A DNA stretch of 38,148 nucleotides from Streptomyces aureus (lineage in GTDB: Bacteria; Actinomycetota; Actinomycetes; Streptomycetales; Streptomycetaceae). This document shows positions 1-38,148 of this stretch, one piece after another. Each line of letters begins with the position of its first letter. Within the stretch, counting starts at the first letter, position 1. The stretch covers positions 1-38,148 of the forward strand of contig NZ_LIPQ01000351.1 of the NCBI RefSeq assembly GCF_001418135.1. Reading direction: 5' to 3'. A program made the translations under genes and the position numbers. A model generated the notes under the pieces. The model had not been told where the DNA came from. It made no database searches and worked only from the letters and a program-made list of their open reading frames with translations.

Positions 1-3000
1 GAAGCGGGGACGGCCGCGAGGCCATGGACGGGGGCATGGGCGGGTGCCGTGGACAGGGCCTTCGGCTCGTCGGACAGCCCGGCCAGGACCTGGTCGAGCC
101 AGGCCAGGGCGGAGGTCTCGTAGTCCGGTTCGCAGTCGGTACGGGGGGCCAGGCGGACGCCCCCGAGCTCGTCCAGGCGATGGTCCAGGCGCCGCCCGTG
201 CCCGCAGAAGTCGCCGTACGAGGAGTCCCCGAGGGCGAGCACGGCATAGCGGCGACCGTCGAGGCGCGGGGTGTCGGGCGCGGCCAGCGCGTCCCAGAAG
301 CCGGAGCCGTTGTCCGGCGCGTCCCCGTCCCCGAACGTGCTGGTGATCAGGAGCAGGTCGGCGGCCGGCGGCAGCGCCGTGAGGTCGGTCTGGTCCATGC
401 CCGCGAGCGCGGCCCGGTGGCCCGCGGACAGGAGCCGCTCGGCGGTGGCGGTGGCGAAGTCCTCGGCGTTGCCGGTCTGCGAGGCCCACAGCACGACGAC
501 CTCGCGGCCCGCCGCGCCCGTGCCGCCGCCCGCGGGGGCGGTGGGGGCGGTCTGGGGCGCGCGGGAGTACAGGCCGGCCAGCACCCCGTTCACCCACTGC
601 GCGTGATCCTCCCGGAAGGGCGCGCCGGGCGGCAGGACGGGCACTCCGGGTGCGCCCGACTCCAGACCGGCCAGGAAGCCGACGAGGTACTGCCGCTCCT
701 CGGCGGAGAGGACGGGCGGAGGGGCGGGTTCGAGGCCGAAGGCCGCCGCGGTACCGGGCGGCGGGCCTCCGCTCGGGATGACCACGTTCGGAACCACAGG
801 GACCACAGGGGCCACCGGGGACTGCGTGGCCGGCGCCGGGACCGCCGCGATCGCCTGCGCCGTGACCGCCGTCTTCGTCAGCGCGACGGCGCACACCTTC
901 AGCTCGGGCTGGAAGGAGAGCGGATCGACGGCGTCGTTGGTGACGGCGTTGACACACAGGTCCTCGCCGAAGAGGTCGTTCCAGTGGAACGGCGCGAAGC
1001 AATTCCCCGGCGCCACCCGGTCGGTGACCACGGCGGGCAGCACGGCCTTGCCGCGCCGCGAGGCGATCTCCACGGGGTCGCCCTCGCCGACGCCGAGCCG
1101 CGCGGCGTCCCCGGGGTGCAGTTCGACGAACGGCGCCGGGTTGAGCTTGTTGAGCTTGGGGACCTTCCCGGTCTTGGTGAGGGTGTGCCACTGGTGCTGC
1201 AGACGCCCGGTGTTGAGCACGAACGGAAAGGTGTCGTCGGGCATTTCGGCGGGATCCATGTGCGGCCGGGCGTGGAAGACGGCCCGGCCGCTCGCCGTCG
1301 GGAAGACGGGGCCCGTCCCTCGCCCGGAGCCGTTCCCCGCCACGTACCGGATCGGGTTCCGTGCCGGACCTCCGCTCGCGGCCGGCCACTGGACGGGAGT
1401 GCCGCGCAGCCGCTCGTACGACACTCCGCTCAGGTCGTAGCCGGTCCTGGGATTCCCGGCGCGCCTGATCTCGTCGAAGATCTCCTCGGCGCTGTCGTAC
1501 GAGAACGCCTTCTCGTACCCCATCGCGCACGCGACACGGGCGATGATCCGCCAGTCGGCGAGCGCCTCCCCGGGCGGGTCGACGGCCGGCCGGGTGAGGG
1601 TGAGGCCGCGCTCGCTGTTGATCAGTACGCCCTCGGTCTCGGTCCACAGGGCGGCAGGCAGGACGACGTCCGCGTACGCGTTGGTCTCGGTGTCCGCGAA
1701 CGCGTCCTGGGTGATGACGAGTTCGGCGGCCCGCAGGCCCTCGACGACGGTGGCACGGTTGCCGACGGAGGCGACCGGGTTGGTGCAGATGATCCAGCAG
1801 GCCTTGATCTCGCCGTCCGCCATGCGCCGGAAGAGGTCGACGGTGCCCTGTCCGGAGCCGTCCTCGCGGATCGTGCCGGGCGGGAGGTCCCAGAGTTCCT
1901 CGGTGAAGGCCCGGTCCTCGGCGACCAGGACCGAGCGCTGGCCGGGGAGTCCTGGGCCCATGTAGCCCATTTCGCGGCCGCCCATCGCGTTGGGCTGGCC
2001 GGTCAGGGAGAAGGGGCCCGAGCCGGGGCGGCAGATCGCTCCGGTCGCCAGGTGCAGGTTGACCAGGGCGTTGGTGTTCCAGGTGCCGTGGGTGGACTGG
2101 TTGAGGCCCATCGTCCAGCAGCTGGTCCACTCGCTCGCCGTGCCGATCCACTCGGCGGCGGTACGGATGTCGGCCTCGGGTATCCCGGTGATCCGTGCGA
2201 CGGCGGCGGGCGGATAGTCGGCGAGGAACGGGGGCATCGCCTCCCAGCCCTCGGTGTGCGCGGCGACGAAGCCGGGGTCGGTGTGGCCGTTCTCGTGCAG
2301 CAGGTGCAGGAGCCCGTTGAGCAGCGCGAGGTCGGTGCCGGGCGTGATCCGCAGGAAGAGGTCGGCCTTGTCGGCGGTGGTGGTGCGGCGGGGGTCGACG
2401 ACGATCAGCTTCGCCCCCGCCTTGACCCGCTCCATCATGCGGAGGAACAGGATGGGGTGGCAGTCGGCCATGTTGGAGCCGATGACGAGGAATACATCGG
2501 CCCGGTCGAGGTCGTCGTACGAGCCGGGCGGGCCGTCGGCGCCGAGGGACAGCTTGTAGCCGGTGCCGGCGCTCGCCATGCAGAGCCGTGAGTTGGACTC
2601 GATCTGGTTGGTGCCGATGAAGCCCTTGGCGAGCTTGTTGGCGAGGTACTGGGCCTCCAGGCTCATCTGGCCGGAGACGTAGAGCGCGAAGGCGTCGGGC
2701 CCGTGCTCGTCGACGATCGCGCGCAGCCGGCGGGCGGTCTCGGTGAGGGTCCGGCCGGTGTCGGCCGGGACGGGATCGCCCCCGCGCTCCTCCCGCACGA
2801 GCGCGGTGGTCAGGCGTCCGGGGGCGGCGAGCAGATCGGCGGTGGTGGCGCCCTTGGTGCACAGGCGCCCCCGGTTGGCGGGGTGGTCCTTGTCGCCCGT
2901 CGCCCTGAGGACGGTGCGGCGCCCGTCCGGCCCGGTGCCGATGTCGAGGAGCATGCCGCATCCCACACCGCAGTACGAGCAGACGGTCCGCACCTGGTCG

Positions 3001-3050
3001 GGCGTACCGGCCGTACCGGCCCGGGGGGTCGGCGTGTCCTGTCGGGTCAC
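1..3050 (-). CDS. nasA: Assimilatory nitrate reductase fused to flavodoxin-like domain (C-terminus cut by window edge)
   Basis: A molybdopterin oxidoreductase that would reduce nitrate to nitrite in the cytoplasm. The minus-strand frame is open from a GTG at 3050 to the window edge. Seen: an N-terminal 4Fe-4S motif (CSYCGVGC, residues 24-31, fourth Cys near 64), and [10 protein letters not shown] with Cys157, the Mo-ligand position in the NasA/NapA family. A molybdopterin-dinucleotide-binding region follows at about residues 560-700. After a Pro/Ala linker comes a flavodoxin fold ([15 protein letters not shown], then STFGDGDAP and [11 protein letters not shown], about 2-540 bp). Such chains are usually annotated in Streptomyces as bifunctional nitrate reductase / sulfite reductase flavoprotein; the FAD/NADPH part would lie outside the window. 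The fusion suggests that electrons arrive through the chain's own flavin domain (inference). No nirBD or nitrate transporter is visible here. Confidence 0.93.
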
Positions 3051-3100
3051 CGGGGCGCCTCTCTGTGGAACCGTTCGAGCCCCGACCGTACGAAATGCCC

Positions 3101-3139
3101 GTTACACCTGTGTCAACCCGGCGGATCTTGGTCCGTAAC
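3101..3139 (-). promoter_or_regulatory. Possible GlnR-like half-sites upstream of nasA
   Basis: Read on the minus strand, TTGAC (3116-3112), six bases, then GTAAC (3105-3101) resembles one a/b pair of the streptomycete GlnR box (GTnAC-n6-GaAAC). A further GTTAC lies at 3139-3135. The spacing of the outer copy is one base off the 11-bp register, so the match is imperfect. The position, 50-90 bases upstream of a nitrate assimilation gene, is right for GlnR control. This is pattern matching only. Confidence 0.25.
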
Positions 3140-3233
3140 ACCGGTCACACAGCGGCGCCGGACGCGGTGTGAGAACCAGCGGCAGGCGCGCGTGGTGCCG
3201 GTGCCGAGCCGGACCCACGCGCGGGACCCGACG

Positions 3234-3998
3234 TCACGAAGCGGCGGGGCCTCCGGCGGCGTCAGTGGCGCGCAGCAGCCGGAGGAAGGCCTTCACGCCG
3301 GTGATGATCTCCTCGTTGTCGGTGAGGCGGTTCACCGTCGACTCGAACTCCCGCGCCAGCGCAGCGATCCTCCGGTCGCTCTCGTCGGCCCGCTGATGCG
3401 AGGAGAGCGCGACGGCGTCCACCGTGCGGCGCAGCTCGGCGAGGGCCCGGTACTGCTCCTCCGCCTTGCCGTCGAACACCGTGGCACCGGTCTCCAGGGC
3501 GGCGACCCGCCCGGTCAGGGCCACCACGTCGTCACGCGGGAACGTGACGTCCCTGAGCAGGACACCGAGCCTCCGCCGCAGTTGGCCGAAGTACGCCCCG
3601 GCCGGTCTGAAGAACGTGCTGAGGAGGAAGAATCCGGCGAACCAGTAGCCCGGCTCGCGGCCGGTCGCCGCGGCCACGGCGAGCGCCGCGCCGGCCGTCA
3701 CCACGTGTCCGGCGACGGCGGCCCGCAGCATCACGCGCGCGATGCGCCGCGCCTCGGTGTCCCGCTCCTCGGAGACGGCGATGCCCTTCTCCCTGCTGAG
3801 CGCGATCTCGGCGAGGACCGCGTGCGCGCGGAAGTACAGGTTCCACGGAGCGGTGAGGAGCAGCAGGAGCCAGAGCAGCCCGAGGGCACCCGCTCCCACG
3901 GCGAGCACCGTTCCGGGCGGCGCCCCCACCGCGTACGCCAGGACCAGCGCCCCGACCGCGAGCCCCGCGGCCACGAACACACCCACGACCTTGTTCAC
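3234..3998 (-). CDS. Membrane protein with C-terminal coiled coil, unknown function
   Basis: A 254-residue protein; no family recognised. I chose the GTG at 3998 because GGAGGGGG lies just upstream; an in-frame ATG at 4022 would add eight Gly/Arg-rich residues. Seen: two hydrophobic helices near the N-terminus (about 3-25 and 28-50, ending in PWNLYF), a polar charged loop (SREKGIAVSEERDTEARR), two more helices (about 88-130) and then a soluble tail of about 115 residues. The tail is rich in Arg, Glu, Ala and Leu, with heptad-like spacing (for example AALETGATVFDGKAEEQYRA), suggesting a cytoplasmic coiled coil. Codon use is typical of the neighbours. A perfect inverted repeat lies about 65 bases upstream. 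It could be a scaffold or sensor, but nothing in the sequence fixes a role. Confidence 0.75.
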   Translation of the reverse strand: MNKVVGVFVAAGLAVGALVLAYAVGAPPGTVLAVGAGALGLLWLLLLLTAPWNLYFRAHAVLAEIALSREKGIAVSEERDTEARRIARVMLRAAVAGHVVTAGAALAVAAATGREPGYWFAGFFLLSTFFRPAGAYFGQLRRRLGVLLRDVTFPRDDVVALTGRVAALETGATVFDGKAEEQYRALAELRRTVDAVALSSHQRADESDRRIAALAREFESTVNRLTDNEEIITGVKAFLRLLRATDAAGGPAAS

Positions 3999-4062
3999 GC
4001 CGCCCCCTCCGCGCCTGTTCACACCCTGGCGCCATGGTCCCGCCGGGCCCCGCCCCGGGCCA

Positions 4063-4078
4063 TGAGTACCGCTACTCA
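4063..4078 (-). promoter_or_regulatory. Perfect inverted repeat TGAGTA-N4-TACTCA
   Basis: Six-base perfect arms (4063-4068 and 4073-4078) around CCGC. It lies in the 257-bp gap upstream of the membrane protein gene that starts at 3998 and downstream of the stop at 4256. The symmetry and its position about 65 bases before a start codon suggest a dimeric repressor operator for that gene. No regulator is identified. Confidence 0.4.
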
Positions 4079-4255
4079 GATCGGTCCGGCGGTCCGTTCC
4101 GCGACAGTGGCGGCGCTCCGGAGCCCATGGGGCGATGCGTATGAAGCACCGAGCCCATGCGGGGGACGCCGGAGCCGCGGCGTGCCGAGGGCCCGTGGCC
4201 GTGGGGCTCCGCCGAGGGGCGGCGGAGCCTCGGTCCGGACCGCGTGGCCGGGTGA

Positions 4256-5506
4256 TCAGCCGATCGCGAGCGGGTCCCCCGGGGCGAGCGCGGCCGCGAT
4301 CCGCTCGGCGACCACCTCGGCCTGGTTGCCGTCGGGCGTGGTCGCCGTCTTCGTCGCAGAGACCGCGATGGCGAGACGCTTGGACGGAAGGTACGCCTGG
4401 ATGGCCGCGTACCCCGAGAACGACGGGTTCTGCAGGATCCAGCCGTTGACCACGATGACGCCGAGACCGAAGTGCGCCGCCTCGGTCTGCTTCAGACAGA
4501 TGGTCGCGGGACAGGTCGCCGTCCCGCCGCCGAGTCCGACCGTGCCCGGGTCGAGCAGGGTGCGGTACGAGCGGGGCGAGAGGAGTTCGCCGCTGCCGAT
4601 GGCCTGGGCCGAGCGCGCCAGGTCACAGATGTCGGTGGTGATCACGGCGCCGGGCGCGGTGGTCCACGACGGGTTCCAGAACGTGGACTCCTCGTAGAGA
4701 CCGCGGTCCGAGGTGAAGGCGTGCAGGACGGGGCGCGGGATGTCGGGCGTGAAGTTGTTCTGCGTGTTCCGCAGCTCCAGCGGCCCCGTGACCTTCTCCC
4801 TCACCAGGCGGTCGATCCGTACCCCGGTGATCTTCTCGAGCGCCTCGACCAGGTAGACGTAGTTGGCGTGCGAGTAGCTCCAGCTCGTGCCCGGCTCGTA
4901 CCAGAAGGAGTGGCGCAGAGGATACGCGACCAGCTGCTCGGGGGTCCACGCCCGGAAGGGGTGGGCCTCCAGCTCCTTCAGGAACTCCGGGTCGGTGACG
5001 TAGTCGTGGAGGCCCGTGGTGTTGGACGCCAGCATGCGCAGGGTGATCCGGTTCGCCTTGGGCAGGTCGGGCAGCCAGCGCTCCACCGTGTCGTCGAGCC
5101 GGACCCGCCGCTCCTCGACCAGCTTGAGGAGGGCCGTCGAGATATGGGCGAAGGCCACCGAGCCGGCGCGGAAGTGCATGCCGGGCTCGGCCGGGACGCC
5201 GGTCATGGACTCACCGAGCGCGTCCGTGAGGACCTCGCGCCCGTCGACCGTGACCCGTACCTGCACGGCGTTCAGCCGGAGGTCCTTCCTGGCCTTGCGG
5301 GTGATGTCCAGGACCTTGCGGGACGTCCCGCCGAGGTGGCCCTCGGTCCGCACGCAGTCGGACCCGCCCCGGCCGCCGGGGCCCTCGGCGAGCGCGGGTG
5401 CCACGGCCGTCGTCTGGACGGTGAGGGCGAGGAGGGCGCCGCAGAGCAGAGCCCTGCGGGACCGTGCACGCGTGCGCGTGCGCGGGGAGTGGGGGGTGTG
5501 CGTCAT
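4256..5506 (-). CDS. Secreted beta-lactamase-fold (serine hydrolase family) protein with degenerate active-site motifs
   Basis: A 416-residue member of the peptidase S12 / class C beta-lactamase-like family. I chose the ATG at 5506 because a signal peptide follows directly (Arg-rich n-region, hydrophobic stretch at about 19-40, ALA cleavage site), so the protein should be exported. The family scaffold is clear: HFRAGSV at 111-117, LDDTVERWLPDLP at 138-149, ITLRMLASNTTGLHDY at 154-169, PGTSWSYSHANYVYL at 205-219. However, the nucleophile motif SxxK reads S116-V-A-F119, the YxN motif reads Y211-S-H213, and the C-terminal HxG/KTG position reads N360-P-S. A Cys pair (CPATIC, 332-337) may form a disulfide. 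It may be a binding pseudoenzyme, or belong to a subfamily with altered chemistry. It sits alone between 230-270 bp gaps. Confidence 0.85.
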   Translation of the reverse strand: MTHTPHSPRTRTRARSRRALLCGALLALTVQTTAVAPALAEGPGGRGGSDCVRTEGHLGGTSRKVLDITRKARKDLRLNAVQVRVTVDGREVLTDALGESMTGVPAEPGMHFRAGSVAFAHISTALLKLVEERRVRLDDTVERWLPDLPKANRITLRMLASNTTGLHDYVTDPEFLKELEAHPFRAWTPEQLVAYPLRHSFWYEPGTSWSYSHANYVYLVEALEKITGVRIDRLVREKVTGPLELRNTQNNFTPDIPRPVLHAFTSDRGLYEESTFWNPSWTTAPGAVITTDICDLARSAQAIGSGELLSPRSYRTLLDPGTVGLGGGTATCPATICLKQTEAAHFGLGVIVVNGWILQNPSFSGYAAIQAYLPSKRLAIAVSATKTATTPDGNQAEVVAERIAAALAPGDPLAIG

Positions 5507-5776
5507 GCCCCGCACTATGTCCGGGAGGGTGGGCGACCCCGGGGCGAACACTCCGCAGACCGCGCGAGACCCGCCCGGGTGGGGCAGACGACAGCGCCGT
5601 CCGGGCGCGTCACGGGACGGCCGGTCCCGGCCGCCTTCGCACGGCTTCGCCTCGGGGGACGGGCGTGCCGCGCGGCGGCGGCGGGCCCTCCGCCCGTACG
5701 GCCCGGACGACCGCCCCGGGCCGGAGAGGGACGTGGCGGTCGGGCGCGGTCGTCGCGGTCGTGGCGCCGCGTGGTG

Positions 5777-6185
5777 TCAGGCGGCGGGCTTGCCCGGCTG
5801 GTCGTGGGTCGCGCAGTGGATGCCGCCGCCACCGGACGCGATGGTGTCGATCCGCACCTGCACGACGTCCCGCTGGGGGAAGTGCTCCCGAAGGATGCCC
5901 CTGGCGCGGTCGTCCGCCGTCCGGTCGCCGAACTTGGGCAGGAAGACCGAGCCGTTGGCGACGTAGAAGTTGGCGTACGTCGACACGAAGTCGTCGCCCT
6001 CGCCCGTGATCCGGTCGAGGTCGGGCTGCGGCAGGTCGATGATCTCGAAGCGCCGGCCCCGCGCGTCGGTCGCCGTCTCCAGGACCGAGGAGTTCGTCCT
6101 CGATCCGGTCCCGGGTCTTCCCCCGGTTGCGGTTGTCGTTGACGATCGAGCTCTCGGTGACGAGCAGGGTCGGCCTGGGGCGAGC
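5777..6185 (-). pseudogene. Agmatine deiminase remnant (truncated, internally deleted, frameshifted)
   Basis: The 3' part of an agmatine deiminase (peptidylarginine-deiminase family, agmatine to N-carbamoylputrescine). About 135 of the usual 340-370 residues remain. One frame (about 6185-6095) reads LLVTESSIVNDNRNRGKT...IEDELL. The reading then moves to another frame (about 6085-5777), which reads LETATDARGRRFEIIDLPQP, GEGDDFVSTYANFYVANGSV and the active-site segment SGGGGIHCATHDQP with the catalytic Cys. The stretch that normally joins these blocks (about 50-60 residues) is missing, so a deletion probably caused the frameshift. The N-terminal two thirds are absent, and the upstream break coincides with a copy of a dispersed repeat end at 6193-6227. 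The downstream end is well preserved, suggesting recent decay. It is not translated as a functional enzyme. Confidence 0.8.
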
Positions 6186-6192
6186 TGCTCCG

Positions 6193-6227
6193 GGGGGTGC
6201 CTTGCCGATCTGCCGGGCTCTCGGCGT
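6193..6227 (+). repeat. Partial copy of the dispersed hairpin element (left end only)
   Basis: About 35 bases beginning GGGGGTGCCTTGCCGATC and running through TGCCGGGCTC to CGGCGT match the left end of the 141-bp hairpin element at 14246-14386, with about three differences. The second arm is absent. The match stops at the point where the agmatine deiminase remnant loses its homology. Confidence 0.55.
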
Positions 6228-6416
6228 GATCGCAAGAGAGATACCTCCTAAGCCCTGTCGGCCTGGTCCGGAAGATCGGGCACACGCCGACCGCCGGGTC
6301 GCGCGGCTGCGTGGCCGGGTGAACCCCGTACGCCCATTGAGGGGAACACCGAGTCGCGAGGGTGGATATATCGGGACACGATGACACTTCATGGCCCCTT
6401 CTCCCAGGAGGCGGGA

Positions 6417-6905
6417 ATGGCTGAGCTCATCGTCATCGGATACGACGACCCCCAGGTGGCCGAGCAGGCGTACGGCACGGTGCAGGAGCTGCAGCGCGAC
6501 TACGTCGTGCATCTCAACGGTCTCGCCGTCGTCTCCGTCGACGCCGACGGCAGCACCCACGTCGACACCGACAGCCGCGTCGTCGGTGTGTCCGCCGCGT
6601 CCGGTGCCGTCTGGGGAGCCATCTTCGGCCTGCTCTTCCTGCTCCCCGGCGTGGGGCTCCTGACCGGAGCCGCCCTCGGCGGCCTCGTCGGGAAGATCAG
6701 CAAGTCCGGCGTCGACGACCGGTTCCGCCAGCAGGTGGCGGACCTCCTCAAGCCCGGTTCGGCCGCCGTCGTGATCATGGCCTCGAAGGTCACCGACGAC
6801 AAGTTCACCGTGGCCATGCGGCCTCACGGCGGCACCGTCCTCAAGACCTCGCTCAGCGACGAGGACGAGAAGGAGCTGGCCGAGCAGCTCGCCGGCTCGC
6901 AGTAG
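6417..6905 (+). CDS. DUF1269 family membrane protein (copy 1)
   Basis: A 162-residue DUF1269 protein. The ATG at 6417 follows CCAGGAGGCGGGA, a strong ribosome-binding site; an in-frame ATG at 6381 lacks one. Seen: an N-terminal alpha/beta segment (LIVIGYDD...VVSVDADGSTHVDT), a Gly-rich hydrophobic hairpin at about 60-95 (GAVWGAIFGLLFLLPGVGLLTGAALGGLVGK), and a second soluble segment with the family signature PGSAAVVIMASKVTDDKF and GTVLKTSLS. The role of the family is not established; the glycine-zipper hairpin suggests membrane association. It heads a same-strand cluster with a baeRF3 protein, a lipoprotein and a second DUF1269 paralogue. A short AT-rich GATATATC at about 6365 may be part of its promoter. 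Confidence 0.88.
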   Translation: MAELIVIGYDDPQVAEQAYGTVQELQRDYVVHLNGLAVVSVDADGSTHVDTDSRVVGVSAASGAVWGAIFGLLFLLPGVGLLTGAALGGLVGKISKSGVDDRFRQQVADLLKPGSAAVVIMASKVTDDKFTVAMRPHGGTVLKTSLSDEDEKELAEQLAGSQ

Positions 6906-6953
6906 CCGGCCCCCCCTCGCGGAACCGCCGGAACTCGTCAGGAAGGCTTCCTC

Positions 6954-8048
6954 ATGGACCCCGCGCTCAGCAGCGACGGACTCGCGAAGCTGCGACAGCC
7001 CCGCCCGTACCCCGCCGTGTCCCTCGTGATGCCCACCCATCGCCGCGAGCCGGACAACGCCCAGGACCCCGTACGCCTCCGCAACCTCGTGGCCGCGGCG
7101 GAGAAGGCGATCCAGGACGACCCGGCGGTGACCCGCGAACGGCGCGCCGACGTCATGGACCAGCTGAGCCGTGCGGTGGCCGAGACCGACCTCGCGCACG
7201 CCGAGGACGGACTGGTCATCTTCGCGGCCCCGGGGGAGCACCACGTGTGGACGGTGGCCCGTACGGTCCCCGAGCGCGTCGTCGTCGCCGACACCTTCCT
7301 CACCCGGAACCTCGTCGCCGCCCAGGCCGCCGAGCAGCCCTCCTGGGCGCTCGCCGTCTCGGCCGACCGCGTCTCGCTGTGGAGCGGCAGCCCCGAGCGG
7401 GTCACCGAGCACACCGGGGACGGCTTCCCGCTCACCCGCAGCCTCGAAGACCCGGACGCGGAGCGCAAGGAGCGCATCGGCGACCTGCCCAGCACCTTTC
7501 AGGACGAGGCCACCCGCCGGTTCCTGCGCGAGGCGCACACCGCCCTGCGCGCCGTCCTCGCCTCCGCGCCGCACCCGCTGTACGTGATCGGTGAACCCGC
7601 AGCCCTCGCGCTCCTCGAGGACACCGGACCGCTCCAGCCGGGCGCGACACCCGTCCACCGCGGAGGGCTCGCGAAGGGACCGGCCGCCGCGGTCCACGAG
7701 GCCGTCGAGCCGGCCCGCGTCGCCCGCGAGTCCGCCGCGGCGGCCACCGTCCTGGCCGAACTCGACGCCGCCCGGGGGCGCCGCGAGTTCGCCGGCGGAA
7801 TCGACGAGGTGTGGCAGGCCGTGAAGGAGGGCCGGATCCGGCTGCTCGCCGTCGAGGACCACTACCGGACCGTCGTACGCGACGAGGGCGGCCATCTGGA
7901 ACCCGCCGAACCGTCCGAGCCCGAGTCGCGGGACGACATGGTCGACGAGATCGTCGAGCGGGCCCTCGACACCGGGGCCGAGGTCCAGTTCGTCCGCGAC
8001 GACACCCTGCTCGACATGGACCGCATCGCCGGCGTCCTGCGCTACTGA
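6954..8048 (+). CDS. baeRF3-type (bacterial archaeo-eukaryotic release factor family) protein
   Basis: A 364-residue protein resembling the baeRF3 domain family, bacterial relatives of the eRF1/aRF1 release factor and Dom34 fold that are often proposed to act on stalled or hibernating ribosomes. Seen: the opening LRQPRPYPAVSLVMPTHRREPDN, the central HAEDGLVIFAAPGEHHVWTV and WALAVSADRVSLWSG, and the C-terminal end AEVQFVRDDTLLDMDRIAGVLRY, a RNase-E/pelota-like fold ending typical of these proteins. It starts 48 bases after the first DUF1269 gene; AGGAAGG lies before the ATG. The close grouping with DUF1269 genes suggests a stress-related unit (inference). I saw no GGQ motif, so peptide-release activity is not implied. 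Confidence 0.8.
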   Translation: MDPALSSDGLAKLRQPRPYPAVSLVMPTHRREPDNAQDPVRLRNLVAAAEKAIQDDPAVTRERRADVMDQLSRAVAETDLAHAEDGLVIFAAPGEHHVWTVARTVPERVVVADTFLTRNLVAAQAAEQPSWALAVSADRVSLWSGSPERVTEHTGDGFPLTRSLEDPDAERKERIGDLPSTFQDEATRRFLREAHTALRAVLASAPHPLYVIGEPAALALLEDTGPLQPGATPVHRGGLAKGPAAAVHEAVEPARVARESAAAATVLAELDAARGRREFAGGIDEVWQAVKEGRIRLLAVEDHYRTVVRDEGGHLEPAEPSEPESRDDMVDEIVERALDTGAEVQFVRDDTLLDMDRIAGVLRY

Positions 8049-8052
8049 CGAC

Positions 8053-8120
8053 GACCGGACCAAGGCCGACCGGACCAAGACCGACCGGACCAAGACCGAT
8101 ACAACGACCGGACCAAGACC
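8053..8120 (+). repeat. Tandem 15-base direct repeats in the gap
   Basis: Units of GACCGGACCAAGACC begin at 8053, 8068, 8083 and 8106 (spacing 15, 15, 23); the last two are separated by GATACAAC, and GACACAAC follows the last. They fill most of the 119-bp gap between the baeRF3 gene and the lipoprotein gene. They probably arose by slippage; a regulatory role is possible but unsupported. Confidence 0.8.
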
Positions 8121-8167
8121 GACACAACGACCGTACGACGAACGCTCACGAGAAGAGGACTCATCCT

Positions 8168-8809
8168 GTGAACCCCACATCGGCGCGCGCGAGACGGGCG
8201 GTCCGCGCACGGGCGGTGAGCGCGGCCGCGGCCGTCGTCGTCACGGCCCTCGGCGCGGTCGGCCTCGTGTCCTGCGACACCGGGAACGACGACACCGGCG
8301 GCCCCGCCGTCAGTGAACGCCCCACGGCTCCCGACACCGCCGGCTTCTCGGGCGAACTGCCCTCCTCCGTCGCCTCGTCGGGCGCGGCCGCGGTCGAGTC
8401 CGCCCGCGCGTCCGCCTCCTCCGCGGCGGCATCGGCCTCCGCGCGGGAGGCCGAGCGCAAGGCGTCCATCGGCGCGGAGGTCGAGCGCACGCGCCAGGAG
8501 GCCGAGGACGAGCTGGAGGACGTGAAGGCCCCGGGCAACGCGCTGAACGAGGTCGCGATGACCGGCAAGCCGCGCGCGGACACCGGCGGCGTGCTGACGG
8601 TCGTCCTGAACATCACCAACAACACGGACGAGGAAGCCTCGTACGCCGTGCAGGTCGACTTCCTCGACCCCTCGGGCAAGGTCGTCGAGACGCAGTTCGT
8701 CGGCGTCGAGGACCTCCAACCGGGTGAACGCCAGCAGCCGTTGGTCATCAGCAGGCAGCCCCCCGAGCCGGTGCTCACCCCGAGGCTCACCAAGGCACAG
8801 CGGTACTGA
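8168..8809 (+). CDS. Lipoprotein with Ala/Ser helix and C-terminal FxLYD-like domain
   Basis: A 213-residue exported protein. The GTG at 8168 follows AGAAGAGGA. An Arg-rich n-region and hydrophobic stretch end in a lipobox LVSC at about residue 36, so it should be anchored on the outer face of the membrane. A Ser/Ala/Glu-rich segment (ASASSAAASASAREAERK through AEDELEDV) probably forms an extended helix. The C-terminal third (VLTVVLNITNNTDEEASYAV through FVGVEDLQPGERQ) has the beta-sandwich pattern of FxLYD-type domains found in secreted actinobacterial proteins. It lies between the baeRF3 gene and the second DUF1269 gene, all on one strand. The function is unknown. Confidence 0.75.
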   Translation: MNPTSARARRAVRARAVSAAAAVVVTALGAVGLVSCDTGNDDTGGPAVSERPTAPDTAGFSGELPSSVASSGAAAVESARASASSAAASASAREAERKASIGAEVERTRQEAEDELEDVKAPGNALNEVAMTGKPRADTGGVLTVVLNITNNTDEEASYAVQVDFLDPSGKVVETQFVGVEDLQPGERQQPLVISRQPPEPVLTPRLTKAQRY

Positions 8810-8838
8810 CGCCAGGACTGACACAGGAGGAGAGCCGT

Positions 8839-9342
8839 ATGTCCGAACTCATCGTCCTCGGCTACGACGATCGCGCCGTCGCGAACAGGGTCTTCGCCGA
8901 GGTGCAGAAGCTCGCGGACAGCCATGCGATCGAGCTGACCGGACTCGCCGTCGTCTCGGTCGACGCGGAGGGCAAGACCCATGTGGACACCCCGGCGAGG
9001 AGGAAGGGGGAGGCCGCCCTCTCGGCCACCGCGGGCGCCCTCTGGGGCATGGTCTTCGGCATGATCATCCTCACGCCGGGGCTCGGCGTGGTGGGCGCCG
9101 CCGTCGGCGGACTCATCGGCAAGCTGAACCAGATGGGTGTCGACAACAAGTTCCGCGACAAGGTCCAGTCGCTGCTGACACCCGGTTCGTCCGCCGTCGT
9201 GGTCATGGCGTCGAAGGTCAGCGAGGACAAGTTCGCCGCGGCCGTGGAGCAGTTCGGCGGGACCGTGCTCAAGACCTCGCTGTCGGAGGAGAGCGAGCGG
9301 GAGCTCGCCGAGCAGCTGGCGGGCCCCGACCCGACCGGCTGA
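8839..9342 (+). CDS. DUF1269 family membrane protein (copy 2)
   Basis: A 167-residue paralogue of the protein encoded at 6417-6905. Shared blocks include LIV(I/L)GYDD, GLAVVSVDA, THVDT, a Gly-rich hydrophobic hairpin (about 65-100) and GTVLKTSLS followed by ELAEQLAG at the end. CAGGAGGAGAGCCGT precedes the ATG, giving an ideal ribosome-binding site, 29 bases after the lipoprotein stop. Having two divergent copies flank the baeRF3 and lipoprotein genes suggests tandem duplication followed by insertion or specialisation, perhaps to form hetero-oligomers through the glycine zipper (inference). A bidirectional hairpin follows the stop codon. Confidence 0.88.
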   Translation: MSELIVLGYDDRAVANRVFAEVQKLADSHAIELTGLAVVSVDAEGKTHVDTPARRKGEAALSATAGALWGMVFGMIILTPGLGVVGAAVGGLIGKLNQMGVDNKFRDKVQSLLTPGSSAVVVMASKVSEDKFAAAVEQFGGTVLKTSLSEESERELAEQLAGPDPTG

Positions 9343-9358
9343 CCCGCCCGCCACGCGC

Positions 9359-9392
9359 CGGACCGGCCACCCCTCCACGGGGGGCCGGTCCG
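9359..9392. terminator. Bidirectional hairpin between convergent genes
   Basis: CGGACCGGCC (9359-9368) pairs with GGCCGGTCCG (9383-9392), extended inward by CCCC/GGGG past a bulged A, with a five-base loop. It lies between the DUF1269 stop at 9342 and the arcA stop at 9403, so it can serve both. Confidence 0.75.
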
Positions 9393-9402
9393 TTCGCGCG
9401 TG

Positions 9403-10665
9403 TCAGAACTCGACCGCGTCCCGGATCAGCGGGCAGGTCATGCAGTGGCCGCCGCCGCGACCCCGGCCCAGCTCGGCGCCCACGATGGTGATGACCTCGA
9501 CGCCCGCCTTGCGCAGCAGCGTGTTGGTCTGGGTGTTGCGGTCGTACGTGAAGACGACGCCGGGTTCGAGGGCGACGGCGTTGTTGCCGCTGTCCCACTG
9601 CTGCCGCTCGGAGGCGTACACGTCGCCGCCGGTCTCGATGACCTGGAGCCTCGGCAGACCGAGGCCCTTGGCGACCACGTCCACGAACGGGGTGCCGCCC
9701 TCGTCGGTGATGTCCACGCCGGGGGCGTTGTCGCCCGGCCGCAGGGTGAAGGTGTGGACCGAGTCCATGATCTTCGGGTAGAGCGTGACGATGTCCCGGT
9801 CGGCGAAGGTGAAGACGGTGTCCAGGTGCATCGCGGAACGCAGCTTCGGCATGCCCGCGACGATGACCCGGTCGGCCGCGCCGTTCTCGAACAGCGAGGC
9901 GGCGACCTGGGTGATGGCCTGCCGGGAGGTGCGTTCGCTCATGCCCATGAGGACCACGCCGTTGCCGACGGGCATGATGTCGCCGCCCTCGAAGGTGGCC
10001 TGGCCCCAGTCCCGCTCGGGGTCGCCCCACCAGACGGCGGCGTCCTTGTAGTCGGGGTGGAAGGTGTAGATCGCCTTCATGAGCAGGGTCTCGCCGTGCC
10101 GCGCCGGCCAGTACAGCGGGTTGAGCGTCACGCCGCCGTACAGCCAGCAGGTGGTGTCGCGGGTGTAGAGCGTGTTCGGCAGCGGCGGCATCAGGTACTC
10201 GCGTACCCCGGTGGCCTCGCGGGCCAGGGAGAGGTACCCGGAACGGAACGCGTCGGGCAGGTCGGCCGTCGACAGGCCGCCGATCAGGTACTCGGCCAGA
10301 TCGCGGGCCGCGACGGAGTCCAGGAAGGCGCGGGTGTCGTCGATCAGGCCAAGGCCCACCTCATTGGCGATGATCTTCCGGTCGAGGAGCCAGGCGCGCG
10401 CCTCGGGGATCGCCATCGTCTCGGTGAGCAGATGATGCAGCTCCACGACCTCGACGCCCCGCTGGGTCAGCTTGTTGACGAAATCGGCGTGGTCGCGCTG
10501 GGCGTTCTCCACCCACATCACGTCGTCGAACAGCAGGTCGTCCGAGTTGCTCGGGGTCAGCCGGCGGTGGGCGAGCCCCGGGGAGCAGACAAGGACCTTG
10601 CGGAGTCGTCCGACCTCGGAGTACACGCCGAGCGCGGGCTTGGCGGAAGCGTCGTTGCTGGTCAT
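9403..10665 (-). CDS. arcA: Arginine deiminase
   Basis: A 420-residue cytoplasmic enzyme that hydrolyses L-arginine to citrulline and ammonia, the first step of the arginine deiminase pathway. The length is normal for the family. Seen: the opening [22 protein letters not shown] at 167-170, FEGGDI at 225-230, the catalytic His in MHLDTVF (His280) and the nucleophile Cys408 in [14 protein letters not shown] close to the C-terminus. The ATG at 10665 follows AAAGG. It lies 59 bases downstream of the antiporter gene on the same strand, forming an arcD-arcA operon. Ornithine carbamoyltransferase and carbamate kinase genes are not in the window, so ATP recovery from citrulline would depend on genes elsewhere. 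Confidence 0.96.
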
Positions 10666-10724
10666 GCGGGGCCTTTCGGTACGAGGTGACGAGGGAGACG
10701 GGTCGGAGGGCGACGAGGGCCTGC

Positions 10725-12185
10725 TCAGAGGCTGATCCAGCCGGCTGCCAGGGCCACGACGCCCATGACGGCGCCGGCGATCGAGACGACGAGGATCACC
10801 AGCTCGCGCGGGGAGAAGAGCTGTCTGCGCTGCTCGCGCCGGGCCTTGACGAACAGGAAGGTCGCGGGGGCGTAGATGATGAAGGAGACCAGGACGAACT
10901 TGAGCCCGGCCGCGAACAGCAGGAACGCCGTGTACACCGTGGCGAGGACGGCCATGACCAACTCGCCCCGGGTGCTCCGGCCCGTCACCTTCTCCCGCTC
11001 GGGTCCCACCGCGATCTTCACCGCGAACGCGGCGGCGAGCAGGAACGGGATCAGGCTGAGCGCGCTGGTCAGGTCGAGGGCGAAGTTGAAGGCGTCGTCG
11101 GAGAACGCCGTGACGACGAGGACGACCTGGCTGAGGGCCGTGGTCATCAGCAGGGCCGGCACGGGGACGTCGTCGCCGCTGGAGCGCCCCAGGAAGCGCG
11201 GCATGTCCTCGTCCTTGGCCGCCACGAAGAGCACCTCGGCCGCCATCAGGGTCCAGGCGAGATAGGCGCCGAGGACGGAGATGATGAGGCCGACGCTGAC
11301 GAAGACCTTGCCCCAGGTGCCGACGGCCGCCTCCAGGACCCCCGCCATCGAGGGCTGCCGCAGCTCGGCGATCTCGCCCATCGGCAGGATGCCGTACGAC
11401 ACGATGGTCACCGAGGCGAAGACGGCGAAGACGCTGAGGAAGCCCAGGATCGTCGCCCGGCCCACGTCCTCGCGGCGCTTGGCGTGGCGGGAGTAGACGC
11501 TGGCGCCCTCGACCCCGAGGAAGACGAACACGGTGGCGAGCATGGTGCCGCGGACCTGGCTGAACAGCGAGCCGGCGTAGTCGGCGCCACCCCAGTTCTC
11601 CGCGAAGACGGACGTGTCGAGACAGAACAGGGCCAGGATGACGAAGACGATGATGGGCACGACCTTGGCCACCGTCACGATCCGGTTGATCGCGGCGGCC
11701 TCCTTCACCCCGCGCCGGATGAGCAGGAAGAACGCCCACAGCCCGGCCGAGGACAGGATGATCGCGAGGGCCGTGTCGCCGTCACCGAGGGCCGGCCAGA
11801 TCGCGCCGATCGTCGACATGATGAGCACCCAGTACGTCACATTGCCGACGCAGGCGCTCGCCCAGTAGCCGAACGCAGAGAAGAAGCCCAGGTACTCGCC
11901 GAAACCGGCCTTCGCGTACGCGTAGACACCGGCGTCCAGGTCCGGTCGGCGCACCGCGAGCGCCTGGAAGACGAAGGCGAGCATCAGCATGCCGAAGCCC
12001 GCGATCGCCCAGGCGATCAGCGCGCCCGCGACCCCCGTCTCCTGCGCGAACCGGCGGGGCAGCGAGAAGACGCCGGCGCCGACCATGGAGCCGACGACCA
12101 TCGCGGTGAGCGTGACGAGCGTCAGTTTGGCCGTCGGCGGGGACCCGGCGGTGGTGGCGTGTGTTCCGGTATCAGCGTTGGACAT
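10725..12185 (-). CDS. arcD: Arginine/ornithine (basic amino acid) antiporter, APC superfamily
   Basis: A 486-residue integral membrane transporter with about 12 helices, expected to exchange arginine for ornithine or another basic amino acid. Seen: TM1 [21 protein letters not shown] with the GxGxF-type substrate-binding break of APC transporters, [20 protein letters not shown] in the first third, [21 protein letters not shown] in the middle, and the [17 protein letters not shown] loop before the last helix. The ATG at 12185 follows GAGGTAGGTC. The gene directly precedes arcA, which supports the substrate assignment. A possible small gene ends 14 bases inside its start. Confidence 0.93.
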
Positions 12186-12357
12186 GACCTACCTCGAGGG
12201 CGACTCGGTGGGGTCCCCGGGAGGGCTCGGTCCTCTCGATCTTCGCGATCTCGAAGCCGGTGACGCCGCGGGGGACGCTGAGCGGGGAACCGACCGGAGC
12301 GGCCTGCGACGGTTCCCGTGGGGTTCGTTCGTCTTCGGCGGGTTCGCCGGCCTGCAT
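12172..12357 (-). CDS. Candidate small protein (61 aa) overlapping the start of arcD
   Basis: An open frame from an ATG at 12357, preceded by AAGGGGTGGGC, to a TGA at 12172, overlapping the arcD start by 14 bases. The first part is Glu/Pro-rich; the second (GVTGFEIAKIERTEP) has nearly all third codon positions G or C, as expected for real coding sequence here. The overlap would allow translational coupling with arcD. I do not recognise the protein. It could be a small regulator of the transporter, a leader, or a chance open frame. Confidence 0.4.
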   Translation of the reverse strand: MQAGEPAEDERTPREPSQAAPVGSPLSVPRGVTGFEIAKIERTEPSRGPHRVALEVGHVQR

Positions 12358-12482
12358 GCCCACCCCTTGAAGCGACGAGAGATGACTGGAAGCCGAATCT
12401 AGCCGGAGTGGACCGTTTTGTCTCAATGGATGACTGTTTGCGCCCTTGAGTAAAGGTGCGCAGACGCCCCGTCAGGGACGGG

Positions 12483-12629
12483 TCGAACGTTGACGCGGTT
12501 CTCGAACCGGAAGTGGACACGTGGGCGGTTCGACCCATGGGCTCTCGGCCACATGGCCCGAATGCCGCAGATCGCCGGGTTAAACCTCGAACAGAGCAAG
12601 ATCGCCGCTTCGAGGTAATGCCTTCGAAC
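12483..12629. promoter_or_regulatory. Cluster of five TCGAAC motifs in the arcD / encapsulin divergent region
   Basis: TCGAAC occurs at 12483-12488, 12502-12507, 12587-12592 and 12624-12629, and as its complement GTTCGA at 12528-12533. Five exact copies of this AT-containing hexamer in under 150 bases is far above chance at this base composition. Two lie in a small inverted repeat (CGGTTC-TC-GAACCG at 12496-12509). TCGAAC is the half-site of the actinobacterial SOS (LexA) box, but no full TCGAAC-N4-GTTCGA is present. A binding region for an unidentified regulator is likely. The rest of the 12358-12693 gap shows no other gene. Confidence 0.4.
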
Positions 12630-12693
12630 CGATGGGGTGTGCCGGGGTCACCGGCCGTTACTGTTCCCCGGGATCTGGACGGATTCCCAGAGA

Positions 12694-12775
12694 TTCACCC
12701 CTCTTTCTCCCCTTTTCTCTGCTTTCCCCTGCTTTCCCCGTCTTCACTGCCTTCTCGTTTCCTCCTCTTTCACTG
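12694..12775 (+). other. Pyrimidine-rich tract upstream of the encapsulin gene
   Basis: About 82 bases that are close to 90 percent C and T on the plus strand, with several CTTT and TTTCCCC runs, ending about 55 bases before the encapsulin start. It is unlike any other stretch in the window and would be an unstructured mRNA leader if transcribed rightward, or a purine tract if transcribed leftward. Confidence 0.7.
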
Positions 12776-12828
12776 ACCGGGGCACCCGTGCGCCGGTCAC
12801 CACCCCCCTGCGAAGGAGAGCCCGCCCC

Positions 12829-14238
12829 ATGAGCGTCGACACGAGCCCGGAAGCACAGCAGGACACGCCGAAGCAGTCCAGCCTCAGTACCGCCGCTGCC
12901 CGGAACCTCGCCACCACGACCAAGTCCGCCCCGCAGATGCAGGAGATCAGCTCCCGCTGGCTGCTGCGGATGCTCCCCTGGGTCGAGACCAAGGGCGGTG
13001 CCTACCGGGTCAACCGCCGGCTGAGCTACACCGTCGGGGACGGGCGCATCGAGTTCGTCCAGGACGGGGCACGCGTCCGGGTGATCCCCCGTGAGCTCGG
13101 CGAGCTCGCCCTGCTGCGCGGCTTCGAGGACGAGGAGGTGCTGAACGCGCTGGCCGGCCGGTGCGTCCAGCGCGACTTCGGCGCGGGCGAGGTACTGGTG
13201 ACGCGCGGCACCCCCGCCGAGGAGATCCACCTCGTCGCCCACGGACGCATCAACCAGACCTCCCTCGGCAAGTACGACGACGAGGTGGCCGTCGCGGTGC
13301 TCGCCGACGGCGACCGCTTCGGAGAGAACGCCCTTCTGGACGCCGACGCCCGATGGGACTACACCGCCACCGCCGAGACCGCCGGCACGCTGCTCACCCT
13401 CTCCCGCGCCGAGTTCGCCGCGGTGCTCGCCTCGTCATCGGCCCTCCAGGCCCACATCGAGGCGTTCAGCTCGCTCCCGCTGCAGCGCCAGAACAAGCAC
13501 GGTGAGGCCGAGATCGCGATGTCGGCCGGTCACACCGGCGAGATCGCGCTGCCGGGCGCCTTCGTCGACTACGAGCTCAAGCCGCGCGAGTACGAACTCT
13601 CCGTCGCGCAGACCGTCCTGCGGGTCCACACCAGGGTCGCCGACCTCTACAACGGGCCGATGAACCAGACCGAGGAGCAGCTCAGGCTCACCATCGAGGC
13701 GCTGCGCGAGCGCCAGGAGCACGAGCTGATCAACAACCGGGAGTTCGGCCTGCTCCACAACGCCGACTTCAAGCAGCGGATCCAGACCCACTCCGGCCCG
13801 CCCACCCCGGACGACCTCGACGAGCTCCTCTGCCGCCGCCGCGGCACCAAGCTCTTCCTCGCCCACCCCCGGACGATCGCCGCGATCGGCCGTGAGTGGA
13901 ACGCCCGCGGCCTCAACCCGGGCACCGTCGACCTCGACGGCCAGCAGGTCTTGAGCTGGCGGGGCGTCCCGCTGCTGCCCTGCAACAAGATCCCGATCAC
14001 CAAGGAGAACACCAGCTCGATCCTCGCGATGCGCCTCGGCGAGGACAACCAGGGCGTCATCGGCCTCCGCCAGACCGGTCTTCCGGAGGAGTACGAGCCC
14101 GGCCTCTCGGTGCGCTTCATGGGCATCAGCGAGCAGGCGATCATGTCGTACCTCGTCACCACGTACTACTCCGCCGCCATCCTCGTGCCGAACGCGCTGG
14201 GCGTGCTGGAGAACGTGGAGATCGCCCGCCGGCACTAG
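12829..14238 (+). CDS. Family 2B encapsulin nanocompartment shell protein (with cNMP-binding-like domain)
   Basis: A 469-residue HK97-fold shell protein predicted to self-assemble into a protein nanocompartment. The ATG at 12829 follows GAAGGAG. Domain order: an extended N-terminal arm (1-40), [24 protein letters not shown] (41-64), typical of family 2 encapsulins, an inserted cyclic-nucleotide-binding-like beta-barrel (about 95-215), and the rest of the HK97 shell fold (about 240-469), including [28 protein letters not shown] and a hydrophobic C-terminal strand. The insert defines subfamily 2B (EshA / nucleotide-binding protein in older annotations). Its phosphate-binding cassette is atypical: [17 protein letters not shown] (164-180) lacks the usual R-x-A-T order, so classic cAMP binding is doubtful. 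The gene leads the 2-MIB operon; known family 2B cargo includes 2-MIB synthase, encoded next. Confidence 0.92.
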
Positions 14239-14245
14239 GGGGTGT

Positions 14246-14386
14246 CTTGCCGATCATGCCGGGCTCGCGGCGTCTGGTGCCGCACCTCGCCGCGTTGTCG
14301 TCGGTCGCCGACGCTCCGCGTCGGCTCCCTCCTCCGCCTTGCGACGCACGGCACCAGACGCCGCTCCCTGATCCGGCCCGATCAAG
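14246..14386. repeat. MITE-like hairpin element between shell and cargo genes
   Basis: A 141-bp element with long imperfect terminal inverted repeats (14246-14282 against 14349-14386). The inner 15 bases, CGGCGTCTGGTGCCG (14268-14282), are perfectly repeated in inverse at 14349-14363. Inside is a second perfect hairpin, GCCGACGC-TCC-GCGTCGGC (14307-14325). I recall near-identical sequences scattered between genes in other Streptomyces genomes, and a partial copy occurs at 6193-6227. It encodes no transposase. Transcribed as part of the operon, it would form a strong structure 8 bases after the encapsulin stop. Confidence 0.7.
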
Positions 14387-14519
14387 CCCGAGTACGTCCA
14401 GTACGAGGACGTGAGCCCGGCACAGCGAGAGCACGCACCTGACGCCCCGGGGCCGCCCGTCGGGCGACGACGGGAGTGCGACGACAGGTCCTGGAGGAGC
14501 TGTCCCGCGGCCGCCACGG

Positions 14520-14562
14520 TCCGGAGCGTCCCGGGTCGGCCGACCGTGCCCGGGACCCCGGA
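14520..14562 (+). promoter_or_regulatory. Hairpin in the leader of the 2-MIB synthase gene
   Basis: TCCGG (14520-14524) and GTCCCGGG (14528-14535) pair with CCCGGGAC (14549-14556) and CCGGA (14558-14562). The loop region contains the perfect palindrome GGTCGGCCGACC (14534-14545). It ends 19 bases before the AAGGAG of the cyclase gene. It could tune read-through, mRNA stability or translation of the cargo relative to the shell. The remaining bases of the 14239-14592 gap show no gene. Confidence 0.45.
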
Positions 14563-14592
14563 CAGCCCACCACCCTCACCAAGGAGTCACGG

Positions 14593-15924
14593 ATGCCCGA
14601 ACCCGGGCCTTCCCCTCTGCAGTCGAGCCTGCCCACCGCCGCCGCCCACTTCGGGCTCCATGTCCTCGGGCGGGCGGCCGGTCCCACCGGGACGGCCGGG
14701 GCAGCCGCTCTCACGGCCGCGGCCGCCGCCGCGACCGGTGCCGGCACCGCGCCCGTGGTCGCTCCCGCGCCCCTGGCCACCACCGCTTCCGTGGTCGCTC
14801 CCGCGTCGCCGGCCGGTGCCGTCGTGACCGCGCCGCCGGTTCCCGGGTTCGTCCTGCCCGGGCCCACCGGCCTCGGCACGGCAGGACTGTCCCTGGCCCG
14901 GCGCGAGGCCGCCCCCGAACTGCCGGAGCCTCCGGCGCCGGTGGAGGGCCGGCCGATCCCGGGCCTCTACTTCCACCCCGTACCCGAACCCGATCCCGTA
15001 CGGGTGGACGAGGTCAGCCGCAGGATCAAGGCCTGGGCGCTGGACGAGGTGCAGCTCTACCCCGAGGACTGGGAGGGCGAGTTCGACGGATTCTCCGTCG
15101 GGCGCTACATGGTCGCCTGCCACCCCGACGCCCCGACCGTCGAGCACCTGATGCTCGCCACGCGCCTGATGGTCGCCGAGAACGCCGTCGACGACTGCTA
15201 CTGCGAGGACCACGGCGGCTCGCCCATCGGCCTCGGCGGCCGCCTGCTCCTCGCGCACACCGCCCTGGACCCGCTCCACACGACGACGGAGTACCAGCCG
15301 CTCTGGGCGGAGTCGCTCCACGCGGACGCCCCCCGGCGCGCCTACCGCTCCGCCATGGAGTACTTCGTCAACCAGTCGACCCCCTCGCAGGCCGACCGGT
15401 TCCGGCACGACATGGCCCGGCTGCACATGGGCTACCTCGCCGAGGCCGCCTGGGCCGAGACGGACCACATGCCGGAGGTGTGGGAGTACCTGGCGATGCG
15501 GCAGTTCAACAACTTCCGCCCCTGCCCCACCATCACCGACACCGTCGGCGGCTACGAACTCCCCGCGGACCTGCACGCCCAGCCGGCCATGCAGCGCGTC
15601 CTCGCGCTCGCCGGGAACGCGACCACCATCGTGAACGACCTGTACTCGTACATGAAGGAACTCGACAGCCCCGGCAAACACCTGAACCTGCCCGTGGTGA
15701 TCGCCGAACGCGAAGGCGTCTCCGACCGCGAGGGCTATCTGAAGGCCGTCGAGGTCCACAACGACCTCATGCGCGACTTCGAGGCCGAGGCCGCCGCCCT
15801 CGCCGCCGCCTGCCCCGTCCCGACCGTGCAGCGCTTCCTGCGGGGCGTGGCCGTGTGGGTCGACGGCAACCACTACTGGCACCAGACCAACACCTATCGC
15901 TACAGCCTGCCCGATTTCTGGTAA
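14593..15924 (+). CDS. 2-Methylisoborneol synthase (terpene cyclase), probable encapsulin cargo
   Basis: A 443-residue class I terpene cyclase that converts 2-methylgeranyl diphosphate to 2-methylisoborneol, the earthy-musty odorant. The ATG at 14593 follows AAGGAG; an upstream in-frame ATG (14476) lacks this and would start inside a structured leader. Seen: a low-complexity Ala/Pro/Gly/Thr N-terminus (1-120), the catalytic fold from about 121, the acidic metal motif ENAVDDCYCED (D200, D201, with E205-D206), the NSE triad NDLYSYMKE (348-356) and the C-terminal motif GNHYWHQTNTYRYSLPDFW. The length matches the Streptomyces coelicolor enzyme (about 440). The disordered N-terminus is the expected cargo-loading region for family 2B encapsulins. 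The gene lies between the shell gene and the methyltransferase that makes its substrate. Confidence 0.95.
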   Translation: MPEPGPSPLQSSLPTAAAHFGLHVLGRAAGPTGTAGAAALTAAAAAATGAGTAPVVAPAPLATTASVVAPASPAGAVVTAPPVPGFVLPGPTGLGTAGLSLARREAAPELPEPPAPVEGRPIPGLYFHPVPEPDPVRVDEVSRRIKAWALDEVQLYPEDWEGEFDGFSVGRYMVACHPDAPTVEHLMLATRLMVAENAVDDCYCEDHGGSPIGLGGRLLLAHTALDPLHTTTEYQPLWAESLHADAPRRAYRSAMEYFVNQSTPSQADRFRHDMARLHMGYLAEAAWAETDHMPEVWEYLAMRQFNNFRPCPTITDTVGGYELPADLHAQPAMQRVLALAGNATTIVNDLYSYMKELDSPGKHLNLPVVIAEREGVSDREGYLKAVEVHNDLMRDFEAEAAALAAACPVPTVQRFLRGVAVWVDGNHYWHQTNTYRYSLPDFW

Positions 15925-15938
15925 GAAATGGATTATCT

Positions 15939-16823
15939 GTGACCAGCACCGAGTACACCACTGTCACCGGCACCTCCGCGTTCGTCCCGTCCCCGGCGAC
16001 GCCGTACCAGGGTGACATCGCCCGTTACTGGAACGACGAGGCCAGGCCCGTGAACCTGCGCCTGGGCGACGTCGACGGGCTCTACCACCACCACTACGGC
16101 ATCGGCGCCGTCGACCACGCCGCCCTCGGGGACAGCGCGGACAGCGAGTACGAGAAGAAGCTGATCACCGAACTGCACCGGCTGGAGTCCGCGCAGGCCG
16201 AGGTCCTCCTCGACAATCTCGGAGCCATCGGGCGTGACGACACGCTCGTGGACGCCGGCTGTGGCCGCGGCGGTTCGAGCGTCATGGCCCACCAGCGCTT
16301 CGGCTGCAAGGTCGAGGGCGTCACCCTTTCCTCCACGCAGGCCGAGTTCGGCAACAAGCGCGCGAAGGAGCTGGGCATCGACGACCACGTCCATGCCCAG
16401 GTCTGCAACATGCTGGACACCCCGTTCGAGAAGGGCAGCATCGCCGCCTCGTGGAACAACGAGTCGAGCATGTACGTCGACCTCGACGACCTCTTCGCCG
16501 AGCACTCCCGCTTCCTCAAGGTCGGCGGCCGCTACGTGACCATCACCGGTTGCTGGAACCCGCGGTACGGCCAGCCCTCGAAGTGGGTCTCCCAGATCAA
16601 CGCGCACTTCGAGTGCAACATCCACTCCCGCCGCGAGTACCTGCGCGCGATGGCCGACAACCGTCTCGTCCCGCAGGCCGTCATCGACCTGACGCCCGAC
16701 ACCCTGCCCTACTGGGAGCTGCGCGCCACGTCCTCCCTCGTCACCGGCATCGAGGAGGCGTTCATCAACTCCTACAAGGACGGCTCGTTCCAGTACGTCC
16801 TGATCGCGGCCGACCGGGTCTGA
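15939..16823 (+). CDS. Geranyl diphosphate 2-C-methyltransferase
   Basis: A 294-residue SAM-dependent methyltransferase that methylates geranyl diphosphate at C2 to supply the 2-MIB synthase. The GTG at 15939 is the only workable start: the nearby ATG at 15929 meets a stop after four codons. Seen: the SAM-binding motif LVDAGCGRGGSS (103-114), YWNDEARPVNLRLGD near the N-terminus, HHHYGIG (50-56), SWNNESSMYVDL for substrate binding and the aromatic C-terminal part. It begins 14 bases after the cyclase stop with a weak ribosome-binding site, suggesting coupling. No N-terminal disordered cargo tail comparable to that of the cyclase is present, so the methyltransferase probably acts outside the shell (inference). 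Confidence 0.95.
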   Translation: MTSTEYTTVTGTSAFVPSPATPYQGDIARYWNDEARPVNLRLGDVDGLYHHHYGIGAVDHAALGDSADSEYEKKLITELHRLESAQAEVLLDNLGAIGRDDTLVDAGCGRGGSSVMAHQRFGCKVEGVTLSSTQAEFGNKRAKELGIDDHVHAQVCNMLDTPFEKGSIAASWNNESSMYVDLDDLFAEHSRFLKVGGRYVTITGCWNPRYGQPSKWVSQINAHFECNIHSRREYLRAMADNRLVPQAVIDLTPDTLPYWELRATSSLVTGIEEAFINSYKDGSFQYVLIAADRV

Positions 16824-16855
16824 TCCGGCTGATCCGGCTGATCCCCTGTGGGCCG

Positions 16856-16891
16856 AAGGGCCCGGTCCGTCGCGCTGCGGACCGGGCCCTT
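16856..16891. terminator. Strong bidirectional terminator hairpin
   Basis: AAGGGCCCGGTCCG (16856-16869) pairs perfectly over 14 bases with CGGACCGGGCCCTT (16878-16891) around an 8-base loop, between the convergent methyltransferase stop (16823) and kinase stop (16906). It closes the 2-MIB operon. Confidence 0.88.
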
Positions 16892-16905
16892 CCGGGCGTT
16901 CCCGC

Positions 16906-17814
16906 TCAGGCCCGTGCCGCGACGGCCTCGTCGAGCAGCCGCGCGCGGTCGATGGCGTCGCTCGCGGTGGCCGGCACGGTGCACGCGTAGGCGCCCGCCA
17001 CCGCGCCGTAGAGCGCGCACCGGTCGAGGTCCTGGCCGGTCAGGCGGCCGAAGAGGAAGCCGGCGGCGAAGGCGTCGCCCGCGCCGTTGGAGTCGACCAC
17101 CGGCTCGCGGGGTGTGACGGCGGGTACGTGGACGAGCCCGGCGGCGGTCAGCATGGAGGCGCCCTCGGCCCCGGCGGTGGCGATCACGACCTCCGCCCGG
17201 CCCCGCTCCAGGATGCGGCGCATGGTCCGCTCCTTGTCCGGAAGGGCCGTGGCAGAGACGAAGACGATGTCCGCGCCGTAGGCGAAGGGTTCGTGATACG
17301 GGTTCTCGCCGTCCCAGTCGTGCAGATCCGTGGAGAGGGTGACGCCCGCCTCGCGCAGCAGCGGAAGGGCGTAGGCGCAGGGGTGCGTGATCGAGACATG
17401 GGCGTGCCGGCTCGCCGAGGCCAGGGGGCGGAGCAGTTCCTCGGGCAGCCGGTCGGACTCCCGCGAGCGGCTGTCGTCGTAGAGCGAGAGCCGGCGGCCG
17501 TCGGGTCCGACGAGGTTGACGGCCCGCTTCGTCCCGCCGGGCAGGGGCACCTCGGTGAACCCGATGCCCCGGTCGCGGTGGAACGCCCGGACGAGGTCGC
17601 CCGAGAGATCGTCGCCGATCATGTCGATGTGGTGCGTCCGCAGGCCGAGCGAGCTCAGACCCAGGGCGACGAAGTCGCCGGTCTGTCCGGCGCGGGTCTC
17701 GATGCCCGGCCGGATCATGTAGCTGTCGGCGTAGGGGAGGGGGAGCTCGGGCACGTACACGATCGTGTCGACGCCCGAGCCGCCCAGGACGAGGACGTCG
17801 TACCGACTGCTCAT
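16906..17814 (-). CDS. PfkB-family carbohydrate kinase
   Basis: A 302-residue ribokinase-like kinase that would phosphorylate a sugar or nucleoside with ATP in the cytoplasm. I chose the ATG at 17814 because GGGAGGAA lies just upstream; an in-frame ATG at 17847 would add 11 residues. Seen: the N-terminal VLVLGGSGVDTIVYVP, the substrate-binding region RAGQTGDFVALGLSSLG (41-57), TDLHDWDG (162-169) and the C-terminal PfkB signature DSNGAGDAFAAGF (241-253) with the catalytic base Asp247. The substrate cannot be assigned. The gene stands alone. A 12-base palindrome, a likely operator of a sugar-responsive repressor, lies about 79 bases upstream. Confidence 0.9.
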   Translation of the reverse strand: MSSRYDVLVLGGSGVDTIVYVPELPLPYADSYMIRPGIETRAGQTGDFVALGLSSLGLRTHHIDMIGDDLSGDLVRAFHRDRGIGFTEVPLPGGTKRAVNLVGPDGRRLSLYDDSRSRESDRLPEELLRPLASASRHAHVSITHPCAYALPLLREAGVTLSTDLHDWDGENPYHEPFAYGADIVFVSATALPDKERTMRRILERGRAEVVIATAGAEGASMLTAAGLVHVPAVTPREPVVDSNGAGDAFAAGFLFGRLTGQDLDRCALYGAVAGAYACTVPATASDAIDRARLLDEAVAARA

Positions 17815-17892
17815 CAAAGTTCCTCCCGTACGCGTGGGGCGACTCAACTGCCCCCGATCGCTGGTGAGTCAAGCAGTCCGCGACACCTGTCG

Positions 17893-17904
17893 GCAAGATC
17901 TTGC
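17893..17904. promoter_or_regulatory. Perfect palindrome GCAAGATCTTGC upstream of the PfkB kinase
   Basis: A 12-base perfect palindrome in the divergent region between the kinase (start 17814) and the protease (start 18066). Two GTTGCGG copies follow at about 17910 and 17923. TTGC-rich palindromes of this kind are typical operators of LacI-family sugar repressors. It is closer to the kinase, which is the likely target. Confidence 0.45.
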
Positions 17905-18022
17905 AGGCTGTTGCGGAAAGCAGTTGCGGGGATGTGGTCCCCGTCGCCCTCCGGCTTCGAATGTCCGGTCGTGGTCTGGACCTGACAAGTGGACTGTCGC
18001 TACCGTGTCTCCCACGCTCGGT

Positions 18023-18036
18023 TGAGAGCGCTCTCA
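18023..18036 (+). promoter_or_regulatory. LacI/CebR-like operator TGAGAGCGCTCTCA
   Basis: A 14-base perfect palindrome 27 bases upstream of the protease start. It differs by one symmetric pair from the streptomycete CebR operator TGGGAGCGCTCCCA, which responds to cellobiose and related sugars. It lies in the expected promoter/leader zone of the protease gene. Confidence 0.55.
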
Positions 18037-18065
18037 GCGCCTGCTCCCCCCACTAGGAGGCCCCT

Positions 18066-19208
18066 GTGAAACGTACGTCCGCCCTGCGCGCCGCCGCCGC
18101 GGCCCTGCTGCTCACCGTCGGACTCGGCGCCGCCCAGGCGATGCCCGCGAGCGCCGTCCCCGCCGCCACCGCGCCCACCGCCTCGGCGGGACTCCTCGAG
18201 GCCATGCGCCAGGATCTCGGGCTCACCGCACAGCAGGCCGAGGAACGGCTGGCGGCCGAACGCACGGCGGCCCGCGTCGAGTCCGAGGCCAAGAAGGCCG
18301 CCGGCGCCTCGTACGGCGGCTCCTGGTTCGACGCGGCCACCGGGCGGCTCGTCGTGGCCCTCACCGACCGCGACGAGGAGGCGGGGGTGAGGGCGCTCGG
18401 CGCCGACACCCGGCTCGTCCGGCACAGCGCCGAGGCGCTCGACCGGGCCAAGGCGCGGCTCGACGCCCGCCCCGCCCCCGGCGGTGTCGCCGGCTGGCAC
18501 GTCGACCCCCGCTCCAACAGCGTCGTCGTCACCGTCGTCCGCGCCGACCGGAACGCCCCCGCCGTACGGGCCTTCGTCGAGCGGGCCCGTGAGGCCGGAC
18601 CCGTCACCGTCGCCGAAACGGCGACCGCGCCCCGTACGTACGCCGCCGGAACCGTCGGCGGCGACCCCTACTACACCGGCAACGTCCGCTGTTCCATCGG
18701 CTTCTCCGTGCACGGCGGCTTCGTCACCGCCGGGCACTGCGGCGGGGCCGGAGCGGCGGTGCGGGGCTGGGACGGCTCCGCGATGGGCACCTTCCAGGGC
18801 TCCTCGTTCCCCGGGAACGACTACGCGTACGTGAGCATCCACAGCGGCTGGTGGACGGTGCCCGTGGTGCTCGGCTGGGGTGCGATACCGGACCGGCTCG
18901 TCAAGGGCTCCGCCGAGGCGCCGGTCGGCGCGTCGATCTGCCGCTCCGGTTCCACGACCAAGTGGCACTGCGGCAGCGTCCTGGCCAAGAACGAGACCGT
19001 GAACTACAGCCAGGGCGCGGTGCACCAGATGACGAAGACCAGTGTGTGCGCGGAGGGCGGTGACTCCGGCGGCGCGTTCATCAGCGGCGACCAGGCGCAG
19101 GGTGTCACGTCCGGCGGCTGGGGCAACTGCTCGACCGGCGGAGAGACCTGGTTCCAGCCCGTGAACGAGATCCTCGGCCGCTACGGCCTCACGCTGCACA
19201 CGGCGTAA
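18066..19208 (+). CDS. Secreted chymotrypsin-fold serine protease (streptogrisin / alpha-lytic type)
   Basis: A 380-residue pre-pro-protease of family S1 that would degrade extracellular protein. The GTG at 18066 follows CTAGGAGG. Seen: a signal peptide (1-30), a pro-region (about 31-190) containing an alpha-lytic-protease-type folding domain (VAGWHVDPRSNSVVVTVV), and a mature domain from about 191. The catalytic triad is His224 in TAGHC, Asp252 in NDYAYV and Ser334 in GGDSGGAF. Cys pairs 209/225, 292/302 and 328/355 are placed for disulfides as in streptogrisins. No C-terminal binding module follows. A LacI-type palindrome directly upstream suggests carbon control. It is followed by a chitinase gene with its own promoter. 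Confidence 0.95.
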   Translation: MKRTSALRAAAAALLLTVGLGAAQAMPASAVPAATAPTASAGLLEAMRQDLGLTAQQAEERLAAERTAARVESEAKKAAGASYGGSWFDAATGRLVVALTDRDEEAGVRALGADTRLVRHSAEALDRAKARLDARPAPGGVAGWHVDPRSNSVVVTVVRADRNAPAVRAFVERAREAGPVTVAETATAPRTYAAGTVGGDPYYTGNVRCSIGFSVHGGFVTAGHCGGAGAAVRGWDGSAMGTFQGSSFPGNDYAYVSIHSGWWTVPVVLGWGAIPDRLVKGSAEAPVGASICRSGSTTKWHCGSVLAKNETVNYSQGAVHQMTKTSVCAEGGDSGGAFISGDQAQGVTSGGWGNCSTGGETWFQPVNEILGRYGLTLHTA

Positions 19209-19260
19209 CCCGCTGACGGGGGACCTGCGACACACTCAACGCCCTTACCCGCGAGGGTGG

Positions 19261-19289
19261 TTGACGAATGGTCTGGACCAACCTACGGT
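19261..19289 (+). promoter_or_regulatory. Chitinase promoter with DasR-type (dre) operator in the spacer
   Basis: TTGACG (19261-19266) and TACGGT (19284-19289) form -35 and -10 boxes with a 17-base spacer. The spacer holds TGGTCTGGACCA (19269-19280), which matches the DasR site core TGGTCTAGACCA with one change. DasR is the GntR-type N-acetylglucosamine-responsive repressor of chitin utilisation, and binding here would block RNA polymerase. Confidence 0.82.
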
Positions 19290-19342
19290 CTGCTGGAGCG
19301 CGCGCCATACCTAGGACCCCCCCCACGTCCCAAGGAGCACGC

Positions 19343-20410
19343 ATGCCAGCGCCCCGGATCGCTCGTCTCCTCGGAGCAGGTCTCGCCACCCTGCTCGCAG
19401 CCGCCACCCTCGCGGCCCCCGCCGCCGTGGCCGCCCCCGCCGCCGCGGCGGCCGACACCTGCGCCCTCAAGCAGAAGCCCGCGGGCAAGGTGCTCCAGGG
19501 CTACTGGGAGAACTGGGACGGCGCGGCCAACGGCGTCCACCCGCCCTTCGGCTGGGCGCCCGTCGACGACCCGCGCTTCGCCGCCCACGGCTACAACGTC
19601 GTCAACGCCGCCTTCCCCGTGATCCGTTCGGACGGAACGGTGCTGTGGGAGGACGGCATGGACAGCACCGTCCGGGTCTCCACGCCGGCGCAGATGTGCA
19701 ACGCCAAGGCGGCGGGGGCGACGCTCCTCATGTCCATCGGCGGAGCCGCCGCGGGCATCGACCTCAGCTCCCGTGCCGTCGCGGACCGGTTCATCGCGAC
19801 CATCGTGCCCATCCTGAAGACGTACAACTTCGACGGGATCGACATCGACATCGAGACCGGTCTGGTCGGCAGCGGCAGCATCGGCACCCTGTCCGCGTCG
19901 CAGGCCAACCTGGTGCACATCATCGACGGGGTCCTCGCCCGCATGCCCGCCGGGTTCGGACTGACGATGGCCCCGGAGACCGCGTACGTCACCGGTGGCA
20001 GCGTCGCCTACGGCTCGATCTGGGGCGCGTACCTGCCGATCGTCAAGAAGTACGCCGACAACGGGCGCCTGTGGTGGCTCAACATGCAGTACTACAACGG
20101 CAGCATGTACGGATGCTCGGGTGACTCCTACTCGGCGGGCACCGTCGCCGGGTTCGTCGCGCAGACCGACTGTCTGAACCGCGGCCTCGTGATCCAGGGC
20201 ACCACCATCCGGGTGCCGTACGACAAGCAGGTCCCCGGCCTCCCCGCCCAGCCGGGCGCGGGCGGTGGCCACATGGCGCCGTCGCTCGTCGCACAGGCGT
20301 GGAACCACTACGGCGGGGCGCTCAAGGGCCTGATGACCTGGTCGGCGAACTGGGACGGGTCGAAGGGCTGGACGTTCGGCGACAACGTGAAGGCCCTCCA
20401 GGGTCGCTAG
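19343..20410 (+). CDS. Secreted GH18 chitinase, single catalytic domain
   Basis: A 355-residue glycoside hydrolase family 18 enzyme expected to cleave chitin outside the cell. The ATG at 19343 follows AAGGAG. Seen: a signal peptide (about 1-37, ending in an Ala run), VLQGYWENWDG (50-60) as the first beta strand, LLMSIGG (128-134) as the substrate-binding motif, and the catalytic FDGIDIDIE (163-171) with acid Glu171. The strands QYYNGSMYGC and LMTWSANWDGS end the barrel. There is no carbohydrate-binding or fibronectin module, so it is a short ChiC/ChiD-like catalytic form. Regulation by DasR is read from the promoter. It is transcribed independently of the protease upstream. Confidence 0.95.
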   Translation: MPAPRIARLLGAGLATLLAAATLAAPAAVAAPAAAAADTCALKQKPAGKVLQGYWENWDGAANGVHPPFGWAPVDDPRFAAHGYNVVNAAFPVIRSDGTVLWEDGMDSTVRVSTPAQMCNAKAAGATLLMSIGGAAAGIDLSSRAVADRFIATIVPILKTYNFDGIDIDIETGLVGSGSIGTLSASQANLVHIIDGVLARMPAGFGLTMAPETAYVTGGSVAYGSIWGAYLPIVKKYADNGRLWWLNMQYYNGSMYGCSGDSYSAGTVAGFVAQTDCLNRGLVIQGTTIRVPYDKQVPGLPAQPGAGGGHMAPSLVAQAWNHYGGALKGLMTWSANWDGSKGWTFGDNVKALQGR

Positions 20411-20444
20411 GGGGGTGTCGTCGAACTCCCGTCTGCCCGCCTGT

Positions 20445-20498
20445 GCCGTGCGCCGGACCGGTGATCCAGAATCTCGGATCTCTGGTCCGGGGCACGGC
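20445..20498 (+). terminator. Large hairpin after the chitinase gene
   Basis: GCCGTGCGCCGGACC (20445-20459) pairs with GGTCCGGGGCACGGC (20484-20498), 14 pairs with one G/G mismatch. An inner stem, GATCC/GGATC (20463-20467 and 20476-20480), adds to it. It ends 20 bases before the leader-peptide start, so it most likely terminates the chitinase message, but it could also take part in control of the next transcript. Confidence 0.6.
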
Positions 20499-20518
20499 AG
20501 TTGTGCTTTGCTGGCCGT

Positions 20519-20587
20519 ATGACCCTGCTCGTGACGCGCCGACACGTGGACTACGTGCGCGTCACGACCACGTCCTGTTCCGGCTGA
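20519..20587 (+). CDS. Short putative leader peptide (22 aa) upstream of DUF1684 gene
   Basis: The frame starts MTLLVTRRHVDYVRV and ends in a Cys-containing tail (SCSG), stopping at 20587. It matches the actinobacterial group annotated as putative leader peptide, with the RRHVD...RV core and a Cys near the end; related Cys-containing leaders control sulfur or cysteine genes by ribosome-mediated attenuation. There is no clear ribosome-binding site, so translation may be leaderless. The next 173 bases up to the DUF1684 start contain GC-rich inverted repeats (for example CGGCCC/GGGCCG near 20680) that could act as the attenuator. The rest of that stretch shows no further gene. Confidence 0.65.
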   Translation: MTLLVTRRHVDYVRVTTTSCSG

Positions 20588-20760
20588 CCCCGAGGCCCTC
20601 GTCCCGGCAGCCGGCCGTCGCCCGCGCGACCACCGTGCCCCCGTCACACCCCTGAGCGTCACCCTCCGGCAGCCCCTTCGGCCCCGCCGGAACGGGCCGG
20701 CGCGAGCGGTCTCCCGGTGCAAGCCCCGCATCCGATGCGCAGACGACATCAGGAGGACCC

Positions 20761-21624
20761 ATGACCACCCGTAACGCCCCCGTTCCCACGACCGGGACCC
20801 GCGTCGACGCCGACTCCGGACTGGCGGCCTTCACCGCCGAGTGGGAGGAGTGGCACCGCGACAAGGACGCCCGGCTCGCCTCCGAGCACGGCTTCCTCGC
20901 CATCACCGGCCTGCACTGGCTCACCGACGAGCCGCAGCGCGTTCCCGACGCCCCCGGGCTCTGGTCGACCGGACCCGAAGGCGTCACCGTCGAACTCGAC
21001 GAGGGGACCGAACTCGTCGTCGACGGCGCGGCCGTCCGGGGACGGTACGACTTCGGCGTCATCCCGGAGCGCGGCGGCGTCGACGCCGTCTGGGGCGACA
21101 CCGTGATCGAGGTCGCCAAGCGCGGCGGCCACCACATCGTCCGGCCCAGGCGCCCCGGCCACCCGCTGCGGGTCGCGTTCACCGGGACACCCGCGTACGC
21201 GCCCGATCCGCGCTGGGTCGTCACCGGCCGCTACGTCCCCTTCGCCGAGCCGCGACCGACCACCGTCGGCGCCTCCGTCGAGGGGCTGCGGCACGTCTAC
21301 GACGCACCGGGCAGGATCACCTTCCGGCTCGACGGCCGGGAACTGAGCCTGACCGCCTTCAACGGATACACCCCCGGCGGCTTCACGGTGCTCTTCACCG
21401 ACGCGACCTCGGGCGTCACCACGTACGCGGCCAATCGCAGCCTGCGGATCGACGCGCCCGGCCCCGACGGCGACGTCCTGCTCGACTTCAACCGCGCCAC
21501 CAATCTCCCCTGCGCGTACACCGACTTCGCGACCTGCCCGCTGCCGCCCGCCGAGAACCGGCTGCCCGTCGCGGTCGAGGCCGGGGAGAGGATCCCGCAC
21601 GAGCGCGCCCGGGTCACTCCGTAG
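20761..21624 (+). CDS. DUF1684 domain protein
   Basis: A 287-residue cytoplasmic protein of the DUF1684 family, function unknown. CAGGAGGACCC precedes the ATG. Seen: AEWEEWHRDKDARLASEHGF and GLHWLTDEPQRVP at the start, a beta-rich middle, and the family signature FNRATNLPCAYTDFATCPLP followed by ENRLPVAVEAGE (about 244-275). That last block holds conserved Asn, Pro, Cys and Asp positions that could form an active or metal site (inference). It is preceded by a short leader peptide on the same strand, suggesting attenuation control possibly linked to cysteine or sulfur supply. No downstream partner gene lies close by. Confidence 0.9.
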   Translation: MTTRNAPVPTTGTRVDADSGLAAFTAEWEEWHRDKDARLASEHGFLAITGLHWLTDEPQRVPDAPGLWSTGPEGVTVELDEGTELVVDGAAVRGRYDFGVIPERGGVDAVWGDTVIEVAKRGGHHIVRPRRPGHPLRVAFTGTPAYAPDPRWVVTGRYVPFAEPRPTTVGASVEGLRHVYDAPGRITFRLDGRELSLTAFNGYTPGGFTVLFTDATSGVTTYAANRSLRIDAPGPDGDVLLDFNRATNLPCAYTDFATCPLPPAENRLPVAVEAGERIPHERARVTP

Positions 21625-21820
21625 GTGCTCGGCCCGGGGAACTCCGGCCCTTTCCACGGTTGCGTCCGTGAGCGCCCCGCCGGCTGATGCCCAACTCCGC
21701 CGTGTCCGGCTCCACGTCCACCGCCGTGCCCGCCCGCAGGGGCGACGGTGAGCGTGAGCCGGTCGGCGGGAGCGCTCTCGGACGCGGGCCGCCGCGCGGA
21801 TCGCCCGGGGTCCGACGGCG

Positions 21821-21836
21821 TGTGATCAGCGTCACG
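21821..21836. promoter_or_regulatory. Crp-like site upstream of the hypothetical gene at 21921
   Basis: TGTGATCAGCGTCACG fits the streptomycete Crp consensus GTG-N6-GNCAC exactly (GTG at 21822, CAC at 21833) and resembles TGTGA-N6-TCACA with one mismatch. It lies 85 bases before the start of the next gene. The rest of the 296-bp gap shows no gene. Confidence 0.4.
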
Positions 21837-21920
21837 CACGCCCTCCGTGATGGTTCCGGGCCGCCTTCCGCTTGATCATCCGGCGAATCACGCCGCTTCG
21901 AAGGGGAAGGGTGATCACGT

Positions 21921-22397
21921 ATGGACCGCGAAAACCTGACGCTGTCCGCGGCCGACATGGGGCGTCACGCAGCCGAGTTCGTGGGGCGTGCCACCGCAAG
22001 GGCGCGGCTTCCGCTCGACTACACCGCGGCGAGCCTGCGCGTCGTCGACCGGCTCATCGACGGACTCCGGCAGGGCGGCGCAGGACGGGAGGCCATGGCC
22101 GGGCCCCTGATCGGCATCGGCGCCTACGTCGGCGAGGTGCTGGTGCGCGAGGCGGGCGCGGTCTGGGTCGACATCCCTCCGGAGCACCTGCTCCGGTCCG
22201 TCTTCGCCCACCCCGTCGGGTCGCGGATGCCGGACGGCCGGGTGTGGAATCCGCTCGGCCGGACCGTGAACCGCTTCGAGATCGGACCGCAGGAATCCCT
22301 CCAGAACTACTTCCTCACCCTGCACGGCCGGCGGCCGCCACGCACCCGCAGACGGCCGGTCCGGTCGCCGGACGGCCTGGCGGCGGGCCTGTGCTGA
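21921..22397 (+). CDS. Hypothetical protein, 158 aa
   Basis: No family recognised with certainty. The ATG at 21921 follows AAGGG at suitable distance. The protein is mixed alpha/beta with no signal peptide or membrane helix. Seen: an N-terminal helical part (AAEFVGRATARARLPLDYT, RVVDRLIDGL), GPLIGIGAYVGEVLVREAGAVWVDIP in the middle, then GRVWNPLGRTVNRFEIGPQESLQNYF. The last 25 residues are Arg/Pro-rich and probably disordered. The layout resembles streptomycete proteins of unknown function in which a helical domain precedes a Trp/Asn-containing loop. The sigma factor gene begins 79 bases downstream on the same strand and may be in the same transcript. Confidence 0.7.
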   Translation: MDRENLTLSAADMGRHAAEFVGRATARARLPLDYTAASLRVVDRLIDGLRQGGAGREAMAGPLIGIGAYVGEVLVREAGAVWVDIPPEHLLRSVFAHPVGSRMPDGRVWNPLGRTVNRFEIGPQESLQNYFLTLHGRRPPRTRRRPVRSPDGLAAGLC

Positions 22398-22476
22398 CGG
22401 TCTGACAGGATGACTGCCTTCCGGTACACCGTGGTCACCGGAGGTTCGTGGACGTACCGGTTGTGAAGAGGATCGT

Positions 22477-23058
22477 GTGGACGAGGGGACGGGGCATGGG
22501 CCCACCGCGGCACGCGATTCCGAACTCGGCTCGGCAGTCGCACGGGCGCAGGAGGGCGACGAGGAGGCCTTCGCGTACGCGTACCGGACCGTCTGTCCGG
22601 GGCTCCTCGGCTACCTGAGGGGCATCGTCGGCGAGGACGCCGAGGACGTGGCCTCCGAGGCCTGGCTGGAGATCGCCCGCGACCTCGGCCGGTTCCGCGG
22701 CGACGGCGTGGGCTTCCGCGGCTGGACCGCGACCATAGCCCGGCACCGGGCACTCGACCATCTGCGGAGGGTACGGTCCCGTCCCCGGCCCGCCCTGCTC
22801 GAACAGGACGTGCTCGCACTGCCCGCCGCCGCCGACACGGCGGGGGACGCGCTGGAGGCCCTCTCCACCGAGCAGGCCCTCGCACTGGTCATGGGCCTGC
22901 CGCGGGAGCAGGCCGAAGCCGTACTGCTCCGGGTCGTCGTCGGTCTCGACGGGCCGACGGCCGCCCGGGTTCTGGGCAAACGCCCCGGTGCGGTACGGTC
23001 CGCCGCACACCGGGGATTGAAGCGACTGGCGCGGGAACTCAGGGGAACAGGGAGGTGA
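22477..23058 (+). CDS. ECF-type RNA polymerase sigma factor
   Basis: A 193-residue sigma-70 family factor of the extracytoplasmic-function type, which directs RNA polymerase to a stress or envelope regulon. The GTG at 22477 follows GAAGAG. Seen: region 2 (ARAQEGDEEAFAYAYRTV, then GEDAEDVASEAWLEIARDLGRF and GFRGWTATIARHRALDHLRR, about 20-100) and region 4 (ALSTEQALALVMGLPREQAEAVLLRVVVGLDGPTAARVLGKRPGAVRSAAHRGLKRL, about 127-185) with its helix-turn-helix. It overlaps no neighbour, but the next gene starts 5 bases after its stop, so the two are one operon and the partner is a candidate regulator of this sigma factor. Confidence 0.9.
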   Translation: MDEGTGHGPTAARDSELGSAVARAQEGDEEAFAYAYRTVCPGLLGYLRGIVGEDAEDVASEAWLEIARDLGRFRGDGVGFRGWTATIARHRALDHLRRVRSRPRPALLEQDVLALPAAADTAGDALEALSTEQALALVMGLPREQAEAVLLRVVVGLDGPTAARVLGKRPGAVRSAAHRGLKRLARELRGTGR

Positions 23059-23062
23059 TGGG

Positions 23063-23818
23063 ATGCCCGACGAGCATCGGTACGAAGGTCTGGAGCGGTC
23101 TCTGCGGTCCGCGCTGCGCGACGACCGGGAGGCGACGGACAGGGCCACCGAGGGCGGGGTCGTGACGGGCGGCGTCGCCGCGGGCGGGACGGCCGGGGAA
23201 GCGGTCGGTGAGGCGGAGGCGAGCGCGCGGGCCGCCTTCCGGGCCGCGCGTGACGCCGGACTGCACGTCCCCGGCCGGACGCGCCGGACGCGCCGCCGTG
23301 ACGACTGGACTCCCGGCGCCGCGCGGCGGCTTCGCCGGCGCTCCCTGAGATCGGCCCTCGCCGCGGCCCTCGCCAGCGTGACGCTGGGCGGAGTGGCCAT
23401 CGCCGCCGTGGACCTGCCCAGTCCCTTCGCGGACGAGCCGACGCCCGTCCCCACGACCCCCGTGCCCACGCCCGGCGGGACCACCGCCCCGGCGGCCGGC
23501 GCGACGACCCTGCCGGGTGTGACGTCCGCACCCCTGTCCGCGAGCCCGGCCACGCGGCCGGCGACGCACCCGGGCCAGGGGAGGGGCGGGGAGCACGGGG
23601 AGAGGAACGGGACGGACAACGGCCTGAAGAACGGACTCAGGAACGGACTGAAGACGGGGCAGGGGAACGGGTACGGGTACGGGTACGGGTACGGGTACGG
23701 CCACGCGAACGGACACGGGAGCGGCCCGGAGAAGGGCCCGAAGCCCGGATCGGACGACGCGCCGACCGACGCACCGAAGAAGGGGCCGAGGAACGACCCG
23801 GGCCGGGAGAAGCCCTGA
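23063..23818 (+). CDS. Single-pass membrane protein with Gly-Tyr repeats, probable sigma-factor partner
   Basis: A 251-residue protein; no known domain recognised. GGAGG (23051-23055) precedes the ATG at 23063. Seen: a cytoplasmic N-terminal part (1-95) with a helical ERSLRSALRDDREATDR and a basic stretch before the membrane, one helix at about 96-116 (SALAAALASVTLGGVAIAA), and an outer tail of low complexity: Pro/Thr linker, then NGLKNGLRNGLK, then GYGYGYGYGYG and a Lys/Pro/Gly end. The topology and its position 5 bases after the sigma gene fit an anti-sigma-like regulator, but there is no zinc (HX3CX2C) motif. The repetitive tail is probably prone to length changes. Confidence 0.75.
   Translation: MPDEHRYEGLERSLRSALRDDREATDRATEGGVVTGGVAAGGTAGEAVGEAEASARAAFRAARDAGLHVPGRTRRTRRRDDWTPGAARRLRRRSLRSALAAALASVTLGGVAIAAVDLPSPFADEPTPVPTTPVPTPGGTTAPAAGATTLPGVTSAPLSASPATRPATHPGQGRGGEHGERNGTDNGLKNGLRNGLKTGQGNGYGYGYGYGYGHANGHGSGPEKGPKPGSDDAPTDAPKKGPRNDPGREKP
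23618..23700 (+). repeat. In-frame coding repeats: three 12-mers and five 6-mers
   Basis: Three near-identical 12-base units (AACGGACTGAAG type at 23618, 23630 and 23642) encode NGLK/NGLR. Five exact copies of GTACGG (23671-23700) encode the Gly-Tyr run. Because both periods are multiples of three, slippage would lengthen or shorten the outer tail of the membrane protein without a frameshift. Confidence 0.9.
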
Positions 23819-24123
23819 CGCTCCGGCGACCCGTGCCCGGTTTTGCCTGTTTGCCTGTTGGCCTGGATGCCTGGATGCGCGGATGTCCGGATGCCGCCGC
23901 TCCACCCTTGTGGAGCAGGTGCCCCGGGGATCCTCGCGCGGGCCGGACCGCTCCGGCCCGCCCCGCCGCGCCGGAGAGGCGCTGGTCCACCCGCACGTGC
24001 CGTGGCGCACGTGCCGTCACGCACTCGACCGTCGCGCGCTGACCTCGTCGACCGGGTGACGTCCTCGCGATTGCCGCAGTTCGCGCCCCTGGGTCGGCGG
24101 TCGGCGGGGATACGGTCCGCTGC
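23819..24123. other. Intergenic stretch with short degenerate repeats
   Basis: This 305-base gap has no convincing gene. Bases 23842-23894 hold repeated TTGCCTGT and CCTGGATG/CCGGATG units of 8-10 bases. A TACGGT at about 24111-24116, seven bases before the ATG at 24124, could be the -10 box of a leaderless transcript for the transporter gene. Confidence 0.5.
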
Positions 24124-25389
24124 ATGGAAGGTGACCGGGGCGTGGAACACGATCGTGACGTGAGAGGCGATCGGGGCATGGAGGGTGACCCCGTGGCGCG
24201 GGGCGAGCGTCGGGGCTGGCTGCGGTGTCTGCTCGCCGGAGCCGTGTTCGTCGTGTGCATGGCCGGCACCACGCTGCCGACCCCGCTCTACCCGCTCTAT
24301 CAAGAGAAGTTCGGGTTCTCCGAGCTGACGGTGACCGTCGTCTACGCCGTGTACGCCTTCGGGGTCATCGGCGTACTCCTCCTGGCGGGCAACGCATCGG
24401 ACACCGTCGGCAGACGCCCGACCCTCCTCTGCGGCCTGGGATTCGCGGCGGCGAGCGCCGTGTGCTTCCTGCTCGCCGACGCCCTGGGCTGGCTGTACGC
24501 GGGCCGGCTCCTCTCCGGTCTGTCGGCCGGTCTCTTCACCGGCGCCGCCACCGCGTACGTCATGGAGCTCGCCCCGCGCGGCGGTGGGTCCCGGGCTACG
24601 CTCGTGGCCACGGCCGCCAACATGGGAGGGCTCGGCTGCGGGCCGCTGCTCGCCGGACTCCTCGCGGAGTACGCCCCCGACCCCCTGGTCCTGCCGTTCG
24701 CCGTGCACCTCGGCCTGGTGGCGGTCTCGGTCGGCGTCCTGCTGTGGCTCCCCGAGACCGTACGGGAGAGGCGCGGACCGGCCGCCGTACGGCCGCAGCG
24801 CCCCGCGCTGCCGCCGCAGGTACGGGCCGTGTTCGTGCCGGCGGCGATCGCCTCGTTCGTGGGGTTCGCCCTCTTCGGGGTGTTCACCTCGGTGAGCCCG
24901 GCGTTCCTCGCCCGGTACCTGCACGTCGACAACCACGCCGTGAGCGGCCTGATCGTGGCACTCGCCTTCTTCGCCTCCACCGCCGGGCAACTGGCCGTCG
25001 ACCGCGTCGGAGTGGCGCGCTCGCTGCCCCTGGGCTGCGTGGTGCTCTTCGGCGGTCTCGTCCTCCTCGGGGCGGCGCTGTACACGGACCTGCTCGCGCT
25101 GGTCGTCCTGTCCGCCGTGGTCGGCGGTGTGGGCCAGGGCCTCGCGTTCCGCGCGGCCCTGGCCTCCGTCGCCGCCGCGGCGCCCCCGGACCGGCGCGCG
25201 GCGGTGATCTCGACGCTGTTCGTGGTCGCGTACACCGGCATCTCGATCCCCGTGATCGGGGTGGGACTGCTGGCCGATCCCCTGGGCCTGGAGGGGGCGG
25301 GGCTGGTCTTCATCGCCTGCATGCTGGTGCTCGTCGCCTCCGCCGCCGCGTATCTGATCCGCCGGCCGGTGCGGGCGAAGGGACCCTGA
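24124..25389 (+). CDS. MFS transporter
   Basis: A 421-residue major facilitator superfamily protein with about 12 helices, probably a drug/H+ or sugar efflux pump. Seen: TM1 CLLAGAVFVVCMAGTTLPTPLYPLYQEKFGFS, the loop 2-3 motif GNASDTVGRRPTLL that corresponds to the MFS G-x-x-x-D-x-x-G-R-R signature, LLSGLSAGLFTGAATAYVMEL in TM4, and a second half starting VFVPAAIASFVGFALFG. The start is uncertain: the ATG at 24124 could be leaderless (TACGGT seven bases before), while a GTG at 24193 has GGAGGG at ideal distance and would give 398 residues starting just before TM1. Substrate unknown; it ends 9 bases from a convergent gene. Confidence 0.88.
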   Translation: MEGDRGVEHDRDVRGDRGMEGDPVARGERRGWLRCLLAGAVFVVCMAGTTLPTPLYPLYQEKFGFSELTVTVVYAVYAFGVIGVLLLAGNASDTVGRRPTLLCGLGFAAASAVCFLLADALGWLYAGRLLSGLSAGLFTGAATAYVMELAPRGGGSRATLVATAANMGGLGCGPLLAGLLAEYAPDPLVLPFAVHLGLVAVSVGVLLWLPETVRERRGPAAVRPQRPALPPQVRAVFVPAAIASFVGFALFGVFTSVSPAFLARYLHVDNHAVSGLIVALAFFASTAGQLAVDRVGVARSLPLGCVVLFGGLVLLGAALYTDLLALVVLSAVVGGVGQGLAFRAALASVAAAAPPDRRAAVISTLFVVAYTGISIPVIGVGLLADPLGLEGAGLVFIACMLVLVASAAAYLIRRPVRAKGP

Positions 25390-25398
25390 GCGGCCGTG

Positions 25399-25791
25399 TC
25401 AGACGGCGACGAAGACGTCCCCCGACGTGTCGCGGAGGACGAATCCGTTGTCGAGCCGGACGCGGACCCGCACCGGGGTCTCCGCCTCCTGGTACGCGGT
25501 CCACGCCGGTTCCAGGGCGGCGACCTGCTCCTCCAGCCGCGCCCTGCTCCCCGGCGGCATCTGGTGGCCGAAGTCGTCGAGGAGCGACCTGAGCCGCGCG
25601 TACTCGCGCACCTCCTCGCTCTCCCGGCGGTCGTCGTCCACATCTTCGACGGTGCCCTCGGTACCCGCCGCCAGGGCCAGGAGGCCCACGGCGGCGTACG
25701 GCTCCGTCGGGGCTTCCCCGGCCAGGGCGACCTGACCCGTCAGGACGAGTTCCACCGCCAGCTGCACGCGCCGGCCCACTTTCAGCGTCAT
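25399..25791 (-). CDS. Hypothetical protein, 130 aa
   Basis: No family recognised. I chose the ATG at 25791 because GAAGGA lies just upstream; the longer open frame upstream is Pro/Arg-rich and non-coding in appearance. The protein starts MTLKVGRRVQLAVELVLTGQ, has an Ala/Leu-rich segment (AAVGLLALAAG), an acidic helical part (DVDDDRRESEEVREYARLRSLLDDFG) and ends with a beta-type motif, VRVRVRLDNGFVLRDTSGDVFVAV. It has no signal peptide. It is convergent with the MFS gene, with only 9 bases between stops, and separate from the lipid kinase gene upstream (320-base gap). Confidence 0.65.
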   Translation of the reverse strand: MTLKVGRRVQLAVELVLTGQVALAGEAPTEPYAAVGLLALAAGTEGTVEDVDDDRRESEEVREYARLRSLLDDFGHQMPPGSRARLEEQVAALEPAWTAYQEAETPVRVRVRLDNGFVLRDTSGDVFVAV

Positions 25792-25840
25792 CGGTCCTTC
25801 GTCTCTCCGCTCGGCCGGGCCACGACCGCGTACGTCCGCG

Positions 25841-25875
25841 GAACGGCCCGGGGGTGCCATTGTCCCGGGCCGTTC
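25841..25875. terminator. Hairpin downstream of the lipid kinase gene
   Basis: GAACGGCCCGGG (25841-25852) pairs over 12 bases with CCCGGGCCGTTC (25864-25875), loop 11. It lies in the 320-base gap 25792-26111, downstream of the lipid kinase and upstream of the small hypothetical gene. Nothing else is seen in that gap. Confidence 0.6.
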
Positions 25876-26111
25876 CGGTGCGGACGGACAGGGGGCGCCG
25901 CGCCCGTGCGGCGCTCGGGGGTGATGGTGAGCTCCTGCGCTGGCGCCGGGCGTCACGGACCAGGCCGCGTCCTTGCCCTCGACGGGTACCCGAGTCGGGG
26001 GCGATCCCCGCGCGCCGCCCAGGACGACCGCCCCGGCGTCGGCTGCCCGGCCCGGCGCCCGGTGGGTCGACCGGAGGGCGGGGCTTTCGTCGAACAGGAT
26101 TCGAGATCGTT

Positions 26112-27635
26112 TCAGGTGTCCTGCCCCGGGGTGCTCGGCACCTGACGGCCGAAGGCCAGGTCGAAGAGCCGTCGCCAGTCCACGCGCGGGGCGGGGGCGA
26201 CGACGCCGGGGCGGTCGCGCGGCACCAGGACCCGCAGGGCGCCCGGTCGCAGCGTGCAGACGACCGGCGTGGTCATGCGCAGGGCCTCACCGTCGACCGC
26301 GACGGGGATCTCGTCCGTACGGGAGCCGCGCGTGCCAGAGGCCCCTGTGCCCGATCCTTCTGCGCCGGAGCCCTTCGTGTCCGAGTCGTCCGTGCCGGAG
26401 CCGTTCGTACCCGATCCGTCCGTGCCGGAGCCGTTCGTGCCCGATTCGCTCGTACCGGAGCCGCCCGTCGCGGAAGAGGTCACCTCGACCCGGCGGGCGG
26501 TCGTGACGGTCAGCCCGGTGGACTGCGAACCGCGTACCGCGAGGTCCGCGGCCTCCGCCGCGCCCTCCACCCGGATCCCCAGCACGCCCAGCTCGCCTTC
26601 GTCGAGGCTGGGCCGGCGGCCGCCGCCGCTCAGCACGTCGGGCGAGGTGTACGCGTTGTTGCTGACCAGGAGGGCCTGCTGGGACGCCAACGGCATGTCG
26701 TCGATCCGGGCGTCGAGGCGGCGCATCCCTTCGCCGACCAGCAGGTCGGGCATGAGTGTCAGGGCCGTGCCCGCCTTGTCGTCACGGTATTCGGGGCGCT
26801 GCACGACATCGGCGTAGACGCCGAAGGAGACCGTGTTGACGAAGGGTCGGCCGCCGACGTCGCCGAGGTCGATCCGCAGCTCCTCGCCGTCAGTGAGCGC
26901 GTCCAGGCAGCGGGCAGGGTCGGAGCGGTCGAGGCCGAGGTCCATGGCGAAGTGGTTGCGGGTGCCGGCCGAGACGACGAGGAACGGCAGATCGTGTTCG
27001 GCGGCGACCGCCGCGACCAGGGCCTGGGTGCCGTCGCCGCCGGCGACGCCGAGCAGGTCCGCGCCTTCGGCCACCGCCTCGCGGGCCAGCGCGGCCACGT
27101 CGGCCGGCTTGTCGGGATCGAGCACGGTCACCCGGGCGCCCAGCGCCTCCGCCCGGTCGACCAGGCCGAAGCGGCCGACCTTCCCGCCCCCCGACTTCGG
27201 ATTCATGATGAGGAACGCCCGCTGGGGCCGGGGAGCCGGGAACGAGCGGGTCTTCCGCCGCGAGCGGGCCCTGCGCAGCGCGGCCCGCGCGCAGGCCAGT
27301 GCGAGGGCCCAGCACAGCACCAGTACCAGCGCCGTGAGCCACAGCCCGTCGTGGGCGTAGAGCACCAGGACGCCGACCGGCGCGGCGACCGCGACGAGCG
27401 CCCCGAACAGGCGCACCGCGCCGCGGTGGGCCAGGAACCACCACACGCCCGCGGCGCAGACGACGAGCCCCAGCAGGCCGGCCACCACGACCACGAGGCC
27501 GCCGTCGCCGATCGTGAGCACCAGGACGACCAGGGAGCCGACCACCGCGAGCACGGCGATCCGGGCCAGGAGCCGCGCCGCGGCACCCGCACCGGATCCC
27601 CTCGTCCGCGTCCCGCCCCTGTTGTCCTGGCTCAT
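26112..27635 (-). CDS. Membrane diacylglycerol/lipid kinase family protein with Gly-Ser-Thr repeat insert
   Basis: A 507-residue DAGK-catalytic family protein, expected to phosphorylate a lipid at the membrane. The ATG at 27635 follows GAGAGGTGGG. Seen: four N-terminal hydrophobic helices (about 22-120), then the kinase domain with IMNPKSGGGKVGRFG (143-157), GVAGGDGTQALV (196-207) and LVVSAGTRNHFAMDLGLD (219-236), the nucleotide and catalytic motifs. The C-terminal half holds NTVSFGVYADVV and VAVDGEALR. Unusually, residues about 391-440 are a 50-residue run of SGTxG-type pentads between two beta strands that normally sit a few residues apart. The next gene upstream starts about 100 bases away, so it may be separately transcribed. 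Confidence 0.9.
   Translation of the reverse strand: MSQDNRGGTRTRGSGAGAAARLLARIAVLAVVGSLVVLVLTIGDGGLVVVVAGLLGLVVCAAGVWWFLAHRGAVRLFGALVAVAAPVGVLVLYAHDGLWLTALVLVLCWALALACARAALRRARSRRKTRSFPAPRPQRAFLIMNPKSGGGKVGRFGLVDRAEALGARVTVLDPDKPADVAALAREAVAEGADLLGVAGGDGTQALVAAVAAEHDLPFLVVSAGTRNHFAMDLGLDRSDPARCLDALTDGEELRIDLGDVGGRPFVNTVSFGVYADVVQRPEYRDDKAGTALTLMPDLLVGEGMRRLDARIDDMPLASQQALLVSNNAYTSPDVLSGGGRRPSLDEGELGVLGIRVEGAAEAADLAVRGSQSTGLTVTTARRVEVTSSATGGSGTSESGTNGSGTDGSGTNGSGTDDSDTKGSGAEGSGTGASGTRGSRTDEIPVAVDGEALRMTTPVVCTLRPGALRVLVPRDRPGVVAPAPRVDWRRLFDLAFGRQVPSTPGQDT
26316..26465 (-). repeat. Pentapeptide-coding 15-base repeats inside the lipid kinase gene
   Basis: About ten imperfect 15-base units encode Gly-Ser-Gly-Thr-x-type pentads (GSGTN, GSGTD and relatives) at residues 391-440. 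The in-frame period means expansion or contraction leaves the kinase frame intact. Confidence 0.85.
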
Positions 27636-27734
27636 CCCGTGTCCCACCTCTCGGCCCGGTCCGTGTCCCCAGCGTTCACGCTCCGGGACGGACGGGCACC
27701 CCTGCCGGGCCGTGCGGGTGAGACGCGCCGCCGG

Positions 27735-28295
27735 TCAGGACTCCGCGGGGCGCGGGGCGCGCCGCCGTTCGGCGACGAGGTACCCGACGCCCGGCAGTGT
27801 CAGCAGGGCGCTGGCCCACAGGGGCAGCAGGAACAGCGTCTCCTCGCCGACCAGCTTCTGCGTCAGGAACAACACCGGCAGTCCGACGACCAGCGCCACG
27901 ATCCACCCCTTGCCGAATCCGATCGTGCCCTTGCGCAGTTCGAGGAACACGGTGACGACCCCGATGCTCAGCCAGAAGGCCAGCCGCCCGGCGTCGATGT
28001 CCACGACCGTCGTCCAGTGGAGGAGGTGCGAGACCAGCAGCAGCCCGCCCACGACGAACGGAACCATCGCCGCCATCCGCAGCGCGCGCCGGTGCAGTGG
28101 CATCCGCGCCCTGGCCCAGGACGCGGCGAACGCCTTGACGTCCGGGCCCACGACGTCCCGCGGAGCGCGGCCGGCGGCCGCGGCGTCCTCCAGGTGCGCC
28201 GTGAGCTCGGCGAGCATCTCGCGTACGGACGCGTCGTCGATGCCCCGGTACTCCCAGTTGCTGCGGCAGACCGCGAGTACGTGCTCGTTGGTCAT
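27735..28295 (-). CDS. PadR-associated membrane protein (HAAS-like N-terminus)
   Basis: A 186-residue protein. The ATG at 28295 overlaps the padR stop by four bases (ATGA) and follows GGGGGAA, so the two are translationally coupled. Seen: a helical soluble N-terminus (VCRSNWEYRGIDDASVREMLAELTAHLEDA, about 8-60) resembling the HAAS / DUF1700-type domains found next to PadR regulators, then four hydrophobic helices (about 74-95, 105-120, 128-148, 155-175). It probably senses or transmits a membrane signal to the regulator or serves as its effector target (inference from the paired arrangement). The exact role is unknown. Confidence 0.78.
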   Translation of the reverse strand: MTNEHVLAVCRSNWEYRGIDDASVREMLAELTAHLEDAAAAGRAPRDVVGPDVKAFAASWARARMPLHRRALRMAAMVPFVVGGLLLVSHLLHWTTVVDIDAGRLAFWLSIGVVTVFLELRKGTIGFGKGWIVALVVGLPVLFLTQKLVGEETLFLLPLWASALLTLPGVGYLVAERRRAPRPAES

Positions 28296-28675
28296 GGTGT
28301 CGTTCCCCCGTGGGTCGTTCGAGTGAGGATCCGGTCGGCCTGGGCGGTGAACCCCTGCCATACGATCCGGCCGCGCTCCAGCTCGGCCCGGCCGGCCTCG
28401 GACAGTCGGTAGTACTTGCGTGGCGCTCCGCCACTGGGCGACGGGGCGCGGAACGGCTCGACGAGCCCGGCTCGCTCCATCCTGGCCAGCAGCGGGTAGA
28501 TGCTGCCCTCGCCGACGAGTTCGAGCCCGCTCTCCGTGAGCGCCTCGATGAACTCGTAGCCGTACCGCGGACGTTCGGCGATCAGTGAGAGCAGGCACAG
28601 GTCGAGCACACCGCGCAGAAGCTGGCTGCGCCGCTGGTCACCGGCTGTCGGCAGCTCCTTTGTCATGCGGTGCAT
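28292..28675 (-). CDS. PadR-family transcriptional regulator
   Basis: A 127-residue winged-helix regulator. Seen: LLRGVLDLCLLSLIAERPRYGYEFIEAL (19-46), LVGEGSIYPLLARMERAGLVE (53-73), the DNA-binding wing with GAPRKYYRLSEAGR and a C-terminal dimerisation helix, all standard for PadR (subfamily 1). Two ATGs are possible, 28675 and 28666; the first touches a palindrome and may be leaderless. It is coupled to the downstream membrane protein and divergent from the SpoIIE-type phosphatase. Autoregulation through the palindromes in the divergent region is likely, and these may control both directions. Confidence 0.92.
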   Translation of the reverse strand: MHRMTKELPTAGDQRRSQLLRGVLDLCLLSLIAERPRYGYEFIEALTESGLELVGEGSIYPLLARMERAGLVEPFRAPSPSGGAPRKYYRLSEAGRAELERGRIVWQGFTAQADRILTRTTHGGTTP

Positions 28676-28705
28676 GATAGTCAGTGGCTATCTTGCGCCG
28701 CAAGA
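28676..28705. promoter_or_regulatory. Two adjoining palindromes at the padR start: probable operator
   Basis: GATAG-N7-CTATC (28676-28692; CA and TG inside the spacer also pair) is followed immediately by the perfect TCTTGCG-C-CGCAAGA (28691-28705). They abut the padR ATG and lie about 45-125 bases before the divergent phosphatase gene. The first overlaps where a leaderless padR promoter would lie. Confidence 0.55.
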
Positions 28706-28801
28706 CAACGACGGGACGTGCCGCCCTGATCGGCCAGGAGGGGGAGGCAGGTGCATGATGTGCACCAACAGCGGACGAGTTTCTGTCTGGAGGCCGAAAG
28801 A

Positions 28802-30601
28802 GTGAACGATGGCAACGGGAGGCGGCGCGTTGTCCGCCGTGCCTCGGCCGGAAAGGGCGCCTCGGTCCTCCGCTCGGCCGGTGCCCGCAGACGACTCGGC
28901 CGGAGCGAGGGCGACGTCCCCCTCGACCGCGTCACCACGCGCGAACGGCTCGCCTGGCTGAACTCCGCGGGATCCAGCATCGGCACCACCCTCGACCTGG
29001 AGCGCACCGCTCAGGAACTGGCCGAGTTCACCGTGCCCACCCTGGCCGACGGGGCCGCCGTCGACATCCTGGAGAGCGTCCTGCGGGGCGAGGAGGGGTC
29101 TCGCTGGACGGGGACGGGCATCCCGCTCCTGCGGGCCACCGCGGTGTCCGCCGTCGAGTCGCTCTCCTCCCTGGAACCCACCCCGGTGGGCGAGACCTTC
29201 GTCCGGACCGAGGAGGCCCACGAGACGCTCCTCCACCAGTACTGCCTGCGGCAGGGCAGGCCGGTCCTCGTGAGCCGCATGCGCGACGACGACTTCAGAA
29301 GGGTCGCGCCGACGGAGAGCGCCGCGGCGAAGATGCGCGCCGCGGGAGTCCACAGCTATCTGGCGGTGCCGCTGATCGCCCGCGGGCTGCTGCTCGGCAG
29401 CGCCGACTTCGTACGCGGTCCCGGAACGCCCCCGTTCTCCGACACGGACCTCGCGCTGGCCGAGCAGCTGGCCTCCCAGGCCGCCGTCTACATCGACAAC
29501 GCCCGGCTGTACGGACGCGAGCGCGAGCACGTCGTCTCCCTGCAGCGCAGCCTGCTGCCCCGCGCGACCCCGGTGACGCCGGGGCTGCGCGTCCACGCCG
29601 AGTACACGCCCTCGACGGCCCACCACGGCGTGGGCGGCGACTGGTACGACGTGATGGCCCTGCCCGGCGGACGTACGGCCCTGATGGTGGGCGACGTCAT
29701 GGGCCACGGACTGCCCGCCGCCGCCACCATGGGCCGTCTGCGGGCGGTCGCCCGCACCCTGATGACCCTCGACATGGCGCCGGAGCGGGTCCTCGCCCGG
29801 CTCGACCTCGCCACCCGTGACCTGGAGGACGAGCAGGTCGCCACCTTCCTCTGCGCGGTCCACGACCCGGCCGACTCCACCTACACCGTGGCCAGCGCCG
29901 GTCATCTGCCCCCGCTGCTCGTCGACGGCGACGGCTCCGCCGCGTTCGTGGACGTACCGATCGGCGCGCCGCTCGGCGCGGGAGTGATCCCGTACGACCC
30001 GATCCGGCTGAAGGTCCCGGTGGGCGGCCATCTGGTCATGTACACGGACGGCCTCGTCAAGTCCCGGCACGAGGACCTCGATCACCAGCTGGAGCGGCTG
30101 CGGTCGGCGGCCCGCGGCCTCACCCCCGAGGCACTCGAACGCGGCGGCCTCACGGACCGCGCCCCCACCGACGCCAGCCGCTTCGACGAGGCCGTGCTGC
30201 TCGTCGCGACGACCGCGTCGGGCCCCGCCGACGAGCTGTGCGAGTGGCAGCTGCCGCAGGAGGGGCGGGCCGCGTCGGTGGCCCGCGGTCTGGTCACGGA
30301 CCAGCTCGACGCGTGGGATCTGGCGGAGCTGGCCGACGTCTGCGAGCTCGTCGTCTCGGAGCTCGTCGGCAACGCCCTGCGCTACGGCAACGGTCCCGGC
30401 CGGCTCCGGCTGCTGCGCGGCGAACGCCTCGTCGTGGAGGTCTCGGACACGGGCCCCGACCTGCCGCAGATCCAGCACGCGGACCTCAGCGACGAGGGCG
30501 GCCGTGGCCTCCAGCTCATCAACATGCTGTGCCGCCGGTGGGGCTCGTGCCGCACCGTCTCCGGCAAGGTGGTGTGGGCGGAGCAGAACCTGCCCACGTG
30601 A
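28802..30601 (+). CDS. GAF / SpoIIE (PP2C) phosphatase with C-terminal HATPase anti-sigma-type kinase domain
   Basis: A 599-residue signalling protein of the streptomycete anti-anti-sigma phosphatase type. I chose the GTG at 28802 because GGAGG lies eight bases upstream; an in-frame GTG at 28751 would add 17 residues. Seen: a basic N-terminal stretch, a GAF domain (about 50-230, ending SQAAVYIDNARLYGRERE), a PP2C/SpoIIE domain (GVGGDWYDVM, GDVMGHGLPAAA, MYTDGLVKSR, about 255-450) and an RsbW-like HATPase domain (ELVGNALRYGNG, VSDTGPDLP, EGGRGLQLINML, about 465-599). The phosphatase would dephosphorylate an anti-anti-sigma factor, and the ATPase part would bind or phosphorylate it. There is no membrane helix, so sensing is by the GAF domain. 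It is divergent from padR. Confidence 0.93.
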   Translation: MNDGNGRRRVVRRASAGKGASVLRSAGARRRLGRSEGDVPLDRVTTRERLAWLNSAGSSIGTTLDLERTAQELAEFTVPTLADGAAVDILESVLRGEEGSRWTGTGIPLLRATAVSAVESLSSLEPTPVGETFVRTEEAHETLLHQYCLRQGRPVLVSRMRDDDFRRVAPTESAAAKMRAAGVHSYLAVPLIARGLLLGSADFVRGPGTPPFSDTDLALAEQLASQAAVYIDNARLYGREREHVVSLQRSLLPRATPVTPGLRVHAEYTPSTAHHGVGGDWYDVMALPGGRTALMVGDVMGHGLPAAATMGRLRAVARTLMTLDMAPERVLARLDLATRDLEDEQVATFLCAVHDPADSTYTVASAGHLPPLLVDGDGSAAFVDVPIGAPLGAGVIPYDPIRLKVPVGGHLVMYTDGLVKSRHEDLDHQLERLRSAARGLTPEALERGGLTDRAPTDASRFDEAVLLVATTASGPADELCEWQLPQEGRAASVARGLVTDQLDAWDLAELADVCELVVSELVGNALRYGNGPGRLRLLRGERLVVEVSDTGPDLPQIQHADLSDEGGRGLQLINMLCRRWGSCRTVSGKVVWAEQNLPT

Positions 30602-30610
30602 GACGAGCGG

Positions 30611-30647
30611 GAAGGGCCCCTCTCCCGCGACGGGAGAGGGGCCCTTC
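30611..30647. terminator. Very strong bidirectional terminator hairpin
   Basis: GAAGGGCCCCTCTCCCG (30611-30627) pairs perfectly over 17 bases with 30631-30647 around a CGA loop, between the convergent phosphatase stop (30601) and the stop at 30654. Confidence 0.92.
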
Positions 30648-30653
30648 CGCGGC

Positions 30654-32879
30654 CTACAGCTCCTTCACCCGGATGTCGCGGTAGGAGATGACGTCCGTCG
30701 TGCCGTGGACCTGGAGCCCGATGTAACCGGAGGCGTAGCGCCGGCCGTCCGTGCCCGGGTCGTCGCCGCGCGGCGGCTGGAAGACCTGGCCACCGGTGTT
30801 GTCGAACTCGTTGATCAGCTTGCCGTTGCGGAAGACCGAGTAGTGCTGGCCCTCCACTCGGATCTCGTAGTCGTTCCAGGTGCCCTTCGGCGTCACCCCG
30901 GCACCGGCGAGGCCGACGCGGTCGAAGCCGTAGAGCGAGCCCGTCTTGTACATGTCGCCGTCGGGCCGGTCCAGGACCTGGATCTCATGGCCGTACTTGA
31001 TGGCGACCCACTCCGGACGGCTCTCCTCGGGGTTGTCGTGGACGTACGGGAAGCGCACGAAGACCCCGCCGTTGGCGTTGCCGGCGCCGGGGGCGTCGTC
31101 GCGCCACTGGAGCCTGAGCGAGAAGTCGCCGTACTGCCGCTGCGGGAACCACAGCATGCCCATGCCCGGCACCGTGGTGCTGCTGGTCATGGCCCCGTCC
31201 CCGCTCAACGCGAACTTCCCGCCGCCGACGTGCTGCCACTTCGAGAAGCTCGCCGCGGTGCCGTCGAACAGGTCGCGGTACCCCTCGGTCCGGCCGGGCC
31301 CGCCGATGCCCGACTGCTTGGCCGCGCGGTAGATCCTCCTGTGCTCGCGGGTGTCGATGACGCCGTCGGCGAGCAGCCGGTCGAGCACCGTGTCGACGTG
31401 CTTGAGGAACAGCGCGTGCGAGGACCAGTCCTTCTCGTCCTCGATGAGTTCGTTGACCGTGCATCGGCTGTTCGTCATCCGGTTCGGGACACCGGTGTCG
31501 ACGGTCCCGACGATGACCGTCAGTCGCTCGTCGAACTCCGGACAGTCGGGCGCGGGCACCCCGCCGCCCTCGGCGACGGTGAAGGCCGTGCTCCGGGCCG
31601 TGGAGGTGTTGCCGGCCTTGTCCGTCGCCCGGTAGAGCACCGTGTGGCGGCCGACGCGGTCGACGATCACCGGCGTGGTGTACGCGAGGTACGGGCCGCC
31701 GTCGAGCGAGTACTCGATCCGTTCGACGCCCGATTCCGCGTCGAACGCGGACAGCGTGACCGTGGCGCTGGTGAGGTACGCGCCGTCGGAGTCGCGCGTC
31801 CCCGCGACCGAGGCGGCGGCCTCGGGGGCGGTGGTGTCGGGATCGGGCTGGGTGACGACCGTGAAGGCGACCGACTTCACCGCGGCGGTGTTACCCGCCT
31901 TGTCGCTCGCCCGGTGGCGGACGGTGTGCTCGCCCGCCTGGTGCACCATCACCGGAGCGGTGTACGGCTGCCAGGCGCCGTCGCCGATCGCGTACTCGAT
32001 GGTGTTGACGCCCGACCCGGTGTCGGACGCGGTCACCGTCACCGTGGCCATGCCGAGGTAGCGGCCCTGGTCGTCCCGCTCGCCCGACACGGTCGCCGAG
32101 GTCTCCGGCGCCGTCGTGTCGTCGGTGGGCCGGGCGACGACCGCGAACGCCGCGGTCTTCTCGGCGGCCGTGTTGCCCGCCTTGTCGCTCGCCCGGTAGC
32201 GGATCGTGTGCGCGCCGACCCGGTCGACGACGACCGGGACCGTGTACGGCTGCCACGGGCCGTCCGCGCCGACCGCGTACTCGACCTTGTCGACGCCCGA
32301 ACCGGCGTCCGTCGCGCCGAGCGTGACCGTCGCCTGGCCGACATAGGCGCCGTCGGCGTTGCGGTCGCCCTCGACCTTCGCGGTCGTCTCCGGCGCGGTG
32401 GTGTCCTCGCCGCCGCCCTCGGTGACCGTGAGGATGCCCTGCATCTGGCCGTGCCCGGGGATCGTGCACTTGAAGAGGTACCGGCCCGGGGTCAGTGTCA
32501 CCTCGGCCGTGTGGCGGCCGCCGTTCGCGTCGCCCGGGTTGGCCAGGATGTTGAGCGGGACGTCGTTGTTGTACTCCGGGTCGGAGACGTCGAACGTCAG
32601 GGTGTGCGGCATGCCGGTCGTGTTGCCGGTGGCCGCGCTGTTCTCGAAGACGATCGTCGTCGCGCCGGCCACCGCCGTGGTCGGGAACTCCAGATAGCGG
32701 TCGATCGGATCGCCCGCCTTCCAGGTCAGCACCTGCGCCGCGGCGGTCCGGCGTCCGCCGTCGCCGCGTCGCGCGTCGTCCGCCCTGCCGTAGGCGGCCG
32801 CCGAGGTCAGGCCGACGACCATCGCCACGGCGGCCAGCAGGGCCGCCCACAGGCTCGTGCCCCTGTGTCTCGTGATCAC
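30654..32879 (-). CDS. Secreted protein: cupredoxin + three Ig-like (OmpL47-type) repeats + DUF1080 domain
   Basis: A 741-residue exported protein. The GTG at 32879 overlaps the upstream stop by four bases (GTGA), so it is translationally coupled to the ThuA/dehydrogenase gene. Domain order: signal peptide (1-30), cupredoxin (about 45-153) with type 1 copper ligands His92, Cys138, His143 and Met146 (MPHTL and KCTIPGHGQMQ), three Ig-like repeats starting at about 159, 255 and 349 (each DTTAPE...SGV...YRASDKAGNT), a Cys-containing spacer, and a C-terminal beta-sandwich of the 3-keto-disaccharide hydrolase / DUF1080 family (about 535-741; YRDLFDGT, GGVFVRFP, YEIRVEGQHYSVFRNGKLI). The copper site could accept electrons from the dehydrogenase partner (inference). 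Confidence 0.9.
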   Translation of the reverse strand: MITRHRGTSLWAALLAAVAMVVGLTSAAAYGRADDARRGDGGRRTAAAQVLTWKAGDPIDRYLEFPTTAVAGATTIVFENSAATGNTTGMPHTLTFDVSDPEYNNDVPLNILANPGDANGGRHTAEVTLTPGRYLFKCTIPGHGQMQGILTVTEGGGEDTTAPETTAKVEGDRNADGAYVGQATVTLGATDAGSGVDKVEYAVGADGPWQPYTVPVVVDRVGAHTIRYRASDKAGNTAAEKTAAFAVVARPTDDTTAPETSATVSGERDDQGRYLGMATVTVTASDTGSGVNTIEYAIGDGAWQPYTAPVMVHQAGEHTVRHRASDKAGNTAAVKSVAFTVVTQPDPDTTAPEAAASVAGTRDSDGAYLTSATVTLSAFDAESGVERIEYSLDGGPYLAYTTPVIVDRVGRHTVLYRATDKAGNTSTARSTAFTVAEGGGVPAPDCPEFDERLTVIVGTVDTGVPNRMTNSRCTVNELIEDEKDWSSHALFLKHVDTVLDRLLADGVIDTREHRRIYRAAKQSGIGGPGRTEGYRDLFDGTAASFSKWQHVGGGKFALSGDGAMTSSTTVPGMGMLWFPQRQYGDFSLRLQWRDDAPGAGNANGGVFVRFPYVHDNPEESRPEWVAIKYGHEIQVLDRPDGDMYKTGSLYGFDRVGLAGAGVTPKGTWNDYEIRVEGQHYSVFRNGKLINEFDNTGGQVFQPPRGDDPGTDGRRYASGYIGLQVHGTTDVISYRDIRVKEL

Positions 32880-35368
32880 TGCGCCGTCCTCCTCGCCAGC
32901 TGGTCCGCGGCCGGGGTGGGCCCGCCGCCCTTGTAGGTCACGCGCCACAGCGCGGAGTCGGGGTGCGAGGTGAAGAAGCCGCGCCCGTAGTCGAGGACGT
33001 ACAGCGAACCGTCCGGGGCGAACTTCCAGTCCATCAGGTTGCGGATGCCGCCCTGCCCGACCGGGACGATCTTCTTCAGGGACTCGGCGTGCACGGGGAG
33101 GCCGCCCCTGCCGACGGTCTTCGGATCGGTGAGCACGGCGTGCCGCGGCTGGTCCCCGTCGTAGAAGTCGCCGACGAACCACTTGCCGTCCCAGTACGAA
33201 GGCCACTTGACCGTGGAGTCGCTCGCCGCGTCGTAGCGGTAGAGCGGACCGTTCATGGTCGCCTGCCCGCCGCCCTTGAGCCACGGCAGCAGCAGCTTCT
33301 GCTCCTCCTGCCGGTAGCTCGGGATGCCGTCGGCGTCCCTGGGGTAGTCCACGCCGCCGCCCTGGGGCGAGTACCAGATCGTGTTCCCCGTCACCGGCGG
33401 CAGGTTCACCAGGCCGTCGTTGTTCGGGGACTCGTTCTTCGGCGCGTCGCAGTCGTACCAGCCGAGCGGCTTGGCCGGGTCGAGCGGACCGCGGTCCCGG
33501 TAGGGCTGCTTGTTGCCCATGCAGTACGGCCAGCCGTGGTTGCCCGCCTTGGTGATCGCGGCGAACGTGTCGTACTTGGCCGGGCCCCATGTCGTGGACG
33601 GCGCGCCCGCGTCGGGGCCGACCCAGCCCGCGTAGAGGATGTCGGTCGTCCTGTCGACGGAGATGCGCGCGGGGTTGCGCACGCCCATCACATAGATCTC
33701 GCCGCGGGTCTTGCCGCCGCCCTCGTCGCTCTCCTGACCGGTGAAGAGATTGCCGGTGGGGAGGGTGTACGTGCCGTCGGGCTCGGGATGGATCCGCAGG
33801 ATCTTCCCATTGAGGTTGTTGGTGTTGCCGGCGGTGCGGCGCGCGTCCGCGAAGGAGACGCCCCTGAAGTTCGGGGCGGGATTGTTGCCCGAGTAACCTC
33901 CGCTGGATCCGGACGAGTTGGTGTCACCGGTGGCGATGTACAGATTGCCCTTGGAGTCCCAGGCCATTCCGCCGCCCGCGTGGCAGCAGCTGTGGATCTG
34001 CACCGGCCAGCTCAGCAGCACCTTCTCGCTCGCCAGGTCGAGCCTGTTCGTCGCGAGATCCAGGGTGAAGCGGGAGACCCGCCGCTCGCCCATGTGCTCC
34101 ACGCGGTCGATCCGGGAGTGCGGTGTGTAGTGGAGGTAGACCCAGCCGTTGGTCATGAAGCCGGGGTCGAGCTCGATGCCGAGGAGCCCCTCCTCGTTCT
34201 TGATCAGCTCGTCGCCGCCGCCCTTGTTGCCGAAGACGGTGAGCGCGCCGGCCTTGGTGACCTGCCGGGTCTTCGGGTCGTAGACGTGGATCTCGCCGTT
34301 GCCCCTGCCGATGTCCGGGTTGTTCCAGTCGGTGACCACCGGGACGCTGGAGTCGGCGCCGCCGCGGCCGATGTACAGGATGCGGCCGTCGGGAGCGGCG
34401 ACGAGACCGTGCGGCTCGCCGATCTGGTCGTTCTGGCCGGGCTGGTTGGGCTTGGTGACGCGCTCGGCGGTGTAGTTGGCGTCGATGGTCGCCTTGCAGT
34501 CCGCCCGGGAGATCCGCGCGGTCCAGGCGATCGCGCCGCGCAGGTGGTCGCGGAAGTCCGTCTCGGCGTAGCTGTCGACGGTGCCGCCCATGGCGGTGTA
34601 GAAGGACCGGCCGCCGTCGTAGTCACGGCACCAGGACACCGGGTGGTCCCACCCGTTGGGCCTGGCGGCGGGCTGGTACGAGGACTCCCGGACCCGCGCC
34701 ACGGTGTGCACGGTGCCGGACGGGTTGCGGTCCCAGTTGAACCACTTGTCGGGCCGCCTCCACTCCAGCGGAAGGGACTTCGTGGCCGGGTGCCGCCGGT
34801 CGCCGACCTCCACCACCGCGCGCTGTGTGCCGCTCGGGGCGCCGGTGGGCCGGGCGCCGATCAGGCCGGTGAACCAGCCGGAGTAGGGCTCGGTGCGGGC
34901 GGCCTCGTGGACGCCGACGAAACCGCCGCCCGCCTCCATGTAGGCCTCGAGGCCCGCTTCCTGCTCGGGGTCGAGCACATCGCCGCCACCGGTCAGGAAG
35001 ACCACCGCGTTGTACCTGCCGAGCCGCCTGGCGTCGGTGAAGACGGCCGGGTCGTCGGTGGCCTCCGTACGGTAGCGGCCGGCGGCCGGGCCGGTGAGGC
35101 CGATGGTCTCGACGGCCGCGATGCCCGCGTCGACCGTCGGCGACTCGGCCGTCGCGGACCCGTGGAAGACGAGGACCCGTACGGTGGCGCCGCCCGGTGG
35201 CGACGGCAGGGATAACGTTGTCGCCGCCCTGGCCGACGGCGGGTCCGGATCCGGCTTGGCGGCGGCGGGGTTGCCGCCGAGCAGGGAGGCGGTCAGTGCG
35301 CCTGCCCCAAGTGCCGCCACGGCGAAGCCTGTTCTCGATCTCGACCGGTGATGTGGTGTGCGCTTCAT
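32876..35368 (-). CDS. Secreted ThuA domain + PQQ-type glucose/sorbosone dehydrogenase fusion
   Basis: An 830-residue exported protein. The ATG at 35368 follows GAGGGATGGG. Seen: a signal peptide (RSRSRTGFAVAALGAGALTA, cleavage near AAA-KP), a ThuA-like domain (about 62-290; VRVLVFHGS, FLTGGGDVLDPEQ, GGGFVGVHEA, PVSWCRDYDGGRSFYTAMGG), then a six-bladed GSDH-type beta-propeller (about 310-820) with GEPHGLVAAPDGRILYIGRGG, NEEGLLGIELDPGF, HAGGGMAWDSKGNLYIATGD and GVRNPARISVD. It would oxidise a sugar or 3-keto sugar outside the cell with PQQ; ThuA-like proteins act in trehalose and related sugar use. The coupled cupredoxin protein and the divergent laccase make electron transfer to copper plausible. 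No PQQ synthesis genes are in the window. Confidence 0.92.
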   Translation of the reverse strand: MKRTPHHRSRSRTGFAVAALGAGALTASLLGGNPAAAKPDPDPPSARAATTLSLPSPPGGATVRVLVFHGSATAESPTVDAGIAAVETIGLTGPAAGRYRTEATDDPAVFTDARRLGRYNAVVFLTGGGDVLDPEQEAGLEAYMEAGGGFVGVHEAARTEPYSGWFTGLIGARPTGAPSGTQRAVVEVGDRRHPATKSLPLEWRRPDKWFNWDRNPSGTVHTVARVRESSYQPAARPNGWDHPVSWCRDYDGGRSFYTAMGGTVDSYAETDFRDHLRGAIAWTARISRADCKATIDANYTAERVTKPNQPGQNDQIGEPHGLVAAPDGRILYIGRGGADSSVPVVTDWNNPDIGRGNGEIHVYDPKTRQVTKAGALTVFGNKGGGDELIKNEEGLLGIELDPGFMTNGWVYLHYTPHSRIDRVEHMGERRVSRFTLDLATNRLDLASEKVLLSWPVQIHSCCHAGGGMAWDSKGNLYIATGDTNSSGSSGGYSGNNPAPNFRGVSFADARRTAGNTNNLNGKILRIHPEPDGTYTLPTGNLFTGQESDEGGGKTRGEIYVMGVRNPARISVDRTTDILYAGWVGPDAGAPSTTWGPAKYDTFAAITKAGNHGWPYCMGNKQPYRDRGPLDPAKPLGWYDCDAPKNESPNNDGLVNLPPVTGNTIWYSPQGGGVDYPRDADGIPSYRQEEQKLLLPWLKGGGQATMNGPLYRYDAASDSTVKWPSYWDGKWFVGDFYDGDQPRHAVLTDPKTVGRGGLPVHAESLKKIVPVGQGGIRNLMDWKFAPDGSLYVLDYGRGFFTSHPDSALWRVTYKGGGPTPAADQLARRTAQ

Positions 35369-35573
35369 GGGTCACCCATCCCTCTGAGGTCACAACGACA
35401 GCCGTTGAAGCTAGACCTCTTTGCGCGGTTCGCCAAGGTCTATGGCCGCAACCGGACGAACTTTGTCCTGGGTGTGGATAAACCACTGTCGTCCCGCTAC
35501 GGTGTGGGCCGTCCCAGGAGCCCCCGTTGGCCCCGCAGCCCGTCAATCTCCTCTGAAGACCGGAGAGTTCGAC

Positions 35574-36608
35574 ATGGACAGACGCAGCTTCAACCGTCGC
35601 CTGCTCGCGGGCGGGGCCGTCGCCGCGACCGGCGTGACATCGTTGTCTCTCACCTCCGCCTCCAGTGCCGCACCCGACGCGGCCGCCGCGGCGGCCCCGC
35701 TGAGGACTGCCCCGGCCGGCGGCCGGATACGCCATCTCAGGCTGTACGCCGAGAAGTTGGCCGACGGGCGCATGGGCTACGGCCTGGAGAAGGGCAAGGC
35801 CACCGTGCCCGGCCCGCTCATCGAGCTCAACGAGGGCGACACCCTCCACATCGAGTTCGAGAACCTGATGGACGTCCCGGTCAGCCTCCACCCGCACGGC
35901 GTGGACTACGACATCGACAACGACGGTACGAGGATGAGCGGCAGCCACGTCGAGGCGGGCGCCACCCGCACCTACACCTGGCGCACCCACGCCCCCGGCC
36001 GCCGCCCCGACGGCACCTGGCGGCCCGGCAGTGCCGGGTACTGGCACTACCACGACCACGTCGTGGGCACGGACCACGGCACCGGCGGCATCCGCAAGGG
36101 CCTCTACGGCGGCCTGGTGGTGCGCCGCAAGGGTGACATCCTGCCGGACAAGCAGTTCACCATCGTCTTCAACGACATGACGATCAACAACCGGCCGGCC
36201 GCCGATCCGCCGAACTTCCTCGCCACCGTGGGCGACCGGGTGGAGATCGTCATGATCACGCACGGCGAGTACTACCACACGTTCCACATGCACGGTCATC
36301 GCTGGGCCGACAACCGCACCGGTCTCCTCGGCGGCCCCGAGGACGTGAGCCGGGTCGTCGACAACAAGATCACCGGACCCGCCGACTCGTTCGGGTTCCA
36401 GGTCATCGCGGGAGAGCACGTCGGAGCCGGCGCCTGGATGTACCACTGCCACGTCCAGAGTCACTCCGACATGGGAATGGCCGGACTGTTCCTGGTGGCC
36501 AAGCCGGACGGCACCGTACCCGGCCACGGCGACCACGGCACGCACGGTGCGGCGACGGCGAAGGAGGGACCGGCCCCCCGGACCTCAGGCGGAACCCACC
36601 ACCACTGA
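35574..36608 (+). CDS. Two-domain small laccase (SLAC-type multicopper oxidase)
   Basis: A 344-residue extracellular multicopper oxidase that oxidises phenols and reduces oxygen to water; the length is essentially that of the Streptomyces coelicolor small laccase. I chose the ATG at 35574 because GGAGAG precedes it and a Tat signal follows ([16 protein letters not shown]). Copper-binding motifs: LHPHGVDYD (His106, His108), YWHYHDH (158-162), HTFHMHGH (235-242) and the type 1/type 3 segment [13 protein letters not shown] (290-302). Two cupredoxin domains mean it should work as a trimer. The His-rich C-terminus (GDHGTHG, THHH) may bind extra copper. It is divergent from the ThuA/dehydrogenase gene across 205 bases holding a possible TACGGT -10 box at 35498-35503. 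Confidence 0.96.
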
Positions 36609-36619
36609 GTACGGCGGCG

Positions 36620-36652
36620 CGGGCCCGGCCGGAGGCGTCGCGGCCGGGCCCG
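36620..36652 (+). terminator. Terminator hairpin after the laccase gene
   Basis: CGGGCCCGGCC (36620-36630) pairs with GGCCGGGCCCG (36642-36652), 11 bases, loop 11, starting 12 bases after the laccase stop. Confidence 0.78.
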
Positions 36653-36769
36653 ACAGGAAGGTCTCCCGCGTGACCCACATCACTTTCACCGTCCGCGGCC
36701 TTTTCGTTATCCGCGCCCCGCTCCAGGCTCTCCCATGCGCAATCATCTCCAACGAACGGGACGGTCGGC

Positions 36770-38148
36770 GTGCGGCAGAGCACAGGAATCGAGCGGGACA
36801 CGGAGCTGGTCCTCGCGGCGCGGAACGGTGACCCGTGGGCCCGGGACCAGCTGATCACCGCCCACCTGCCCCTGATCCACACCACCGTGGCACTCGCCAT
36901 GAACGGCCGCCACGGTGCCGAACACGTCGAGCACGTCGTGCGCGAGACGATGCTCCGCGCCCTCGACGGGCTCCCCACCCTGACCGACCCCGGGGTCTTC
37001 CGGCCCTGGCTGGTCGCCATCGCCGTGGACGGGATCCGGCGGCACCGGCACCAGCAGCCGGCCGGGTACGACTACGGCGCGGACGCCGAGCGGTCGTCCG
37101 CGCACGGGCAGGCGTACGAGATCATCGAGGCGGCCCGCTGGCTGGACCCGGACGACGGCGAACAGCTGGCCCTGTGGTGGCTGGAGTGCGCGGGCGAGCT
37201 GACCAGGTACGAGACGGCGGCCGCACTGCGGTGGCCGACCGAGGAGGCGCCGGCCCGGATCGACGCCGTACGGGCCCGGCTCGACGCCGCTCGCGTCGTC
37301 GTCGGCGCCCTGGCCGGGAACCCGGCCTGCCCCTTCCTGGGCCGGGAGGCGGCCGACTGGGACGGCCGGCCCTCCGCCCCGTGGCGCGACCACCTGGCCC
37401 ACCACACGCTCGGCTGCGGGCACTGCGCCCCGCGCTGGCACGCGCTGGTCCCGGCGGAGCTCCTCCTCGCGACCACCTCGCCCGTTCTGGCGGCCCGGAC
37501 GGACGAGGCCTCGCCGGACACGACGACGGCCGCCGCGTTCGCGGCCGCGGCCGGCGGGCCGGGCACCGGTCCGGCCGCGTACGCGGCCACGGACGGCGAC
37601 CCGTACCGTACGGCCGGAGGCACCGACCCGTCCGACACGGCACACCTCGGCGCGTACGGACAGGACCACGCGGCGGACCTGACGGAGCCGTACGTCCTGG
37701 CCGGCTCCGCGGGACACACCCGCCCCCACGTACCCCGGTCCACGCCCGCCTCCTCCGCCTCCCCGGCGCCCGGCCGGCACGGCACGCGTGCGGCTCTCCG
37801 GCGCCGTCGCCAGACGCAGGAGCGGAGCCGGCGCCGCGCCGTCATCGCGGCCGGTGTCGTGGTCATGGCGGTCACGGGCGGAGCGTTCTCGCTGTCCGGG
37901 GGCCGGGGCGACGACGAGATCTTCGAGGCGAACCGCGTGACGGCCCCGGAGCTCGACCTGCCCCTCGACCAGGACCCGTCCACCCACTCCGGCACCCCGT
38001 CGTCGGCGGCGACGACCCCCACCACCTCGCCGTCCGCCTCCACGTCCGCCACCGGACGCCCGCCCGCCTCGGCATCGCCCAGCGCGAAACCCACCACCGC
38101 GTCGCCCCGCCCGGTCCGCACCGCCAAGCCCGCCCCGGTGAGGACGAC
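36770..38148 (+). CDS. Sigma factor with built-in zinc anti-sigma motif and transmembrane segment (3' end cut by window)
   Basis: At least 459 codons, open at the window edge. The GTG at 36770 is the only in-frame start nearby. Seen: a sigma region 2-like domain (DTELVLAARNGDPWARDQLI, EHVVRETMLRALDGLPT, FRPWLVAIAVDGIRRHR, about 10-95), a region 4-like part (EQLALWWLECAGELTRYETAAALRWPTEEAPARIDAVRARLDAA, about 131-174), then HTLGCGHC (212-219), an exact HX3CX2C zinc anti-sigma signature, an Ala/Pro linker, one hydrophobic helix (about 357-375) after Arg-rich residues, and a Ser/Thr/Pro tail outside the membrane. It combines sigma factor, zinc anti-sigma domain and membrane anchor in one chain. 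The extracellular domain that would sense the signal lies beyond the window. Confidence 0.82.
   Translation, partial: MRQSTGIERDTELVLAARNGDPWARDQLITAHLPLIHTTVALAMNGRHGAEHVEHVVRETMLRALDGLPTLTDPGVFRPWLVAIAVDGIRRHRHQQPAGYDYGADAERSSAHGQAYEIIEAARWLDPDDGEQLALWWLECAGELTRYETAAALRWPTEEAPARIDAVRARLDAARVVVGALAGNPACPFLGREAADWDGRPSAPWRDHLAHHTLGCGHCAPRWHALVPAELLLATTSPVLAARTDEASPDTTTAAAFAAAAGGPGTGPAAYAATDGDPYRTAGGTDPSDTAHLGAYGQDHAADLTEPYVLAGSAGHTRPHVPRSTPASSASPAPGRHGTRAALRRRRQTQERSRRRAVIAAGVVVMAVTGGAFSLSGGRGDDEIFEANRVTAPELDLPLDQDPSTHSGTPSSAATTPTTSPSASTSATGRPPASASPSAKPTTASPRPVRTAKPAPVRT

Follow-up and report, generated by a model that had tools for sequence, protein, structure and literature searches.

Small cupredoxins such as pseudoazurin and azurin feed CuNiR, a two-domain trimeric copper enzyme that belongs with the type C enzymes. 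The locus described here likewise combines a small type 1 copper protein with a two-domain copper enzyme, the latter being a laccase of the SLAC type. The type 1 (T1) copper lies in the N-terminal domain of type C enzymes, whereas it lies in the C-terminal domain of SLAC-like (type B) enzymes, according to the accessible part of PMC13151041. SLAC-type laccases, named after SLAC of Streptomyces coelicolor (SCO6712; PDB 3cg8), are widely studied. Their natural role is unsettled, and that paper describes what two-domain oxidases, the SLAC-like ones among them, do physiologically as poorly understood. The literature searched, as far as its text was available, showed no protein that serves SLAC-type laccases as a dedicated partner, no neighbourhood of sugar enzymes and no report of linkage among a laccase, a cupredoxin and sugar enzymes.

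The sugar-related half of the locus resembles the 3-keto-glycoside systems. BT2157 has been named a 3-ketotrehalose hydrolase, CCNA_01705 has been proposed to be a 3'-ketolactose hydrolase, and a DUF1080 protein with a putative signal peptide is encoded near a sugar dehydrogenase (PMC9007349, available sections). In these systems (BT2157; Caulobacter LacABC with CCNA_01705), as here, DUF1080 stands beside a sugar-oxidizing candidate. However, Caulobacter has the membrane LacABC, whereas here a GSDH-type β-propeller is the candidate for the oxidation and a cupredoxin plus a laccase would carry the electrons. The same enzymatic domains are united in one chain in giant ThuA–GSDH–DUF1080 proteins without laccase (e.g. 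G196:C11) and in related chains.

Organization of the locus

The window, that is, the whole stretch of 38,148 nucleotides of Streptomyces aureus DNA that was analysed, contains all three genes in complete form. A two-gene operon on the minus strand encodes a ThuA–GSDH-type β-propeller protein (32876..35368; 830 aa) and a protein composed of a cupredoxin domain, three OmpL47/Ig-like repeats, a linker and a DUF1080 domain (30654..32879; 741 aa, GTG start). Divergent from it, with 205 nt between, lies the gene of the SLAC-type two-domain laccase on the plus strand (35574..36608), which most likely starts at the ATG at 35574 rather than at the mechanical ORF start at 35421. The GTG start of the cupredoxin gene overlaps the stop codon of the propeller gene by 4 nt (GTGA); this overlap and the gene order confirm the coupled pair, divergent next to a small laccase, that a sequence-only reading had described. 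The laccase begins with MDRRSFNRR, a leader of the twin-arginine type, and the two other proteins have export-type N-termini. The three products are probably exported and the module is probably secreted, as judged from these N-termini by eye.

The divergent region (35369..35573) is a putative promoter region. It contains a propeller promoter-like element, TTGGCG-N17-TAGCTT (35408-35436, minus strand), a central 12-bp box, GAACTTTGTCCT (35458-35469), and a laccase promoter-like element, GTGGAT-N18-TACGGT (35474-35503, plus strand). The pattern TTGGCG-N15to19-TAGNNT was found in 65 of the 69 Streptomyces loci that passed the start filter, some of them from one genome, and the laccase-side pattern in 9/9 loci compared. 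A role of these elements in transcription is suggested by their sequence and position.

Conservation of the three-gene module

Among 101 Streptomyces genomes, the laccase is present in 61, the propeller in 60 and both in 59. In all 59 the two are divergent neighbours, with 171-417 nt (median 232) between alignment ends, and relatives of the cupredoxin–DUF1080 protein occur in the same 60 genomes as the propeller. The sole propeller without laccase (G073) ends 302 nt from the contig end. The laccase also lies beside the pair in 80/80 named Streptomyces loci, which were selected by similarity and do not include S. coelicolor; laccases 84-89% identical to SLAC are found in the same trio, e.g. in L134, L147 and L161. 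These linkage counts are not phylogenetically independent. Correlations between the three distance matrices, one per protein (r 0.89, 0.75 and 0.80 over 36 loci), are not counted as evidence because shared descent alone yields such values.

The trio is conserved, while the window's own flanking genes are found again in no more than 1-2 of 60 loci. Flanks that are conserved in Streptomyces (LigD primase and ligase, a desaturase and a glyoxalase) were judged to be unrelated to the module. Because the trio of one genome (G037) is kept with a cupredoxin protein that lacks DUF1080, this domain is dispensable there. In G048, the laccase and DUF1080 pieces abut and the middle is missing, which may reflect a deletion or an assembly error.

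Outside Streptomyces, the laccase lies beside the pair in 22/22 loci, and DUF1080 is fused to ThuA–GSDH instead. The linker, which in the window is about 93 aa long (31284..31562, minus strand) with no significant Pfam match, occurs twice in 15 of these 22 loci, by position once in the propeller chain and once in the cupredoxin chain. In 246 genomes of the class, the laccase and the cupredoxin subfamily mark an identical set of 39 genomes, and the linked propeller is present in 38 of these as well. Of 41 cupredoxin loci, 40 lie less than 10 kb from a laccase, at distances of 782-5255 nt. The cupredoxin is the closest genetic partner of the laccase. Three loci (L080, L083 and L084) carry the cupredoxin and two laccases but neither propeller nor DUF1080, so that the cupredoxin–laccase pair is separable from the rest; L080 ends just behind the cupredoxin, and no linked propeller exists in other parts of that genome. 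Solo laccases occur as well (G058, G353:C15 and G363:C3), and a phylum-level search found 8 laccase loci, of which the 3 examined are all solo, L089 having a flank on one side only.

Some of the linked proteins also share domains at their ends. In L061, the laccase, the cupredoxin protein and a TAT-type AP_endonuc_2 (sugar-isomerase-like) protein have a common C-terminal domain that is 82-85% identical across about 96-106 aa, and the end domains of laccase and cupredoxin protein in L083 are 93% identical over 94 aa. One laccase and the propeller chain of L058 have ends that are 45% identical over 69 aa; this domain is FIMAH-like, at 24.4 bits on the laccase (cut-off 24.8) and 29.7 bits on the propeller chain. 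The laccase end of L058 was also considered as a copy of the linker, which was rejected as there is no similarity between them.

Only the usual occurrence of each family speaks for a chance neighbourhood of unrelated secreted enzymes. However, such a neighbourhood is refuted by the linkage counts (59/59, 22/22 and 39 = 39 genomes), and its probability is negligible because the linkage is near-invariant, the flanks are variable, end domains are common to the partners and neither a cupredoxin nor a laccase occurs within a 15-kb stretch at any of 20 distant ThuA–GSDH loci. The trio is a real conserved module, and almost certainly a functional unit. The clustering proposed from the sequence holds up in this survey: the pair without a laccase is not common, as the 59/59 assessable Streptomyces loci, the 80/80 named ones and the 22/22 loci outside the genus show.

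The laccase and its genetic partner, the cupredoxin protein

The laccase is a plain member of the SLAC type. It has two cupredoxin-like multicopper oxidase domains with His/Cys copper-ligand segments, HCHVQSH among them, matches Cu-oxidase_2 (60.0 bits) and Cu-oxidase_3 (54.9 bits; PF07732 and PF07731, both above cut-off) and aligns with SLAC (PDB 3cg8) across residues 1-343 (E 8.7e-172).

The cupredoxin domain of the partner (residues 45-160; 32400..32747, minus strand) has the type 1 ligand set H92, C138, H143 and M146, unchanged in 12/12 aligned proteins, the window protein among them. The pattern C-x2-PGH-x2-M was found in 131 of 135 ORFs, some of which are one gene counted in two loci; two of the other four are matches to propeller–DUF1080 chains, and two still have C, H and M. 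The window domain has no Pfam match. Its relative in L083 matches PF00127 above cut-off (26.8 vs 21.2 bits) and plastocyanin 1pla (E 3.7e-4), and that in L061 stays below the cut-off (18.6 bits). The predicted model, usable in the cupredoxin and repeat parts, forms a β-sandwich at residues 51-150 (pLDDT about 80-91); a fold search with the model of the whole protein gave Ig-type, DUF1080 and other structures and no cupredoxin among the 50 matches listed of 1714. The His/Cys/His/Met set within the predicted cupredoxin fold is that of a type 1 (blue copper) protein, for which copper binding and electron transfer are predicted. Together with the Pfam domains of the laccase, the invariant ligand set bears out the earlier view that two of the proteins have copper sites. 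The three repeats that follow (31560..32402, minus strand) match NF047446 (273.7 bits, 3 stretches) and PF19077; NCBIfam names them as an OmpL47-type barrel and Pfam as Ig-like.

The pairing of cupredoxin and laccase is the most constant part of the module. This would also fit a cupredoxin that handles the copper of the laccase by storage, delivery or Cu(I) oxidation, with the trio grouped for copper supply, and copper homeostasis is among several functions suggested for the laccases of bacteria (PMC5675413). However, copper handling leaves the linked ThuA–GSDH–DUF1080 part unexplained. Furthermore, the cupredoxin has the full Cys/His/His/Met type 1 set, which is typical of electron carriers and not of copper chaperones. 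Copper handling is the least probable of the functional alternatives considered here. The cupredoxin is likely to be a redox partner of the laccase, and somewhat less surely its electron donor.

How electrons would enter the laccase is a separate matter. In a model of the type B two-domain oxidase CjMCO, which is related but falls in a superfamily different from that of SLAC, the T1 sites are oriented towards the central (trimer) tunnel (PMC13151041). This orientation argues against easy protein docking: it would be harder for the cupredoxin to dock directly at the T1 copper of the laccase, and it is not obvious that it could. A tunnel-facing T1 copper suits small substrates, and the laccase might instead oxidize phenols, whose radicals or quinones accept the electrons of the propeller dehydrogenase, with the cupredoxin as an accessory. 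Fungal sugar dehydrogenases redox-cycle with laccases. Phenol activity of two-domain laccases has been reported in the available parts of the literature. However, such redox cycling explains neither the tighter tracking of the laccase by the cupredoxin (39 genomes vs 38 for the propeller) nor the three loci with a cupredoxin, two laccases and no propeller, and it is considered improbable.

The ThuA–GSDH propeller and the DUF1080 domain

The DUF1080 domain (residues 533-739; 30663..31283, minus strand) matches PF06439 with 120.4 bits, and its fold matches a 3-keto-2-hydroxy-glucal hydratase (8tda) and 3-keto-glycoside eliminases/hydratases (8rr2 and 9fbe) at E about 1e-8 and 22-24% identity, using a model in which part of the domain has a pLDDT under 50. 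Profile and fold both point to a 3-keto-glycoside eliminase/hydratase, in support of the earlier assignment of this domain. The ThuA domain (residues 64-283; 34520..35179, minus strand) matches PF06283 with 202.8 bits.

The propeller itself is less canonical. Its core (residues 388-617; 33518..34207, minus strand) matches PF07995 above cut-off (79.8 vs 25 bits) over profile positions 44-223 of 332 only, and TIGR03606 reaches 33.7 bits, far below its cut-off of 434.55. When the same genome's canonical GSDH (C188) is taken as the reference for the signature His, RN, DExN...GWP and RxR, the His and RN are present and the full signature is not. H463, the counterpart of the conserved GSDH His in the alignment, closes an H/N-S-C-C-H motif (residues 459-463; 33980..33994, minus strand) that occurs in all 126 unique linked propellers, as HSCCH in 116 and NSCCH in 10. 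The signature Glu is retained in 0/126 and replaced by Thr in 124, whereas it is retained in 19 of 22 non-linked propellers (two differ and one is unreadable). By comparison with Acinetobacter glucose dehydrogenase, this Glu may be a ligand of the PQQ calcium. The canonical RxR was not found in linked or non-linked propellers as aligned. Conservation of H463, R564, N565, G584 and P585 reaches at least 95% among 39 linked propellers and 90% among the non-linked ones. A further 58 positions are conserved in the linked chains but differ in non-linked ones; 10 of them (e.g. G262 for His) are within ThuA. We assessed the cofactor site from the alignment alone because the AlphaFold2 model of the propeller is poor (mean pLDDT 46.8, 30 close sequences).

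PQQ synthesis does not track the module. Of the 60 genomes that have the module, 13 have a pqqE match reaching the cut-off, compared with 9 of the 41 that lack it (Fisher p = 1), in a search in which these 22 genomes are the positives and 0/14 control genomes reached the cut-off. pqqE above cut-off is also absent from the genome of the window. This absence is not decisive because the same genome nevertheless encodes the canonical GSDH. The sequence-only reading had called the family assignments firm and the propeller a PQQ-type dehydrogenase. The ThuA, DUF1080 and laccase profiles uphold the former, but the GSDH assignment lacks the signature Glu and RxR, and with pqqE not following the module and the Glu kept in 0/126, a PQQ-type dehydrogenase becomes doubtful. 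It is unlikely that the propeller uses PQQ in the usual way.

The loss of the Glu and RxR, the partial Pfam match, the weak TIGR03606 score and the missing association with PQQ synthesis would also fit a propeller that is not a redox enzyme, serving a 3-keto-sugar pathway as a scaffold of the binding or lyase type while laccase-made oxidants or another enzyme carry out the oxidation. However, the five conserved residues and the invariant H/N-S-C-C-H motif argue against this, and a non-redox propeller is rather unlikely, if the strongest of the alternatives. That the propeller is a sugar dehydrogenase feeding the cupredoxin is proposed tentatively, with slightly less than an even chance.

Proposed mechanism and implications

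We infer the electron flow, its direction and all catalytic steps as follows. The GSDH-type propeller would oxidize an extracellular sugar or glycan residue, and the DUF1080 domain would open and hydrate the resulting keto-glycoside, with ThuA assisting. Electrons would pass from the propeller to the cupredoxin and from there, directly or via a small mediator, to the laccase, which would reduce O2 to water. The chances are about equal for and against a probably secreted redox module in which the small laccase acts alongside a blue-copper protein of its own and a set of 3-keto-sugar enzymes. The most detailed form of this scheme is speculative and rather unlikely: the small laccases of Streptomyces and relatives would be the O2-reducing end of a secreted sugar oxidase built from several proteins, in which the cupredoxin wires a propeller with an altered cofactor site (H/N-S-C-C-H, no canonical GSDH signature) to the laccase and DUF1080 and ThuA process the keto-sugar.

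If true, the scheme would give a SLAC-type laccase a dedicated protein electron donor and would amount to a miniature respiratory chain outside the cell that uses neither membrane nor cytochrome. It would also bring a laccase, a cupredoxin and the chemistry of 3-keto-sugars together in a single extracellular pathway. The conserved module suggests that the laccase has a protein partner of its own and a task connected with sugars, and is more than a lignin or phenol oxidase, and its near-invariant genetic partner makes the natural role of SLAC-type laccases directly testable.

Organization of the laccase, ThuA-GSDH and cupredoxin-DUF1080 genes

Three genes occupy positions 30654-36608 of the window, which belongs to a Streptomyces-type assembly of 707 contigs (7.92 Mb) with Streptomyces genomes as its closest named relatives. 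Sequence and profile comparison identifies a SLAC-type two-domain laccase on the plus strand (35574-36608). Divergent to it, a two-gene operon on the minus strand begins with a ThuA-GSDH propeller gene (32876-35368), which overlaps by 4 nt a second gene (30654-32879) coding for a cupredoxin domain, three OmpL47/Ig-like repeats, a linker and DUF1080. The N-termini of all three products look, by eye, like export leaders. A GAF-SpoIIE phosphatase-HATPase regulator adjoins the operon (28751-30601, plus strand) and is placed outside the module because it is present in only 2 of 60 named Streptomyces loci. Elsewhere in the window (12637-15924, plus strand), there is an SrpI-like encapsulin shell protein (PF19307) that carries a cyclic-nucleotide-binding domain (PF00027), followed by a terpene synthase (PF19086); by its domains this is assigned as a family 2 encapsulin with a terpene-synthase neighbour.

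Conservation of the cluster in Streptomyces

The three genes, which the sequence-only reading had proposed to form an extracellular redox module, form a conserved cluster. The genus survey covered 101 Streptomyces genomes, the window's own plus an evenly drawn sample of 100. The laccase search (E up to 1e-60) hit 61 of them, and a full-length ThuA-GSDH, 67-100% identical, is present in 60. They occur together in 59 genomes and are divergent neighbours in all 59; the gap, measured from one alignment to the next, is 171-417 nt (median 232 nt). The cupredoxin protein has the same distribution as ThuA-GSDH (the same 60 genomes), and its DUF1080 part alone was matched in five further genomes. Only one propeller has no laccase beside it (G073), and there the contig ends 302 nt away. 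Two genomes have the laccase only: G058, a true solo, and G048, in which the C-terminal half of the laccase abuts the C-terminal part of DUF1080 and the middle of the module is absent (locus L024 on G048:C83, 9234-10070). This junction may have arisen by deletion or be an artefact of assembly. In 80 of 80 named Streptomyces loci, which are the best 80 of at least 550 confirmed matches and hence selected for similarity, the laccase is on the opposite strand 175-376 nt off, and the cupredoxin gene is at most 1011 nt from the propeller gene and on the same strand as it. A crude gene picker found the trio genes in 55, 55 and 56 of the 60 named loci longer than 20 kb, and the genes that flank the trio in the window were seen again in no more than 1-2 of these.

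Linkage beyond Streptomyces

In a set of 246 genomes of the class, phylogenetically non-independent and sharing five of its laccase genomes with the genus set, the laccase (E up to 1e-50) is found in 39, and a separate search with the cupredoxin domain alone (E up to 1e-6) found exactly the same 39. A laccase lies within 10 kb on the contig for 40 of 41 cupredoxin loci, at a distance of 782-5255 nt; in the exception (G483), the cupredoxin is on a separate contig, close to its start, and the contig with the laccase breaks off within the module. Three of 49 laccase loci have no cupredoxin within 10 kb: this contig break and two true solo laccases (G353:C15 and G363:C3). Of the 39 genomes, 23 fall outside Streptomyces, and the linked propeller is present in 22 of these. 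A check on whether the pair commonly occurs without a laccase found the linked propeller beside one in all 22. In a phylum-wide set (246 genomes), laccases occur in 8 more distant genomes; at the three loci fetched from these, one with flank on one side only, the module partners are absent.

Neither cupredoxin nor laccase was found in the 15-kb stretches fetched around 20 hand-chosen, more distant ThuA-GSDH loci (33-39% identity in the GSDH part and 35-45% in the ThuA part). Therefore, the laccase link is specific to one group and not general to ThuA-GSDH. One distant chain (G196:C11) contains ThuA, GSDH and DUF1080. The window's genome has a second ThuA-DUF1080 chain with CBM6 and PKD domains (locus L082; contig C604, 1-3496), in which the GSDH match is just below the cut-off and further GSDH sequence adjoins; laccase and cupredoxin are absent on this short contig (3496 nt). 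Independently of the laccase, these fused chains support a joint sugar role of ThuA, GSDH and DUF1080.

Domain re-fusion and shared end domains

In loci outside Streptomyces, ThuA-GSDH and DUF1080 form a single chain, and the cupredoxin-Ig protein is encoded separately downstream. The fused chains, taken as mechanical ORFs, are 1345-1508 aa long where uncut, and those scanned have a PKD domain as well as a ThuA domain that contains a discoidin-type insert. A profile search found cupredoxin in 21 of the 22 non-Streptomyces propeller loci, the 22nd (L065) being cut at the contig start. Module members have add-on end domains in common, with a different domain in each lineage. Two copies of the linker are present in 15 of 22 non-Streptomyces loci, assigned by position to the propeller chain and to the cupredoxin chain. 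At L058, the propeller chain has a FIMAH-like end that one of the laccases also carries (45% over 69 aa). At L061, the laccase, the cupredoxin protein and an AP_endonuc_2 protein have a C-terminal domain in common (82-85% over ~96-106 aa), which the laccase and cupredoxin of L083 also share (93%). The AP_endonuc_2 (sugar isomerase-like) protein of L061 (14700-16151), a twin-arginine protein encoded next to the laccase and cupredoxin genes, is a possible further module member in that family. Such shared ends suggest a common destination for the module proteins. At three loci (L080, L083 and L084), a cupredoxin is accompanied by two laccases, with neither propeller nor DUF1080; the L080 sequence stops behind the cupredoxin, but its genome has no linked propeller. 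The cupredoxin protein of G037, a genome with the trio, has no DUF1080.

Copper and cofactor sites

All 12 aligned proteins keep the cupredoxin ligands H92, C138, H143 and M146. The C-x2-PGH-x2-M pattern is present in 131 of 135 ORFs; two of the remaining four are matches to the propeller-DUF1080 chain, and the other two alter only the Pro. Conservation of the propeller residues H463, R564, N565, G584 and P585 is at least 95% among 39 linked chains, those beside a laccase, and at least 90% among the non-linked chains that could be read (a set of 22). The Glu of the GSDH signature 'ExN...GWP' is present in 19 of the 22 non-linked chains (two differ and one is unreadable) and in the canonical GSDH of the window's genome (contig C188). 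It is replaced in all 126 unique linked chains (135 before duplicate removal), by Thr in 124 and by Gln or Ser in two, and all 126 have H/N-S-C-C-H at 459-463. A pqqE match over the cut-off, taken as the sign of PQQ synthesis, occurs in 22 of the 101 Streptomyces genomes, 13 of 60 with the module and 9 of 41 without it; none was found in the window's genome. The propeller may thus use borrowed PQQ, or it may have a changed cofactor.

Intergenic control region

The region between the laccase and propeller genes is strongly conserved among the 69 Streptomyces loci passing the start filter. A propeller-side promoter-like TTGGCG-N15to19-TAGNNT is present in 65 of 69, and a laccase-side promoter-like GTGGA-N19-TAC(G/C)GT in the 9 loci printed. 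Central between these back-to-back sites is a strongly conserved 12-bp box, GAACTTTGTCCT, which may exert joint control of both sides. Adjoining it in the window is TGTGGATAA, the reverse complement of TTATCCACA, a sequence similar to a DnaA box; box and adjoining sequence together span 35458-35479.

Proposed mechanism and significance

A fold search matches the DUF1080 domain of the module to solved 3-keto-glycoside eliminase/hydratases, and 3-keto-glycosides produced by a dehydrogenase are known or proposed substrates of DUF1080 proteins (PMC9007349). The simplest scheme, which is probably how the module works, is that the propeller would oxidise a sugar, DUF1080 and ThuA would process the keto-sugar, and the electrons would reach the cupredoxin and pass through the laccase to O2. 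The step from cupredoxin to laccase is favoured by the loci having only these two proteins, by their shared end domain and by analogy with the nitrite reductases that are fed by cupredoxins. It is weakened by a model of a related type B oxidase, in which the T1 copper faces a tunnel (PMC13151041), so that a small mediator may be needed.

Every part of the module is a member of a known family, and searches of an open-licence library found no paper that connects cupredoxin, ThuA-GSDH or DUF1080 with a SLAC-type laccase. A 2026 paper (PMC13151041) describes what two-domain oxidases, among them the SLAC-like enzymes, do physiologically as poorly understood. The proposed mechanism of the module is testable.
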